From NCBI GenBank assembly GCA_030539165.1, contig JAUNSO010000001.1, forward strand, positions 143,607 through 207,606: a stretch of DNA of 64,000 nucleotides, read 5' to 3'. The stretch comes from a bacterium. GTDB lineage: Bacteria > Bacillota > Clostridia > Lachnospirales > Lachnospiraceae. The position numbers were made by a program, and so were the translations under genes. This document shows, one piece after another, positions 1 to 64,000 of this stretch (position 1 is its first letter; each line of letters begins with the position of its first letter). The notes under the pieces were generated by a model. The model was not told the DNA's origin and did not search any database. It saw nothing but the letters and a program-made list of their open reading frames with translations.

Positions 1-16
1 ACCCAGACTCTGCTTA

Positions 17-1018
17 TCACACCAGTTGTGCCTGCACAGCTGTTAGGGCTACGACTCCTACGATGTCTTCGGCGGAGCAGCCACGGGACAGATCATTGAC
101 CGGACGGCTGATACCCTGCAGCATCGGACCATAGGCCTCTGCCTTACCCAGTCTCTGTACGAGCTTGTAACTGATGTTACCGCAGTCAAGATTCGGGAAT
201 ATCAGAACATTTGCTTTACCATCCACTTCACTTCCCGGTGCCTTTGAATGTGCAATAGCAGGTACCAATGCTGCATCCGGCTGGAGTTCTCCATCCAGTG
301 TCAGATGCGGATATTTTTCATGAGCAATTCTGGTTGCCTCTACGACCTTATCGACCAGCGGATGCTTTGCGCTTCCCTTTGATGAGTGTGAAAGCATGGC
401 AATAATCGGTTTCTGCCCTACGAGAGTTGTAAAGCTCTTGGCTGAGGAATCAGCGATATCTGCCAGCTCCTCTGCTGTCGGATCCTGATTCAGTCCGCAG
501 TCCGCAAAAAGGAACGTACCGTCAGCACCATATTCACAGTCAGGCACATCCAGGATAAAGAAACCGGATACCAGCTTCACTCCCGGAGCGGTCTTCAATA
601 TCTGCAGCGATGGTCTCAGTACATCTGCCGTTGCATGACATGCGCCTGCTACCATACCGTCTGCATCCTTTGCTTTTACCATCATCACACCAAACATCAG
701 GTAATCACTCAGCAGCAGCTCTCTTGCCTTTTCCGGGGTCATACCCTTTTCTTTTCTTGTTTCATACAGCAGGTTCACATACTCGTCCAGCTTCTCCGTA
801 TTCTCAGGATCCACTACCTTGACCTGACTCAGATCTACTTCCAGCCATTTCGCACCATCCATGATCTTTTCTTCTTTTCCAACCATGATCAGCTTTGCGG
901 TGCCTTCCTGTATGATTTTAGCTGCCGCAATCAATGTCCTGCGGTCATTTGTCTCCGGCAGTACGATGGTCTTGACATCCTGCTTTGCCCTTTCTTTGAT
1001 CTTATCAATAAATGACAT
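17..1018 (-). CDS. pta: Phosphate acetyltransferase
   Basis: Cytosolic enzyme interconverting acetyl-CoA + phosphate and acetyl phosphate + CoA, the first step of acetate formation in fermentation. The 333-residue product has the usual single-domain PTA_PTB length and conserved stretches such as VLPETNDRRTL near the N-terminus, GMVAGACHATADVLRP mid-protein and VLIFPNLDCGNISYKLVQRL near the C-terminus. The start at 1018 (MSFIDKIKER) is chosen over an upstream in-frame ATG at 1096 because GGAGGAG lies just before it and the upstream stretch contains the promoter. It is transcribed away from tmcAL. No acetate kinase gene follows within the 16 bases left at the window edge. Identification is secure. 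Confidence 0.96.
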   Translation of the reverse strand: MSFIDKIKERAKQDVKTIVLPETNDRRTLIAAAKIIQEGTAKLIMVGKEEKIMDGAKWLEVDLSQVKVVDPENTEKLDEYVNLLYETRKEKGMTPEKARELLLSDYLMFGVMMVKAKDADGMVAGACHATADVLRPSLQILKTAPGVKLVSGFFILDVPDCEYGADGTFLFADCGLNQDPTAEELADIADSSAKSFTTLVGQKPIIAMLSHSSKGSAKHPLVDKVVEATRIAHEKYPHLTLDGELQPDAALVPAIAHSKAPGSEVDGKANVLIFPNLDCGNISYKLVQRLGKAEAYGPMLQGISRPVNDLSRGCSAEDIVGVVALTAVQAQLV

Positions 1019-1067
1019 CTCTATTGCTCCTCCTTCAAAATCCAGAAATAATCCATATGATAGTACA

Positions 1068-1096
1068 ATTATAGCCAATGCGTTTATTGTATACAA
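1068..1096 (-). promoter_or_regulatory. Sigma-A type promoter of pta
   Basis: On the minus strand TTGTAT (1091-1096) and TATAAT (1068-1073) are separated by exactly 17 bases, about 50 bases upstream of the pta start. The -10 is a perfect consensus. Confidence 0.7.
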
Positions 1097-1268
1097 GAAC
1101 TTTTTTGCATTTTTTTGTGCAAAATTAAGTACATTCCGCCTTAAATTTGTTAAATTTTTATCAAATATGTATAATTGAGATTCTTTTTCCTTGTCTATGG
1201 TATTTCTATTTCTGCCGTGTTACACTATTGGTAACCAATCCATGAATCAGATTTGTGAGGACATGCAT

Positions 1269-2519
1269 ATGAAGACAGTCGGTATCATCGCAGAGTACAA
1301 CCCGTTTCATAACGGACATCAGTTTCATATAGAAGAAGCCAGAAAGCTGACCGGAGCTGACCGTGTCGTCGTGGTGATGAGCGGTGACTATGTCCAGCGT
1401 GGCGAGCCGGCAGTGATTGATAAATATGTCAGAACCCGCATGGCATTGGAGCATGGAGCAGATGCTGTCTTTGAGCTGCCTCATTATTATGCACTTGGAA
1501 GCGCAGAATATTTTGCGCTTGGTGCAATCTCACTGTTAGATAAGCTGGGGATCATCGACTCAGTCTGCTTTGGCAGTGAATGCGGAGAGATCTCCAAGCT
1601 GCGGGAAATCGCTAATGTACTGCTGGAAGAACCAGCTGATTATCAGTCTGCTCTGAAGGAAGCCCTAAAAGAGGGTCTTACATTTCCTGCCGCCAGTGCT
1701 GCTGCAATCCGTCATTATTTCCATGATGACTCTATATCAGAGACAATTTCCCAGCCCAACAATATCCTTGGCATTTATTATATGAAGGCATTGATCAAAC
1801 GTAGTTCAGATATCGTCCCCTACACACTGGTTCGAAACGGCAGCCGTTATCTGGATGATCAGCTTGCCGATGTCGATTCGTCGAAAAGTTCACTCTCATC
1901 AGCGCTGGCGATTCGCACCACCCTGCTTCAGTCAGGTTCCCTGACAGATCTGGAGGTTCAGCTTCCTGAAAAGGTATACGATTTGTTATCGGAGCATATC
2001 AATACCACGTTTCCGATCACAGCCGATGATTTTTCTACGATGCTTGGATATAAGCTGCTGAGTGAACGTGAGCATGGATTAGCCGGCTATATGGATATTA
2101 GTGACAGTCTGTCTGACCGTATTTGTAAAGAATTCAAGCACTACCGGAGTTTTTCCGGCTTTTGTGAGCATCTGAAAACCAAGGACTTCACCTATGCACG
2201 CATCAGCCGCTGTCTGATGCATCTCTTGTTAAATATGAAGACCGAAACTCTGGCTTCCTATATCAGAAATGATTACATCTCCTATGCCAGACTGCTCGGC
2301 TTCCGTACAGGTGCAGCCGATCTGCTGACTGCAGCAAAGTCTCGGGGTTCACTGACTTTGATTGGCAAACTGGCTGACGCAAAAAACATCCTCTCCCCCA
2401 CGGCTCTCGCCATGCTCGAAGAAGATGTTTACGCTTCTCATGTGTATCAGATTGCTGTTGCCTCTAAGTTCAAGACAATCGCACAGAATGAATATACCCG
2501 CCCCATCATAAAGCTTTGA
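1269..2519 (+). CDS. tmcAL: tRNA(Met) cytidine acetate ligase
   Basis: Member of the TmcAL (formerly UPF0348) family, which acetylates N4 of the wobble cytidine of elongator tRNA-Met using ATP and acetate in the cytoplasm. The N-terminus MKTVGIIAEYNPFHNGH carries the nucleotidyltransferase HxGH-type motif, followed by VVVMSGDYVQRGEPAV, both family signatures. Length 416 aa is normal. I start at 1269 because the motif begins at once and GAGGA lies 9 bases upstream; the open frame extends back to 1191 without support. It diverges from pta, so an acetate-producing and an acetate-using enzyme sit side by side, although the link may be chance. Confidence 0.93.
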   Translation: MKTVGIIAEYNPFHNGHQFHIEEARKLTGADRVVVVMSGDYVQRGEPAVIDKYVRTRMALEHGADAVFELPHYYALGSAEYFALGAISLLDKLGIIDSVCFGSECGEISKLREIANVLLEEPADYQSALKEALKEGLTFPAASAAAIRHYFHDDSISETISQPNNILGIYYMKALIKRSSDIVPYTLVRNGSRYLDDQLADVDSSKSSLSSALAIRTTLLQSGSLTDLEVQLPEKVYDLLSEHINTTFPITADDFSTMLGYKLLSEREHGLAGYMDISDSLSDRICKEFKHYRSFSGFCEHLKTKDFTYARISRCLMHLLLNMKTETLASYIRNDYISYARLLGFRTGAADLLTAAKSRGSLTLIGKLADAKNILSPTALAMLEEDVYASHVYQIAVASKFKTIAQNEYTRPIIKL

Positions 2520-2537
2520 TGATATGCATGTGTCGAT

Positions 2538-3326
2538 TTAAACTCTGACTGTCAGAATATCCGAAATCGAGATCTGACCGCCCATCCGACAGGATTTAAT
2601 AACTCCTGCTTCTTTGATCATCTGTGTCTCTATGATACCGCCCGGCTGTTCTATTTCCGTATGGCATTCACCGGTCATCACATTTCTCGACAGATAATAT
2701 GCATATGCAATACTTCCGCTGCCGCAGCTGTTCTCGGCAACTAATGTATTCGTTGTTTTCACATAAACCACCGGGTGCATGGACTGCTGCTGTACATACA
2801 GGACACCTATGGCTTCCGTACGATACTTTTGACTGATTTCTTTTATGATCTGCTGTGTCATTTTATCTAACGGTATCGTGTTTTCCATGATAACATGCAG
2901 GATTCCGTCCATGTGCACGACCGGTACGGTTCCAACATCGATCAGATATACCTGTTCTATTTTATGAGGAACCGGCATCTGTGTCCACGCAGTCTGCGCT
3001 CTCATATTCACATCTACTTGCAGCAGTGCCTTTGTTCCACTGATTTCAACAGTTACACTTCCTTCTGTGATCCCTCTCACTGCCGCAAGATAATAGCCGT
3101 AGCTGCGTGTTGCATTTCCGCAGAATTCTCCGCCCATCATCTCCAGACGTCCCATACCGCCATGAACCGGCGGCATCACAAAGCCAACTTGCTCGGCATT
3201 CCATTCAGGATAGCCGAGCAAGCGGGTTGCTATATAAAGTCTCTCATTTTGTCTGATTTCATCTAAAACCATAATCGTGATATTGCCTGCCGGATCGGCA
3301 GCTACCACATGGACATCCTTTATCAT
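2538..3326 (-). CDS. DapF-fold amino-acid racemase, CntK-like (probable histidine racemase)
   Basis: Cofactor-independent two-cysteine racemase of the diaminopimelate epimerase fold. Numbered from the ATG at 3326, the catalytic cysteines are Cys69 (GGEFCGNATRSY) and Cys201 (ENSCGSGS). From memory of the family, the spacing and flanking residues (PAGNITIMV, QMPVPHK, EQPGGII) match staphylococcal CntK, which makes D-histidine for staphylopine, better than true DapF. No CntL or CntM homologue is in the window, so a metallophore pathway is not shown; free D-histidine production is an alternative. The start is uncertain: 3326 has GGAAAG upstream and fits CntK length, 3347 gives 7 more residues. 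It lies directly downstream of an amino-acid binding lipoprotein gene on the same strand. Confidence 0.75.
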   Translation of the reverse strand: MIKDVHVVAADPAGNITIMVLDEIRQNERLYIATRLLGYPEWNAEQVGFVMPPVHGGMGRLEMMGGEFCGNATRSYGYYLAAVRGITEGSVTVEISGTKALLQVDVNMRAQTAWTQMPVPHKIEQVYLIDVGTVPVVHMDGILHVIMENTIPLDKMTQQIIKEISQKYRTEAIGVLYVQQQSMHPVVYVKTTNTLVAENSCGSGSIAYAYYLSRNVMTGECHTEIEQPGGIIETQMIKEAGVIKSCRMGGQISISDILTVRV

Positions 3327-3399
3327 AGTCTTACTTTCCGGGGTCATCTAAGTCACTTTGCGTTCTTCATTCCCCCTGCAAATCATAGTCTTACTTTCC
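3322..3399. repeat. 18-bp direct repeat pair, 60 bp apart
   Basis: ATCATAGTCTTACTTTCC occurs at 3322-3339 and again at 3382-3399. One copy covers the start of the racemase gene, the other the last codons and stop of the binding-protein gene. This suggests a local duplication at the gene boundary. Confidence 0.8.
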
Positions 3400-4215
3400 A
3401 AGACATACCATATCACTGAGTTCCCACTCTTCTGCGATCTTCGCAAATGTTCCGTCAGCTACCATCTCATTTAAGGTCTTCATCACTGCATCTCTGAGTG
3501 ACTCATTGCCCAGTTTAAAGCCAATACCGTACTGCTCTGTAGAAATCGGCTCATCAAGCATCTTGAATGCACCCTGTCTGGAATCCAGCTGATACTTTGC
3601 AACTCCGATATCAACAGCGATTGCATCAATTGCGCCTGCTTCCAGATTCATAAATGCTGTATTGTAGTCAGCTATTTCCTGCAGTTCAGTAAAGCTTGCT
3701 GCCAGTGCGATATTCTCCTCATTTCCTTCACTGTCATCTGTCAGTGCTGTCAGTGCTGAGGAGCCTGACTGTGTCGCTACTACCTTGCCTGCCAGATCTG
3801 CCTTGGCCGCAATATCTGAATCAGCAGCTACAACTACTACGATACTATTGTCAACATACGCATCTGACCATGTATACTCTGACTCACGTCCTGTCATGGT
3901 AAATCCGTTCCAGATACAATCGATGGAACCTGAATTCAGCTCCATGTCCTTAGAATCCCAGTTAATTGGCTGCTTAACAAGCTCCCAGCCGTTTCTGTCG
4001 CATACTTCCTGTGCCAGTGACAGATCAAATCCTACATACTCACCCTTCTCATCCTGATATCCATAAGGAGGATACTCTGCATCAAATCCTACGATCAGCT
4101 GTTTACGTGCTGACTCATCTCCTGCAGCGCCTGTAGCTGCTGCATCCTTGCTGCCGCATCCAATCAGGCCAATGACCATAACAGATGCCAGCAATACTGC
4201 TAAAAACTTTTTCAT
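3391..4215 (-). CDS. Amino-acid ABC transporter substrate-binding lipoprotein
   Basis: Family 3 periplasmic-type binding protein for a polar amino acid, anchored outside the membrane. The signal peptide ends in a lipobox with Cys20 (VIGLIGC). The body shows the family pattern: LIVGFDAEYPPYGYQDEKG, GEYVGFDLSLAQEVC, then DCIWNGFTMTGRE and GIGFKLGNESLRDAV. Length 274 aa is typical. GGGAG precedes the ATG. There is no permease or ATPase gene beside it, so the transporter must be completed elsewhere or the protein has a sensory role. The downstream gene is a likely histidine racemase, making histidine or a related amino acid a reasonable but unproven ligand. Confidence 0.88.
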   Translation of the reverse strand: MKKFLAVLLASVMVIGLIGCGSKDAAATGAAGDESARKQLIVGFDAEYPPYGYQDEKGEYVGFDLSLAQEVCDRNGWELVKQPINWDSKDMELNSGSIDCIWNGFTMTGRESEYTWSDAYVDNSIVVVVAADSDIAAKADLAGKVVATQSGSSALTALTDDSEGNEENIALAASFTELQEIADYNTAFMNLEAGAIDAIAVDIGVAKYQLDSRQGAFKMLDEPISTEQYGIGFKLGNESLRDAVMKTLNEMVADGTFAKIAEEWELSDMVCLGK

Positions 4216-4320
4216 AATCTTTTTCTCCCATCTCTAATCTCTGATTGCGTCAAATCACCACTAGATACCTATGGTCATTCTCTATACCACAATGTAGAAA
4301 AGGTACTCCTGACGCTTACA
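4216..4320 (-). promoter_or_regulatory. Structured 5' leader of the binding-protein gene
   Basis: The roughly 100-nt leader between promoter and start codon can fold into nested pairings: an outer GCGTCA/TGACGC stem (about 4309 and 4247), inside it GTACCT/AGGTAT, and a small inner hairpin. I do not recognise a known riboswitch class. It could be an uncharacterised regulatory RNA or only a stabilising structure. Confidence 0.3.
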
Positions 4321-4327
4321 TCATCAT

Positions 4328-4356
4328 ATATTATCAGCAAAATGGTTCTGTGTCAA
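4328..4356 (-). promoter_or_regulatory. Strong sigma-A promoter of the binding-protein gene
   Basis: TTGACA (4351-4356) and TAATAT (4328-4333) on the minus strand are separated by 17 bases. The rest of 4357-4545 holds no gene; an imperfect 15-bp inverted repeat lies at about 4389-4424. Confidence 0.75.
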
Positions 4357-4544
4357 CGAATTTTACTTTATCACGCTACCATGATACCACAATAGAGATT
4401 CAATAAAGCTTTCTATTATTGTATCATTACCGACCGACTTTGCAGGCTTTTGACTTGCTCTTTTTCCGACGGTTGACTAATTTTTGTTCGACTATATGGC
4501 ATTCAATCATTCGGTCAAATGTACAAGTCAAGAAAAAATAGTTT

Positions 4545-4588
4545 ATAAAAACACAGCCAACCAATATTATGATATGGTCGACTGTGTT
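4545..4588 (-). terminator. Rho-independent terminator after the LysM/DUF6273 gene
   Basis: On the minus strand arms AACACAGTCGACCA (4575-4588) and its near complement (4550-4563) form a 14-bp stem with two mismatches, followed by a T run at 4545-4551. It lies just after the stop codon at 4593. Confidence 0.8.
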
Positions 4589-4592
4589 AACA

Positions 4593-6500
4593 TTAGTAAT
4601 ATAACTTCTGTCCGATTTTGATTTGATTCGGATTTGTGAGGTTATTCTTGTTGGTCAGGTAAGGTCTGCTGACGCCGAGATTCTTTGCAATACGGCTAAG
4701 TACGTCACCCTTTTGTACGATGTAGACATTCTCGCCTTTGCTGCCCTGTCCTGCCGTGGATGTGGTGGAGACGACTTCGTCCGTGTAGATTAGGGAAAAT
4801 GCGTAGCCTTCCAGATCAAGCGTGATTGTGATACTGCCGTCACTCAAATCTTCATCCGTGTATGTTTTTATCTTACCGTCCTTACCCATCCCGACCAACA
4901 TAAAAGTCCTGCCCGGTTTCTGATACTCCTTCGGGATGTTCAATGTAAACTTGCCGGCCTTCTTGGAATAGGATTTCATCAAAGCCCCGTTCTCTTTCGT
5001 ATACAGATTGAATGAAAAAGCTTCCCTAAAACCAGCCGGAGTTGCAGCTGCAAAAGCCAGCTTACAGGCTGCTCCCTGTTCCTCGATTGTACACAGGCTG
5101 CCGGACTGATTCATCGGATAGTTCCACGCAAGAGGATTGATAAAGGTTTCTTCATTCTTTTTAGGATTTGAAGCGGGCTGTTCTTCCTTATCGTCTTTTT
5201 GATCAGGAGTTGGTATTGGGGTGGATGTTGGTATCGGTACAGTACGACTCTTTATTTCAAGATTGATGCTCTCCATATTGCTTGCATAATCTGTTTTATT
5301 TCCTACGCTAACTTGTTCTGCAAACACTTTCATTGTATAGGTTCCGTTTTTGATGTCGGATGGGATCGTTACTTCCAGATTGTTGTCTGTCTCATCTGTG
5401 TCTTTAACCTGACCATACGCCACCACTGTTTGATTTCCGTCTACCAACATAGCAGACAACTGATTATATGCAACACCTGTATTTTTTGAACCGATATTCG
5501 TTACATCAACGTGCATCTTTTCCCCTGCCTTAACTGCGCCTGTCTCTCCACTTTTTCTTGTTGCTGTAAAGCCAGTTCCTCCTGCAAGTGTCAAAACCCA
5601 TTGTGTTCCTGTTGCAGAAGCTCCGGTTGTTTCTGCAAGATAATTGGATTTATTGAATCCGCTTGCAGATGAAAAGAGTACTTTGGACAAATCTAAATTC
5701 AAAGCGGGCCTAGCAGAACCTGCCTCATTGCCTGCAGTGCGGCCGCCCAAACCGACGGTTCCATCAGGGAAAACGAATGCCGGCATTTTCTCGTCACTGC
5801 CAGACGAGCGAAGCCACCACCAAAATGTGCAGTTGGGGGCTGCACTTCTGGTATCTGTCCCATCGATATCATTTACAAATCCATAATTTGTATTTTGTAC
5901 ATCATTTAAATCTAACAAAAAGATTTTGTCATCTGTATCATTACTTGGGTAGTAAATATATCCACCATTATCCGTATTTGTACGTCTGATTGTAGTTACG
6001 CCAATCGCTTCCTTTTCGTTATCAGTAAATTCTCCTGACTTATTCAAAAAATCACCACCATTTAAGTCATTCCGTATATCACTGATAGACCAGTCTGATT
6101 TACCATTTCCATTTATTCTATCAAAATATCTATTCTGGTCATCAATCACACCCTTTAACAACAGCAGCATATGACCGGACTTCGACGAATGACCGTCTCC
6201 AATATTAGCCTTGTCTTTTGCTGTTCCATCCTTATCCAGTACATAGTATGCACGGTTGCCGAAATAGACGGTGGTGCCTTTCCATGCTGTTGTGGCGGTA
6301 GAATCCGGATTTCCAATCCCTGCTATGCTGTTATCACTCAGTCGAAGGTTCACATTCCTTGTCTCTACTGCCGCCTGTACTTCCACTGTTGCAAGCGGTG
6401 ACAGGCTGATACTTCCTGCAATCATTGTGACAGCCAACATATAACTCATGATCTTTTCCAATTTAATTTTTAATTTTCTATTCAGATTCATTTCCTCCAT
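4593..6500 (-). CDS. Secreted DUF6273 and LysM domain protein
   Basis: Large exported protein, about 635 aa, probably held to the wall by its LysM repeat. An N-terminal signal peptide (hydrophobic SYMLAVTMIAGSISLSP, cleavage near VQA) is followed by a DUF6273-type domain at about 70-280 (TFWWWLRSSG and GSARPALNLDL are its hallmarks), then a beta-rich CARDB-like module at about 305-415, a proline/threonine linker, a domain of unknown type at about 455-575, and a C-terminal LysM (YIVQKGDVLSRIAKNLGVS). The domain set is seen in surface proteins of gut Firmicutes; no enzymatic activity is evident. Start chosen at the ATG at 6500, with GGAGG and GAGGAG upstream; ATG at 6488 is an alternative. Confidence 0.8.
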   Translation of the reverse strand: MEEMNLNRKLKIKLEKIMSYMLAVTMIAGSISLSPLATVEVQAAVETRNVNLRLSDNSIAGIGNPDSTATTAWKGTTVYFGNRAYYVLDKDGTAKDKANIGDGHSSKSGHMLLLLKGVIDDQNRYFDRINGNGKSDWSISDIRNDLNGGDFLNKSGEFTDNEKEAIGVTTIRRTNTDNGGYIYYPSNDTDDKIFLLDLNDVQNTNYGFVNDIDGTDTRSAAPNCTFWWWLRSSGSDEKMPAFVFPDGTVGLGGRTAGNEAGSARPALNLDLSKVLFSSASGFNKSNYLAETTGASATGTQWVLTLAGGTGFTATRKSGETGAVKAGEKMHVDVTNIGSKNTGVAYNQLSAMLVDGNQTVVAYGQVKDTDETDNNLEVTIPSDIKNGTYTMKVFAEQVSVGNKTDYASNMESINLEIKSRTVPIPTSTPIPTPDQKDDKEEQPASNPKKNEETFINPLAWNYPMNQSGSLCTIEEQGAACKLAFAAATPAGFREAFSFNLYTKENGALMKSYSKKAGKFTLNIPKEYQKPGRTFMLVGMGKDGKIKTYTDEDLSDGSITITLDLEGYAFSLIYTDEVVSTTSTAGQGSKGENVYIVQKGDVLSRIAKNLGVSRPYLTNKNNLTNPNQIKIGQKLYY

Positions 6501-6717
6501 CACTCCTCATTCCTCCACCACAAAATAAAATCACCCATCAAATATGATAAATGATTTATTTCATTTTTGCAAATTGCGTTTTGAGGGTATTTTTTGAGGT
6601 GTTTGAATGATTGAATCAGAAATGTATTTTAGAATTGTTCTCATAAAATGCACGATTACAGGCATTTGTGACAATTTTATTCTATGAAGCATCTTTTCAA
6701 ATCGGATAAAGAAAGCA

Positions 6718-6749
6718 AATAATATATGCGCATATACGCATATATTATT
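6718..6749. terminator. AT-rich perfect palindrome between two leftward genes
   Basis: AATAATATATGCG (6718-6730) is repeated exactly inverted at 6737-6749 with a 6-base loop. It lies 48 bases past the stop of the DUF4143 ATPase gene and could act as its terminator, since T-rich sequence follows on the minus strand, or as a binding site for the gene downstream. The remainder of 6501-6796 shows no other supported feature. Confidence 0.45.
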
Positions 6750-6796
6750 CATTAATTTTCCAAATAAATTTTCAAAATTATTTTTTTCCCGGTTAA

Positions 6797-8080
6797 TCAG
6801 TCTCTGAGACATCCGATCGGAACAACAAACACATGATCATGACGGCAATATGCATAATCCCCTGATCCCGTCAATACCATAAGGAAGGACGGAGCTTTCA
6901 TTTTACCGGTGTCAATCTTGGCCCTCATTGTTTTCAGACTCTTTGCACCTTCTTCAATCAATTTGTCACCGCCAAGTTTTATTTCAATCAAGCCATACTC
7001 GCCGTTTCTCAAATGAATCACAGCATCGCATTCAAGTCCGTCTTTGTCCCGATAGTGGTAGACTTCTCCATTTAATGCACCGGCAAATACACGAAGGTCT
7101 CTTACACAGAGCGTTTCAAACAGAAGACCAAAGATTTTTAAGTCGTTGAGCAGGTCATTGGGACCGATGCCCAATGCAGCAACAGCTATAGATGGATCAA
7201 TATAATATCGTGTATCGGATGAGCGAATCGCTGTTTTGGAACGCAGATTTGGATTCCATGCAGGCATATCCTCTATCACAAAAATTTTACGCAGTGCATT
7301 TATATAAGATGCTACTGTATCTTCATTCATAGGTGCCTCGTCATTTGCACTAATATCCTGTGCAATTACAGTATTAGGTACTTGTCCGCCTTGGTTTCTC
7401 GCATAAGAGCGCATAAGCCTCCTAACCCTTTCAGGATTCTTCTGTATATTGTCTGCTCGATTAATATCTGAATGCACAACTGCATCATAATAATCCATCG
7501 CCTGGTCGAGTGCTATATCGTCTTGCATATCAATCGCTTGCGGCCACCCACCGCGGCATACCATGAATGCCAGACGATTGATGTCGATATTGGAATTTCC
7601 ATCAATCTTCGTTATACCATCAAACAAGTCTTTTAAACTCACTTCTCCTGTTGATTCTCCTGATTCATATAGGCTCATAGGTCTCATAGTGAGCCATGTA
7701 AAGCGCCCTGTGCCAGAATGAGTAATCTCTTTTGTACTGGCTGGAACCGCAGAACCTGTGAGTACAAACTGCCCTAATTCATCACGATGGTCAACTTCAA
7801 AGCGAATCGCATCCCACAATTTGGGGGCTAGCTGCCATTCATCAATCAGTCTTGGCACTGCTCCTTGTAAAAGGCGTTTTGGGTTTAGTTCGGACATGGT
7901 AATGTTCTGTTCCTTCTTCTCCGGATCATCCATATACAAAAGGCTTGTAGCAATCTGCTCTGCAGTCGTGGTTTTACCACACCACTTCGGTCCTTCAATC
8001 AGAACTGCGCCCTTGCCTTTCAGTTTACGTTTTAAAATATCATCAGCTATTCGCTTTTTGTAATTCTTCACTCCAAACAC
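6797..8080 (-). CDS. AAA ATPase with DUF4143 domain
   Basis: Cytosolic P-loop ATPase of the AAA_14/DUF4143 family, widespread in anaerobes and of unknown role. The Walker A motif is GPKWCGKTT near residue 31 and the Walker B-like RLIDEWQL near residue 78. The C-terminal DUF4143 half carries a nuclease-like core (YHYRDKDGLECDAVIHL then GLIEIKLGG), resembling the DxK arrangement of restriction-type folds; catalysis is not established. Start is GTG at 8080 or, with AGGGG correctly placed, GTG at 8071. A promoter with three direct repeats lies immediately upstream. Such genes are often mobile or multi-copy; no transposition signs are seen. Confidence 0.85.
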   Translation of the reverse strand: MFGVKNYKKRIADDILKRKLKGKGAVLIEGPKWCGKTTTAEQIATSLLYMDDPEKKEQNITMSELNPKRLLQGAVPRLIDEWQLAPKLWDAIRFEVDHRDELGQFVLTGSAVPASTKEITHSGTGRFTWLTMRPMSLYESGESTGEVSLKDLFDGITKIDGNSNIDINRLAFMVCRGGWPQAIDMQDDIALDQAMDYYDAVVHSDINRADNIQKNPERVRRLMRSYARNQGGQVPNTVIAQDISANDEAPMNEDTVASYINALRKIFVIEDMPAWNPNLRSKTAIRSSDTRYYIDPSIAVAALGIGPNDLLNDLKIFGLLFETLCVRDLRVFAGALNGEVYHYRDKDGLECDAVIHLRNGEYGLIEIKLGGDKLIEEGAKSLKTMRAKIDTGKMKAPSFLMVLTGSGDYAYCRHDHVFVVPIGCLRD

Positions 8081-8103
8081 CCCTATTCAATATCTTTACC
8101 ATT

Positions 8104-8132
8104 AGTATATGCTATAATCAATGGTTTCGCAA
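8104..8132 (-). promoter_or_regulatory. Promoter of the DUF4143 ATPase gene
   Basis: Minus strand TTGCGA (8127-8132) and TATACT (8104-8109) with a 17-base spacer. The -35 overlaps the first of the 23-bp repeats. Confidence 0.6.
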
Positions 8133-8199
8133 TATTTTTCCGGCGATTGGTCAAATATTTTTCCGGCGATTGGCGGGTTTTTGTTCCGCTGATTGGCGT
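8131..8199. repeat. Three tandem 23-bp direct repeats
   Basis: Units 8131-8153 and 8154-8176 are identical over their first 20 bases (AATATTTTTCCGGCGATTGG); unit 8177-8199 is a diverged copy, and a weak fourth copy may run into the stop codon at 8212. They abut the -35 of the ATPase promoter, the position of an operator or activator site. Confidence 0.8.
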
Positions 8200-8211
8200 T
8201 CTACTGTTCGG

Positions 8212-9495
8212 TTAAATAAATTTTCGAAGTCTTGCTTTTCCCCTGATGCAGAGCTTCTGATAGATGGAGGTCATCATTTTGTGTATCTCTTTTTCCGGTG
8301 TCGCCATGAGCTTTGCAATCTCGGGATAGGATTTTCTTTCTTTGATCAGGAGGGCGAGCTGATACTCTTCGGGACTGAGTACAAGTGTAATATTTGCCTG
8401 TGCGAACTGATTGTGAAAGCTGAGCCAGTTGATCCAAGTCTGCTCCATTTGCTGAACTAGCTTTGTATACTGGGATGGATATTCCTTTCGGATCATAGGC
8501 ATCAGCTGACCGCCGACTGCCATGGAAAGTTCTGCGAAGGGAGTCAGCAAGTGATTCGGCATACCGATATGGATGGCATGTTCTAGATCTTGTGCTGTCT
8601 GTGGATGATTCTCCAGTCTGTAATTTGCACACGCGCATAGCAGCAGAGAATAAAGTTCCATAGATGTAAAGCAATCGTCATTTGTCCGCATTGTAAGTAC
8701 GGTCTGTGCCGTTGTCAGCATCTCATCAAAGCGATTCGTTGTCTGCAGATACTTGATGCGCAGATACAGTAACATTCCACGTGCTTCTGACGGATACTCC
8801 GAGAAATTGTTGGTATCAAGCCACTTCGGCAGCATCTGCGGTACGAGCATACTGACGGCTGCAAGGGCATGCAGCATATCTATGGCAAGCTTGATTTCCG
8901 TGTATGGGTTACAGATCTTCCAGTTACATTTTCCTTTTGGAGTGAATCGACTCGTTTGTGGATTGCCGTTTGCATTTTCCTGTACTCCTGTATCTGTCTT
9001 CTCGTCCTGTTCGCGTGCGTATTCCAGTATCAGCTCTGCTGTATGCATGATTGCTTCATATAACTCGTAATCACCTGTACTCATAGCCGCTGCCAGCGTA
9101 ATATGTGCGGCGCACAGATACATCCTGTCATAGATTCTGATGCTTCTGTAATACTGCTTGACTGCTTCAAAATCCCCTCTAAAATAAGAAAGCTCCGCCG
9201 CATACTGACGACGAAAGGCTTCCTCTTCAAAGGTTTCAAGGACTGCATCCGCATGCTTTCGAGGCATGGGAATGCTTGTCGCTAATATGCCATAGAGCGC
9301 ATAAGTGACTTCTTTTCTCTTCTTCTCGTTTCGAATATCCTCCGGTTTCCCGGTTCCGCACGGAATCATCCAGGAGTGACCATACATCTTCGCTCCCGGT
9401 ATCCTGTCTTCCTTTAACAGCCTCTGGACGTTTCTCACAGATACGCCCCACTGCTCGGCTGCTTCCTTACATGTCATATATTCTTGATTTTTCAT
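8212..9495 (-). CDS. Putative transcription regulator with MerR/excisionase-type and LuxR-type HTH ends
   Basis: 427-aa cytosolic protein of unassigned family. The N-terminus (MTCKEAAEQWGVSVRNVQRLLKED) is a helix-turn-helix of the excisionase/MerR kind followed by a wing-like WMIP. The middle (about 70-350) is alpha-helical with TPR-like pairs. The C-terminus (LSPEEYQLALLIKERKSYPEIAKLMATPEKEI) resembles a LuxR-type recognition domain, with YQKL and KARLRKF at the end. Start at 9495 is supported by GGAGAA 6 bases upstream; an earlier ATG at 9522 has no such site. It lies upstream of the repeats and the ATPase gene on the same strand, so it is a candidate to bind those repeats. Function is inferred. 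Confidence 0.65.
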   Translation of the reverse strand: MKNQEYMTCKEAAEQWGVSVRNVQRLLKEDRIPGAKMYGHSWMIPCGTGKPEDIRNEKKRKEVTYALYGILATSIPMPRKHADAVLETFEEEAFRRQYAAELSYFRGDFEAVKQYYRSIRIYDRMYLCAAHITLAAAMSTGDYELYEAIMHTAELILEYAREQDEKTDTGVQENANGNPQTSRFTPKGKCNWKICNPYTEIKLAIDMLHALAAVSMLVPQMLPKWLDTNNFSEYPSEARGMLLYLRIKYLQTTNRFDEMLTTAQTVLTMRTNDDCFTSMELYSLLLCACANYRLENHPQTAQDLEHAIHIGMPNHLLTPFAELSMAVGGQLMPMIRKEYPSQYTKLVQQMEQTWINWLSFHNQFAQANITLVLSPEEYQLALLIKERKSYPEIAKLMATPEKEIHKMMTSIYQKLCIRGKARLRKFI

Positions 9496-9561
9496 CTTGT
9501 TCTCCGAATTCTCTATATCCAATTATAATACCTTAATACATCAGTAATTGCTTCGTAAGCT

Positions 9562-10022
9562 ATTCCAGATTTGTCAAATATTCTAGTATTCCTGTAAGAA
9601 TTTCATTTATAGGATTATCAAGCCATCTTTTATCACTTCGATCCACTTTCAATTGATGAACCATCCCGATCTTGTATCAAAACCCTTACACTTTTCCCAT
9701 GATAATCCTGTTGGTTCAATTCAATAATTTCTCCGGTACATTTAATTGATATATCCGGAAGACAATCTATAATTTGAATAAATCTAATGATAGATTGATC
9801 AGACAAGGAATATCGTATAAAGTCAATATCTATATCCTGCGTCGCCCTGCGTACATTGCATGTTTTGCTTCGCATTACGACTCCTCCCTTAATTGTAACA
9901 TTTCTCGAAAGATTGCTGGTCGCTATTGCCTTCAGAACAATATCTTGGCATACTCGTGCCCTTGCATCTTGTATAGAGTATCCCAATGCCTCTATGTCAT
10001 CAATCATCTCTTGTATTTTCAC
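9562..10022 (-). pseudogene. Broken AbiEii-type nucleotidyltransferase toxin gene
   Basis: The first 129 codons, starting with GTG at 10022, give the N-terminal part of an AbiEii/AbiGii nucleotidyltransferase: IKGGVVMRSKTCNVRRATQDIDID contains the GG-x(n)-DxD type nucleotide-transfer motif. The frame stops at 9633, far short of the usual 240-300 aa. Another frame then continues to a TAG at 9562 and encodes DKRWLDNPINEILTGILEYL, which looks like a plausible C-terminal tail. I infer an internal deletion with a frameshift at the junction. It follows directly on the antitoxin stop codon (TGAGTG), the usual cotranscribed layout. Probably inactive as a toxin. Confidence 0.7.
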
Positions 10023-10577
10023 TCAAAAAACCTCCGTCTGTATTGTATTCATTACCATCCTTGTCTTTGGTAACCGTTCCGCATACTCCTCAACAAGTTG
10101 AAAATCAAGTGAGTAAATCATTTTTCGATAATTTTTTATTATTTCCTTATAATAATCATAAGAAAGACTATTCTTATTACGAATCAGTTCAATTAATAAT
10201 CGTTCCTTTGTAAAAACACGGACATCATCACCATTGTAATTGAGGATTTCCACTCCCAAATCCATGCTGTTATTATTATCAAAGATCTGTGTGACGTTCT
10301 TGTCTTTAATCTTAGAAGCATCCTTATCTGTTGCAAGATAATAAGACGAGGGAACGGTATCCGTCAACCCCTGATAATAAAAAGCACTATTCAGTGTGAA
10401 AACTGCATAGGGATATTTCTTTCTCATAATTGCAGTATCCGGTTCATTTTTTTGATCGGAATATATTCCCGGAGCAAGTTTGAATAGTGTTCCTTCTAAA
10501 ATTACTTTTTTAATTCTATAGTCACTTCCATATTTTTCTATACACTCTTCATATGAAAATATCATATCATTCACCAC
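10023..10577 (-). CDS. AbiEi-type antitoxin/transcriptional regulator
   Basis: 184-aa protein of the type IV toxin-antitoxin AbiEi class, a winged-helix repressor that also neutralises its partner by an indirect route. The N-terminal part (FSYEECIEKYGSDYRIKKVI and LFKLAPGIYSD) fits the winged-helix antitoxin domain; the remainder (VFTLNSAFYYQGLTDTVPSSYYLAT, RVFTKERLLIELIRNKNSLSY) is characteristic of the family. It is intact while the toxin gene after it is broken. GTG at 10577 or ATG at 10565 may be the start; GGGTGG lies upstream. Two inverted repeats flank its promoter, as expected for AbiEi autoregulation. Confidence 0.8.
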   Translation of the reverse strand: MVNDMIFSYEECIEKYGSDYRIKKVILEGTLFKLAPGIYSDQKNEPDTAIMRKKYPYAVFTLNSAFYYQGLTDTVPSSYYLATDKDASKIKDKNVTQIFDNNNSMDLGVEILNYNGDDVRVFTKERLLIELIRNKNSLSYDYYKEIIKNYRKMIYSLDFQLVEEYAERLPKTRMVMNTIQTEVF

Positions 10578-10590
10578 CCAGTAGTATTAT

Positions 10591-10615
10591 TCCGTAAATC
10601 GAATATTTTTACGGA
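10591..10615. promoter_or_regulatory. AbiEi operator-like inverted repeat, proximal
   Basis: TCCGTAAA at 10591-10598 is repeated inverted at 10608-10615. It lies between promoter and antitoxin start. The half TTTACGGATAT is shared with the distal site. Confidence 0.7.
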
Positions 10616-10631
10616 TATATGCTTTAATTAT

Positions 10632-10660
10632 AGTATACGAAAAAACGTCAATATCGTCAA
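10632..10660 (-). promoter_or_regulatory. Promoter of the AbiE-type locus
   Basis: Minus strand TTGACG (10655-10660) and TATACT (10632-10637), spacer 17 bases, sitting exactly between the two inverted repeats. Confidence 0.65.
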
Positions 10661-10676
10661 GTAAAATTTAATCATT

Positions 10677-10705
10677 TATCCGTATTTGTTTTGTCTTTAC
10701 GGATA
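10677..10705. promoter_or_regulatory. AbiEi operator-like inverted repeat, distal
   Basis: TATCCGTA (10677-10684) and TACGGATA (10698-10705) form 8-bp arms upstream of the -35. Paired with the proximal site it matches the two-repeat operator known for AbiEi repressors. Confidence 0.7.
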
Positions 10706-10724
10706 TTCACTTCATTGTTTAATT

Positions 10725-10762
10725 TTAAAAAAAAGGTTAGTAACATCAATGCTACATAACCT
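10725..10762 (-). terminator. Rho-independent terminator
   Basis: AGGTTATGTAGCA pairs with TGTTACTAACCT (stem 10734-10762, two mismatches), followed on the minus strand by eight T. It ends the transcript coming from DUF711 and the short frame at 10811. Confidence 0.8.
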
Positions 10763-10810
10763 CTTTATTCGACTAATTTTAGTATTGTCGTCCAGTATTC
10801 GCCTTCGTGG

Positions 10811-10992
10811 CTATTCATAAATTTCTGTTTTTTCATCTTCTTCTGATTCTTTTTCTGTGCTGACTTGCTTTCTTTTACTGATAAATGCTGAAATCAGATA
10901 AGCGATCCACAGGACTATCAAGGTTTGAGCACATGGTATGATAACAAGGAAGCCTATCAGATACGGGATAAATAAAGTGCCAAATCTTAGTT
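10811..10992 (-). other. Short open frame with one membrane segment, possibly a truncated gene
   Basis: A frame closing with TAG at 10811 encodes FGTLFIPYLIGFLVIIP and a second hydrophobic run LIVLWIAYLISAF, then a charged tail SEEDEKTEIYE. Codon use looks real and a terminator follows. No ATG, GTG or TTG with a ribosome site lies at the front; the frame is closed by a stop overlapping the end of the DUF711 gene. It may be a small membrane protein starting at an unusual codon, or a remnant. Confidence 0.35.
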
Positions 10993-12351
10993 CTTAAACG
11001 AATGAATCGGAGCCGGAATTCTGCCCTTGCGGTTGATGAAGTCTGCACAGGAGAAAGGATTTACTGGCATAATCGGTGCATATCCGAACAAGCCTCCGAA
11101 TTCCACCTTGTCACCTACTGTCTTGCCAATCGCAGGAATCACTCTGACTGCTGTCGTCTTCTGATTCACCATACCGATTGCCATTTCATCTGCAATGATG
11201 CCGGAAATAGTCGTTGCCTTCGTATCTCCCGGAATTGCAATCATGTCTAAGCCGACCGAGCATACACAGGTCATAGCTTCCAGCTTCTCTATGGTCAGTG
11301 CACCTGCTTCAACTGCATCAATCATGCCCTGATCTTCACTGACCGGGATAAATGCGCCACTTAGACCGCCTACATAGGAGGATGCCATAACGCCGCCCTT
11401 CTTGACCTGATCGTTTAGCATAGCAAGGGCTGCCGTTGTACCGGGTGCTCCTGCATATTCTAAACCAATCTCACACAGAATATCTGCTACACTGTCTCCG
11501 ATTGCCGGGGTCGGTGCAAGGGATAAATCTACGATACCGAATGGGATGCCGAGACGCTTCGATGCCTCTCCTGCTACGAGCTGTCCAACTCTTGTCACCT
11601 TAAATGCTGTCTTCTTAATGGTTTCACATAAGACCTCAAAGCTTGCGCCTCTGACCTTTGTCAGTGCGGTCTTTACAACACCGGGACCGCTGACACCGAC
11701 ATTGATGATTGCATCTGATTCCGTAACACCATGAAATGCACCCGCCATAAACGGATTGTCATCCGGAGCATTGCAGAATACCACAAGCTTCATACAGCCG
11801 ATGGAATCACGTTCCTTTGTGATTTCTGCCGTTTCTAAAATAATCTCGCCCATGAGTCTGACTGCATCCATATTGATGCCGGTCTTGGTTGAGCCCAGAT
11901 TGACGGAGCTGCACACTCTGTCTGTACAGGCAAGAGCCTGTGGAATCGAACGGATCAGATTCTCCTCTGCACGCGTCATTCCCTTCGATACAAGTGCAGA
12001 ATAGCCGCCAATCAGATTCACGCCGACCTGCTTTGCCGCTTCATCCATAGTCTTCGCAAGTGTCACGAAGTCCTCTGGTGTTTTGCAGGCAGAGGCTCCA
12101 ATCAGGGAAATCGGTGTCACAGAGATTCTCTTATTGACAATCGGAATACCAAATTCCAGCTCAATCTCTTTTCCGGTACTGACCAGATTCTTTGCTACAT
12201 TTGTAATTTTGTTAAATACGTTCTCATTTAGCTTATCCAGATCATCTGTAATGCAGTCTAACAGGCTGATACCCAGTGTTATCGTCCTGACATCCAGATT
12301 CTCCTTCTCTATCATCTGATTGGTCTCATTGACCTCAAATATATTAATCAT
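10987..12351 (-). CDS. DUF711 (UPF0210, PFL family) protein
   Basis: 454-aa cytosolic protein of the UPF0210/DUF711 family, distantly related in fold to glycyl-radical pyruvate formate-lyase but without a known reaction. Family stretches include [47 protein letters not shown] and [22 protein letters not shown]. Length is normal. GGAG precedes the ATG. The ACT-domain gene 91 bases upstream is its conserved partner in Firmicutes, so the pair is probably one transcript; the ACT protein may sense a small molecule for it. Family assignment secure, function unknown. Confidence 0.92.
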
Positions 12352-12442
12352 ATTTAAACTCCGTTTCTGGATCCTTATCGTTAAATTCTTTATGCTCTTA
12401 ATTCTAAGCTCTAAATTCTATGCAAAAAAATCACAGGTAAAA

Positions 12443-12715
12443 CTATAACCTATGCATCAAAGTGAAGAAATACTCACGATCGCACTTAATGATGACACCA
12501 ATTTCTTCACCGATCTGTTCAAGCTCTGATGCAATATCTCCAAATGGCTTGCTGGACTCGTTCATATCTACGATCATCATCATATTAAAATAGCCCTGAA
12601 CAATTGTCTGAGAAATGTCCAGGATGTTGATTCTGTTATTTGCAAGATACGTACATACCTTTGCAATAATGCCGACCGTATCCTGTCCGATGACTGTAAT
12701 AATTGTTTTTTTCAT
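12443..12715 (-). CDS. ACT-domain protein (UPF0237)
   Basis: 90-aa stand-alone ACT domain (TIITVIGQDTVGIIAKVCTYL, NILDISQTIVQGYFNMMMIVD), the UPF0237 family usually encoded in front of DUF711. ACT domains bind amino acids or similar ligands at a dimer interface; the ligand here is unknown. AGAGGAG precedes the start. The upstream region contains the four-module array described separately. Confidence 0.93.
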   Translation of the reverse strand: MKKTIITVIGQDTVGIIAKVCTYLANNRINILDISQTIVQGYFNMMMIVDMNESSKPFGDIASELEQIGEEIGVIIKCDREYFFTLMHRL

Positions 12716-12830
12716 AATTCTATATTCTCCTCTTAGACTGAATTTCTTTTGCTTTATGTCTTTTGTCTTACATTTTTGTCATTACGTTTTTTCTTTATAT
12801 TTAACACCGCATTTTAAAGATACCTGTTAA

Positions 12831-13082
12831 TTTGGACAAGTACTTCCTTCAAAATACAGTATAAATTCCAAAATGCTTCATTACATCACTAAGTTCTTAT
12901 GGATTTGGACAAGAAAGCTTCTTAAAATGCATATTTAATTCCATATTTCACATGAATGGATATAGAAATAGGAATTTTAATACTTCTCAAACGATATGTC
13001 TTGTCCAAAATGATCTCATCTTTATCATAAACATATCAATTTTGGAATTGTATATTATATCTAAGCATATATAATGTCCAAA
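12831..13082. repeat. Symmetric array of four 40-bp modules (TTTGGACA-N25-AATTCC)
   Basis: Within the gene-free stretch 12716-13182, four modules share TTTGGACA, exactly 25 bases, then AATTCC(A/T): plus strand 12831-12870 and 12904-12943, minus strand 12970-13009 and 13043-13082. Copies in each orientation are offset by 73 bases, and all four are symmetric about 12956.5. Spacer sequences differ, so the shared boxes look selected or ancestral. It could be a MITE-like element with two protein-binding sites in each inverted end (flanks GTTAA and GTCAA resemble a decayed target duplication), or a multi-site operator for the ACT/DUF711 genes. Confidence 0.7.
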
Positions 13083-13182
13083 GTCAAATGATCAGGTTTA
13101 CATAACTTATCATTTATTCTTTCATCCATGAATCTGATTGTCAGAAACACCATTTCCGGCTCATATTGATTTCTCGAAGCGT

Positions 13183-14670
13183 TTAAAACAGCTTCTTCAA
13201 GCTTCCCAGCAGTCCTCTGGTGACGCTTCTGGTTACTTCACGGCTGACCGTACGCAGGGCTGTGTCGGCTATCTTCTCTGTGGCTGATTTCTTTGTGCGG
13301 CCGCTGCTCTTCTTTGCTGTTGACTTGCTGCCGGAGGCTCTTAACTCTTTTTTCTCAGCCTCAGCTTCCTCAGCCGCCTCCTGCTTCATCTTTCTTTCCA
13401 GATATTCATAGGCAGAATCCCGGTCGATTTCACGTGAGTATTTGTCATAGAGTGTTCCCGTCTTTGTGATGGAGTCACGAACCGACTCATCCACACTTCC
13501 CATATGGCTCATCGGCGGCAGTATAAAGGCACGTTCCACAATCGATGGTACACCTTCATCATCCAGGAAGGATACCAACGCTTCCCCTGTACCAAGCTCC
13601 ATCATGACTTCCTCTGTATCAAATGCAGGATTCACTCTAAAGGACTGTGCCGCAGCCTTGACTGCCTTTTGTTCATTCGGTGTGTATGCACGCAGTGCAT
13701 GCTGTACCTTGTTGCCAAGCTGTGCCAGCACGTTTTCCGGTATGTCTGACGGCTTCTGCGTGATGAAATATACACCGACTCCCTTGGAGCGAATCAGCCT
13801 CACGACCTGCTCTACCTTCTGAAGCAAAGCCTTTGGTGCATCATCAAACAGTAAGTGCGCCTCATCAAAGAAAAACACGATCTTCGGCTTTTCCAAATCT
13901 CCTGCCTCCGGCAGGTTCTCATATAATTCTGATAACATCCATAGCATAAAGGTCGAATAAAGCAAAGGTTTTTGGAACAGTTCATCACATTCTAATATAT
14001 TGATCATTCCTCTTCCGTCAGTCCCTGTGCAGATCCAGTCAAAGATATCAAGCGCAGGTTCCCCAAAGAAGATATCTCCACCCTGCTCTTCCAGTTGTAG
14101 CAGTGCACGCTGGATCGAGCCGATGCTCTGTGTAGAGATATTGCCGTACTCTGTACGGAAATCACTGCTGTTATCTCCAACATAACGTACCATAGACTTG
14201 AGATCCTTCAAATCAAGCAGCAGCAAGCCTTGATCATCTGCGATTTTAAAAATGATCGTCAGGATTCCTGTCTGTGTATCATTCAGATCTAATAATCTTG
14301 CGATCAGCTCAGGCCCCATCTCTGAAATCGTCGTCCTGACAGGCAGTCCCTTTTTCCCAAATACATCAAAAAATCTGGTCGGATATTCATGAAAGGAAAA
14401 GCCCTCGATTCCAAGCTTTTCGATTCTTTTTTGTATATTTTCACTGTTCTCTCCCGGCTTGCACATGCCGGTGAGATCACCTTTGATATCTGCCAAAAAT
14501 ACAGGAACGCCCATATCTGAAAAAGACTCTGCCATAACCTTCAGAGTAATCGTCTTGCCGGTTCCGGTGGCTCCGGCTATGAGACCATGGCGGTTTGCCA
14601 TACGCGGTTCCATGCATACTTTCTCATTTCCTTTGGCGATCCATAACTTCTTCTCGGTATTCAGATACAT
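13183..14670 (-). CDS. HerA-like DUF853 P-loop ATPase
   Basis: 495-aa cytosolic ATPase of the HerA/FtsK superfamily, DUF853 branch. Walker [14 protein letters not shown] is near residue 34 and Walker [13 protein letters not shown] near residue 265; an arginine-containing [19 protein letters not shown] follows, with the Q of the sensor region. The C-terminus (about 425-495) is a charged Lys/Ala/Ser-rich tail. The role of this branch is not established; relatives pump or process DNA with nucleases, but no nuclease partner (NurA-like) adjoins it. The downstream neighbour on the same strand is the ACT/DUF711 pair, separated by the repeat array. Confidence 0.85.
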
Positions 14671-14711
14671 GATCTTCCTCCTTTGATGACTCCATTCGAA
14701 CTCTCCCCTGA

Positions 14712-15509
14712 CTAAACTGCGATCAATTCTGATCTGGAGCTTCTTTTTGCTACTCGTATAGGGAAGTCTCCGGCTTTATATTGATTATCTGACATTGCGA
14801 CCTCTTGTCTGACTGTTTCGTAGGCAAGCTCTGCAAGATTATTTTCTGCACTCAAATGTCCTAACATTACGGTTCTCAGCTTATCATGCAGCAGTGCACA
14901 GAGCAGCTGGCCTGATCTTTCGTTGGACAGATGTCCCTGATCTCCAAGGATTCTCTGCTTCAGGTAATATGGATAACGTCCTACCTGCAGCATGTTGACA
15001 TCATGATTTGCCTCTAACAACAGAGCATCTACACCCTGAAAAGCTTCTACGATGTAATCATCATACATACCGAGATCAGTCACCACAGCCACTGAGCTCT
15101 CCTCATGCTGTACCCTGTAGGCTACAGGCTCATTTGCATCATGAGATACCCTAACAGGCTTGATCAGCAGATCCTCAATCATAAAGTCTTTGTCTGCCTG
15201 TATCTCGCGAAACAGCTCCGGAGGAATCGTTCCGAGATTACGTGATGCCTTGATCCCACGAATCGTACCCGGTGTCGAGTACATAGGGATTCCGTATTTT
15301 CTGGCCAGTACCCCAAGACCTCCGATGTGATCTGAATGCTCATGTGTGATCAGGATACCATCAATGTCTGAGGTTGTCAGCCCGATTCCATTCAGTCCTT
15401 CTTCGATTCTCTTTCCACTGATTCCTGCATCAATGATGATGTGTGTGTTGTCTGATCCCACATAGATGCAATTTCCACTGCTACCGCTTGTAATACTGCA
15501 TAGATTCAT
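14712..15509 (-). CDS. YycJ-like metallo-beta-lactamase fold hydrolase
   Basis: 265-aa metal-dependent hydrolase of the YycJ/WalJ group, which are thought to act as exonucleases or to influence cell-wall/division control. The metal-binding HxHxDH motif is visible as [11 protein letters not shown], preceded by [16 protein letters not shown], and later [11 protein letters not shown] and [12 protein letters not shown] supply further ligands; GHLSAENN is near the C-terminus. The start at 15509 ([14 protein letters not shown]) matches family N-termini and has GAGGGG upstream; a TTG overlapping the previous stop at 15551 is less likely. Last gene of the polA operon. Confidence 0.88.
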
Positions 15510-15547
15510 TCTTTTTGTGTCCCCTCTTTGGTTCTGTCCATATTCAC

Positions 15548-17683
15548 TCAATCCTTCCAGTAAATATCCAGAACATCTCCATTCTTTAATATCTCTGTAT
15601 ACTGTGCAGGTGCCCCGTTCAGAAGTGTCACCACGCTTTTCCCCTTCGGCTGTGACAGATCAAAGTGAATCAGATCAAATACATCTACATAAATATAAGA
15701 GTTCTTTCCGACCATATGTACAGGTTCCTGATTGACCATAACTGTAATTGCCGTTGTGATTTCCTGACTTTCTGTAGCGTCCTTGCCGTCCGGCACGCTC
15801 TCGTTGTCCTGCTCGCCGACAGGATCTATCGCCGCCTCATCTGCCATCACACTTTCCTGTGCGTCCTCTTCATATGACTCTGATGCGTCCTCATCCATAT
15901 CTTCCTCTACATCTGATAAATGCACTTCCTCCATCGTCCAGATCAGAGAAAAATTCTCATATACCTTTTCATCGAGTGACGCCAGCTTATTGTTCACATA
16001 GAGCTTTGTGCCTTCCTTTAGAATCACATCCATGAACTCGATAATCTGCTGTACTGTATAGTAATTCAAAATCTTAATATCGTCATGTTCCTTGATTTCA
16101 TAAAAGCCCGACTGCAGCTGTCCGTTCACTTCTGCAAATTTCGGCAGAACAACCTTCTGATCATTGACGATGACCTGAATGGTACTTTCATATTCCGGCA
16201 GCTTGCGAATCTCCATCACTGCATCTGCACCGGCAGTGGATTCCTTTACCACGATTTTATCATTTGCCTGTATCGGTGCGTTGACTCCGGCCGGAGCATC
16301 ATTCAGCATCACCACTGCCGCTTCTCCGAGCTCTCCCCTTACGATTCTGGGCTTCCCATTGATTACAAAATTCAGTTCCCTGCCGCGCCTCGGAAACAGG
16401 CCTTCATTTGTGAAGTTTGCCTGCATTGCTGCATCTATGATTGCCAGATGATTGTTGTCATACAGCTTGATGCGCTCTCCGTTAAAATGTACAAATATAA
16501 AGTTATTTTTCTGGTCATAAAAATTAAGACAGATACCAATCGGGGTCACATACATGGAATCACGCTTCGGATCATCAATCTGGAAATCTATATCCTTCAT
16601 GACCTCCTCTCCGCGCAGAGCCACTCTCTCTGTCTGTATGCCCATTTCCTTTGCAAGTGCCTCGGTATACCCTGGAAACTTGCCGCCGCCTCCGACTACA
16701 AACACAGCACTGACAGGCTTTCCTCCGTTTAATTCCTTGATCTTGTCAGACACTTCCTTTGCCATATCCTTGATCAGGGTATCCGCTGTCTTGATGACTT
16801 CATTGGGCATGATCTTCTGCGCCAGACCCATGATATCCTTATAATTGATGGCCGTCTTTCTTCCGGCAGCCATCTTGATTTTCTCTGCCTGTATAAAATC
16901 TACCAGACAATGCTGCGCAATCGCTTCTGTAATCTTGTCTCCGGCACGCGGTATCATACCATATGCAATGATACTGCCGTCACGCGTGACCGATATATCA
17001 CTCGTTCCTGCTCCCACATCCACCAATGCAATATTCAGCATACGGTACATGACCGGTATCGCCACCTGTATGGCAGCTATCGGCTCCAATGTCAGATTGG
17101 CCACCTGCAGTCCGGCGATCTCTACAGCCTTGTACAGTCCGTCTACGACCTCATCCGGCAGGAATGTTACGATCAGATCCTCAGAGATCACACCCGCTTT
17201 ATGATTTTCCAATGCGTTGATCGGATAATGATTCAGATAATATTTCACAACAGTATATCCAACGCAGTAAAACTTTATATCCAGATGATTGGACTCCTGA
17301 AATTCATCGTATGCCTTTTCCACTCCGAGCATATCCAGTGCATAGATGTGTTCTGGTTCAACGCTGGTCTCCTCCGGCATTTCGTAGTCTACATGCGTCG
17401 TAACCGTCTGCAGCACACGCCCGGCGGCAGCGATGCAGACATCCGTGATCTTTCTGCCGATTTGCTTCTCCAGCGTTTCCTTGATGGCTCTGATGGTCTT
17501 GCCTACCTTGTTGATATCGTGAATCTGACCATCCAGCATCGCTCTCGTATCGTGTTCCTTTGTCTGCTGTGCCACTACATGAAATGTGTCTCCGGTTTTG
17601 TATCCGACTGTCCCGACGATGCTTCGTGTTCCAATATCAAGTCCAAATACCAATTGTCCCGGATATTTTTTGCTTTCTGCCAT
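15548..17683 (-). CDS. Long FtsA-like actin-fold ATPase with C-terminal extension
   Basis: 711-aa protein whose first ~390 residues are an FtsA/PilM-type actin-like ATPase: phosphate-1 loop VFGLDIGTRSIVGTV, phosphate-2 region IALVDVGAGTSDISV and adenosine motif VFVVGGGGKFPGYTEAL. The remaining ~320 residues are unusual: repeated beta-rich segments (FVINGKPRIVRGELGEAAVV, QVIVNDQKVVLP, VMVNQEPVHMVGKNSYIYVDV) and a long acidic stretch at about 605-660. It probably works at the membrane or division site but lacks an obvious C-terminal membrane-targeting helix, ending instead in GDVLDIYWKD. GGGGGA precedes the start at 17683; the open frame reaches back to 17758 inside coaE. Conserved neighbourhood with polA and coaE in Lachnospiraceae. 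Confidence 0.85.
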   Translation of the reverse strand: MAESKKYPGQLVFGLDIGTRSIVGTVGYKTGDTFHVVAQQTKEHDTRAMLDGQIHDINKVGKTIRAIKETLEKQIGRKITDVCIAAAGRVLQTVTTHVDYEMPEETSVEPEHIYALDMLGVEKAYDEFQESNHLDIKFYCVGYTVVKYYLNHYPINALENHKAGVISEDLIVTFLPDEVVDGLYKAVEIAGLQVANLTLEPIAAIQVAIPVMYRMLNIALVDVGAGTSDISVTRDGSIIAYGMIPRAGDKITEAIAQHCLVDFIQAEKIKMAAGRKTAINYKDIMGLAQKIMPNEVIKTADTLIKDMAKEVSDKIKELNGGKPVSAVFVVGGGGKFPGYTEALAKEMGIQTERVALRGEEVMKDIDFQIDDPKRDSMYVTPIGICLNFYDQKNNFIFVHFNGERIKLYDNNHLAIIDAAMQANFTNEGLFPRRGRELNFVINGKPRIVRGELGEAAVVMLNDAPAGVNAPIQANDKIVVKESTAGADAVMEIRKLPEYESTIQVIVNDQKVVLPKFAEVNGQLQSGFYEIKEHDDIKILNYYTVQQIIEFMDVILKEGTKLYVNNKLASLDEKVYENFSLIWTMEEVHLSDVEEDMDEDASESYEEDAQESVMADEAAIDPVGEQDNESVPDGKDATESQEITTAITVMVNQEPVHMVGKNSYIYVDVFDLIHFDLSQPKGKSVVTLLNGAPAQYTEILKNGDVLDIYWKD

Positions 17684-17705
17684 TGATCGTTCCCCCAACT
17701 GCATT

Positions 17706-18302
17706 TTATCTGTCAAATAGTGCCTTGATTTGTTCGATGGTGTGTGCGGCGTCGCCACTGTTATCTATCACCTGACTGCAATATCTGCGAAAAGCCGTCT
17801 CATCTGACTGTGCGTTCATGATGCCCTCTATCTTGTCGTCAGTATAGCCCCGTGACTCACGCAGTCTTCTTTTTCTTGTCTCTGTATCCGCATAAATATA
17901 CCAAAGCTCATCGCAGATCTCTGTATAGCCATCCTCGATCAGCAATGCCGCTTCGATAAAAAAGTAATCTGCAATGCCTTTATCCTGTTCTGCCTTTATT
18001 TCAGACAAAATATATCGTTTGACTGCAGGATGAATGATCGCATTTACCTGCGTCAGTCTGTCCTCCGTGTCTCCTTCAAAGATTGCCGAAGCCATTTTAC
18101 GTTTATCAATTCTCCCGTCCTCTGCGAGAATACCCTCGCCCAGCAGGCAAACCAGTGGGCTGTAGCACTCTGCTCCGGGCATTTCCAGTGTATGTGCTGC
18201 TTCATCAGCGATCAGGATCCTGCAGCTGCACAGCTTGCCGATCCATTTCAGCACTTCTGATTTTCCGGCTCCAACACCGCCTGTGATTCCGATGATCTTC
18301 AT
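17706..18302 (-). CDS. coaE: Dephospho-CoA kinase
   Basis: 198-aa cytosolic enzyme that phosphorylates dephospho-CoA at the 3' hydroxyl, the last step of CoA synthesis. The P-loop GITGGVGAGKSEVL is at the N-terminus, followed by LIADEAAH (the CoaE DxxxH signature) and a CoA-lid region with VWYIYADTETRKRRL-type pattern (here LWYIYADTETRKRRL). Start ATG at 18302 lies one base after the polA stop codon, so translation is probably coupled. Length is standard. Confidence 0.94.
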   Translation of the reverse strand: MKIIGITGGVGAGKSEVLKWIGKLCSCRILIADEAAHTLEMPGAECYSPLVCLLGEGILAEDGRIDKRKMASAIFEGDTEDRLTQVNAIIHPAVKRYILSEIKAEQDKGIADYFFIEAALLIEDGYTEICDELWYIYADTETRKRRLRESRGYTDDKIEGIMNAQSDETAFRRYCSQVIDNSGDAAHTIEQIKALFDR

Positions 18303-18303
18303 A

Positions 18304-20991
18304 TTACTTTGCCTCATACCAGTTGTTTCCCGTATGCATATCGATTTCCAGATTGACTGCCAGCACTGCGGCAGCATGCATTTCTTCTGCCAGAATCTGT
18401 TCTACACGCTCCGTTTCACTCTGTACGGCTTCTATCAGCAGTTCATCGTGCACCTGTAAGATCAGTCTCGACTGCAGCTTTTCCTCCTCCAGACGGTCAT
18501 GTACACGAATCATAGCGATCTTGATGATATCTGCAGCCGTTCCCTGGATCGGCGCATTCATGGCCACCCGCTCTCCAAAGCCTCTCTGCACAAAGTTTGC
18601 AGACTGCAGCTCCGGTACCGGTCTTCTCCTGCCAAACATCGTCGTGACATATCCGTTCTTCTTTGCATCCTCTACCAGCTGTTCCAGAAATGCTTTTACC
18701 TGCGGGTAGGTTTCAAAGTACCGGTCGATGTATTCCTTGGCTTCTTTTCTGGAAATACTCAGTCCCTGACTCAGTCCAAAGGAACTGATGCCATATACAA
18801 TTCCGAAATTGACTGCCTTTGCATTTCTTCTCTGCAGACTTGTGACCTCATTTAGTGGCACATGAAAGACCTCAGAGGCTGTAATTCTATGAATATCATC
18901 ATCCTGTCCATATGCCGCAATCAGCTTCTCATCACCTGACATATGTGCGAGAATGCGCAGCTCGATCTGTGAATAATCGGCATCTATAAAGACGCAGCCA
19001 TCCTTTGGCACGAATACCTTTCTGATCAGTCTGCCCTGTTCCAGTCTGACCGGTATATTCTGCAGATTCGGCTCTGTCGAACTGATACGCCCCGTCGCTG
19101 TGATCGTCTGATTGAAATGTGAATGAATCCTGTTGTTCTCGTCTATATAATTAGCCAATCCATCTGCATATGTGGACTTTAGCTTTGCAAGTCCTCTATA
19201 TTCGAGTATGTCGGCAACAAATGGATACTCCGGAGCCAGCTTTTCCAATACATCTGCGGCTGTAGAATAACCTGTCTTTGTCTTTTTGCCTCCCGGTATC
19301 TGCATCTTCTCAAACAGGATCTCACCCAGCTGTTTCGGTGAATTAATGTTAAAATCCTCGCCTGCCTGTTCATGAATGGTCTGTTCGAGCTTTTCAATAT
19401 GCGCACCAAGCTCCCTGCCGTACTGCTTCAATTCCTCAGGGCGTACCATGATACCATCTGTTTCCATATCATACAGGCACAGCACCAGAGGCATTTCTAT
19501 CGATTCAAACAAATGCAGCATACCGCTCTGCTCCAGCTTATCCTTTAAAACGGTATATGCCCGGTAGGATACATATGCATCATAGCATGCAAATTCCAGA
19601 TACTTGGCCGGTTCTTCATGGGCAGCCTCATACAGGCTCTTTTTTCCAAACGTCTGTACTTTGTTCGGGATCATCAGAGCCAGATGTTCATTCGCAATGT
19701 CTTCATTTTCATAATCATTTTTTAATGGATTCAGTAAATACGCCGCGATACCGGTATCAAAGCATTTCTCTGTCAGCATATGCGATACAGTGGCATCCTC
19801 CGTCTCCCATGGATTCTCATTGTGATGCAGCAGATACGGCAGACATCGTTTCAGATCAAACACAGAGAAAACCGTATTCTCGCTGCTCCTCATGAGCAGA
19901 TTCATCTGATCACACAAATAGCCTGCGCTGATCAACCCCTGTACTTCCAGATAGTATATCTCTGACTCAGAATAAGCCAACGACAGTCCGAGGATATCAT
20001 CATCACCCATGAACTGAAACCCGATGCAGGGTGCTTCCTTTGCTGATGCAAAAATCTCCTCTGCCCGATTCAGGTCAGTGATGCGGCGAAATGCTGAAGC
20101 CTGATCATTCTGTACCATATTGTCATGCTCAAACCGCGTCAGCAGATTCTTAAACTCCAGCTGCTTCATCATCGTATAGGCTTCCTGTGTATACATATTA
20201 CCGATGCGGGCGCTTTCCATATCATACGGGATATCCGCATGAATATTGATCGTAGCAAGTACCTTGGACAGCTCTGCCATATCAAAATGCTCTTCCAGTG
20301 ATTCTCGAATGCTCTTTTTTGTGATCTCCGGTATATGTTCTTTCAGGTTTTCGATCGTTCCATAGCCAACGACCAGTTCCGTTGCTGTTTTTTCTCCTAC
20401 CTTCGGTACACCGGGGATATTATCCGAGGAATCCCCCATCAGTGCCTTGAGCTCTATAATGCCTGCAGGAGTCACCTGATATTCCTCTATGACATCCTGT
20501 GTATGATAGTCCTTGATTTCCGTCTTGCCGCCACGTGTCTTCGGTATTCTGATCTTGATCTTGTCTGTGGCGATCTGCAGCAGATCCCGGTCTCCTGATA
20601 CGAGTGACACCTCTATCCCATCTGCCTCTGCTCTCTTTGCCAGTGTGCCAAGGATATCATCTGCCTCCAGTCCCTCCTGCATCATGATCCGGATACCCAT
20701 TGCCTGCAGCAGTTCCTTGATGACAGGTACCTGTTCGCGGAATTCATTGGGAGCAGGCTTTCTGGTTCCTTTATATGCCTCATAGATGGCATGACGGAAA
20801 GTAGGCGCTTTCATGTCAAAAGCCACGATCAGATAGTCCGGTTTTTCTTCTTCCAGGATCTTGAACATAATATTCAAAAAACCATATACCGCATTCGTAT
20901 GAAGCCCTGCGGAATTCGTCAGATCCGGCATCCCGTAAAAGGCCCTGTTCAGTATGCTGTGTCCATCTATTAAAACTAACTTTTCACTCAT
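18304..20991 (-). CDS. polA: DNA polymerase I
   Basis: 895-aa family A polymerase for Okazaki fragment maturation and repair. Residues 1-290 form the 5'-3' exonuclease (LIDGHSILNRAFYG, GLEADDILG, VSGDRDLLQI, GDSSDNIPGVPKVGEKTA). Residues 305-490 correspond to the 3'-5' exonuclease fold but lack the DxE motif (region IGFQFMGDDDILG), so proofreading is probably absent, as in Bacillus enzymes. The polymerase domain follows: FIDADYSQIELRILAHMSGD (motif A), RRNAKAVNFGIVYG (motif B), QVHDELLIE (motif C). Its ATG overlaps the stop of the zf-HC2 gene by ATGA. Confidence 0.97.
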   Translation of the reverse strand: MSEKLVLIDGHSILNRAFYGMPDLTNSAGLHTNAVYGFLNIMFKILEEEKPDYLIVAFDMKAPTFRHAIYEAYKGTRKPAPNEFREQVPVIKELLQAMGIRIMMQEGLEADDILGTLAKRAEADGIEVSLVSGDRDLLQIATDKIKIRIPKTRGGKTEIKDYHTQDVIEEYQVTPAGIIELKALMGDSSDNIPGVPKVGEKTATELVVGYGTIENLKEHIPEITKKSIRESLEEHFDMAELSKVLATINIHADIPYDMESARIGNMYTQEAYTMMKQLEFKNLLTRFEHDNMVQNDQASAFRRITDLNRAEEIFASAKEAPCIGFQFMGDDDILGLSLAYSESEIYYLEVQGLISAGYLCDQMNLLMRSSENTVFSVFDLKRCLPYLLHHNENPWETEDATVSHMLTEKCFDTGIAAYLLNPLKNDYENEDIANEHLALMIPNKVQTFGKKSLYEAAHEEPAKYLEFACYDAYVSYRAYTVLKDKLEQSGMLHLFESIEMPLVLCLYDMETDGIMVRPEELKQYGRELGAHIEKLEQTIHEQAGEDFNINSPKQLGEILFEKMQIPGGKKTKTGYSTAADVLEKLAPEYPFVADILEYRGLAKLKSTYADGLANYIDENNRIHSHFNQTITATGRISSTEPNLQNIPVRLEQGRLIRKVFVPKDGCVFIDADYSQIELRILAHMSGDEKLIAAYGQDDDIHRITASEVFHVPLNEVTSLQRRNAKAVNFGIVYGISSFGLSQGLSISRKEAKEYIDRYFETYPQVKAFLEQLVEDAKKNGYVTTMFGRRRPVPELQSANFVQRGFGERVAMNAPIQGTAADIIKIAMIRVHDRLEEEKLQSRLILQVHDELLIEAVQSETERVEQILAEEMHAAAVLAVNLEIDMHTGNNWYEAK

Positions 20992-21326
20992 ATCCCTACT
21001 CCATATATAATCAAGATTCTGACAATACTCACTCCCAGTATGACTAAGGTTGCCAACAGGACAAGCTGTCGCACAGCCACCAGATATTCATGGATTAACA
21101 GACAGTTCTTTGAATTCTGGATTTTCTGCTGCAGCTCCTTACGCAGGTCAAAGGTCGTACCATCCTCCAGACGGATCAGTGCCTCCTTGATCAGGTAATT
21201 GATTTCCATCTCCTCATAGCATTTCGGACACTCTTCGATATGCGTCAGAAACTCACGCAGTTCTGGTCCTGTCAGTCTGTCATCAATATACATTTGTATA
21301 TACTGCTCTGTGTCACTGCAATTCAT
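20988..21326 (-). CDS. Anti-sigma-factor-like zf-HC2 membrane protein
   Basis: 112-aa protein with an N-terminal zinc-binding anti-sigma fold: MNCSDTEQYIQMYIDDRLTG then HIEECPKCYEEME gives the HxxxCxxC pattern of zf-HC2. One transmembrane helix lies at about 86-108 (LVLLATLVILGVSIVRILIIY). Such proteins usually hold an ECF sigma factor at the membrane, but no sigma gene is adjacent; the neighbour is polA, overlapping by 4 bases. Start at 21326 is supported by GAGGAT. Whether it binds any sigma factor is unknown. Confidence 0.8.
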   Translation of the reverse strand: MNCSDTEQYIQMYIDDRLTGPELREFLTHIEECPKCYEEMEINYLIKEALIRLEDGTTFDLRKELQQKIQNSKNCLLIHEYLVAVRQLVLLATLVILGVSIVRILIIYGVGI

Positions 21327-21414
21327 AGACTCATCCTCGCACATTCCATTTTACTATACACCAAATATGCCCCTTTCACAAGTACTTCATGCAAGATATT
21401 GTACCAAAATCAGC

Positions 21415-21448
21415 AATAAAAAAGCATGATCGGAAACGCGATCATACT
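21415..21448 (-). terminator. Rho-independent terminator after the GHKL gene
   Basis: AGTATGATCG (21439-21448) pairs with CGATCATGCT (21423-21432) with one G-U pair, followed by six T on the minus strand. Confidence 0.85.
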
Positions 21449-21475
21449 CCTGTTATCCTATCCAGATATAAAATT

Positions 21476-21883
21476 TTATTTTTGGATGATTTCTATTTCT
21501 TCCCCAACACCGAGCTGCATCAATACATATAATCTGTTGCCCCTGTCATACTCATGAATGCATTTTCTCGTCAGGCACTTGATAATAACGATAGACAGGC
21601 TGTCAGCAGGCTCCTCTGTGTAAAGATTATATGCTCTGCCATCGTATGTAAAGTAAACCTCAACCTGACCGCTGTCCTTTACACAGGTAATTGTAAACTC
21701 AACATCATTTGCGTATTTAAGCAAATGATTGACTACCACCTCTTCAATCATCAGCTGTATCATATTGATTTCTTTAACGCCCAGTCTCCTGCTGCGTCCG
21801 TATCGATCACATTGATCAAAGAACTCAGTAAAATCGAAATCTTTATCCTTAATCTGTACCGTCAGTGTATCCTTTATATCCAT
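21476..21883 (-). CDS. RsbW-like GHKL ATP-binding protein
   Basis: 135-aa stand-alone protein of the anti-sigma/serine kinase (RsbW, SpoIIAB) shape. The N-box is visible as MIEEVVVNHLLKYAN, and the C-terminal strand region LSIVIIKCLTRKCIHEYDRGNRLYVLM fits a HATPase_c core. The second nucleotide motif is poor: VYFTYDGRAYNL replaces the usual DxGxG, so ATP binding or kinase activity may be altered. It has its own terminator. A STAS protein and SpoIIE-type phosphatase gene lie 12 kb away in the window; a functional link is a guess. Confidence 0.6.
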   Translation of the reverse strand: MDIKDTLTVQIKDKDFDFTEFFDQCDRYGRSRRLGVKEINMIQLMIEEVVVNHLLKYANDVEFTITCVKDSGQVEVYFTYDGRAYNLYTEEPADSLSIVIIKCLTRKCIHEYDRGNRLYVLMQLGVGEEIEIIQK

Positions 21884-21989
21884 TAATATATTTATCCCCA
21901 GTATTTTCTTTTACAAATTTATTATACTCTATATTACTAAATCTGTCATTTACTTTTTTGACAAAGGACATGTAAATTATGGAAAGTAA

Positions 21990-22030
21990 TAATGCAAAAA
22001 AGTGACGATTCGTGTAGAACCGCCACTTTT
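21990..22030 (-). terminator. Rho-independent terminator after the ABC permease gene
   Basis: AAAAGTGGCG (22021-22030) pairs with CGTCACTTTT (21997-22006) around a 14-base loop, with one G-U pair and a T run, 12 bases past the permease stop. Confidence 0.8.
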
Positions 22031-22041
22031 ATACATTTATA

Positions 22042-22854
22042 CTAATCCAGATTCAATTTCCGATTCATCATAAAATGAGTAAAGAAGTAAAATCCTACAG
22101 CCAGCAGTACAGATACACTAAATGATGTAATATAAACATATTCCATATAGGAAATAAATGTATCAACAGAACCAGCCGCCATATCACTTGCTCTACTGAT
22201 GATACCGGTACACAGCATAGCCACGACTGAAATGATCTGTGTCAGAACATAAATCACACCAAATCCGATAAAGGCTCCAAGAACCTTGTGCTTTGGCAGC
22301 AGCTGGCCAAAGGCGATGCCTGCGAACAGCCATAATACAGAATAGAATGCCCCTGCAATCATGATAAAGATAAAGAAGATCACCCATGCTGTAAATTTAG
22401 GACCGATATAAGTTTCTATACCGTATGAAATGTCACGCATTGCGGATGCATACTCGTTAGGAGGGATAAATCCAAGTACCAGTATGATGACAGATGCGAA
22501 TAAAAAGATACTCGTAATCAGTGTCCATGCCACTCCGGTCAGCGTCTTGGATAATATGATCTCATGAGTGGTAACCGGCAGTGTATGCAGCAGATATCCC
22601 TCATCTGTGTATACCGTCTTATAGAACCGATAGCCGATAAAGATCGTACAGCACAGGCTGACTGCCAACAGGCACAAAATATACAACGTAATACTCAGAC
22701 CACTGATCAGGCTCGCAATTTCATTATCCATATCAAATACCTTTGCCGACACCATGATCCTGCCCAATAAAGTAATAATCACCAATACCGCATTAGCCGG
22801 AAGCATTACCTTCATCACAGCATTCCATTCATGCTTCATCATCTTTCCTAACAT
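22042..22854 (-). CDS. ABC transporter permease
   Basis: 270-aa integral membrane protein with about six hydrophobic segments (for example VLPANAVLVIITLLGRI, TLYILCLLAVSLCCTIFIGY, WVIFFIFIMIAGAFYSVLWLFA, VLGAFIGFGVIYVLTQIISVV). A short cytosolic N-terminus MLGKMMKHEW is typical of ABC-2 type permeases. It overlaps the ATPase gene by 7 bases, so both belong to one transporter under the GntR regulator. Substrate unknown; similar GntR-ABC sets respond to cell-envelope stress or antibiotics. Confidence 0.85.
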   Translation of the reverse strand: MLGKMMKHEWNAVMKVMLPANAVLVIITLLGRIMVSAKVFDMDNEIASLISGLSITLYILCLLAVSLCCTIFIGYRFYKTVYTDEGYLLHTLPVTTHEIILSKTLTGVAWTLITSIFLFASVIILVLGFIPPNEYASAMRDISYGIETYIGPKFTAWVIFFIFIMIAGAFYSVLWLFAGIAFGQLLPKHKVLGAFIGFGVIYVLTQIISVVAMLCTGIISRASDMAAGSVDTFISYMEYVYITSFSVSVLLAVGFYFFTHFMMNRKLNLD

Positions 22855-23546
22855 GCGAACACCTCCCTGAATAATGCATCTACTGATTTGCCCTTCTCTT
22901 CTCTGATTTCATCAACTGTAGAGTGCAGTGTTACCTCGCCGTTTTTGATAAATATCACATCATCCAGTATCTTTTCGATATCTGAAATCAGGTGCGTTGA
23001 TATGATAATGGATGCATCCGAATTATAATTTGTGATAATCGTATTCAGAATATAATCTCTTGCTGCGGGATCTACACCGGCAATCGGTTCATCCAGGACA
23101 TATAAATGTGCATCTCTGCTCATTACCAGAATCAACTGCACCTTTTCCTTTGTTCCTTTTGACAGTGACTTCAGCTGGCTGCTCTCAGATATTCCGAGGT
23201 TCTGCAGCATTGTATAGGCTCTGTCCTTTCGGAAATCCTCGTAAAAATCTGCAAAATACTCTACCAGCTCACTGACCTTCATCCATGAATTCAGATAGGT
23301 TCTTTCCGGCAGATAGGAAACCACTCTTTTGGAATCCACACCTGGCTTGTGTCCTTCAATCTCTACTGTTCCTTCCGTCGGTGTCAGCAGTCCGTTGATC
23401 AACTTGATCAGTGTGGTCTTGCCGCTGCCGTTGGGTCCCAGCAGTCCTATGATCTTGCCGCTTTCAATGGTCAGATTCATATGATCAAGTGCCGTCATAT
23501 TTCCATATTTCTTCGTTAAGTTATTGCATGTTATGATTGTACTCAC
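22848..23546 (-). CDS. ABC transporter ATP-binding protein
   Basis: 232-aa ATPase subunit: Walker A GLLGPNGSGKTTLIK near residue 35, signature LKSLSKGTKEKVQL (SKGTK in place of SGGQ, common in this subfamily), Walker B LYVLDEPIAGVDP, and switch histidine IISTHLISDIE. It is overlapped at both ends by the permease and GntR genes, indicating translational coupling. Confidence 0.92.
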   Translation of the reverse strand: MSTIITCNNLTKKYGNMTALDHMNLTIESGKIIGLLGPNGSGKTTLIKLINGLLTPTEGTVEIEGHKPGVDSKRVVSYLPERTYLNSWMKVSELVEYFADFYEDFRKDRAYTMLQNLGISESSQLKSLSKGTKEKVQLILVMSRDAHLYVLDEPIAGVDPAARDYILNTIITNYNSDASIIISTHLISDIEKILDDVIFIKNGEVTLHSTVDEIREEKGKSVDALFREVFAC

Positions 23547-23914
23547 GATATTTCCCCCTTTACTGCTTTCTGAATGAACTCTGCAGTCTCCTCTCTGCTG
23601 AATCCAAACTGCTGCATCTTCTCGAAGAATAATGTGATTTGCTCTATAGCCAGTTTATTCTTCATCTCGTCAATCATGTTCTTATCCTCCGTAACCATTC
23701 TTCCACTCGTTCTGATCGTACTGACCAGTCCGCTTCTTTCCAACTCTGACAATGCCTTTTGCATTGTATTGGGGTTCACTGCTGCTTCTGATGCCAGATC
23801 TCTTACAGATGGCAGCTTATCTCCCGGTGCATAGATACCGGCTATGATTCTCATCCTGATCTCATCAATCAGCTGTGCATAGATTGGTCTGTCTTCATCA
23901 AGTGTCCATGCCAT
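23543..23914 (-). CDS. GntR family regulator, YtrA type
   Basis: 123-aa repressor with an N-terminal winged helix: PIYAQLIDEIRMRIIAGIYAPGDKLPSVRDLA followed by VNPNTMQKALSELERSGLV. Only a short helical dimerisation tail follows (KLAIEQITLFFEKMQQFGFSREE), which marks the YtrA subgroup. First gene of the three-gene transporter operon, with a near-perfect palindrome over its promoter, so negative autoregulation is expected. GGAAGG precedes the ATG. Confidence 0.92.
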   Translation of the reverse strand: MAWTLDEDRPIYAQLIDEIRMRIIAGIYAPGDKLPSVRDLASEAAVNPNTMQKALSELERSGLVSTIRTSGRMVTEDKNMIDEMKNKLAIEQITLFFEKMQQFGFSREETAEFIQKAVKGEIS

Positions 23915-23981
23915 TTTATCAGTCCTTCCTTATTTTATTTCAGTCAATGCAGCATATCATATTCCTCTGAAAAACAGCAAA

Positions 23982-24023
23982 TGTTGTATGACTGTATTAT
24001 GTTCTTAATACAATCATACAACA
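23982..24023. promoter_or_regulatory. GntR operator palindrome
   Basis: 18-bp arms (23982-23999 and 24006-24023) match with a single mismatch around a 6-base centre. The arm TGTTGTATGA covers the -10 of the GntR operon promoter. Confidence 0.8.
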
Positions 24024-24040
24024 TTATTTTATAATGTCAA
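24013..24040 (-). promoter_or_regulatory. Promoter of the GntR-ABC operon
   Basis: Minus strand TTGACA (24035-24040), 16-base spacer, TATGAT (24013-24018). The -10 lies inside the palindrome. Confidence 0.7.
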
Positions 24041-24058
24041 GCTTTTATTATATTTTTC

Positions 24059-25432
24059 TTATAATTCTTTTCCGTTCGTCTCAATCACGTGTCTGTACCA
24101 CGCGGCTGAATCCTTGACAATACGTTTCTGTGTCGGGAAGTCTACATAGACAAGACCGAAGCGTTCATTGTAGCCCTCTGCCCACTCGAAGTTGTCCGTG
24201 AATGCCCACTGGAAATAGCCTCTGACATCTACTCCGTCAGCTACCGCATCCTTTAAGCGCATCAGATAGCGCGCCAGGAAATCGATTCTGTTCGGGTCAT
24301 GCACCTTGCCGTCAAGAGAAATGGTGTCATGGCATGCCATACCATTTTCAGTGATATAAATGGGTATGTGATTGTATCTCTCACTGATGAATTTCGGACC
24401 CCAGTACAGACATTCATATGCTACAGGCCAGTTCATGGATGTCTTCGGGAAACCTGCGCACTTCGTGATAATCTCCCACGGTTTATCCTTCCCGGCACGA
24501 ATCATTTCCCCATTGTAAATATTTTGCCCAAGAAAATCTAACGGCTGTGAAATCAGCTTCATATCCTCCGGTGTGAAGTTCGGCAGATATTTCTCATACA
24601 TCCGCATGCCGTCCTCCGGATATTTACCCAAAAGCACCGGATCCATCCACCACGCCAGATTCCACGTCCAGTTGCCCAGTCCCTCCGGGCAGGAGAATAG
24701 ATGCTTTCTGGTTGCCTCGATATCCTCCGGCTTTAAGGTTTCAGGGAAACTAATCTGTCCTGTCGGAGCGAATCCGACCTCGACCGGCTGTTTTGCATGC
24801 GCTCTGATTGCCTGAACTGCTTTGCCGTGTGCTTTCAATGCATTGTGTGCCATCTGGAACAGATCGGCATTCAGGCAGCTGAGTCCGGGCGCATTACAGC
24901 CCTTCAGATAGCCAAGACCGATAAAGCACTGCGGCTCATTGATTGTGATGAATTTGTTGACCCTGTCTGAGAACCGATCAGCCACAAGTGCTGCATATTC
25001 AGCAAACCAGTCAACCACATCATCATTCAGCCAGCCGCCCTTCTTATGAAGCGCATAGGGAAACTCCCAGTGAAACAGGGTAATATATGGCTCAATATCA
25101 TTTTTGATCAATTCGTCAATGACATTGTTGTAGAATTCGATTCCCTTTTCATTGACCCTGCCGATACCCTCAGGTAATATTCTTGTCCAGTTTAATGAGA
25201 AGCGGTACGCTTTCATCCCGCATTCCTTCATCAGTCGGATGTCATCCTTATATCTTGTATAGAATTCGCAGGCTACCGTTGCATCCCTGTTTTCATGTAT
25301 TCTTCCTTCTTCCTGTACGAATACATCCCAGATGCTCGGGCCCTTGCCGTCCACATCCACTGCTCCTTCAATCTGATACGCTGACGAAGCCGTGCCCCAT
25401 ACAAAATCGTCTCTAAATGCTCTTGCTGCCAT
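24059..25432 (-). CDS. GH1 beta-glucosidase
   Basis: 457-aa cytosolic glycoside hydrolase family 1 enzyme releasing glucose from beta-glucosides. Acid/base glutamate lies in FITINEPQCF and the nucleophile in YITENGMAC. The aglycone/phosphate loop reads FEWAEGYNERFGLVYVDF, with Trp and Glu rather than the Ser/Lys pattern of 6-phospho-beta-glucosidases, so an unphosphorylated substrate is expected. Start at 25432 has GGAGG 9 bases upstream. It is the last gene of the operon containing two amide synthetases and an exporter, so besides dietary glucosides it may deglycosylate a substrate or product of that pathway. Confidence 0.93.
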   Translation of the reverse strand: MAARAFRDDFVWGTASSAYQIEGAVDVDGKGPSIWDVFVQEEGRIHENRDATVACEFYTRYKDDIRLMKECGMKAYRFSLNWTRILPEGIGRVNEKGIEFYNNVIDELIKNDIEPYITLFHWEFPYALHKKGGWLNDDVVDWFAEYAALVADRFSDRVNKFITINEPQCFIGLGYLKGCNAPGLSCLNADLFQMAHNALKAHGKAVQAIRAHAKQPVEVGFAPTGQISFPETLKPEDIEATRKHLFSCPEGLGNWTWNLAWWMDPVLLGKYPEDGMRMYEKYLPNFTPEDMKLISQPLDFLGQNIYNGEMIRAGKDKPWEIITKCAGFPKTSMNWPVAYECLYWGPKFISERYNHIPIYITENGMACHDTISLDGKVHDPNRIDFLARYLMRLKDAVADGVDVRGYFQWAFTDNFEWAEGYNERFGLVYVDFPTQKRIVKDSAAWYRHVIETNGKEL

Positions 25433-25450
25433 ATGATTCTGTCCTCCCAT

Positions 25451-27148
25451 TTACTCAAGTTCTTTATCAATCAGGCTGAAGAAGAACTTTTCCTTAACCG
25501 GATTATCAATCACACGTACCGGCTTCAGCTGATTCAGACTGACACCACGCTTGACCTGCAGGTCTCTGTATAAAGCGTAAGTCTCTGACTGCACGTAATG
25601 AAGCTCTGTCCTTCCGAGCACATTCGTCTGTATTTTCTTACCAAAGGAAGGATTGGCAATTCCGAGCTTTTCTTCGATAATATCTCTGCAGGCTTCATGA
25701 GACATATTGGTGACCGGCTTTTCCGTCTCTGCAAATACGACATATCTTCCCGGTTCTGCATCTGTATCAGCATAAATGCTGTAATCCAGCACCTCACATC
25801 CGACCTCCTTCTTCAACTCTGCGATTGACCATGCGACCGCTTCATCATTGGTCTTCTCTCCTGCGATGCTGATCATCTGGTTCTTACGGTATACGAACTT
25901 AATCTTCGGAGATTCCTTATGGAAACCGGTTACTCGGATGACATCCTTGATTTTATAACGATAAAATCCGGAAATATTGGTGATTATAATTTCATAATCC
26001 TTTCCGACCTCCAGCTGGTCGATTGTATAGGTGACACTCTCATCCTCTGCATCTGCAGGTATGAATTCGTAAAATCCGCTCTGCGGAAGCAATACGAACT
26101 CGCCCTCTTCCATATGTCTTGCAACTGCCATCAATGACTCGCTTGCACCATACACAGAGAAATAAATCGGTATCTCTCCCAGATACTTTCTCATCTTAAT
26201 GGTATAATCAGCAAATCCACCGGTTCCGATTGCACTGATCCATTCCATCTTCGGCCACACTCTCGGAATAATCGGTTCTTCAAAGCCCTGTTCAAAAATG
26301 GCTCTCAGTTCCTTCGCACGTACCGGGTTCGGACGCAGATTGTTCTCCATCTTCGTTCTGAGTTCCGGATCCATATTAATGGATGCATCAATCGTGCCTG
26401 TCTCAATATCATGCAGCAGCATCTCCCAATTGACTTCCATATAATGCATCAAATCCACGAGTGCCGTCATAAATGCAGAAGCCATATAGATCAGATTCTT
26501 CTCTTCCATGGCATAACGAATCTTCATATACTTCATATCCATCTTCCCCTCGGCAAAGATGACCTCAACCGGAGAGGAGAAAAGGTACGGCAGGAACTGC
26601 TTCACCTGTCCCAGAGAGGTTGCAGAGATTGGTCCAACCGGAACACCATTCTTGAGCTTCTTCTGCTTTGCCTCCATGGCATACAGGCCTTTTCCCTTTT
26701 TCAGTTTCTTGCCGAATTTGTCACGGTAATAATCACCTACAAGAGAAAACATGAGGTTTGCGCTGTATTCGCTATAGAGCTTGACTGTATCCTGTGATAC
26801 AGGGATTTTTTTCGGAACGCCAACACTGCCGGAGCTGACTGCATAGTGAATGATCGGATAAGTCGTAATCAGATTCTCCTCACCATCTATCATACGGGCT
26901 ATGTATCCTGCATAATCGTCATAGGTACTGAATGGTACTAACCTTTTATAATCTTCGATATTTTTTACTTCACCAAAATGGTTCGCTTTGCCATACTCTG
27001 TGTCTGCATTATCACGAACGATTTTCATTAACAGCTCTTCACTGGTTTTCACCGCTGTTTCACAGAGTCTGTCCAGTTCTGCGATTGCATTCTTTCCTTC
27101 GTTTGTGACCTTTTGCAAAACAAGGGCATTCATGATCTTGTTCTTCAT
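25451..27148 (-). CDS. GH3-type (auxin-responsive family) acyl-acid amide synthetase 2
   Basis: 565-aa adenylating enzyme of the plant GH3/JAR1 family, which activates a carboxylic acid with ATP and couples it to an amino acid or amine. All nucleotide motifs are visible: VSSGSVGVPKK (about 104-114), VYGASES (332-338), YRYKIKDVIRVTGFH (396-410) and RKNQMISIAGEKTNDEAV (421-438), the last two strikingly like plant GH3 proteins. No signal peptide; cytosolic. Start at 27148 follows AGGAGG. It lies between the exporter half genes and the GH1 gene. Acid and amine substrates cannot be read from sequence. This family is unrelated to glycoside hydrolase family 3. Confidence 0.88.
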   Translation of the reverse strand: MKNKIMNALVLQKVTNEGKNAIAELDRLCETAVKTSEELLMKIVRDNADTEYGKANHFGEVKNIEDYKRLVPFSTYDDYAGYIARMIDGEENLITTYPIIHYAVSSGSVGVPKKIPVSQDTVKLYSEYSANLMFSLVGDYYRDKFGKKLKKGKGLYAMEAKQKKLKNGVPVGPISATSLGQVKQFLPYLFSSPVEVIFAEGKMDMKYMKIRYAMEEKNLIYMASAFMTALVDLMHYMEVNWEMLLHDIETGTIDASINMDPELRTKMENNLRPNPVRAKELRAIFEQGFEEPIIPRVWPKMEWISAIGTGGFADYTIKMRKYLGEIPIYFSVYGASESLMAVARHMEEGEFVLLPQSGFYEFIPADAEDESVTYTIDQLEVGKDYEIIITNISGFYRYKIKDVIRVTGFHKESPKIKFVYRKNQMISIAGEKTNDEAVAWSIAELKKEVGCEVLDYSIYADTDAEPGRYVVFAETEKPVTNMSHEACRDIIEEKLGIANPSFGKKIQTNVLGRTELHYVQSETYALYRDLQVKRGVSLNQLKPVRVIDNPVKEKFFFSLIDKELE

Positions 27149-27173
27149 ATCTTTCCTCCTGTATCTGTGTTCT

Positions 27174-28931
27174 TTAGTTGGATGCAGCATTGTACATGGA
27201 TGCATATCTTCCATTCATATTCATTAACTGTTCATGTGTACCTACTTCCTTGATATCTCCCTCTTCCATGAAGATAATGGCATCTGAATTCCGTATGGTA
27301 AACAATCGATGCGCAATCACGAAGCTTGTACGTCCTTCCATCAGCTTCTCCATAGCCTCGGTAATCAGTGCCTCGGTTCTGGTATCCACCTGTGAAGTCG
27401 CCTCATCTAAAATGAGTATCTTCGGATCAGCCAACACGGTTCGTGCAATTGCTAGCAGCTGCTTCTCACCTGCTGACAGACAGGAGATTTCCTCACTGAT
27501 ATGTGTGTCATATCCATCTTGAAGTGTGCGAATCATCTCGTCACATCTAACCTTTTTCGCCGCTTCAATGATTTCCTCTCTGGTCGCATTTTTCTTTCCA
27601 TAGCCGATGTTCTCTGCAATGGTTCCGTCAAAAATCCATGTATCCTGTAATACCATACCAAAGGCTTCTCTTAGATTCTCTCTGGACATTTGATAAATAT
27701 CCATACCGTCTACTTCGATGGTACCCTTTTGAATCTCGTAGAAACGCATCAGCAGATTCACAAGCGTCGTCTTGCCGGCGCCAGATGGACCAACCACTGC
27801 CATTCTCATACCCGGCTTCGCCAGTAAGGATACATCATGAAACAGCGTACGCTCCGGAAGATAGCCAAAGACAACATTTTTAAATTCCACATTTCCCTGA
27901 ACCAGATTGATATCTAAATGGTTCTTAATCTCACACTGTTCCTCCTCCGGCTCGGCTAACAATTCAAATACACGCTCTGCAGCAGATAGACCGTCCTGTA
28001 TGTTATTTAAGGATGTTGAGAAGTTGGCAATCGGTGAGCTGACCATCTGTCCATAAAGCAGGAAGCTCTGAAATTCACCCAGCGTAATTATTTCATGAAT
28101 CAGCATATATCCGCCTGCCAGACATAGCGCAATGTAAGCAAAGTTATTGATAAAGTTCGTAATCGGAATAATGAATCCGATGATAAATCTTGACTTGAAG
28201 AAATCCTGGTCATATTTTTCAATGATACTGTGAAACTTCTCCTCGGACTGCTGTTCCATCACGTAAGCCTTCATCGTCATATGATTGGAATAGACATCAT
28301 TGATATAGCTGTTCATGCTTCCGTTTGTATCCTGCAGATTCCGGTACAGCTTCTTTAGATATCGTGCAATCAAACGCAGCGTCAGCAGACTCAGTCCTGC
28401 GCTGACCAGATAGATTAAGGTCAGGTAGAAGTTCTGGATGAACATCATAGCAAATACGAAAATCAGCGTTACTGCCTGCGTTAACATCATTGTAACGGTT
28501 GATTCCAGCATATTGGACAGTATCGTAACGTCGCTTGTCACATTAGACAGAATATCTCCGGTCGGGTGTGAATCCAGATACTGTACCGGCAGACGGTCCA
28601 GCTTCTGTTTTACATCCTTTCGCAGTCTCCTTGTAATGCCCTGAGCGACACGCACCATATTGCGATTGGTAATATAGGTTGCAGCATTACCAACCAGATA
28701 CATAAAGGTCAGTACCAGGAGCACGGGCATAATTGTGCTGACTGCAAAGCCCCCCAGATCTGTTGTGGCTGCCGAAAGTCTGTCTGTAATTTCTCCTGCA
28801 ACTCTCGGTGCAGCAGAAAGGAGTAATGTCCCTGCTATAATGGAAATCAGTCCTGTATAGGCCTTTCCCTTATCCTGGCTTGTCTGTATAAGCAGTTTTT
28901 TCATAACAGAAGATTTCTTTACTTTTTTCAT
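27174..28931 (-). CDS. ABC exporter half-transporter 2 (catalytically intact site)
   Basis: 585-aa fusion of a six-helix type IV exporter membrane domain (about 20-320) and ATPase domain. Walker A is VGPSGAGKTTL, Walker B ILILDEATS with the catalytic Glu, H-loop VIAHRLFTI; the signature is degenerate, CLSAGEKQ. Its start overlaps the stop of the other half by ATGA, and the motif defects are complementary, indicating a heterodimer such as BmrCD or TM287/288. Probable export of the pathway product. Confidence 0.92.
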   Translation of the reverse strand: MKKVKKSSVMKKLLIQTSQDKGKAYTGLISIIAGTLLLSAAPRVAGEITDRLSAATTDLGGFAVSTIMPVLLVLTFMYLVGNAATYITNRNMVRVAQGITRRLRKDVKQKLDRLPVQYLDSHPTGDILSNVTSDVTILSNMLESTVTMMLTQAVTLIFVFAMMFIQNFYLTLIYLVSAGLSLLTLRLIARYLKKLYRNLQDTNGSMNSYINDVYSNHMTMKAYVMEQQSEEKFHSIIEKYDQDFFKSRFIIGFIIPITNFINNFAYIALCLAGGYMLIHEIITLGEFQSFLLYGQMVSSPIANFSTSLNNIQDGLSAAERVFELLAEPEEEQCEIKNHLDINLVQGNVEFKNVVFGYLPERTLFHDVSLLAKPGMRMAVVGPSGAGKTTLVNLLMRFYEIQKGTIEVDGMDIYQMSRENLREAFGMVLQDTWIFDGTIAENIGYGKKNATREEIIEAAKKVRCDEMIRTLQDGYDTHISEEISCLSAGEKQLLAIARTVLADPKILILDEATSQVDTRTEALITEAMEKLMEGRTSFVIAHRLFTIRNSDAIIFMEEGDIKEVGTHEQLMNMNGRYASMYNAASN

Positions 28932-30667
28932 GAGAAGTCACCTTCTTTCTTCTCAGCATAGCACTGTGTTTTATAGATATCCTGGTAGACTGCACAATTT
29001 GCAAGAAGCTCTTCATGTCTTCCCTTACCGCAAATCCTGCCCTGTTCCAGAACAATAATCTCATCTGCATCCATAATCGTATTAATCTTCTGCGCCACCA
29101 TCAAAATGGTCTTATTCTGAAGCAGCTGTTTGATTTTTTTTCTTGCCGTCGCCTCTGTCTTTAAGTCAAGTGCCGAGAAGCTGTCATCAAAGATATAAAT
29201 CTCTGCATCCTTGGCAATCGTCCTTGCAAGTGACAGACGCTGTCTCTGTCCGCCGGACAGATTCATACCGTCCTGACTCATGACCGTCTGCAGTCCGTCC
29301 TTCTGTTTCTGAAGCACCTCTTCAAAGCATGCCGCTTCGCAGGCTGCCTGTATTGTTTCAGTTGGCATGGAAGGATTGTTCATAATCAGATTCTGAAGAA
29401 TCGTATCCTGATAAATCTGTGGCTTCTGTGTTGCAAAAGAAATTCTTTCTCTTAGATCTCTTGTACTGAATTTCTGAACATCCACACCATCAATGCTGAT
29501 ACTGCCCTGACTGCACTCATACATTCTAAGCAGCAGGTTCATGATCGTTGTCTTACCACAGCCCGTTGCTCCGATTAGAGCTGTCGTCGTTCCCGGCTTC
29601 ACATGAAACGAAATATCCGAGATAACCGGTTCTGCATCCTGATATCCAAAATAGACATGGTCAAATACGATCTCTCCATTATGTTGTGAGACAGTCTCTG
29701 CTTCTTGATAATCCTGAATCACCGGTACATATTCCAGGACTTCCTTGATGCGCTTACTTGCAACATCTGCCTTTGGCAGCATATTGACGATGACCGGAAT
29801 AATTGCCAGACATGTGATAAAGTATGTGACATATTGAAAGAACAGAATCAGTGTAGCAATGGATACCAGATTCTGTTTCAGCTGAATGGCTCCGATGTAA
29901 TAGATGATGACCATTGCAATGTTCATACAGAACAGCACGGTCGGTGAAATATAGTTTAATCTGCTGTTGGCCTTGATTGCATTCTCATAAGCCTCATCCG
30001 CCGCCTGATCGAATTTCTCCCGTTCATATTCCTGTCTGCCGAATGCACGAATCGGACGTGCACCGACAATCTTCTCACGCATCAGGAGATTAATGTGATC
30101 CACATTTTGCTGCAGTCTGACAAACAGCGGTACACTCTTCGTCATGCTGATGACCGTAATCAGTAATGCAGCCACAAACATAACTGCAAGGCATAAAAAC
30201 ATGGGTTTGTTCAAACGAAATGTAGAAAACAGAATTCCAATCATGAAGATTGGAACCAGCATGCTGGTTCTGAGCATATTGATGATAAATGTCTGTAATG
30301 AAATCGTATCAACCGTTGTTCTCGTCATCAACGTTGCGCTGCCGAAATGATTCATATCTGCAGCCGACATCTTCGTCACTGCATGAAACAGCGCTTCTCT
30401 GATATCGCACGCAAATCTCCCGACTGCCTTTGCACTGCAGTATGAGGAAATCCCCAGTGCGATTCCCGTTAATACTGTAATGAAAATCATGAACAGACCT
30501 GTTGACCAGATCATATTCATATCCTGCTTTGCCACACCCTCATCAATGATTTGTTTTGTCTTGGACATCAGCAATAGCTGTGCCGCAGCCTGTACGCATA
30601 CGCACAGCACGACCCCTGTCACAAGCCACTTATAGGGCTTCATGTATTTCTTCAGAAGATATCCCAT
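28928..30667 (-). CDS. ABC exporter half-transporter 1 (degenerate site)
   Basis: 579-aa half exporter with six membrane helices at about 15-310 and a C-terminal ATPase. Walker A is IGATGCGKTTI and the signature NLSGGQRQRLSLA is canonical, but Walker B reads IYIFDDSFSALD, with Asp in place of the catalytic Glu, and the H-loop is MVAQKINTI, with Gln instead of His. This pattern marks the non-hydrolysing site of a heterodimeric exporter. Begins 14 bases after the CapA-like gene and overlaps its partner gene. Confidence 0.92.
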   Translation of the reverse strand: MGYLLKKYMKPYKWLVTGVVLCVCVQAAAQLLLMSKTKQIIDEGVAKQDMNMIWSTGLFMIFITVLTGIALGISSYCSAKAVGRFACDIREALFHAVTKMSAADMNHFGSATLMTRTTVDTISLQTFIINMLRTSMLVPIFMIGILFSTFRLNKPMFLCLAVMFVAALLITVISMTKSVPLFVRLQQNVDHINLLMREKIVGARPIRAFGRQEYEREKFDQAADEAYENAIKANSRLNYISPTVLFCMNIAMVIIYYIGAIQLKQNLVSIATLILFFQYVTYFITCLAIIPVIVNMLPKADVASKRIKEVLEYVPVIQDYQEAETVSQHNGEIVFDHVYFGYQDAEPVISDISFHVKPGTTTALIGATGCGKTTIMNLLLRMYECSQGSISIDGVDVQKFSTRDLRERISFATQKPQIYQDTILQNLIMNNPSMPTETIQAACEAACFEEVLQKQKDGLQTVMSQDGMNLSGGQRQRLSLARTIAKDAEIYIFDDSFSALDLKTEATARKKIKQLLQNKTILMVAQKINTIMDADEIIVLEQGRICGKGRHEELLANCAVYQDIYKTQCYAEKKEGDFS

Positions 30668-30681
30668 CTGCTGTATTCCTC

Positions 30682-31818
30682 CTATCGTCTCGCTTCATGT
30701 CCGGTCAGTACCCAGATAACCCCTTTGATGTTATTAATATAAACATCTCGTGGCCTTGCGAACTCGTTATAGGAGCTTCCACGTCGTTCCATGATTGCCT
30801 GATAAAGTGCATGCAGATAATCACAATCAATATTGACATCCTTCTTCTCTCTGATTTGTTTCAGGATTCCGTTTGCCGCAGCAAGCTCCGGCGTATAATC
30901 CTTTAACAGGTAAACTGCAAAGGCTGACATATCCTCCGCTGCATGTGCTACAAGCGGTACAAGCTCATGTTCCTTCACATGGGTTCCTGTCTCATCCTTC
31001 TCGATCAGGATATCTGCCATTCCGCCAAGCGGACTGCCAAGCTTCGTCTGGCATGAAATCAGATTACCAAGCGAATAATAGACGAGCATCTGTCCTCCGT
31101 CAGCTCTTTCCACCCACTCCATGGGCTGCATCACATGCGGATGCGTTCCAATGACAATGTCTACGTTCTGCTCAGCAAAATAGTTTGTCCATTCTACTTC
31201 CTTGACAACCGGCTCATGCATATACTCAGAGCCCCAATGCGGAAATACAACTACCAGATCAGCCATTTCCTTCGCCTTCTTAATCTGATGTGCAATATAT
31301 TTCTTCCAGTTATCCTTCAGACGGAACACTCTGAATAACTGTGAATGCGGTACACTGTGTCCATTCAGCTTCTGCGTGAAGTTCAGCATTGCAATCTTAA
31401 TGCCGTTTTTCTCGACAATCGGAATATGGTAATACTCTTCCATCGTATCGCAGATTCCGAGTATCGTCATATCCGGATATTTTTCCTTCCAGAACTTCGT
31501 AGTCACATCCACACCATAAATCTTCTTATCCATCGTATGATTGGAAGCATGTGTCACCACATTAAAGCCTGCCTTGACGATGGCGTCTCCGACCTCTCTC
31601 GGCGTACCGAATACAGGAAATGAGCTGATTTCTTCTGCTTTGTCTACAAATATCGTCTCCTGATTGATGACTGCTATGTCACTTTCCTGAATCACATCTG
31701 TGATTTTCTCATAGATTGGATCAAAACAATAACTGCCGTCCTCCTGCTTCGCTGATTTACACAGCTCTGCGTGCATCAGATTGTCTCCCACTGCTCTTAA
31801 ACGAAGTGTCTGTCCCAT
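30682..31818 (-). CDS. CapA-like metallophosphatase-fold protein
   Basis: 378-aa member of the CapA/PgsA family (poly-gamma-glutamate synthesis accessory, calcineurin-like fold). Metal-site motifs are VGDNLMH, INQETIF, HASNHTMD, FPHWGSEY, GTHPHVMQ and YYSLGN. Unlike membrane-bound CapA of capsule operons it has no signal peptide or membrane anchor, and no CapB/CapC synthetase is nearby. Its placement between amide synthetase 1 and the exporter suggests action on an amide- or glutamyl-linked intermediate, possibly as a hydrolase; this is inference. Confidence 0.85.
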   Translation of the reverse strand: MGQTLRLRAVGDNLMHAELCKSAKQEDGSYCFDPIYEKITDVIQESDIAVINQETIFVDKAEEISSFPVFGTPREVGDAIVKAGFNVVTHASNHTMDKKIYGVDVTTKFWKEKYPDMTILGICDTMEEYYHIPIVEKNGIKIAMLNFTQKLNGHSVPHSQLFRVFRLKDNWKKYIAHQIKKAKEMADLVVVFPHWGSEYMHEPVVKEVEWTNYFAEQNVDIVIGTHPHVMQPMEWVERADGGQMLVYYSLGNLISCQTKLGSPLGGMADILIEKDETGTHVKEHELVPLVAHAAEDMSAFAVYLLKDYTPELAAANGILKQIREKKDVNIDCDYLHALYQAIMERRGSSYNEFARPRDVYINNIKGVIWVLTGHEARR

Positions 31819-31849
31819 GTATATTGCTCCTCCTTAGTCGTTGTATCTT

Positions 31850-33478
31850 CTAATAAATTCCGGTTCTGTAGTTTTGGTCGGGCATTTTATCTGTGAATAC
31901 CACAAGCTTTGTCTGATTAACCGACTTTCCGGTCTTTACATTTCTAGTGTACAGAGAATCTCTGTAGCCATCCTTCATCATCCAGATTTCATCTACAGTC
32001 ACACCGTACTGTGTCTTGAGCCCGCCTCTGATTTCATCTGCAAATGAAGCAGCATCCAGTTCTTTAGCCGGTTCCGCTGCCAGAATCACAGAGCCATTCT
32101 TGGGCGCATATAGCTCAAAATGACGAATTGCAGTATGGAACCGCTTCTCATAATCCTCTATAAGTGCTGTCAGCTGATTGGACAGTAACACCTTGCCATC
32201 CCGCTCCATGCAGTCACTTCGTTTACACTGGAAGACCATTCTCGGTGTATTCGTATTCTTTCCGTCAATCTTCACAATATCATGAATACAATATCGATAG
32301 AATCCGGAATAAGAAGTTACAATTAGTTCATATTCCTTACCGTCCTCAGTCTCCCATAGGCACAACGTCTTTGAGCCGTCTAACGGGCGAAATTCCAAGA
32401 AATATCCAAAGGAAGCGGCGGCTCCTGCCGGTGTATTGATTTCCTTCGGTATGTTGAATTTGCCTTCACTGGCTCCATAACCCCAGTCAATGAATACTGT
32501 ATCATCCGGCAGTATCTTCTTCGTATCTGCCAGTGCACGTCCTACACTTCCACTTGTCCAGCAGCTCATGGCTTTGAGTCTCGGCCATAAATCCTGTACG
32601 GTAAGCTCCTGTTTTGTCTCTAACAGCTCCAGAAGTTCCTTCGCACGTTCCGTATGCTTGCCCAGACGTTCTTCTAACTTCCTTCGAATCACTTCATCCA
32701 TTTCTACGGAAATCGTTCCCGCTTTCAGGTCAGCAGCAAGTCTCTCCACATTCTGATTCAGTCTCTTAATCAGGATTTCAAAGTGTCCGGGATTATTGCA
32801 TACCACACCTACGATGTCTCTCGTAGCGGCTGCAAATAGTATTGTGATATAATCTCTGTCCTCAGAGGACAGGTCAGACAGCTTCATAAATTCCGGCGGC
32901 AGCACATACATATCCTGCCCATTCCCGTCACTGTCCGCTGAAGCCTGTCCGGAAGCCGAGCCGATTGGTATCCCGCTCTTTGTCTTCTCATATTCTGCCG
33001 GATTATAAATTGCAAAAATTTTCGCTCCCGGAAACAGCAAATCACGAATCATCTGAAATGTATAGGTACTTCTCAAAGATACGACCAGATTTTTAGCAAG
33101 GCTGCCATGTCTGCTCTCCGGTATGTATTTGGGAATCCCGGTAGAGCCAGAAGTTGCGAGAAACATGACTGTTTCACCATCATACAAAACATCCTTTGCT
33201 CCATCTAACAGTTCCGGAATGACCTCCTTATACTGCTCATATTCCGTAACCGGAACCGCCTTACAATAATCTTCTGCACAGTGAATATCAGAAAAATGGT
33301 ATTTCTGCCCCCATCTGCTATGCTCCGCATGCTTCAGGATATCCTGCAGTACCATTCTCTGTGTATCCTCCGGAGCACCAAGCATCTGTTCAAATGTCAT
33401 AACAGCTTCTCGTGGTTCCATGGATGACATCCATTCAGGAATGCTCTTGTCCGTGGGTCTTTTCTCAAATTGCATCAT
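31850..33478 (-). CDS. GH3-type (auxin-responsive family) acyl-acid amide synthetase 1
   Basis: 542-aa adenylating enzyme, paralogue of the one at 25451. Motifs: LATSGSTGIPKYIP (108-120), DWGYGASEGKFN (331-342), SGFYRYCIHDIVKI (391-404). The fourth motif is divergent: FQCKRSDCMERDGKVLLS replaces the KNxxxSIxxEKT pattern, so acid or amine specificity probably differs, or the acyl-transfer step is altered. Cytosolic. GAGGAG precedes the start. It lies between the STAS and CapA-like genes with short gaps. Confidence 0.85.
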   Translation of the reverse strand: MMQFEKRPTDKSIPEWMSSMEPREAVMTFEQMLGAPEDTQRMVLQDILKHAEHSRWGQKYHFSDIHCAEDYCKAVPVTEYEQYKEVIPELLDGAKDVLYDGETVMFLATSGSTGIPKYIPESRHGSLAKNLVVSLRSTYTFQMIRDLLFPGAKIFAIYNPAEYEKTKSGIPIGSASGQASADSDGNGQDMYVLPPEFMKLSDLSSEDRDYITILFAAATRDIVGVVCNNPGHFEILIKRLNQNVERLAADLKAGTISVEMDEVIRRKLEERLGKHTERAKELLELLETKQELTVQDLWPRLKAMSCWTSGSVGRALADTKKILPDDTVFIDWGYGASEGKFNIPKEINTPAGAAASFGYFLEFRPLDGSKTLCLWETEDGKEYELIVTSYSGFYRYCIHDIVKIDGKNTNTPRMVFQCKRSDCMERDGKVLLSNQLTALIEDYEKRFHTAIRHFELYAPKNGSVILAAEPAKELDAASFADEIRGGLKTQYGVTVDEIWMMKDGYRDSLYTRNVKTGKSVNQTKLVVFTDKMPDQNYRTGIY

Positions 33479-33519
33479 GTCCTATCTCCTCTCACAGCTT
33501 TCTCACGAAGTCTTGATTC

Positions 33520-33819
33520 TTATGCCACAGTTATGAAATCCGAGAATCCGGTCAGTTCAAATACTTCTTTAATCTCATCATTCGCATGAATAATCTCTAT
33601 TTCCTTATTCTGATCCTCGCCTGCATTTACGCCCTGCAGAATCACACGCAGCCCTGCGGATGAGATGTAGATCAGTTCTGTAAAATCCAGAATGATCTTA
33701 CTGTATTCATCTACAGCTGCCATTAATTCTGTCGAAAAATCCGGAGCACTCTGTGTGTTGATCATTCCAACCGGTGTTAATGTAACTTCCTGCTGATTCA
33801 CTGCTTTTCTTACTTCCAT
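33520..33819 (-). CDS. STAS-domain anti-anti-sigma factor
   Basis: 99-aa single STAS domain. The phosphorylation region LIYISSAGLRVIL retains the Ser-Ser of SpoIIAA/RsbV proteins, so it can be phosphorylated by an RsbW-type kinase and dephosphorylated by a PP2C enzyme. The SpoIIE-like phosphatase gene directly upstream is the obvious partner. No kinase or sigma gene is in the operon. Confidence 0.93.
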   Translation of the reverse strand: MEVRKAVNQQEVTLTPVGMINTQSAPDFSTELMAAVDEYSKIILDFTELIYISSAGLRVILQGVNAGEDQNKEIEIIHANDEIKEVFELTGFSDFITVA

Positions 33820-33879
33820 TTGATATCCTCCTTGGTTTTATGTAATTGATTTTTGTATATGGATTTTAATATTTCTAAG

Positions 33880-35391
33880 TCAGACTACCTTCATAAGCAG
33901 CATCGTCAGATCATCTGACGGCTCTGCATCTCTTACAAAGTCCTTAACATCCTGATACAGCATGTCGATTAACTGCTTCACATCATGATTCTCATGACTG
34001 TTCAGAAAATGCTCCAATCTGTCATTTCCGTATTGCTGATTGTCCGGGTCCATAGCCTCTGTCAGACCGTCTGTATACAGAAGCAGCATATCTCCCGAAC
34101 TTAGCTGCATGGTAGTTTCCTCATACCTGATTTTCTTTCTTGCAGCAAGAAACAGCTTTGGTTTGGTCTTCAGCCAGTCCCATTTGCCGTCGTGATACAG
34201 GAGCGGATAATTGTGACCGGCATTTGCAAAAGAAAGCTCCTTTGTCTCAAGATCAAAGATTGCTAAGAAGGATGTAACGAACATCTTCTCCTTATTATTC
34301 TCACAAAGCTGCAGGTTAGCATTGGTCAGTGCAATGGCTGTGCCTGCATCCCACATTGCACAGCTTTTGATTGCAGCTTTACTTTCCATCATAAAGAGTG
34401 CAGCAGAAACTCCTTTTCCCGATACATCAGAGATTCCAAGTGCCAGATGATTGTCATCTATCATAAAAAAATCATAAAAATCTCCGCCAATTGCCTTAGC
34501 CGGTTCCATCATAGCCGCCAGCTGAAAACGCTCTTCTTCTATGATATCCGGCAATGCATCAAGCTGAATTTTGGCTGCGACTGACAGCTCTGCCTCAATG
34601 TTAGCATTCTGTAACATCATCATCATACCATAAAATGCAAAGATATACATCAACAACATCATAGACAGCATGATTCCCATTAACATAATAAAATGATAAA
34701 AATCATTCTCATAGGAATAATCAAGTTCCAGATTAACCGTATAGGAAATATAGATACTATACAAAAAATAAGTAATCACCGGAATGGCAACGAATGCTTT
34801 TCCGTTCAAAGCAGCCACTTTTCGAATCTCACAAAAATAGCTGTGCAGCTTCTTCTGATACAGGATATACAGCAGAGATCCAAACACACAGGTTGCCATG
34901 ATATCTACCGCATAACAAACAAAATAGTTCTTTTCTGTGTAAAGAAGGAACATCCCCTCGGAATCCACACCACCACTGCATACAGCCATAACAATCGGAA
35001 TCAGGAAATCATATGCCAGACTGAAATACATATAACACATAAACGAAACAAAAATCTTCATACGTCCTTTGTCCGCATACAGGATATTCGCGCCGGCTAA
35101 CATCAGCAGAACCTGTAGAATAAAGCTTGCTAATTGTAAATTTACAATTGAATTGATAATATAGCCATGCGTAGCAAAAAATTCCTCATATTGAGCATAA
35201 AGAGTATGCTGAGCAAGCGCAGTATACTGACCTACCACAGTCAAGACTGCCGCAATCAAAAACCATACGAGGATTGTGATTTTCTTCGAATACTTACGTT
35301 CCAGAGTCATTCCATATATCTTTACTGCAAACATATATGACACAACCCATTTCAGCATCTCAGGTATATATTGTAGTAGTAAATCTGTCAT
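33880..35391 (-). CDS. Membrane SpoIIE-type PP2C phosphatase
   Basis: 503-aa signalling phosphatase. About seven membrane helices fill residues 1-255, with no recognised ligand domain. The C-terminal SpoIIE/PP2C domain has the metal aspartates in IGGDFYDFF, ISDVSGKGVSAALFM, LLYTDGLTEAMD and EPSDDLTMLLMKV. It should dephosphorylate the adjacent STAS protein in response to a membrane or external cue. First gene of the eight-gene operon ending at 24059, behind a strong promoter. Confidence 0.92.
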   Translation of the reverse strand: MTDLLLQYIPEMLKWVVSYMFAVKIYGMTLERKYSKKITILVWFLIAAVLTVVGQYTALAQHTLYAQYEEFFATHGYIINSIVNLQLASFILQVLLMLAGANILYADKGRMKIFVSFMCYMYFSLAYDFLIPIVMAVCSGGVDSEGMFLLYTEKNYFVCYAVDIMATCVFGSLLYILYQKKLHSYFCEIRKVAALNGKAFVAIPVITYFLYSIYISYTVNLELDYSYENDFYHFIMLMGIMLSMMLLMYIFAFYGMMMMLQNANIEAELSVAAKIQLDALPDIIEEERFQLAAMMEPAKAIGGDFYDFFMIDDNHLALGISDVSGKGVSAALFMMESKAAIKSCAMWDAGTAIALTNANLQLCENNKEKMFVTSFLAIFDLETKELSFANAGHNYPLLYHDGKWDWLKTKPKLFLAARKKIRYEETTMQLSSGDMLLLYTDGLTEAMDPDNQQYGNDRLEHFLNSHENHDVKQLIDMLYQDVKDFVRDAEPSDDLTMLLMKVV

Positions 35392-35482
35392 TGGTTCTTT
35401 CCGCGTCCTTCCCCTAATACTTTTTCAATCCGCCTGTCTTCTTTATTGTATCACTTTCCATTTGCTTGATAAGCCTGTTATC

Positions 35483-35511
35483 ATTATACGATGAACTCTC
35501 CATCATGTCAC
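35483..35511 (-). promoter_or_regulatory. Promoter of the SpoIIE-STAS-GH3 operon
   Basis: Minus strand GTGACA (35506-35511), 17-base spacer, perfect TATAAT (35483-35488), roughly 90 bases before the SpoIIE-like start. Confidence 0.7.
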
Positions 35512-35666
35512 AGTTTATTTTAAAAATTCTATTTTAAATTTTGAAATTGAATGCTTTTTATGTCAGTAAACTGGATTTTCAATGATTATAATCTATGTTT
35601 TCAGTAACAACCGGTACGGTAACGCATATAATAAATGAAATGTATCACCCCATGTGAGGTCATACC

Positions 35667-36893
35667 ATGCCCGATTTTGGTAAATTATCTGTACAAGTTG
35701 TCTCTGCAATCGGTGCAGCGCCTGTTGAGGATGCCACCATTGCCATTTCCTATTCCGGTAATCCGGACAATACATTAGAGCAAATCACCACAAATGATTC
35801 CGGCTTTGCCGATACGATTGAGCTTCCGAGTCCACCGCTTGAGTACAGCGTCACGCCGTCCGAACCACAACCTTATTCTAACTACACACTGACCATCACC
35901 GCTCCCGGCTATCAGGAGCTCATCATCAACAGCTCCGAGATTCTGCCGGATGTCATTGCATTACAAAAGGCTCCCCTTGTGCCAATGGAAGCTCCTCCTG
36001 TCAATGATGTCATAGTCATTCCCGCCCACACCCTATATGGCGAATATCCGCCAAAGATTCCCGAGGAAGAAATCAAGCCAACAGATGAAAGCGGCGAAAT
36101 CGTATTAAGCCGTGTCGTCATCCCAGAATTCATGGTCGTTCATGACGGCAGCCCAACCGATTCGACCGCACAGAATTATTACGTCCGTTACAAAGATTAC
36201 ATCAAAAATGTAGTTTCCTCCGAAATCTACGCAACCTGGACAGAATCCACCATCTATGCAAATACCCTTGCCATCCTGTCCTTCTCCCTAAACCGTGTAT
36301 ACACAGAATGGTATCGCAATCAGGGCTACGATTTCACCATCACTTCCTCCACTGCCTTTGATCAAAAGTGGATTAATGGCAGAAACATCTACGATACCGT
36401 AGACCGCATCGTAGACACCATCTTCACAAATTATCTGTCACGCCCGAATGTCCGTCAGCCAATCTTCACCCAGTACTGCGACGGCCGCCGTGTCACCTGT
36501 CCGAACGGTCTGAGCCAGTGGGGTTCACAATCCCTCGGTGAACAAGGCTATACCCCGATACAGATCATCCACAACTACTATGGCAGTGACATGTACATCA
36601 ACACCTCTGAAGAAATCTCCGGTATCCCCGCCTCCTGGCCCGGCTATAATCTGACTATAGGCTCCAGTGGAGACAAGGTTCGCATGCTGCAGGAACAGCT
36701 AAACCGTATTGCACAGGACTACCCATCCCTAAGCACGGTCACTCCCGACGGTATCTACGGTCAAAACACCGCGAACACCGTTCGCCAGTTCCAGCGCATC
36801 TTCGGCCTCCCCGCCACCGGCATCACCGACTACAGCACCTGGTACAAGATCTCCGAAATCTACGTAGGAGTCTCCCGCATCGCCGAACCCTGA
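35667..36893 (+). CDS. SpoIID/LytB-like protein with peptidoglycan-binding domain
   Basis: 408-aa protein. An N-terminal carboxypeptidase-regulatory-like beta domain (residues 1-95), then a SpoIID-related part (VVSSEIYATWTESTIYANTLAI near 180 and GLSQWGSQSLGEQGYTPIQIIHNYYG near 275), then a peptidoglycan-binding PGB_1 domain (GDKVRMLQEQLN, TPDGIYGQNTANTVRQFQ). SpoIID is a lytic transglycosylase of spore engulfment; the catalytic Glu region (VSSE) appears kept, but I cannot confirm activity. There is no signal peptide, which would fit a mother-cell or spore-located protein. CATATAATA 30 bases upstream resembles a late sporulation -10, with low certainty. Confidence 0.8.
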   Translation: MPDFGKLSVQVVSAIGAAPVEDATIAISYSGNPDNTLEQITTNDSGFADTIELPSPPLEYSVTPSEPQPYSNYTLTITAPGYQELIINSSEILPDVIALQKAPLVPMEAPPVNDVIVIPAHTLYGEYPPKIPEEEIKPTDESGEIVLSRVVIPEFMVVHDGSPTDSTAQNYYVRYKDYIKNVVSSEIYATWTESTIYANTLAILSFSLNRVYTEWYRNQGYDFTITSSTAFDQKWINGRNIYDTVDRIVDTIFTNYLSRPNVRQPIFTQYCDGRRVTCPNGLSQWGSQSLGEQGYTPIQIIHNYYGSDMYINTSEEISGIPASWPGYNLTIGSSGDKVRMLQEQLNRIAQDYPSLSTVTPDGIYGQNTANTVRQFQRIFGLPATGITDYSTWYKISEIYVGVSRIAEP

Positions 36894-36910
36894 CATTCTG
36901 AAATGTCAAA

Positions 36911-36952
36911 AACAAGTGTATCGTTCTGTATGGACGATTCACTTGTTTTTTG
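36911..36952 (+). terminator. Rho-independent terminator
   Basis: AACAAGTGTATCGT (36911-36924) pairs with ACGATTCACTTGTT (36934-36947) with one mismatch, followed by six T. Confidence 0.85.
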
Positions 36953-36959
36953 TATTCTT

Positions 36960-37022
36960 ACAAATTATGTTGCTGACCCGGATGGAAATTTAATTGAAAT
37001 CTCATCTTTTGTTATGGAATGA
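36960..37022 (+). pseudogene. C-terminal remnant of a glyoxalase/VOC protein
   Basis: The frame encodes TNYVADPDGNLIEISSFVME followed by TGA. YVADPDGNLIEI is the typical last strand and metal-ligand Glu of vicinal-oxygen-chelate proteins. Nothing upstream in this frame continues the fold, because the terminator region precedes it. A deletion remnant is the simplest reading. Confidence 0.6.
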
Positions 37023-37038
37023 TTTTAGAGATGTGTCA

Positions 37039-37437
37039 TCATATCCACCATTCAGGGGTAATGTCACCAAGCTTGATAATTCGCTCGCTTTCATAGTCCA
37101 TTAAAATTTCAATGTCCTTGTATTTTTCAGGCATAAGCTGTACCATAAGCTCACGACATGCCCCACAAGGAGCACCACTTTTACCATTATCCATAATTGC
37201 TAAAACTTTAGCGATTTCGTTTTCGCCATTCGTAATCATATTAAAAATGGCATTGCGTTCGGCACAGATTCCGAGTGTACTACAAGTATCTATACAAACA
37301 CCAGTATAAATATGTCCACTCGCAGATAGAACAGCCGCTGCTACACCACCTGCAAGAACATACTCTGAAATTTGTCTTTCATTTTGAACAGCTTTTGCAT
37401 TGTTGTACATTTCTTCCCATATTTTATCCATAATCAT
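37039..37437 (-). CDS. Cytidine/blasticidin deaminase-like zinc protein
   Basis: 132-aa member of the cytidine deaminase superfamily. Zinc site: the C-A-E motif in GICAERNAIF and PCGACRE supply the ligands and catalytic Glu. Length and divergence (TGVCIDTCSTLG in place of GxNxENAS) put it nearer blasticidin-S deaminase and uncharacterised small deaminases than housekeeping Cdd, so the nucleoside substrate is uncertain. GGAGAG precedes the ATG. It stands alone, leftward, convergent with the SpoIID-like gene. Confidence 0.85.
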   Translation of the reverse strand: MIMDKIWEEMYNNAKAVQNERQISEYVLAGGVAAAVLSASGHIYTGVCIDTCSTLGICAERNAIFNMITNGENEIAKVLAIMDNGKSGAPCGACRELMVQLMPEKYKDIEILMDYESERIIKLGDITPEWWI

Positions 37438-37520
37438 TTACTCTCCTATAAATTTGTATAATACATTAGACATTTAATTCTTGATTTCATAACTCATCAT
37501 TTTGTATTTAAAACATTGTA

Positions 37521-37637
37521 CTATAGTTCTATAAACATGTCCATCGCAACCGACATGCCATTTGCCCATGAAAATTTCAGTAATTTCTGACAAGTGATCG
37601 AATTTACCCCTGCACTTTTTCGTCCGTTCGCCACCAT
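37521..37637 (-). other. Possible 38-codon open frame
   Basis: ATG at 37637 to TAG at 37521 encodes a peptide starting MVANGRKSAGVNSITC; AAGGACGG lies 16 bases upstream. A second overlapping frame on the same strand is also open. I do not recognise either; the stretch 37438-37664 may hold a small gene or a remnant. Confidence 0.2.
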
Positions 37638-37664
37638 ATCATCATCTGTTCCGTCCTTTAGACT

Positions 37665-39596
37665 TCAAACATGCCCCATAGTAACACGATTCCTCTGCTT
37701 CTTCAGCTTCTTATTCTCATACATCTTCTGATCCGCAATCTCTATCGCAGTCTCAATATCCACTCCATTCTCAGGATAGAGAATATGATATCCGATACTG
37801 GCATCCAGCTTATACTTCAACTCATGCTGTTCATTATATTTCTTCATTGCAAACTCTATTCTCTTGACGTATGATACCGCTTCCGGATCAGTAGCATACG
37901 GAGATATGATTACAAATTCATCACCGCCGTATCGCATAACAGCCTCACCATGGCGCTTGATATCAATCAGAATATCCGCAAAGCTCTTGATCAGATTGTC
38001 GCCCTCTTCATGTCCATATGTATCATTGACAATCTTCAGTCCGTCCAGATCCATAAATATAATCAGCACATTCTGCTTTCTCTGCAGCGTATCCTCCCAT
38101 ACCTTCCCACCGTATTTTCTAAAACCGGAACGATTGTATACACCGGTCAAGGTATCATAACACCATACACTGTCCAGCTTCTCGATCATGGTTCTCATCA
38201 AAGACTGCTTGCGGATCATCTCTATTACATTTCCGATATTCATCAGCCACGTATAGAAGATAGGAGTATCAAATGGGAAACTGCAGTTGCCCAGTATACA
38301 GAACCCAAAGCAACGGTCTCTGAAATGTACCGGAGAGACTGTATAGACCTTCTTCTCCTTGTTACTGTCCTTCAGATGCTCCATAAACCCATGAAAGTCC
38401 AATTCCATATTCTCTATATACATGCCGTTATCATAGCCCACCAGAAGCTGGATTTCGTTGCCAAAGCCTTCCCTCAGATAGGTCTGTTCACCATGTTCTT
38501 CTTTATATAGATTAAATTTATTCTCTGTATCACTGAAATCATCAATGATAAACAGATACAATTCCTCACATTTGATTTTCGGAATATACTGCTTGATGCA
38601 CTGTTTCAGCTGTGTGAAATTCTCTACACTCGTCAGATCAACCGACATACTGTTTGAGATTTCACGGTACTTTTCTTCTTTTTCCTTCTCCAGAAAGTGC
38701 CTTTTTCTGAACGTGACATTATCTACATCACTGTCACTCTTGCAGCCACAGCTCATACGAAGCTTCATCTTTGTATCAATTTTCAGTTCTCCGCCCCGGT
38801 CTGCATCTGTCATCCCATCCATCAGCTTCAAGCATGCTGCATAGCCGACCTTCTCCTGCTGACGTGCGATTGATGTGATAGATGGCACATGATAGGCTGC
38901 TGCATAGTCATCATCAAATCCGGTGATGGCGATATCCTCCGGAACTCTGATTCCCTTTTTCATCAACAATGCGCATGCACCGATGGCCATCACATCGTTT
39001 GCAGATATGATTGCCTGTGGCCTCGGTAAATCAGATGCTAAAAATTTCTCTACAGCCAGTTCACCACTTTCAGCCAGAAACGTTCCTTCCCGATAGATAC
39101 GTTCCTCCTCTACCGGAATATGATGCGCCGTTAACACATCTATATAGGCCTGTAGTCTTTGCTTCGCCTCTGCATTATCAAGAGGTCCTGAAATATAATT
39201 CAGTCTGGTATATCCATGATGTTCTATCATGTGTTCAATGATTTCACACATTGCCTTATAATTGTCAATGTAAACATTGAACATATTTGCATCTTCACGT
39301 TCAATACTGACAGCCGGGGTATGTGAATCTTCTATTCTCTTTGCAAGCCCTCTCAGCATTGTTTCAGAGCCCACGGTACTATTGATCAGAACGATCCCGT
39401 CAAAGTCTTCAAAATCAGGAAGATTGTAAATATTATATTCTCCAACATCATGCTCTACATTCTTCTCATACTTTCTGGAACACGTGAAAATAAAGGTATT
39501 CCCATTGTGTTCCGCCGTACAATCCCGAATACCTTTTGTTATCCTGCTTGCATGATCAACCGTAATCCCCGCAGATATCACTGCAATGTTCTTCAC
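37665..39596 (-). CDS. Cytosolic LacI-type sensor fused to GGDEF diguanylate cyclase
   Basis: 643-aa signalling protein. Residues 1-285 are a LacI/PBP1-like sugar-binding domain (IAVISAGITVDHASRITKGI, RPQAIISANDVMAIGACALL, ITGFDDDYAAAYHVPSITSI) but without the LacI DNA-binding headpiece. A CGC motif and a GAF-like region (about 300-465) follow, and residues 480-640 are a GGDEF domain with intact active site MRYGGDEFVII, DGLKIVNDTYGHEEGDNL before it. It should make c-di-GMP under control of an intracellular ligand, plausibly a sugar. No signal peptide or membrane helix. It lies just downstream of an oligosaccharide/peptide importer. Confidence 0.9.
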   Translation of the reverse strand: MKNIAVISAGITVDHASRITKGIRDCTAEHNGNTFIFTCSRKYEKNVEHDVGEYNIYNLPDFEDFDGIVLINSTVGSETMLRGLAKRIEDSHTPAVSIEREDANMFNVYIDNYKAMCEIIEHMIEHHGYTRLNYISGPLDNAEAKQRLQAYIDVLTAHHIPVEEERIYREGTFLAESGELAVEKFLASDLPRPQAIISANDVMAIGACALLMKKGIRVPEDIAITGFDDDYAAAYHVPSITSIARQQEKVGYAACLKLMDGMTDADRGGELKIDTKMKLRMSCGCKSDSDVDNVTFRKRHFLEKEKEEKYREISNSMSVDLTSVENFTQLKQCIKQYIPKIKCEELYLFIIDDFSDTENKFNLYKEEHGEQTYLREGFGNEIQLLVGYDNGMYIENMELDFHGFMEHLKDSNKEKKVYTVSPVHFRDRCFGFCILGNCSFPFDTPIFYTWLMNIGNVIEMIRKQSLMRTMIEKLDSVWCYDTLTGVYNRSGFRKYGGKVWEDTLQRKQNVLIIFMDLDGLKIVNDTYGHEEGDNLIKSFADILIDIKRHGEAVMRYGGDEFVIISPYATDPEAVSYVKRIEFAMKKYNEQHELKYKLDASIGYHILYPENGVDIETAIEIADQKMYENKKLKKQRNRVTMGHV

Positions 39597-39678
39597 TACT
39601 CCATCTCCGTTCTCATGAGTAAAACGTTGGTGAATGGAAAAAATTATGTATTTATTTTAATACCTGCAGGGAAAAATA

Positions 39679-39695
39679 GCAATATCAATTATTGC
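39679..39695 (-). terminator. Weak terminator after the importer operon
   Basis: GCAATA (minus strand, 39690-39695) pairs with TATTGC (39679-39684), with ATTTTT following. The stem is only 6-7 bp. Confidence 0.5.
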
Positions 39696-40526
39696 CTAAA
39701 CTGTAGATAGATCCCATTCCTCATGTATCTTTGGAACGTCTGATATCAGACGTTTTGTATACTCTGCTTTCGGATGCAGGATCACCTCATCCGCAGGGCC
39801 ATACTCCACAAACTTCCCATGCTCCATGATATACACAGAATCTGAAATAAAGTATGCCAGTCCTATATCATGCGTGATAAAGATAATTGTCATATTGATC
39901 TCATCCCTCAGCTTGAGCAGCATATCTAAAATAGTTGCTCTTGAGCAGGCGTCAATCATGGAGGTCGGTTCATCTGCCAGTAAGATCTTCGGCTTTAATA
40001 AAAATATTCTTGCAATCATCAGTCTCTGCATCTGCCCGCCGGACAGCTCAAACGGATATTTGTTTGTTAATTCCTCGAATTTCAGGTTTACAAAGCTGCA
40101 CGCCTCTGTCATCATTTCTACTTTCTTTGCATATGAAAGCGAATGTCCGCCACGCATGTTGATACAGTCTAACAGCACAGAGTCAATTTTACGAAATACA
40201 TTATAAAAAGAAAACGGATCTTGAAAAATCGCCTGAATTCCCTGCCAATACTCCTTTTTCTTTTTATGACTCTTGATATCACGCAGCTGCCCCTGAAAAT
40301 AGACATCACCCTCAGATACACTGATCAGACCCAGCAGCATTTTTGACAAGGTTGTCTTGCCAGATCCGCTTTCTCCTACGATTGAGATAATCTCTCCCTT
40401 ATAGAAATTGAAATTCACATGATCTACTGCAACCGTCTTATTGTCACCAAAGCCAAAGATCTTTGTGACATTGGTTCCGCTCAGACACAGTGATTCCTTA
40501 TTTTCTGCCTGTTTACTTTCGTTCAT
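39696..40526 (-). CDS. Opp/Dpp-type ABC importer ATPase (OppF-like)
   Basis: 276-aa ATPase: Walker [14 protein letters not shown], signature [15 protein letters not shown], Walker [14 protein letters not shown]-loop [11 protein letters not shown]. Start taken at 40526 (MNESKQ) with GGAGG 8 bases away; ATG at 40532 is equally possible. It overlaps the previous ATPase gene. Last gene of the importer. The N-terminal half lacks the long C-terminal oligopeptide domain of its partner. Confidence 0.93.
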
Positions 40527-41526
40527 GTTCATAGCCCTCCTTCAGTTGTTCTCTGCTCAGATAGCAACGGAACATACGATGATCATCGGTCTCTGTTTCA
40601 GCAATCCCATGCAGCATACAGGCAGGTTGTGCGTATTTGCATCTGTCCGCAAATCTGCATCCCTTGGGTGGTTTCTTCAGATTCGGAGGAGTTCCTGGTA
40701 TGGCAGTCAGCTTCGCATCGCGAAGTCCTGCCTCCGGAACAATGATGGAGCCCATCAGTCCCTTGGAATACGGGTGGATCGGGTCGAACACGATCTGCTC
40801 AGCCGTTCCCTTTTCCACAATCTGCCCTGCATACATGACCATAATGTCATCGGTAACGTTATAAAGAAGAGGTAATTCATGTGTGATAAAGATCATGGAC
40901 TTGATAAATCCCTTCTCCATCATATCACGCAGCATCTTAATAACCATTTTCTGTGATGTCACATCCAGTGCTGAGGATGGTTCATCTGCAATCAGCACTT
41001 TTGGCGACAGTATCGTAGATATTGCAATGACCACGCGCTGTTTCATGCCCCCTGACAGCTCCACCGCGTGCTTTTGCAGCACTGATTCATCAAGCCCCAG
41101 TATCTCAAATCTCTTTCTTGCCAGATCATAGATATCTATTTTAGAGGTTCTCGGCTCGTGCGCCTGTATGACATCCTCTATGAAACTGATGATTTTCTGT
41201 GTCGGATTCAGTGCGTTCATAGCAGCCTGAGGTATATAAGCGATTTCATTTCCGAGAATCGACTTTCTGACCTCGTCCGGCTTCATTCCGGATATATTTT
41301 TACCATCAATTTTGATGATACCGCTCTGATAATGAAGCGGTGAAAAGTAATATCCCATCAGAGATAATGCCAGTGTGGATTTCCCGCAGCCTGATTCTCC
41401 TGCGATTCCCAGTGACTTACCCTCTTCTATTTTCAGCGATACACCATCAACTGCATAGACATCCTCGCCAAATCTCGTGATATATTTTGTTTTTAAATTT
41501 TCTACTTCCAGCATCACTTTTCCCAT
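40513..41526 (-). CDS. Opp/Dpp-type ABC importer ATPase (OppD-like)
   Basis: 337-aa ATPase: Walker [14 protein letters not shown], signature [14 protein letters not shown], Walker [14 protein letters not shown]-loop [10 protein letters not shown]. The C-terminal oligopeptide/dipeptide domain is present ([26 protein letters not shown]), with the cysteine pattern that binds an iron-sulfur cluster in some relatives. Sits directly after the DppC-like permease gene. Confidence 0.94.
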
Positions 41527-41538
41527 TGTCTTCTCCTC

Positions 41539-42789
41539 CTAATCCCGCAGCTGCGGATTAAATACCTGATCCAGTCCGATATTCATCAGATTCAATGAAA
41601 ATGAAATCAGTGCAATGGAAAATATAACCGGCAGGAATGCCCACCATGCACCATTCAGATGTGCGCTGTAGGTCATCGCCCAACTCATCATCAGTCCCAG
41701 TGTAGAGACCTTCGTCGTTGCAGGTCCCAATCCGATCATAGACAGCTGTGCCTCTGACAGAATACCTGAGGATATCTGCACGATCAGAGCCATCACCACA
41801 TAGGATGCCAGATATGGAAGGATATCTGTTAAAATAATACGAAACAGACTGTGTCCTGACAGCTTTGACAGATTGACATGGTCACGGTTTCTGAGCGATA
41901 TGACCTGAGAACGGACAGAACGTGTCGTCCATGGCCATGAGGTCAGGCCTATAATGGTTGCCACCAGTGTGACACCTCTGGCACTTTCACCCACGCTGTA
42001 GGAAATCAGAATCAACAGCACAAAGCTTGGAATCACCGTGAACAGATTTGTCACAAACATAATCGTATCATCCACAAATCCACCCACATATCCCGCAAGC
42101 AGTCCGAGAATCAGTCCGATCAGAGTTGCTACCGCTCCTGCTACCAGTCCGATCATCAAAGACGTTTTTGTCGCTGATGCCAGCTCCGTCAATACATCCC
42201 GGCCAAAATTATCAGTCCCCAGGATAAAGGTTCGCTTCGTTGCAATGTCCTTTGTATTCACATAGGCATTAGCCGGGATGGTTTCCGCAATGCTGATATC
42301 ACCGGTCTCAGGATCCTCTGCTGCTATTTTCAGATCTGTGTCCTCCAGAATACCATCTATCTTCTTATCCAGTCGTGCGTAATACTTTTTCTTGGAAATC
42401 AGCAGTCCGTCCTGAGCTGCATCCTTGGAATAGTATTGTTCCCACAGCCGAATCAGTCCCTCTGCATCTGTCACATCGATCTGACTGATACCGACACCTC
42501 CGAACTTTTCCAGCCAGTCTGCCATATCGGCTCTGTCTTCTACAGAAATCTTGGATTCCAGTCTGGCGCCGACATTATCCAGCTTCAGTGTATAGGTATC
42601 CGTATCCACGGTATCCGTTACTGATATGTACGTTCCGGGCTTAAAGAAATTACCCTGTCCTATCATTTCCAGTGGGTCGTCCGTCACAAATAACGGATAT
42701 ACAATCATCAGCAGCAGCAAAAATATCATGACGCAGAAGCCGCCGAGAAACTTTGACGAATGAAATATTTGTCTGATTTGATTTTTCAT
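41539..42789 (-). CDS. Opp/Dpp-type ABC permease with large extracytoplasmic insertion (DppC-like)
   Basis: 416-aa permease, about 110 residues longer than DppC/OppC. After helix 1 (FCVMIFLLLLMIVYPLFV) residues 55-185 form an extra soluble stretch (TYISVTDTVDTDTYTLKL, GLLISKKKYYARLDKKIDGI) before the usual ILGTDNFGRDVLTELA motif. The remaining helices and coupling loop follow the family. The insertion faces outside and may contact the binding protein or wall. Start at 42789 has GGGGGG upstream; an open frame reaches 42840 into the DppB-like gene. Confidence 0.9.
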   Translation of the reverse strand: MKNQIRQIFHSSKFLGGFCVMIFLLLLMIVYPLFVTDDPLEMIGQGNFFKPGTYISVTDTVDTDTYTLKLDNVGARLESKISVEDRADMADWLEKFGGVGISQIDVTDAEGLIRLWEQYYSKDAAQDGLLISKKKYYARLDKKIDGILEDTDLKIAAEDPETGDISIAETIPANAYVNTKDIATKRTFILGTDNFGRDVLTELASATKTSLMIGLVAGAVATLIGLILGLLAGYVGGFVDDTIMFVTNLFTVIPSFVLLILISYSVGESARGVTLVATIIGLTSWPWTTRSVRSQVISLRNRDHVNLSKLSGHSLFRIILTDILPYLASYVVMALIVQISSGILSEAQLSMIGLGPATTKVSTLGLMMSWAMTYSAHLNGAWWAFLPVIFSIALISFSLNLMNIGLDQVFNPQLRD

Positions 42790-42805
42790 CTCATTGTCCC
42801 CCCTT

Positions 42806-43810
42806 CTAATCCTGCTGTGCTGCTTTGATTCGCGGATCAATCACTCCGTAAATCAATTCCACAAACAAATTTGCCAACAGTACCATAATCGTTATGATGA
42901 GCGTACAGGCTGACAGCAAAGGATAATCGCGACCTGACACTGCAGATAAAATAGTGGAGCCAAGCCCCGGATAGCTGAATACAATTTCTGCTACCAGCGC
43001 CCCGCCAATCATCGTACCGATGGACATAGCCAGTCCGGTGATCTGAGGCAGCATTGCATTTCTGAATACATATCCTACTATTTTTCTGTCCTTTATACCG
43101 AGAAAGCGGCTGTATTTTACATAATCCGCATTTAATTCATAGATTGACATCGATCGCATTCCAACTGCTTGACCGCCTATGGTGATGAGTACAACAGACC
43201 AGAACGGCAGCTGATAATGCCAGATGATGGATTTAAAGAATGCCCAGCTTTGATTTGGAATCAGGTCAAAGCCATATCCGCCTCCCTTCGGAAACCAGCC
43301 GAGGTTAATTGCGAATATTGATAATAAAATAGTTGCCATACCAAAGGCAGGGATGTTGCTTACGAATAAGAAGAACGGCAGAATTGCCTTGTCGAATACA
43401 CCCTTGATATAAGCAGCTGCTGCTCCGAGCAGATTGCCCAGAAACCAGCCGACTATAATCGCCGGCAGCTGTAATGCTATCGTCCATAGGACTGATGATT
43501 TGATAATGTCTGATACAGGTCGCGGGTATTGGCTAAATGATACACCAAAATCTCCTCTGACCGCATTTTTTACAAAAGTAACGAACTGTGTCATGATTGG
43601 CTCATTGACACCGAATTTTTCAATATAATCTTCATAAACCTTTTGAATTGCCGTACTGTCTGTCATGCCCTGTATGGCTCTGGCTGCTATACCAGATACC
43701 GGATCACCCGGCATCAGTCTTGGAAGTACAAAGTTCAATACGACCGCGACGATAAAAGTAATAAAATACCAGACCAGCTTGTTGGTATAATACTTTTTTA
43801 ATCCTTTCAT
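42806..43810 (-). CDS. Opp/Dpp-type ABC permease (DppB-like)
   Basis: 334-aa permease with helix 1 [26 protein letters not shown] and the DppB pattern [20 protein letters not shown]; the coupling helix is near [24 protein letters not shown]. Length is typical. It heads the transporter core genes after a strong hairpin that separates it from the binding-protein gene. Confidence 0.94.
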
Positions 43811-43842
43811 AAAATCACCTCATTCTTCCTCGCTTCTTTAGA

Positions 43843-43884
43843 AAAGCGGTCATGCCTTGATACATTTTGGAACATGACCGCTTT
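43843..43884 (-). promoter_or_regulatory. Intercistronic hairpin between binding-protein and permease genes
   Basis: Perfect 12-bp arms AAAGCGGTCATG (43843-43854) and its complement (43873-43884), loop 18, followed on the minus strand by TTTTCT. It probably works as a partial terminator or 3' stabiliser, allowing more binding protein than permease. Confidence 0.75.
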
Positions 43885-43924
43885 GGGTTGTTTTACTAGA
43901 ATCCTGTTATTTTATCAAACCGGA

Positions 43925-45811
43925 TTACTGCTCAACATTTTTCAGGTTATATAAGCCTGCAATACCATATCCATCTGTGCAAAGCATAGGAGGAATGTTG
44001 TTTCCATCGTCTAACTGCGGATATCCTGTCCATACTGTCTCATTGACTGTGTGGAACATCTGCGGTTTATACATCGCTGTGAAGGAAGGTACATCTTCAA
44101 GGTAAATCTTCGATAATTCTGTATAGTATTCCTTGAGCTTAGCTGTATCTGTCTCATTCGGGATCTTCTTCAAAATTGCATCTGCTTCATCATTCATATA
44201 GTGACCATAGTTACCTGACCAGTTTACGTCAAGCTCTGCATATTCCTTTGAGAAGAAGTTTGCAGCTCTCAGATAAGGACAAGCAATTGCTGCACCTGGT
44301 GTCCAGAACATACCGATTTCAAACTTACAGGTTGTCATATCATCATAAAAAGTATTTGCATCCGGGAAATAAGTCTCGATCTCGATGCCGATATTCTTAC
44401 CTGCTGCTGCTACGATTTCCAGTGTTGCCTGCCAGTCTGACCATCCCTCGGGACATTCAGCCTTGTAGGACAGATTCTTGCCATCTATTTCACGGATTCC
44501 GTCTCCGTCTGTATCTACGATGCCTGCATCATCAAGGAGCTTATTTGCACCATCGATGTCATTTCCTTCAAACTGATATGGCTTTAATGCTTCATGATCC
44601 AGTAATGCCTGCTCTCCCTCTGTCGGATTCATGATAGAACGCGGAACATCCTTGAAAGTAGGTGACTGGTTGGACATAGCAGAGGATATGATCTGGTCAT
44701 AGTCTACTGCCCATGCAATTGCCTTACGTACATTGACATCATCAAGACCTGCTACCTCTACATTGTAGAATATAGTAGGCAGTGATGCACAGATTCCATA
44801 AGGAGCCTCATCTACGTATGTAGAGATTGGAAGGCCGTCCTCTTCCCACAGCTTCTGGACATCTGTAATGAACTGCTGGTCAATATCGACCTCGCCTGCT
44901 GCAAGTGCCACCTGGCATGCTGCATTGTCTGCAAAAATATTGTGGCAGATATACTTCGGTGCCGGCAGACCGCCCCACAGTGAAACGCCCCAGTAGTTAT
45001 CATCTCTCTCAAATACCACCTTCTGGTCATCATCATAGTAAGGATGATAAGGACCTGATGCTACGAGATCTTCCATCTTATCCTGTTTTACCTTATCAGC
45101 GTCTTCGCCGTTTCTCTCCTCTACCTTCTCCAGATAAGCCTTCTGCATAACATACAGGTCAGGAAGATATCCAAGAACCTTGAGCGGGTTAACAGCCTTG
45201 CCTGTATCGTCAAGCAGTGCCTTGAACACAACAGTTTCGTCATCTGCTGCTGTTACAGACTCGATGTAGCTGCCGTAATCATTTCCCTTAGAAGAGTTGT
45301 ACTTAATATGACAATCAAATGTATATGCAACGTCCTCTGCCGTTACAGGAGTACCATCACTCCACTTGGCATCCGGATTCATCGTTACGGTAAGCTCTGT
45401 CTGGTCGTCATTCCACTTATAATCCTTGCCCAGCAGTCCATACAGCTTGCCATCAAGCATGTTGTACATAAACAATGACTCATAGATCAGGATACGGGAT
45501 GCATCATTCTGTGTGATACCCATTGCATTATTAGAGTTTGCACTCATCGGATTCCAGTCATTGATGGAGCCCCACTGCTGTCCTGCAAAGTAAAGTGTCT
45601 CATTTCTTGGTGTAGAGCCTGCTTCATTAGAGGCTGTTTCCTCTGCTGCAGGTGTTGCCTCCTCAGTCGCTGCTTCCTCTTTGGCCGGTGCTGCTTCTTC
45701 ACCAGCCGGTGCAGCTGCCTGCTCAGCCTTGCCGCCACAAGCCGTCAGCATAGATACCGACATCGCGCCTACAAGAATGAGTGACAGGATCTTTTTGAAT
45801 CTCTTTTTCAT
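43925..45811 (-). CDS. Family 5 extracellular solute-binding lipoprotein
   Basis: 628-aa lipoprotein: signal peptide with lipobox SMLTACGG, an Ala/Glu-rich spacer (about 25-65), then the SBP_bac_5 body (WNPMSANSNNAMG, LTVTMNPDAKWSDGTPVTAEDVAYTF, VRKAIAWAVDYDQI). Family 5 proteins carry peptides but also oligosaccharides; the surrounding beta-glucosidase and GH30 genes favour a beta-linked oligosaccharide. Start at 45811 has GGAGGG upstream. First gene of the importer part, with its own promoter region. Confidence 0.92.
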   Translation of the reverse strand: MKKRFKKILSLILVGAMSVSMLTACGGKAEQAAAPAGEEAAPAKEEAATEEATPAAEETASNEAGSTPRNETLYFAGQQWGSINDWNPMSANSNNAMGITQNDASRILIYESLFMYNMLDGKLYGLLGKDYKWNDDQTELTVTMNPDAKWSDGTPVTAEDVAYTFDCHIKYNSSKGNDYGSYIESVTAADDETVVFKALLDDTGKAVNPLKVLGYLPDLYVMQKAYLEKVEERNGEDADKVKQDKMEDLVASGPYHPYYDDDQKVVFERDDNYWGVSLWGGLPAPKYICHNIFADNAACQVALAAGEVDIDQQFITDVQKLWEEDGLPISTYVDEAPYGICASLPTIFYNVEVAGLDDVNVRKAIAWAVDYDQIISSAMSNQSPTFKDVPRSIMNPTEGEQALLDHEALKPYQFEGNDIDGANKLLDDAGIVDTDGDGIREIDGKNLSYKAECPEGWSDWQATLEIVAAAGKNIGIEIETYFPDANTFYDDMTTCKFEIGMFWTPGAAIACPYLRAANFFSKEYAELDVNWSGNYGHYMNDEADAILKKIPNETDTAKLKEYYTELSKIYLEDVPSFTAMYKPQMFHTVNETVWTGYPQLDDGNNIPPMLCTDGYGIAGLYNLKNVEQ

Positions 45812-45845
45812 TTCTTTTTCCCTCCATGTATAGTTGGTTTGTTTT

Positions 45846-45899
45846 GGCGGCTTCTTTTCATATAAAAAGAAAGCAGCCACCCTTTACATGCTCATTATA
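45846..45899 (-). promoter_or_regulatory. Promoter -10 and hairpin before the binding-protein gene
   Basis: A perfect TATAAT lies at 45894-45899 on the minus strand with only a weak -35. Downstream, in the leader, GGTGGCTGC-TTTCTTTT and AAAAGAAGC-CGCC (about 45846-45881) can form a long imperfect hairpin. Confidence 0.45.
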
Positions 45900-45945
45900 G
45901 GTGTCCGCTTTCTCTAAAAAAGTATCTTATTTTTTGTTTTTGGTG

Positions 45946-48177
45946 TTATTTTTGTGATTGCAGTTCGAATCTGATTTCATTCTGAGTTGCGCTGTCGCCT
46001 CCGATAAACAGTGCAAATTCTCCCGGTTCACTGACATAATCCATATGAATGTCATAGAATCTCAGCATATCCTCTGTAATCTTAAATGTCACCTGCTTTT
46101 CTTCTCCCGGTTCCAGTGTAATGCGTTCAAAGCCCTTGAGTCTTCTTGTCGGTCTGACAGTCGAGCCCTTCAGATCCCGCAGATATAGCTGTACGGTTTC
46201 CGTTCCCGTTCTCTTGCCTGTATTGGTAACAGTCACGCTGACATGAAGCTCGTCCTCCATACTCATAACCTGCTGATCCAGTTCAGGCTTGGAATAAGAA
46301 AAGCTGGTATAGGTCAGTCCATATCCAAACGGATATAACGGCTCGTTTGGAATGTCCTGATAAACCGCCTGAAACCTGTTCGTACGATTTCCATTAAATG
46401 GTCTTCCTGATGTATATCCACCATAATAAACCGGAACCTGGCCGACACTGTACGGCATAGTCATGGATAACTTCGCACTCGGTGACTGCATCCCAAACAA
46501 AAGATCTGCTATGGCACTGCCGCCTTCACTTCCGGGAAACCATGCATATAAAACAGCCTTGGAACAGTCTGCGATCTCGCGAAGATCCAGTGGTCTGCCT
46601 GCAAATACAATTGTAATGATATTCTGGTTGACCTTTGCGATCTCCCTGAGCAAATGCATCTGACATTCAGGTATCGTGATATCGGCGCGTGAGCCTCCCT
46701 CTCCCGAATGATAGGCATGCTCACCAAGTGCCATCACAACGGTGTCTGCTCCCTTGGCTGCATGAACTGCTTCCTGCAGCAGATCTTCGTTTGAACGCTC
46801 ACGATACTGCTTTACCAGTCCCTTAAACCCATACAGCTTCTCATCCTCATCCAGCAAAGAGCTTCCTGCGTAGAAAACAATCTGGTCATTATCATAGCCT
46901 GCTTCCTCGATGCCTTCCTTGATGGTTACTGTATCTGCATCTGTTCCCTGCAGTGACCACGCTCCATAAAGTCTGCCTTCTTCACCATAGGGTCCGATCA
47001 CGGCAATCTTTCCTGCTGTTTCCTGTATGGGCAGGATATCATTTTCATTTTTGAGAAGTACCATCGTATCTGCTGCAGCCTTTCTTGCCAGCCTTCTGTG
47101 CTCCTCACATAAACACAGTTCCGCTGCCTTGTTGTCATCTGCATCTTTATATGGATTTTCAAATAACCCCAGTTGATTCTTTAACTCCAGTATTCTCATA
47201 ACAGCTTCATCAATCTGCTGTTCTTTCAATTGTCCGTTTTCTACAAGCTCCTGCAGATGATTGATATAGCATCCTGTTACCATATCCATATCTACACCTG
47301 CCTCCATGGCAAGTCTGGCAGCTTCCTTTCTATCCTCTGCAATACCATGACTGACCAGTTCTTCGATGGCTGCCCAATCTGATATCAGTACACCCTCAAA
47401 GCCCATTTCTCCCCTCAGGATATCCTGCATCAGCCACTTGTTGCCGGTCGCCGGTATATGATCCAGCGTATTAAAGGAAGTCATAACCATAGCACTACCT
47501 GCATCAATTCCTTTCTTGTAAGCCGGCAGATAGTCCTCTCTCAGTGTGCGTTCTGATAGTTCTACATTATTATACTCTCTGCCTGCCTCCGGAGCTCCAT
47601 AGGCTGCAAAATGCTTGATACAGGCTGATATATGACCAAACTGATCCAGCTTTTCTCCGCTGCGATCCCCTTGATAGCCTTCTACCATAGCTTCTGACAT
47701 CAGACCATTCAAATAGGTATCTTCTCCCGTAGATTCCATGACTCTGCCCCACCTTGCATCTCTCACGAGATCCACCATAGGTGAAAATGTCACATGCAGA
47801 CCTGATACAGCTGCCTCTGTCGCTGACACTGACGCACACTTTTTCACCAGCTCAGGCTGAAAGCTGCAGCCCTGTGCCAACGGGATTGGAAAGATCGTCT
47901 TATATCCATTGATAATATCTGCCATAAACAGCAGCGGGATATGATGCGGCTGTTTCTTCATAGCGGTTTCCTGAATGGATTTGATCTGCTCCGCCCCAAA
48001 AACGCTCAAAACAGAGCCGGCTTCATTGATCTGCTTCTCGCCGATGCCAAGCTGCATTGCCGGTCCTGTCAGAACCGCCTCATCTTCATAAAAGCTGTTG
48101 GATAACTGGAGCAGCTGTCCGATCTTTTCCTCCAGACTCATATCCTCCAGTAAATTTTTTAACTGTTGTTGATTCAT
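45946..48177 (-). CDS. Glycoside hydrolase family 3 beta-glucosidase
   Basis: 743-aa cytosolic GH3 glycosidase, no signal peptide. The (alpha/beta)8 domain (1-~320) carries ARWGRVMESTGEDTYL, KHFAAYGAPEAGREYN and the nucleophile Asp in GVLISDWAAIEEL; the alpha/beta sandwich follows (MVLLKNENDILPI) and a fibronectin-III-like C-terminus (YTSFSYSKPELD, VTNTGKRTGTETVQLYL). It should trim imported oligosaccharides from the non-reducing end. It overlaps the response-regulator gene by 4 bases, placing it under that two-component system's transcript. Confidence 0.94.
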   Translation of the reverse strand: MNQQQLKNLLEDMSLEEKIGQLLQLSNSFYEDEAVLTGPAMQLGIGEKQINEAGSVLSVFGAEQIKSIQETAMKKQPHHIPLLFMADIINGYKTIFPIPLAQGCSFQPELVKKCASVSATEAAVSGLHVTFSPMVDLVRDARWGRVMESTGEDTYLNGLMSEAMVEGYQGDRSGEKLDQFGHISACIKHFAAYGAPEAGREYNNVELSERTLREDYLPAYKKGIDAGSAMVMTSFNTLDHIPATGNKWLMQDILRGEMGFEGVLISDWAAIEELVSHGIAEDRKEAARLAMEAGVDMDMVTGCYINHLQELVENGQLKEQQIDEAVMRILELKNQLGLFENPYKDADDNKAAELCLCEEHRRLARKAAADTMVLLKNENDILPIQETAGKIAVIGPYGEEGRLYGAWSLQGTDADTVTIKEGIEEAGYDNDQIVFYAGSSLLDEDEKLYGFKGLVKQYRERSNEDLLQEAVHAAKGADTVVMALGEHAYHSGEGGSRADITIPECQMHLLREIAKVNQNIITIVFAGRPLDLREIADCSKAVLYAWFPGSEGGSAIADLLFGMQSPSAKLSMTMPYSVGQVPVYYGGYTSGRPFNGNRTNRFQAVYQDIPNEPLYPFGYGLTYTSFSYSKPELDQQVMSMEDELHVSVTVTNTGKRTGTETVQLYLRDLKGSTVRPTRRLKGFERITLEPGEEKQVTFKITEDMLRFYDIHMDYVSEPGEFALFIGGDSATQNEIRFELQSQK

Positions 48178-49625
48178 CGTGTACCTTCCTTTCTGCCTAA
48201 CTGTATATTTTTTCTGTATTCACTTGGTGTCACACCATAGATACTCTTAAAGGTCTTCATAAAATGTTTTTCATTCTCATAACCGACTAATGTACTGATC
48301 TCTATCACTTTTTTATCGGTTTCATCCAGTAGCTTTTTCGCCTCTTTCAGTCGAAGTTCTTTTAGGTAATTTACAAAATTCTGTCCTGTATATTCTTTAA
48401 ACGTCAGAGAGAATACGGAGTAATTCATTGAAACATCATTGGACACCATCGCCATATTGATATCCTCATGGTAGTGCCTGTTGATATACTCCAGCGCCTG
48501 TTCTATCTTCAGGCGGTTACGGTAATCATCATACTCATGATCCATCTTCTGATTGATTGCCGCCATAATGCGTCCCAATGCTTCATAATATTCGTCAATC
48601 GTTGTATAATAATACACATTGATCAGACTGTCAATATGCAAACCTTCTGTCTCAATGACACCTGCGTAGGTTGTTTTAATCTTTTCTATGATCTGCTTCA
48701 TCGCATCCTTGAACTGATATGCACTGACTTCGCTTCTCTTCGTTCGCTGGATCAGATTAACGAGAAATCTGTCGGCATCATCCAGTCGTGCAGTTCCCAG
48801 GATCTGGATAAATCTGCTGATGTCACCGGCAGACACAGCACTTTCATGAGACTCTTCAAAATAGTTCTTCCTTTGCATGCAAAAGTGCCGTTCACGCAGG
48901 GCTGATGCCTCATCATAGGCCTGATACATTTCTCCCAGCCCATTGTGAACACTGCTCACACCTACAACATAATCCCCCATATATTCTTCGATCAGCTCCG
49001 TAGCATACTCCGGTCTGATGAACATCACATTATGATCTCCTATATTGGAGTAAAAGCTGGCCTTCTGACCGATTGTGCGATAGTTTGTATGATAGTTCGT
49101 ACATACCATGACATATTCTGTCCTGCCGATGCAGTCTGCCACCTGTTCCTGCAGCAGCTGCAGTTCTGCCGGCTTCGCATCCTGACTCAGCAACGCATAT
49201 CTTACCTTTTCATAGAGCAATTTCACATGTTCTTTATTTTGTATCTTTTCTTCCTGTATTTCATCCTCCATCTGCTTCATGATGTTCGAGATATCTTCCC
49301 GGTTGATCGGCTTCAGCAGATATTCTCTCGCCCCGCACCTGAGCAGTTCTACCGCATAAGAAAAATCATCATATCCACTGATCACAACAACACGAGGCAC
49401 CTGCGGCAGTCTCTGTATCTCTTTGACCAGTGTGATTCCATCCATCTTCGGCATCCGGATATCTGTGATCATAACATCAATCCCGCCTTCTTTTATGATA
49501 TCATATGCTTCCTGACCGTTTTTACATTCTATGATTTCCTCTATCGGAACTCCTGTACGTGAAACGATGGCTTTGATTCCCTGCCGTATCATTTTTTCAT
49601 CTTCTGCAATCAATACTTTATTCAT
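48174..49625 (-). CDS. YesN-type response regulator, receiver plus AraC HTH
   Basis: 483-aa regulator. Receiver domain 1-125 with acidic pair AEDEK, phosphoacceptor Asp in MITDIRMPKMDG and Lys in YLLKPINRED; a long helical middle; AraC double helix-turn-helix at about 375-475 (YHEDINMAMVSNDVSMNYSVFSLTFKEYTG and LVGYENEKHFMKTFKSIYGVTPSEYR). It overlaps both neighbours (kinase and beta-glucosidase). Likely activates this carbohydrate locus. Confidence 0.94.
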   Translation of the reverse strand: MNKVLIAEDEKMIRQGIKAIVSRTGVPIEEIIECKNGQEAYDIIKEGGIDVMITDIRMPKMDGITLVKEIQRLPQVPRVVVISGYDDFSYAVELLRCGAREYLLKPINREDISNIMKQMEDEIQEEKIQNKEHVKLLYEKVRYALLSQDAKPAELQLLQEQVADCIGRTEYVMVCTNYHTNYRTIGQKASFYSNIGDHNVMFIRPEYATELIEEYMGDYVVGVSSVHNGLGEMYQAYDEASALRERHFCMQRKNYFEESHESAVSAGDISRFIQILGTARLDDADRFLVNLIQRTKRSEVSAYQFKDAMKQIIEKIKTTYAGVIETEGLHIDSLINVYYYTTIDEYYEALGRIMAAINQKMDHEYDDYRNRLKIEQALEYINRHYHEDINMAMVSNDVSMNYSVFSLTFKEYTGQNFVNYLKELRLKEAKKLLDETDKKVIEISTLVGYENEKHFMKTFKSIYGVTPSEYRKNIQLGRKEGTR

Positions 49626-51444
49626 CGCTTCGTCTCTCCTTTACAAATGGAATTTTCACTGCAACCTGTGTATATTTTCCCGCCTCGGATGCAATCGTCA
49701 GTCCATAATCCTTGCCAAAGCTGATCCTGATGCGATCCTGTACATTCTTCAGTCCGATTCCATTACCGGCTCCTCCCGAGGCTTCTATTTCGCCATTGAT
49801 CTTTTTCTGCAGCTCTTCCACCTGTACGTCAGACATACCACAGCCGGAGTCCGTGATCTTAATGCTGCAGCTGTATGTGCCGTCCGGTTCTTCCTCTATG
49901 AAACCTTTCATATAGATATTGGTATCCTCTGCGATTTCTTCGATTCCATGGTAGATGGCATTCTCTATAATCGGCTGCAGAGACATTTTCGGTATTTCCT
50001 GTTTTAAGATCTCATCCGGCAGATTCAGACTCAAAAAGATTTCATAATCAAACCGCAGATTGATCAGGGCAAGATAATTCTTGATATAGTCAACTTCCTC
50101 TTCCACCGTTACAGATTGTGAGTTCCAGCGCATACTGTATCTTAACAGCTTGCCTAACGATGTGACTGCATCTGATATTTCATACTTTTCATCTATCTCT
50201 GCCATCATTTTGATGGATTCCAGTACATTATAGATAAAATGTGCATTGATCTGATTCTGCAGGGCACGGATCTGGGAATCCTTCATCAGAATCTCTCTCT
50301 TTACATTCTCATCCATCAGTTTCCGGATCTGATCGAGCATTTCATTGAGTTCTTTTCCAAGCACACCAAACTCATCCTTACCGCAGTTTGGTATTCTGAT
50401 CTCCATATCTCCATGCTGTACTTCGTGCACAACATCCGTAATGGCATAGAATTGATGCAATATCTTTTTTACAATATGATGAAACGCCCATGTCAGCGCT
50501 GCCAGTATCAAAGCCAGTAACAGCAAGAAATAATTTCGATAGCCGGACAGTTGTTTCTCTGCCGGTTCCATAGACACCAGCTTGATCAGATAGCCATCGA
50601 GCACCTTTACATATTCGTATCCAACGACCAGCTTTTCATGATTGATCGTCATCAGTCTGCAGTCTGCATCCGTGGCTTCTCCGACGATCTGTGCATAGGC
50701 ACTTTTTTCATACTCCAGCCATTTTTTATCTTCCTCTGCATTATGATAAAAGATACCGTTCTGATCTACAAAACAGGTCGACTCGTTGAGGTCTGTCGTA
50801 TAAATATCAGGGAACATCGTCTGCATTGTCGTTGCGACCTCAGCCACAGCGTAGGTTCCCTCTTCATAATCTGTCAGTGTGGTTACAAGTGACACGATAT
50901 GATCTGTGGAATTCAGTACATACTCCGGAAACAATGTATCTGTATAGTCAAAATGCCAGACTCCTGATTCGATCTCTGCCTCTTTGGCCCAGGTCAGCTG
51001 ATGCATACGATCACTGTTATATAATAACGGCATCATTTCCTTCATGGTATCCGAGTCTACATAGATCCTGATCTGATACAGATACGGATTGGAGTTTACG
51101 ATCTTCTCGATACCATTGATTTCTGTATGATAAAAATTCAATAATTCCTTTACATCAAATGAATCATTCAGATAAAATCGAAGCAGATAATCATTCAATA
51201 CCTGATTGCTTTCAATCACCTGTGTAGACAGACTGCACATCTCCACATTCTGTTCTATGGTTCTTCTGCTCTTTTGAAGATCATATTCTACGTTGCGGAC
51301 AGCCTCTTCTTTCGCATTGTCACTGATGGTCTGGAACAACAGCATCATAAAAAAGCCCATCGGTATGATCAGTGTAATCAGTATGAGCAGGGTCAGCTTC
51401 TGATTTAGTTTCATGGCGGAAAGTCTTTCTCTCCAGTTTTTCAT
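49618..51444 (-). CDS. YesM-type sensor histidine kinase
   Basis: 608-aa membrane kinase: helix at about 20-40, large extracellular sensor, second helix near 300-320 (YFLLLLALILAALTWAFHHI), HAMP, then the His_kinase region. The phosphoacceptor motif reads NAHFIYNVLESI where most relatives have NPHFLYN. ATP-binding motifs DSGCGMS and GIGLKNVQDRI are intact. Its start overlaps the stop of the solute-binding lipoprotein gene by ATGA, suggesting ligand sensing through that protein. Confidence 0.93.
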   Translation of the reverse strand: MKNWRERLSAMKLNQKLTLLILITLIIPMGFFMMLLFQTISDNAKEEAVRNVEYDLQKSRRTIEQNVEMCSLSTQVIESNQVLNDYLLRFYLNDSFDVKELLNFYHTEINGIEKIVNSNPYLYQIRIYVDSDTMKEMMPLLYNSDRMHQLTWAKEAEIESGVWHFDYTDTLFPEYVLNSTDHIVSLVTTLTDYEEGTYAVAEVATTMQTMFPDIYTTDLNESTCFVDQNGIFYHNAEEDKKWLEYEKSAYAQIVGEATDADCRLMTINHEKLVVGYEYVKVLDGYLIKLVSMEPAEKQLSGYRNYFLLLLALILAALTWAFHHIVKKILHQFYAITDVVHEVQHGDMEIRIPNCGKDEFGVLGKELNEMLDQIRKLMDENVKREILMKDSQIRALQNQINAHFIYNVLESIKMMAEIDEKYEISDAVTSLGKLLRYSMRWNSQSVTVEEEVDYIKNYLALINLRFDYEIFLSLNLPDEILKQEIPKMSLQPIIENAIYHGIEEIAEDTNIYMKGFIEEEPDGTYSCSIKITDSGCGMSDVQVEELQKKINGEIEASGGAGNGIGLKNVQDRIRISFGKDYGLTIASEAGKYTQVAVKIPFVKERRSDE

Positions 51445-53117
51445 TTTATCTGTTCTGCTCCAAGCTTATCCTTTGCTTCCTTCATCAGTTCTGTTCTCAT
51501 ATCCATGACGGTTCTGACGCCCCATCTGATTCTGTCCTGACAGTACGTACTCCACAGTTTGTCAAACTCTTCTTCCGTATCTGTCAGCAACAGCTGCGGA
51601 AGCAGTCTACCCCACTCTGCATCTATCTTCGCCTGTATTTTAGCCGCATCTGTTCCTGTCGGCAAAGTGGTTTCATATACCGAAATATCTGTCACATATG
51701 GATAAGTCCACATCTCCATCTGTCCTAGAGGCTCCGGCAGTGTCTGATACCAGTCAAGTGCCATGACATTGTCCATTAACATCCAGTATGCAGCATCGGC
51801 ACCATATTGCTCATCAAATCTGACTCTGTCAGTATTCAGCAGCTCCTTTACATCTGTATGCATGGTTTCCACGCCATCCTGATAATCCCACGTCTCTCCT
51901 TCTACGCCTAGCCAGATCATTTCCTGTCCATGTCGGCTCATCATATAAGAGAAAAGCTCCAGTGCACGATCGGGTCTTTCACAATTTTTTGAGATCAGCG
52001 TCACCGTCCATCCGTTAATTCCTGTTCCGGGCAGCCGGTAGTCATCTCCTGCAGAATTTTTGGGTCCGTCAACAGCGATATAGATCTGATCAGGGTGTTC
52101 ATGGTACAGGATTTTCTCCTGTGTTGCCAGATCTGTCCTCTGAAACAGCATACAGAAATAGCGGCCCTTCACGATCTTTTCTTCCATTTGTGCACGTTTG
52201 TCTATAAATATATCCTCTGCCAGATACCCTTCCTCTCCCAGTTCACGGAATGCTTTCAGCCATCTGACTAACTCTGGATCTACTGAGCGGTCATAATATA
52301 CTCCGTTTTTTTCATACGGGATTGCCAGAAAGTTTGGTAAGTAATCATCAAGAGAAGTATTTCCCTCTGAGGTAAACTCTGTCAGGCCAACCGGTATCAT
52401 CGGCTCTCCATCAATCATCGGATACATCCCAGCCGCTTTTCTGACTGCATCCTGAAACCCCTCCGGTGTCGTCATATCCGGGCTGCCGATGGCTTCATAG
52501 ATATCCTTCCTGACTAAGAACGTCTGATTGGATGCAATGTTGTCATGCTCCTCCAGATCTTTGGGAGAATAGGAGCTGTTTGGATATGCATAAATATGGC
52601 CATCCTTTTTTGTGAACCAGTCAACCGTAGACGGATCAGCAACCTGATACCAATAGGGATCATAAGTAGCTGCCAGCTCATCCAAGGCATATACCATCCC
52701 CTTATCAATCATTTCACCGACCTGTGGGTCTGACCAGTCCAGTGTAATCACATCCGGAAGTGTATCTGATGCCATTAAAGAATTTAATTTTTCACTTTCA
52801 TTTCCCGCCGGTGTGATAAAATTGACATCCACTCCGGTCTCTTTTGTAATCGTATCAGATACCAGATTTCCGCCCCACGTAGTGGTAAACCATGAGAAAT
52901 TAATATACCAGTCCAATGTAACCTGATCCTTTGCATGGAGCTCCCATGCAGGTGTGACATCCATGGACTGTATCTCACGCACCCTGTCTCCTGGCAGACT
53001 GCTCTGAAAGGCTACCTGTCTGACTTCCTGTCTGGCATTGTCTGTCCCCGTACAGCCTGTACAGATGGTGATCAAAAGCATGGCTAAAAAGAGTTTGACA
53101 CATGGATACTTCCGCAT
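51441..53117 (-). CDS. Orphan family 1 solute-binding lipoprotein
   Basis: 558-aa exported lipoprotein: MRKYPCVKLFLAMLLITIC followed by TGC at the lipidation site. The body has the SBP_bac_1 pattern seen for oligosaccharides (INFSWFTTTWGGN, TLPDVITLDWSDPQ, NCERPDRALELFSYMMS). No MalF/MalG-like permeases are present in the window. Translationally coupled to the sensor kinase, it more likely serves as an external sugar sensor or works with a distant transporter. Start at 53117 follows GGAGGATC. Confidence 0.88.
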   Translation of the reverse strand: MRKYPCVKLFLAMLLITICTGCTGTDNARQEVRQVAFQSSLPGDRVREIQSMDVTPAWELHAKDQVTLDWYINFSWFTTTWGGNLVSDTITKETGVDVNFITPAGNESEKLNSLMASDTLPDVITLDWSDPQVGEMIDKGMVYALDELAATYDPYWYQVADPSTVDWFTKKDGHIYAYPNSSYSPKDLEEHDNIASNQTFLVRKDIYEAIGSPDMTTPEGFQDAVRKAAGMYPMIDGEPMIPVGLTEFTSEGNTSLDDYLPNFLAIPYEKNGVYYDRSVDPELVRWLKAFRELGEEGYLAEDIFIDKRAQMEEKIVKGRYFCMLFQRTDLATQEKILYHEHPDQIYIAVDGPKNSAGDDYRLPGTGINGWTVTLISKNCERPDRALELFSYMMSRHGQEMIWLGVEGETWDYQDGVETMHTDVKELLNTDRVRFDEQYGADAAYWMLMDNVMALDWYQTLPEPLGQMEMWTYPYVTDISVYETTLPTGTDAAKIQAKIDAEWGRLLPQLLLTDTEEEFDKLWSTYCQDRIRWGVRTVMDMRTELMKEAKDKLGAEQIK

Positions 53118-53156
53118 TCGGATCCTCCGTTTTCTCGTCATTGTTCTGATTTCATT

Positions 53157-54497
53157 TTAATATAAAATAACCCCTGTTGCAATAGACTGAGGTGCTGCTT
53201 TGATGTCTGCCAGCATTCCGTTCAGACGCAGTCTGATCTGTTTTTCTGTCTGCTCCTGATTCAACAAAACAACAATCAAGGTTCCATCCGGATTTTGAAA
53301 TGCCGTCAGTTCCATATCCGCTGTGTACTTTGTCCACCCGATTCTCCTTGCCCCTGGCTGGATGTAATGACTGAAATGTCTTATGTATGCCAGCGTATTT
53401 CTTTCAATCAGCTGATTCTGCTTTGCATCATACAGATAGGGTGCATCACACAGGTTGCCGGCATGATTGGGCCCGCCCTTCTCATCCAGCACCAGATTCC
53501 AGTCATAAAAAAGCTGCATTCCATGATTCATATTGCCGATCATATCATGGGCATATCGCTGTGCATTCCTCAGATAGTCATCCTTGTCATATTTATAATA
53601 CTCTATACATGCCTCTGACATTGCCAGTATCTTATCCGGATACTTCTCTCTGATCATGGACAAGGCTTCAAAGTGATCTCCGCTGTACCAGTGAAAGGCA
53701 ATCCCCTTTACCATATGATCGGTCTCGGCATCTATGATCGTTTCTGCTCTTTCAAAGGCACGCTCCTTATTGTGATCCCATATAAAGATTTCTATATCCT
53801 CCAGACTGTATTTTATAAATGCAGGATACAGAAAATCACGCAAAAACACCTTTTCTTCTTCTGCCGTATATCTGCAGGAATCCCACGGCTGTGACGCATT
53901 GGGTTCATTTTGAAGAGTCATTCTGTTTACATGTAGGCCACGTCTGCGCAAAAGTGTTATGTAGCGGCAGATATATTCTGCCCAGAAAGTATGGTATTCC
54001 GGTTTGAGCTTTCCCCCATGATCCCGTTCGCTATTCGTTTTCATAAAAGAAGGCGGTGACCAGGGTGATACCATGATTTCAATCGGTCTGCCACATATTT
54101 TTTGTGCGTCATCTAATAGTGGAAATACATACTGTTCCATATGATCGATTGAAAAGCTCTCCATCAAAACATCTTTTGGATCTGACATTGCCTCATAATG
54201 TCCACATGAGAAGTCACAGCTGTCAAGATGTATCCTGCCTAAGATATAATGCATCTCATGTTCGTCAAAGTAGTCGTGCAGCATGAGTTCCCTGCTTTCC
54301 TGATCCATGCCCGCATACACATATCCGGCAGATTCCGTAAATGCACCACCGAATCCAAGAAACTCCTGATAGCTCATCTGCGGATACAGATTGATAATAT
54401 CACGTTCCTCATCCTGATCAGGGTGAAACGGCAGTGTGACCGTTTCCACTTTTTTTTGATTTTCTGTAAAGGTTGTAGTCGTCAGATTCATCTGCAT
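53157..54497 (-). CDS. Glycoside hydrolase family 30 enzyme
   Basis: 446-aa GH30 (glucosylceramidase-like) hydrolase without signal peptide. YQEFLGFGGAFTESAGY opens the catalytic barrel, acid/base Glu is in MTLQNEPNAS and the nucleophile in LAMSEACIEYY; a beta-sandwich side domain ends the protein (LIVVLLNQEQTEKQIRLRL). GH30 members act on beta-1,6-glucan, beta-glucosides or xylan; the subfamily here looks like GH30_1 and so a beta-glucosidic bond is likely. First gene of the sensing/hydrolysis operon; its ribosome site is enclosed in a hairpin. Confidence 0.9.
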   Translation of the reverse strand: MQMNLTTTTFTENQKKVETVTLPFHPDQDEERDIINLYPQMSYQEFLGFGGAFTESAGYVYAGMDQESRELMLHDYFDEHEMHYILGRIHLDSCDFSCGHYEAMSDPKDVLMESFSIDHMEQYVFPLLDDAQKICGRPIEIMVSPWSPPSFMKTNSERDHGGKLKPEYHTFWAEYICRYITLLRRRGLHVNRMTLQNEPNASQPWDSCRYTAEEEKVFLRDFLYPAFIKYSLEDIEIFIWDHNKERAFERAETIIDAETDHMVKGIAFHWYSGDHFEALSMIREKYPDKILAMSEACIEYYKYDKDDYLRNAQRYAHDMIGNMNHGMQLFYDWNLVLDEKGGPNHAGNLCDAPYLYDAKQNQLIERNTLAYIRHFSHYIQPGARRIGWTKYTADMELTAFQNPDGTLIVVLLNQEQTEKQIRLRLNGMLADIKAAPQSIATGVILY

Positions 54498-54501
54498 AAA
54501 A

Positions 54502-54531
54502 ATACTCCTCCTATGTCATTTGGAGGAGTAT
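54502..54531 (-). promoter_or_regulatory. Hairpin enclosing the GH30 ribosome-binding site
   Basis: Perfect 10-bp arms ATACTCCTCC and GGAGGAGTAT (minus strand 54522-54531 and 54502-54511), loop of 10 bases. The GGAGG of the GH30 gene lies fully in the second arm, just before TTTTATG. It can hide the ribosome site, or form a DNA operator. Confidence 0.7.
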
Positions 54532-54579
54532 ATCATATGAAAGGACAAAATGATATGTCTGTGATTTTGTAAAAAGTGT

Positions 54580-55395
54580 TTATTTTTTGCAGACTCTGAT
54601 GATGCTGAACAAAGCAAACAGCACTATATTGACTGCAACAATGCTGGCACCCGTCGGAGTCGCAAATAAATAGGAAATCAGAAGCCCTGCCATAAAGCAC
54701 ACCACCGACACCACTGCCGCACAGATCACAACTGAACGAAATTTCTTAAAGACACGCATAGCGGTCAGTGCCGGAAAGATAATCAGACTGGAGATCAGTA
54801 GTGTTCCCATCATTCTCATGCCAAGCACGATCGTGATTGCCGTCAAAAAAGCAATCATCAGATTATATACCTTTGTTCTCATACCTGTGGCTGCAGCAAA
54901 GGTCTCATCAAATGTAATGGCAAAAATCCTGTGATAAAACATGATAAACAAAATCAATACCAGTACAGATAAAATCACACTCAGGATCACATCGCTTTCC
55001 GTCATGGATAAAATAGAGCCAAACATGTAATTCACCAGATCCGCATTCATGCCCGGAACTAAAGATACGACCAACACTCCGACTGCCAGTGCACCTGTAG
55101 AAATAATTGCAATGGCGGCATCACCCTTGATATGACTGCTCTCACTGATTCTGAGCAGCAGAAAGGCAGCCAGTACGACTACCGGAATAGAGACTGCAAG
55201 AGGTGCCAGCCCCAATGCCGCAGCAATCGCCAGTGCGCCGAAGCCCACATGTGACAGGCCGTCCCCGATCATGGAATAACGCTTTAATACAAGCGAAACG
55301 CCAAGCAAAGCAGCACATAAGGATACCAGTATGCCTACAATCAATGCTCTTCGCATGAAATCAAATGCAAACATCTCTTCTATATATGAGATCAT
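54580..55395 (-). CDS. Zinc/manganese ABC transporter permease
   Basis: 271-aa ABC-3 family permease with about eight helices (ALIVGILVSLCAALLGVSLVL, IVVVLAAFLLLRI, VILSVILSVLVLILFIMFYH). Motif YSMIGDGLSHVGFGALA is the family signature. It follows the metal-binding protein gene by one base. No ATPase gene adjoins. Confidence 0.92.
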   Translation of the reverse strand: MISYIEEMFAFDFMRRALIVGILVSLCAALLGVSLVLKRYSMIGDGLSHVGFGALAIAAALGLAPLAVSIPVVVLAAFLLLRISESSHIKGDAAIAIISTGALAVGVLVVSLVPGMNADLVNYMFGSILSMTESDVILSVILSVLVLILFIMFYHRIFAITFDETFAAATGMRTKVYNLMIAFLTAITIVLGMRMMGTLLISSLIIFPALTAMRVFKKFRSVVICAAVVSVVCFMAGLLISYLFATPTGASIVAVNIVLFALFSIIRVCKK

Positions 55396-55396
55396 T

Positions 55397-56353
55397 TTAT
55401 TGCAATGCCTCCTTCAGATTTTTAAGGTTGCCCTGCATAATACTCAGATAGCTGACACCGGCATCCATATCCGCCTGATCTACATTGTGACAGGAATGAA
55501 ACAGCAGCTTCTTGGCTCCTGTACTCTCACAGATCGCATCTGCTACCTTCTCATTGGAAAACTCAATATGAAATACCACCGGGATCTGCTCCGTCTTCAC
55601 CTGATTGATCAAAAAGGAAATCGTAGCAGCACTCGGTTCCGTCTCTGCAGAGCAGCCCGGAAAAGCAGCATAATACTCCAGTCCGTATTCCTCCGTAAAA
55701 TAACGGAACGGAAACCGGTCTCCGAAAACCAGAACTTTATGAGCGGCTCCACTGACCAGATCACGAAATTCCTGATCCAGTGTATCCAGCTTCGCAATAT
55801 AGGAATCACAGTTTTTTTGATAAAACTCCGCATTCTTTGTATCCGCTGCCTGAAGTGCCTCTGTGATCTTCTCTGTGATCAGGATGGCATTGACCGGTGA
55901 TGTCCACACATGCTCATCATACTCCGTCTCTTCTGCATGCGCTTCATCCTCATGATGTTCCTCAGACTGCATTCCCTCAACGACCTCTTCTTCCACAGCA
56001 TCCACGCAGTCCATCAGGGAAATCAGCTGCATATGGCTTGTGTCCATAGAAGCCAGGATATCATCTATCCATGCATCCGATTCGCCACCTACATAAATAA
56101 ATACATCACTGTTCTGTATCGCGATAATATCCTGCGGGGTCGGTTCGTATGAATGGCTCTCTCCGCCTGGTGGCAGCAGCAGCCTGAGATCTACTTGATC
56201 TCCTGCTATCTCACGGGTAAAATCATATTGCGGAAAGATTGTCGCTGTCACATTGATCTTATCCGGATCATCCTGTATGGTATTTTGTTTCTGACAGCCT
56301 GCAGCTACAATACATAAAAGCAGGACAGTCATCAGTAACCTGACTTTTCTCAT
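55397..56353 (-). CDS. Zinc/manganese ABC transporter binding lipoprotein
   Basis: 318-aa cluster A-I (ZnuA/AdcA-like) binding protein, lipobox LLLCIVAAGC. Metal ligands appear as GGESHSYEPTP and later VWTSPVN, GDRFPFRYF and VFHIEFSNEKVAD. A His/acidic loop EEHHEDEAHAEETEYDEH before the VWTSP segment is typical of zinc carriers. Start at 56353 is chosen because GGGAG sits 6 bases upstream. Operon of two with the permease. Confidence 0.9.
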   Translation of the reverse strand: MRKVRLLMTVLLLCIVAAGCQKQNTIQDDPDKINVTATIFPQYDFTREIAGDQVDLRLLLPPGGESHSYEPTPQDIIAIQNSDVFIYVGGESDAWIDDILASMDTSHMQLISLMDCVDAVEEEVVEGMQSEEHHEDEAHAEETEYDEHVWTSPVNAILITEKITEALQAADTKNAEFYQKNCDSYIAKLDTLDQEFRDLVSGAAHKVLVFGDRFPFRYFTEEYGLEYYAAFPGCSAETEPSAATISFLINQVKTEQIPVVFHIEFSNEKVADAICESTGAKKLLFHSCHNVDQADMDAGVSYLSIMQGNLKNLKEALQ

Positions 56354-56400
56354 ATTCATCTCCCATTTCATCTACCATCATTTACAGACAAACAATATCT

Positions 56401-56429
56401 ATTATAATATCCATAGGAAGGATTGTCCA
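56401..56429 (-). promoter_or_regulatory. Promoter of the zinc-uptake genes
   Basis: TGGACA (56424-56429), 17-base spacer, TATAAT (56401-56406) on the minus strand. No clear Zur box was seen. Confidence 0.7.
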
Positions 56430-56498
56430 TATAACAAATTGTAACCGCTGTTGTTTTGCCGGCATATATTGAATCAAACCCTAATCAGGTAATTCATT

Positions 56499-57032
56499 AT
56501 GGCTAAAATAATCCTTGATGCCGGTCATGGCGGTTCTGATCCTGGTGCCGTCTATGACGGAAGGCAGGAAAAAGATGATACTCTTGCGCTGGTTCTGGCC
56601 ATCGGCGAAATACTGGCTGAAAACGGACTTGAAGTCTTCTATACACGAACGGTAGATAAATATGAAAACCCATATGAAAAGGCTGCAGAGGCCAATGCGT
56701 CCGGCGGAGACTATTTTGTATCCATTCACAGGAATTCTTCGCCCTATCCCAATACCTACTCCGGCGTAGAAACACTGCTGTACTCAGCATATGGCGCAGC
56801 CTACGAAATGGCAGTCAATATCAATGAACAGCTCGAACGTGTCGGTTTTCAAAATCTCGGTGTCAATGAACGACCCAATCTTGTCGTACTGCGTGACACA
56901 GATATGCCTGCCGTTCTCGTTGAAGTCGGATTCATCAATACTGTAAATGATAACTGGCTGTTAGACTCCAATTTTCAGGAAACAGCTATGGCAATCGCTG
57001 ATGGAATTATGATGACCGTGTGGAGCTACTGA
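56499..57032 (+). CDS. N-acetylmuramoyl-L-alanine amidase (Amidase_3)
   Basis: 177-aa single-domain zinc amidase that cleaves the bond between muramic acid and L-alanine in peptidoglycan. Zinc and catalytic residues are visible: LDAGHGGSDPGAV, the Glu in GRQEKDDTL, SIHRNSS and VLVEVGFINT. No signal peptide or wall-binding domain, so it may be a non-classically released or spore/phage-like lysin, or an intracellular enzyme. The ribosome site is weak (AGGT). Converges on the DUF5662 gene. Confidence 0.9.
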   Translation: MAKIILDAGHGGSDPGAVYDGRQEKDDTLALVLAIGEILAENGLEVFYTRTVDKYENPYEKAAEANASGGDYFVSIHRNSSPYPNTYSGVETLLYSAYGAAYEMAVNINEQLERVGFQNLGVNERPNLVVLRDTDMPAVLVEVGFINTVNDNWLLDSNFQETAMAIADGIMMTVWSY

Positions 57033-57048
57033 ACCACACGGTCATCAT
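57009..57048. terminator. 15-bp perfect inverted repeat over the amidase stop codon
   Basis: Arms 57009-57023 and 57034-57048 are exact complements; the loop contains the TGA. Lying between two convergent genes it may be a bidirectional terminator, although no strong T run follows. Confidence 0.55.
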
Positions 57049-57071
57049 GATCTGTCCATAATATCATTTGT

Positions 57072-57608
57072 TTATCTTTTCTTTCCCAGTATCTTGACTC
57101 TGATATAGCGATATGTTTCTTTTTCGCCCTTGTCTCTCAGCATCGTCAGGAGTTTTTCAAGCAATGCCTTAGACTCCTTTTCCATAATGATATGCTCTTT
57201 CCCCTTCATATAATAGTTAAGCGGATCCGCATCTGTATACTTTTTGCCATTATAATTCTTACATGCCGCCACTCTGTCCATGAACATCTCTATGATGTAT
57301 TTCGTCGGCATCTTAGCAGGTACAAAACCCTTTAATTCTGTCGCACTGTAATCCATCCAATATTCAAAATGATGTTTATTGCGCCCTTTATGATGCAGCC
57401 AGGCACCTGAATAGCCCAGTTCTTCCCTCTCTGCATTATTGGGTGAACGATAGCCCTGATAATACTTGGCTCCTGTCCAGAACTCTGCCGGTGAATATTT
57501 ACTCAGATCATGTACCAGCCCCCGCCAGTACAGACCAACCTGAAAGCATCCCTTTCTGACCAGATACCGGTGTTTCGTGATTGTCATAAAATGTTTGTAT
57601 GCCTGCAT
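57072..57608 (-). CDS. DUF5662 family protein
   Basis: 178-aa protein of the DUF5662 family common in Firmicutes and phages; function unknown. Conserved parts: LVRKGCFQVGLYWRGLVHDLSKYSPAEFW, AWLHHKGRNKHHFEYWMDY and TKYIIEMFMDRVAACKNY, with several His/Asp residues (VHDLS, HHKGRNKHH) suggesting an HD-like metal site. Start at 57608 follows AGGAG; it lies 23 bases from the 3' end of rnpB, with no terminator between, so both may be on one transcript. Confidence 0.85.
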   Translation of the reverse strand: MQAYKHFMTITKHRYLVRKGCFQVGLYWRGLVHDLSKYSPAEFWTGAKYYQGYRSPNNAEREELGYSGAWLHHKGRNKHHFEYWMDYSATELKGFVPAKMPTKYIIEMFMDRVAACKNYNGKKYTDADPLNYYMKGKEHIIMEKESKALLEKLLTMLRDKGEKETYRYIRVKILGKKR

Positions 57609-57630
57609 GCTTTCACTCCTAAATGGAATT

Positions 57631-58010
57631 ATAAGCAAGTCTGTAAGCCGGGTTATGTGCCGCTGTCACAAGGACAGCCGGTGATGATCATCTATCTCGT
57701 ACTGCTGTTGCCAACAGTCTCAAGCGACCCACCTGAAAGCACGACGGGCCGCCGTATCGCTTTCTATTCGGTCTTGCTTCGAATGGGGTTTACATATGCC
57801 CTGTACGTTACCGCACAGGCGGTAGTCTCTTACACTGCCCTTCCACCCTTACCTCGCACAGCAAGCTATGCGGCTGGCGGTATATTTCTGTTGCACTATC
57901 CTTGGAGTCACCTCCACCGGACGTTATCCGGCATCCTGCCCTGTGAAGCCCGGACTTTCCTCACCCCGGACCTTTCGGTACTAAGGGGCGCGATCATCTG
58001 ACTTACTTAT
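57631..58010 (-). ncRNA. rnpB: RNase P RNA, bacterial class A
   Basis: Catalytic RNA that matures tRNA 5' ends. On the minus strand the conserved GAGGAAAGTCCGGGCT lies near the 5' end, the ACA-AACCCGGCTTACAG type block near the 3' end, and AGAGACTACCGCC-like core sequences between. Ends ATAAGTAAGTC and GACTTGCTTAT pair to form P1, which fixes the limits. Length ~380 nt is usual. Confidence 0.96.
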
Positions 58011-58022
58011 AAACCATTCATT

Positions 58023-58051
58023 ATTCTACATGAGACCTATGATTTTTGCAA
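58023..58051 (-). promoter_or_regulatory. Promoter of rnpB
   Basis: TTGCAA (58046-58051), 17-base spacer, TAGAAT (58023-58028); the first base of P1 is 12 bases after the -10. Confidence 0.7.
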
Positions 58052-58056
58052 GCGGC

Positions 58057-61000
58057 TTATTTTCTCTGAATCAGCTCGCTGATGGTCATGAAGAGTTTAT
58101 CATTATCAATCGGCTTTGTCAGATAGCAGTCCATTCCGACATTCTTGGCCTTTTCGATGTCCTCCGGGAAGCCATTTGCGGATACACCAAGAATCGGTAT
58201 TGTATGTGCATCGACTCTTCCAGATTCACGAATTTGTTCTGTTGCCATGATACCATCTACCTGCGGCATTCTGATATCCATCAGAATACAATCAAAAGCT
58301 TTTTCCGGTGCCTCCATATAGGTTGCTACTGCCTCTGCTCCGCCTTCTGCCTCTACATAGGTCATTCCTTCATATGCAAGCAGAGAACCAAGAATCTTTC
58401 GATTCATTTCGTTGTCATCCACGATCAATGCATGACACCCTGACAGCTGATAATCCTGCAGTTCCTCTATTGTATTCATCTTGACAGGATTCCCGTCCTG
58501 ATCTGTATACTGTTCCAGCAGTACATGGATCGTAAATGTGGAGCCTTTTCCGACCTTGCTCTCGACCTTGACATCACCGTTCATCAAATTGATCAAGTTG
58601 TATGCAATAGAAAGTCCCAGTCCCATGCTGCTAGATTCATTGGCATCATTCCTTTTTTCTCTGGCAAACGGTTTAAACAGATTCGGAATAAAGCTCTCAC
58701 TGATTCCGATTCCCGTATCAGATATTACAAAGCAGATGGATGTCTTGTGATTCACTGTTGCTTCCTCTGCCACCTTCAATCCGATCTGTCCGCCTCTCGG
58801 TGTATATTTTACAGCATTGGAAAGGAAATTCAGCAATATCTGCTGCAGTCTTGATTTACTGCCTACATAAAAGGAATCAAACCGATCCGGCACAGATAAA
58901 TTAAAATGCAGCCCTGCTTTTTCAATTTCAGGATTGATAATGGAAACCACCTTATCGATCACATCCGGCATAGAAAATGGCTCAACAGGCGTCTCTGCAT
59001 CAAACTGATCTGCTTTGGTCATTGCCAGTATATCTGCTACGATGGAATTCATATATTGAATCGTATCAGACATCTTGCTCAGACTGCTTCCGAGTGCCTC
59101 CCTGTCTTCGACCTGAGCACGAGCCTTTTCTGCAACACCCTTCAGCTCTAACATCGGTGTTCTGATTTCATGTGCAATCTTAGACAGATAATCGCTCTTG
59201 GCATCGCTTGCCTGCTGGGCGATATTCAGCTTCTGCTCTGCATTTTCCAGTTTTGCCTGACCCTGTTTCTGAGTCGTGACATCTACTAAGGTAATGACAC
59301 ATCCCAGTATTTTATTCTCTGTTGTCCTGTAGGGTGCCACACGCATGAAGAATATTTTCTTCTTTCCAGTCATAACCTCACGTTCATCAGGAACAAGCGT
59401 CTTCAATACATTATCACAGATTTCGATAATATCTACTGTCGGGAAGTGATAGGATATAAACTTTAACGATCTTCCGATATCGTGATCCATGACACTGAAT
59501 TCTGATGCCACATAATCTGTGTAGCGTCGAATACTGAGCTTGTTGTCTACAAAGATCATACCGATCAGCGTTGATGACAGGAAGTTGGCAATATCATCAT
59601 TCATATCTGCCAGCTCAGTCAGCTTCAGCTGATACTCTGTATTTACCGTGTACAACTCCTCATTCACAGACTGCAACTCTTCATTGGAACTCTGCAGCTC
59701 GTCATTGGCAGTCAGCAGCTCCTCATTGGCCGCCTGCAGCTCCTCATTGACACATTCCTGCTCCGTCACACTTCTGTTCAGTTTGTCCTGTACCCCTGAC
59801 AGATCCTGTTCCAGATCTGTGATACGCTGGGATGCCACTCTGTCAATCTCATAGGGAATCGCTTCTGCCAGTTCCCCACGTTGTTTTGTATCTGTAAAGA
59901 TCAGACCGTAATAATTCTCACGTGTCAGCTCTTTTTTACCAATCGGCGTAGCGGTCAGATTAATGATCGCCTCTTCGCGTTCTCCATTAAAGCAGATGTC
60001 CTTATACTGTACCATCTGCTGTTTTTCACGAGCTTCCTTCAGCAAGGTGGAGACGGGTATCTTCAAAGCCTCCGTCAGGACATCATAAAGACCGTTGCTG
60101 ACCTTACCGATGGAAAAATGTACATAATTGCTGTTTTCTCCATAAGTATGTACCAGTTCATTTTTATCATTCACGATCAGACACGCCGGCATAAAACGCT
60201 CTAATAATGTCGTGTCGATGGAATCGCGTTCTGTCATGTCGATCTCACCCATATTAACCTTCCGGTCTCTATGTGAATCTGGATCTTCCAGAAAGTCCTC
60301 ATCCATCAATCCGTTTTGCAGGAACGGGATTGCTTTGGCACCTGCAATCTTGATATCAGCCCGGTGTGAAAATATCTTTGCCGCCGCATCCACTACAGGA
60401 TAGGCTTCCGTATAAGCACCAATTGCCTCTGATTTACCAAGGAACAGATAGCCTCCGTCTCTCAGAGAATTATGAAAAATCGCAAACAGATCATTCTGCA
60501 GTACCGGCTGGAAATAAATCAGCATATTACGGCATGAAATCAGATCCAGTTTGCCAAAAGGCGGATCCTGGAATACATTGTGCGGTGAAAATACGATCAT
60601 TTTCCGTATATCACGATTAACAGCGTATGTATTGTTCTGTCTGGTAAAGTAATGACTCAGCCGTGCGGTTGAAACAGAATCTATAATATTCTCACTATAG
60701 GTTCCCTTACCGGCAAATGTCACAGCCTCTACATCCAGATCTGTTGCAAATATCTTGATGGTTCGCTTGATCTTTAATGTCTCCATCACTTCGCAAAATA
60801 ATATCGCAATGGAATATGCCTCTTCACCGGTAGAGCATCCTGCAACCCATGCACGAATGGGTTCCTCTGCCGTACTGTGAATCAGAATATTCTGGATTGC
60901 CTTCTCCTTCAGGCTTTGGAAAAACTCCGGATCACGAAAGAAATTTGTCACACCGATCAATATTTCTTTTGAGAGTGTCTTTACTTCATCTGATGATTCA

Positions 61001-61818
61001 TATAAAAAGTCCACATAATCCTGCAGTGTCTCTTTGTGCGTCAGCATCATACGTCTTTCAATCCTGCGCAGGATTGTGTTCTGTTTATAGTGTGTGAAAT
61101 TAACATTGCTGATCTTCTTCAGGATTGCATAGATCCGTTTCATCAGCTCCTCATCTATCTGCCGTTCTGTCTTGAGAGGCTGTGTTCCACTGTGGGTGGT
61201 ATTGGATATATGCTGCAGTTCCAGTGCGATCTCCTCCGGTGTCAGCTGGGCGTCTACCAGTCCTGTTCTCAGGGCACTTCTCGGCATACCGTCAAACTTT
61301 GCATTATCCGGCTCCTGTACGATGATCATTCCATCGTTCTCTTTGATTGTCTTGATACCATTGGTTCCGTCAGATCCTGTTCCTGATAATACGATGGCTA
61401 TCGCATGTGCACCTGCCTCCTCTGCCAGTGAGCGAAAGAACATGTCAATTGGCAGATTCAGCTCCTTCTCCTTCTGGGAACTTAGCATTAACTTCCCGTT
61501 AGAAACACGCATATTTTTTCCGGGCTGGATCACGTAGACATAGTCAGGCTTGATTTCCATGCCATCCTCTACCTGAAGAACCGGCATTTCCGTATATTTT
61601 GACAGAATCTCTCCCATCAGGCTCTTATAGTCAGGCGAAAGGTGCTGGATGACAATATAGGGAAACCCTGTATTGGCAGGAAGTGCTGTCAGCAGCTTCT
61701 GCAAAGCCTCCAGTCCGCCTGCAGATGCCCCTATTCCGACAATATACGGCTCTTTATTGTCACGGTTTTCTTTATTCTTAATCTCTTTTGCTTCCTTTAC
61801 TGTCGTATCCTCTGACAT
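58057..61818 (-). CDS. CheB-CheR-PAS-histidine kinase-receiver hybrid
   Basis: 1253-aa cytosolic signalling protein. CheB methylesterase-like domain at about 25-205 (Ser in GIGASAGGLEAL, His in IQHLSPDYKS, Asp in GTGSDGTNGIK); CheR methyltransferase at about 225-480 (WVAGCSTGEEAYSIAILF); coiled coil at about 665-745 (repeated LQ/NEEL heptads); PAS at about 750-870; HisKA/HATPase at about 885-1110 with SKIAHEIRTPML, SDTGIGISESFI and GLGLSIAYNL; receiver at about 1130-1250 with phosphoacceptor in CILMDIRMPQVDG. GGAG precedes the start. A separate Hpt gene is 32 bases upstream, completing a phosphorelay. Targets unknown. Confidence 0.95.
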   Translation of the reverse strand: MSEDTTVKEAKEIKNKENRDNKEPYIVGIGASAGGLEALQKLLTALPANTGFPYIVIQHLSPDYKSLMGEILSKYTEMPVLQVEDGMEIKPDYVYVIQPGKNMRVSNGKLMLSSQKEKELNLPIDMFFRSLAEEAGAHAIAIVLSGTGSDGTNGIKTIKENDGMIIVQEPDNAKFDGMPRSALRTGLVDAQLTPEEIALELQHISNTTHSGTQPLKTERQIDEELMKRIYAILKKISNVNFTHYKQNTILRRIERRMMLTHKETLQDYVDFLYESSDEVKTLSKEILIGVTNFFRDPEFFQSLKEKAIQNILIHSTAEEPIRAWVAGCSTGEEAYSIAILFCEVMETLKIKRTIKIFATDLDVEAVTFAGKGTYSENIIDSVSTARLSHYFTRQNNTYAVNRDIRKMIVFSPHNVFQDPPFGKLDLISCRNMLIYFQPVLQNDLFAIFHNSLRDGGYLFLGKSEAIGAYTEAYPVVDAAAKIFSHRADIKIAGAKAIPFLQNGLMDEDFLEDPDSHRDRKVNMGEIDMTERDSIDTTLLERFMPACLIVNDKNELVHTYGENSNYVHFSIGKVSNGLYDVLTEALKIPVSTLLKEAREKQQMVQYKDICFNGEREEAIINLTATPIGKKELTRENYYGLIFTDTKQRGELAEAIPYEIDRVASQRITDLEQDLSGVQDKLNRSVTEQECVNEELQAANEELLTANDELQSSNEELQSVNEELYTVNTEYQLKLTELADMNDDIANFLSSTLIGMIFVDNKLSIRRYTDYVASEFSVMDHDIGRSLKFISYHFPTVDIIEICDNVLKTLVPDEREVMTGKKKIFFMRVAPYRTTENKILGCVITLVDVTTQKQGQAKLENAEQKLNIAQQASDAKSDYLSKIAHEIRTPMLELKGVAEKARAQVEDREALGSSLSKMSDTIQYMNSIVADILAMTKADQFDAETPVEPFSMPDVIDKVVSIINPEIEKAGLHFNLSVPDRFDSFYVGSKSRLQQILLNFLSNAVKYTPRGGQIGLKVAEEATVNHKTSICFVISDTGIGISESFIPNLFKPFAREKRNDANESSSMGLGLSIAYNLINLMNGDVKVESKVGKGSTFTIHVLLEQYTDQDGNPVKMNTIEELQDYQLSGCHALIVDDNEMNRKILGSLLAYEGMTYVEAEGGAEAVATYMEAPEKAFDCILMDIRMPQVDGIMATEQIRESGRVDAHTIPILGVSANGFPEDIEKAKNVGMDCYLTKPIDNDKLFMTISELIQRK

Positions 61819-61850
61819 ATAATATGTCTCCTTTCACCCTCATCATCTGA

Positions 61851-62210
61851 TTAATTCAAACGGTTGCGAATTGCCTTTACAATCTCATCATAGCAAATTT
61901 CTGTCTGCTCATATAACTGATCAACTGCCCCGTATTTTCCGGCTCGAAGCATTACGACCAGTTCCCCCAGAGCATGATACAATGGAATAAAGCCCAGATT
62001 GCCCGCGAGTCCCTTGAGTGCATGCGCTGTTACAAATGCTTCCTCCCACTGATGGTCCTCGATAGACTGCCTCAACAGCTTCATAGTTGGTTCATCCGGA
62101 AAGGTTTTCAGATAAGAAATATAAATATCCTCATTTCCGTAAAACCTTTGGATTGATCCCTGAATATCTGTTTCACATTCCAGTAAAGCATCCTGCAATT
62201 CCTTTTTCAT
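61851..62210 (-). CDS. Hpt-domain phosphotransfer protein
   Basis: 119-aa single Hpt four-helix bundle; the phosphorylated His lies in TAHALKGLAGNLGF. It should shuttle phosphate to or from the receiver of the downstream hybrid kinase, with which it forms a probable operon. GGGGGA precedes the start. Confidence 0.93.
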   Translation of the reverse strand: MKKELQDALLECETDIQGSIQRFYGNEDIYISYLKTFPDEPTMKLLRQSIEDHQWEEAFVTAHALKGLAGNLGFIPLYHALGELVVMLRAGKYGAVDQLYEQTEICYDEIVKAIRNRLN

Positions 62211-62233
62211 ATTGAATCCCCCATTGATCCCCT

Positions 62234-63292
62234 CTATTTATAGCTGCTCGAATATGCCTTGATACGTCCTGTTTCTATTCCGTTCAGATATCCCACGATA
62301 TAGGTTGTATTCTTTTTCTTGCTGCCGGCCACCTCTGCCTGATACGTTACGCCATTTAATGCTTTGGTGCTTGAGTAAAGAGCGACCTTCAAAATGCCAT
62401 TGTCAGTTGTTGCTTCAATGTAAATAGGATACATCAGTGTATTGACAAATTGATAATCCATTTTCCCGGAAGAAATGGTGGCATCCAGTCCGCTTGCCAG
62501 ATAGCTGACATTCTGTGAATGATTGTGACGTTCTGTCGGTATGATGCCCGCTCTCAGTACGGCTGTATTCAATGTGGATGACAGCTGACAGATGCCTCCC
62601 CCTACTACCTTGATAAAGTCATCACCCATGATCGCATTTCCCATGCCGTAACCATTTGCTGTCGTTCGAGGAAGAATGACTGTGTCCACTGAGATTCCGG
62701 TACCCGGCTGTAAAATCAAGCCATTCAGCCTGCTTGCCGCTACTATGATATTCTTTGACCGATCCTGTCCCACTACATACTTCGTGGTACACTCAGATAT
62801 TTTTGTATCGATTCCAATCTTATTCAGATTGGCTGCAATGGCTGCGTTCATACCCACATTAGAACCTGCTGAGGCAGGATCTGCTGTCTCGTTTACGACA
62901 GGTGTGACTGTAGCGTTATTTATAACAGGCTTTTCGCTTCCCTTGATATAGTTTTTCAGATCAAGGGATACCGATTTGCTGCCGCTTTTGATCATACTGA
63001 AAACATCCTGCTGTACCACTCCATCGTTGATCTGAATGGTATTAAAGGAGGAGGAATACACATGATTGCATATTTCCTTGATCCAGGTTGATGTGGATAC
63101 AGAAACTCCGGAATTAATGTTTGAGATTTCCGGTCCGTATACGGTAGTCGAATAGTTTGCGTCCCCATATTTCAATACGATACTGACATTTTCATCTGCC
63201 CATGTCTTCTGGGTCATAACCATACACGTGAAAACACATGTCATGATTAACACCTTGAGCCATTTTACTGCCTGTTTATGATTCTTTTTCAT
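62234..63292 (-). CDS. VanW-like exported protein
   Basis: 352-aa protein with N-terminal signal/anchor (VLIMTCVFTCMVMTQKTWA), a PG_binding_4-like middle (SVSTSTWIKEICN, VVQQDVFSMIKSG) and a VanW domain at about 190-315: LQPGTGISVDTVILPRTTANGYG, VVGGGICQLSSTLNTAVLRAG, ERHNHSQNVSYL. VanW-family proteins are linked to cell-wall/vancomycin contexts, but here no vanH/A/X is near, so it is the common housekeeping version with unknown role. Start at 63292 gives a proper signal peptide; GTG at 63313 is an alternative. Confidence 0.88.
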   Translation of the reverse strand: MKKNHKQAVKWLKVLIMTCVFTCMVMTQKTWADENVSIVLKYGDANYSTTVYGPEISNINSGVSVSTSTWIKEICNHVYSSSFNTIQINDGVVQQDVFSMIKSGSKSVSLDLKNYIKGSEKPVINNATVTPVVNETADPASAGSNVGMNAAIAANLNKIGIDTKISECTTKYVVGQDRSKNIIVAASRLNGLILQPGTGISVDTVILPRTTANGYGMGNAIMGDDFIKVVGGGICQLSSTLNTAVLRAGIIPTERHNHSQNVSYLASGLDATISSGKMDYQFVNTLMYPIYIEATTDNGILKVALYSSTKALNGVTYQAEVAGSKKKNTTYIVGYLNGIETGRIKAYSSSYK

Positions 63293-63300
63293 AAAAACTG

Positions 63301-64000
63301 CTATTCTCCCCACACATGTTTTTCAAATTCTGCCTTCGGCATCGGCTTTGCATAATAATACCCCTGTACATACTCGCAGCCCAGAGTCTTCAGAGTCTGC
63401 AGCTGTTCTTTTGTCTCTACACCCTCTGCGACAATCGGAAGCTTCAGCCACTTTGCCAGACCGACAACAAAGTTCAGTATTCCTTTTGACTTTTCATTTG
63501 TCATCTCATTCTGGATAAACCCTCTGTCCAGTTTGAGAATATCAATTGAGATTTCCGCCAGCATATTCAGAGAGGAATAGCCGGATCCAAAATCATCCAT
63601 TTCTATAATAAAGCCCAAAGCTTTCAACTGATTGACTATATTAATCAGCTGTGCTGAGCTTTCTGTATAGGCAGTCTCTGTAATCTCAAGGTGCAGATAC
63701 TCCGGCTTCAGGTTGTATTTCTTGATCAGATCAAGGAGTATCACTGTCAGATTCGGATTGTAAATATCTGCACGTGACACATTGACAGATATAGGGATCG
63801 GCTGGTGTCCTGCTTTGATCCAGTCGCTCATATCTCGGCATGCCGTATCCCATACATAAATGTCCAGATCTGTAATAAAGCCATTTCGTTCAAACAGGGG
63901 AATGAAATCATTCGGTGGCATAAATCCCAGCTCCGGATGAATCCATCTGACCAGTGCTTCTGCTCCGGCAGGCTTTTCAATCGACAGGTCATACTTTGGC
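63301..64000 (-). CDS. EAL-domain c-di-GMP phosphodiesterase, 5' part outside the window
   Basis: The frame is open to the window end and gives about 232 residues of an EAL domain. The signature AEALVRW lies at about 63955, then LEITETAYTES, MDDFGSGYSSLNML, LKLDRGFI and AEGVETKEQ, all catalytic/metal motifs intact, so degradation of c-di-GMP to pGpG is expected. The N-terminal sensor and possibly a GGDEF domain lie beyond 64000. It counters the GGDEF protein at 37665 in principle. Confidence 0.93.
   Translation of the reverse strand, partial: PKYDLSIEKPAGAEALVRWIHPELGFMPPNDFIPLFERNGFITDLDIYVWDTACRDMSDWIKAGHQPIPISVNVSRADIYNPNLTVILLDLIKKYNLKPEYLHLEITETAYTESSAQLINIVNQLKALGFIIEMDDFGSGYSSLNMLAEISIDILKLDRGFIQNEMTNEKSKGILNFVVGLAKWLKLPIVAEGVETKEQLQTLKTLGCEYVQGYYYAKPMPKAEFEKHVWGE

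Follow-up and report, generated by a model that had tools for sequence, protein, structure and literature searches.

A dispersed intergenic repeat of eight phased boxes in a Lachnospiraceae genome, probably MITE-like with multi-site ends

In the inverted-repeat/direct-repeat ends of Tc1-like transposons, e.g. Sleeping Beauty, two directly repeated bipartite sites are carried per end and are mirrored at the other end. The element described here has the same layout of sites, but its unit is only 250 bp long and no such transposase gene was identified. Prokaryotic MITEs, for instance Chunjie, Nezha, and Correia, are short, non-coding, multicopy, and intergenic, with inverted ends and stem-loop potential (PMC10969869). 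These properties recur here, whereas target-site duplication is absent, no partner IS was found, and eight phased boxes are separated by nearly random spacers. REP, BIME, and REPIN elements (PMC3116915, PMC1525189) are alike in their inverted doublets, free spacers, long persistence, and use as IS targets. However, the present modules are bipartite with 72 bp rather than palindromes of 20–40 bp, and no RAYT lies beside the tested copies. The BOX elements of Streptococcus, likened here by their description, are also composite intergenic repeats with a variable internal module number; BOX keeps the whole modules A, B, and C (PMC3049150), whereas only the boxes are kept here and the module order is mirror-symmetric. 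BrickBuilt, a MITE of Porphyromonas gingivalis, is comparable in its about 19 intergenic copies, internal tandem units, and limited host range (PMC4596501), but it consists of a contiguous 23-bp repeat in place of a 72-bp pitch with mirrored orientation. Miniature dispersed repeats are thus a known kind of element; what is unusual is that eight phased boxes are combined with spacers of almost random sequence. No family of such a kind described in this group was found in the literature searched.

The window is the whole stretch of DNA analysed, 64,000 nucleotides. The module found in it reads TTTGGACA-N25-AATTCC. An earlier note on this DNA had described four such modules in exact mirror arrangement with a 73-base offset, and all of them are present without mismatch (Table 1). 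Its spacer of 25 bases was correct; its module length of 40 bp was not, as the core measures 39 bp (8 + 25 + 6). One symmetry point serves both module pairs (12831 + 13082 = 12904 + 13009), and the same-strand offset is 73 on each side. The AATTCC box runs on to ATTCCAAA. This makes every module an imperfect bipartite palindrome, TTTGGACAA...ATTCCAAA, whose boxes A and B start 34 bp apart in the window copy and 32–35 bp apart across copies. The two inner B boxes make a central stem-loop. The remaining matches in the window need two or three mismatches and stay at chance level (12 found versus 7.8 expected with at most three mismatches).

Table 1. Features of the element in the window (F and R, modules on the + and - strand).
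Feature	Position	Strand	Basis or remark
Complete element F1-F2-R3-R4 (252 bp)	12831..13082	.	Module match and alignment with 21 other copies
Module F1 core	12831-12869	+	Without mismatch
Module F2 core	12904-12942	+	Without mismatch
Module R3 core	12971-13009	-	Without mismatch
Module R4 core	13044-13082	-	Without mismatch
F1 box A, TTTGGACAA	12831..12839	+	Sequence and copy alignment
F1 box B, ATTCCAAA	12865..12872	+	Sequence and copy alignment
F2 box A, TTTGGACAA	12904..12912	+	Sequence and copy alignment
F2 box B, ATTCCATA, doubles as 5' arm of central stem-loop	12938..12945	+	Sequence and copy alignment
Central imperfect stem-loop, AATTCCATATTTC...GAAATAGGAATT	12937..12976	.	Sequence and arm co-variation across copies, permutation p 0.0006
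R3 box B	12968..12975	-	Sequence and copy alignment
R3 box A	13001..13009	-	Sequence and copy alignment
R4 box B	13041..13048	-	Sequence and copy alignment
R4 box A (TTTGGACAT)	13074..13082	-	Sequence and copy alignment

The genome containing the window is a draft of 3.39 Mb in 124 contigs (assembly 95% complete). It contains 19 exact matches to the 39-bp core and 25 to the extended core, against 0 for the reversed-pattern control. The looser pattern TTGGACA-N23..27-WTCCAA yielded 77 exact matches genome-wide versus 0 for the reversed control, so the pattern is not due to chance; the earlier note had judged a random origin very unlikely. About 28 arrays of the same approximately 250-bp F-F-R-R design were found over the whole genome with a profile of half-elements. 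Most are FFRR with a total length of 247–252 bp. The internal module number is variable, since FFFRR (C28), FFRRR (C89, C80), and FFRR with a further R beyond an insert (C32) were also seen. Solitary modules lie at C77 and C104, with one more on C86, C56 carries a near-identical tandem module pair, and runs of N cut two copies (C18, C24). The unit is short, non-coding, and intergenic; in the few places where it overlaps a predicted gene, a gene end or a small ORF is involved, and the element at C84 contains the stop codon of a gene for a sensor kinase. Six copies lie less than 300 bp from a contig start (C7:37, C64:41, C86:78, C80:82, C84:205, C89:288). Four of these six were tested for a common repeat and none was found. 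Assembly may fail at arrays of tandem modules.

Pairwise comparison of 22 copies gave identities of 81–94% in the boxes, 33–38% in the spacers (random 27%), and 28–32% in the flanks. For the eight closest copies the values are 88–100%, 58–64%, and 35–43%, respectively. The boxes are about 92% identical to the consensus and still 90% once the best module of each element is left out. Therefore, their conservation is no artefact of box searching. The pitch from one box A to the next is 72 or 73 bp in nearly all modules (range 71–74), which would be close to seven helical turns. Standard repeat finders overlook the family because little overall similarity survives apart from the eight boxes and their helical spacing; a local repeat finder run on the window region reported nothing. 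On C85, a 313-bp inverted duplicate with 87% identity (L085:6986-7298 and L085:9743-10053) comprises most of one element and approximately 90 bp of flank; its two copies enclose catalase and cytidylate-kinase-like genes. The two copies differ at 3/69 box, 22/155 spacer, and 14/90 flank positions (Fisher p about 0.037 and 0.036). The boxes thus changed less than the spacers or the flank, which points to constraint in place, from a single pair and with a modest p value.

Such constraint is what the main rival explanation draws on. It holds that the arrays are maintained by the host, with a nucleoid-structuring or silencing protein on the phased boxes after an old spread by duplication or transposition. 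Boxes left intact beside near-random spacers, the C85 differences, and the strict pitch near seven turns are in its favour, and it fits the long persistence of the boxes. However, the neighbouring genes have no common function or placement, the sharp ends and mirror symmetry resemble a mobile unit, and the arrays are absent from two sets of other genomes, 60 and then 396, most of which belong to the family. We consider this explanation rather unlikely.

The ends argue for mobility. Homology between most copy pairs stops 1–4 bp past the outer boxes (pairwise alignments with 300-bp flanks), and the termini are inverted repeats, TTTGGACAA...TTGTCCAAA, with discrete ends. The position immediately beyond the left end is occupied by T in 16/22 copies, and that immediately beyond the right end by A in 13/22. 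The earlier note had suggested a MITE with two transposase sites per end. The multiple dispersed copies that it had named as support were found, with sharp ends in unrelated flanks, but no matching-end transposase came out of the searches of the draft genome and no target-site duplication was seen. Specifically, the 22 copies have no 2–10 bp flank in common at any offset, and the near-matching 5-bp flanks of the window copy (gttaa/gtcaa) proved not to be a feature of the family. Such duplications are known to erode in older elements (PMC10969869), so their absence lowers the claim of MITE membership and does not exclude it.

A genome-wide search for two transposase families gave one IstA-like and one DDE_Tnp_1 gene. 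No box pairs surround them in the stretch inspected, in which the outer end of the IstA-like gene, at a contig start, was partly seen. No transposase with matching ends appeared from these two families or among the flanking genes, and the flanking genes tested included no transposase or recombinase. As a separate observation, the genome has just three copies of a sequence of approximately 60 bp beginning TGTACCCCAAAGAGTGGACACGGTAAG (L030:9469-9533 at C32, L042:623-683 at C89, and L029:8116-8175 at C29), each separated by 24–25 bp from a box A, on the outer side. The first approximately 25 bases of this sequence match repeats in other genomes of the family, two of which (L183, L193) adjoin ORFs resembling an IS3-family transposase. 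Therefore, an IS3-like element may have used the arrays as a target.

Folding bears on two further explanations. The elements fold more stably than shuffled sequences (mean z –3.9, against –0.6 for the flanks), and the inverted boxes alone would largely account for this stability. Spacer complementarity is no higher within than between elements (p 0.46, 0.33, 0.96), which argues for sites on double-stranded DNA and not for one long hairpin. A long-hairpin RNA was rejected, as the spacers on the two sides of the dyad are unpaired. According to one explanation, the element is REPIN-like and moved as single-stranded DNA by a hairpin-recognising RAYT-type tyrosine transposase. Intergenic inverted doublets, conserved ends, free spacers, a central stem-loop, and low folding energy would suit it, and REPINs have the same properties (PMC3116915). 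However, there is no continuous hairpin, single modules pair only about 6 bp around a gap of about 28 nt, and no Y1 (RAYT) transposase was present among the flanking proteins tested. This explanation is improbable.

The second explanation is a structured RNA acting on co-transcribed genes as an attenuator or processing site. It would account for the central loop, whose arms are complementary within elements (permutation p 0.0006; central B boxes weakly, p 0.01). In some copies the central boxes are altered yet a stem is kept, e.g. C86 with an unrelated long stem. Against it, the helix constraint is confined to the centre and the boxes are kept in sequence and phasing. The loci also show many strand contexts, their genes being mostly tandem and in some cases divergent or convergent. 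Rfam gave no match to any relevant family; at the curated threshold it reported only the class A RNase P RNA elsewhere in the window (57628-58009, - strand). Moreover, template switching in palindromes could also yield arm agreement, so selection for RNA is unproven. A role as structured RNA is therefore very improbable.

The window copy lies 115 bp upstream of an ACT gene, and its neighbours include this gene and a HerA-type ATPase. The earlier note had proposed, as an alternative, a looping operator before the ACT/DUF711 genes. The element is not a single copy at a regulated gene; about 27 of the about 28 copies adjoin unrelated genes elsewhere, which argues against the operator to the point that it is scarcely credible. 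The neighbours of the other copies include glutamine synthetase, fatty-acid synthesis enzymes, PFK, CodY, MATE, IspD, catalase, glutamate dehydrogenase, and ABC transporters. One copy also adjoins a possible defence gene (L026:10314-13268), whose 985-aa product carries a ThsB-like TIR domain at its N-terminus.

None of 60 related genomes contained the double-module pattern. A search of one genome per species over 84,980 species (GTDB 220) returned seven stretches and no credible match. One of them is a CRISPR-like repeat array in Tengunoibacter, and the rest are single matches without arrays that were judged to be chance. The same judgement was made for weak single matches in nine of 396 other genomes, mostly of the family, in a profile search (E 6e-5 to 9e-4); as only nine candidates were scored per genome there, weak relatives could be missed. 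IMG/VR contained no double module, and its 81 single-module stretches, with one match each, were regarded as chance. Blastn against plasmids and phages gave no match. As far as could be tested, the repeat family is restricted to its genus, which is represented by one genome.

Eight boxes at fixed distances, with the other letters drifted and the copies scattered, suggest a small mobile DNA probably held by a box-binding protein. We therefore favour, with a probability of about 0.58, the reading that the patch in the window is one copy of a non-coding, genus-restricted MITE-like repeat with multi-site ends, moved in trans by a putative transposase. From the phasing and the unpaired spacers, we infer that the boxes are bound by protein as double-stranded DNA. 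At each end, two bipartite modules (box A TTTGGACAA, box B ATTCCAAA) stand in direct repeat and are mirrored at the other end, which is what a transposase pairing multi-site ends would need. A multimeric DNA-binding protein, most likely the transposase acting in trans, would contact the boxes of modules that begin at intervals of seven helical turns, and would pair the two ends so that the approximately 250-bp unit could move. Through tandem duplication of the 72-bp unit, modules may be gained or lost. The intact state of the boxes on copies that have otherwise diverged would reflect selection for continued binding, either for transposition competence or for a later-acquired host use. Several observations count against the MITE-like reading. 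Spacer divergence marks the copies as very old, which is unusual for a bacterial MITE, and neither a target-site duplication nor a transposase was found, the latter either beside the copies or, in the two families searched genome-wide, with matching ends. In addition, some pairs have 17–47 bp in common beyond the left end, and the C85 pair approximately 90 bp of flank.

More speculatively, and in our opinion unlikely, the family could be a previously undescribed chromosomal architecture element, in which helically phased, orientation-alternating half-sites at about 28 intergenic places are bound by one genus-specific protein, mobile in origin and now under selection for chromosome structure or silencing. 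Miniature repeats in bacteria are normally detected because their sequences are similar overall; here the boxes and their helical spacing outlast that similarity. The MITE-like family thus offers a test case for distinguishing repeats kept by mobility from those kept by host use of the assembled complex, and it predicts a specific putative DNA-binding protein.
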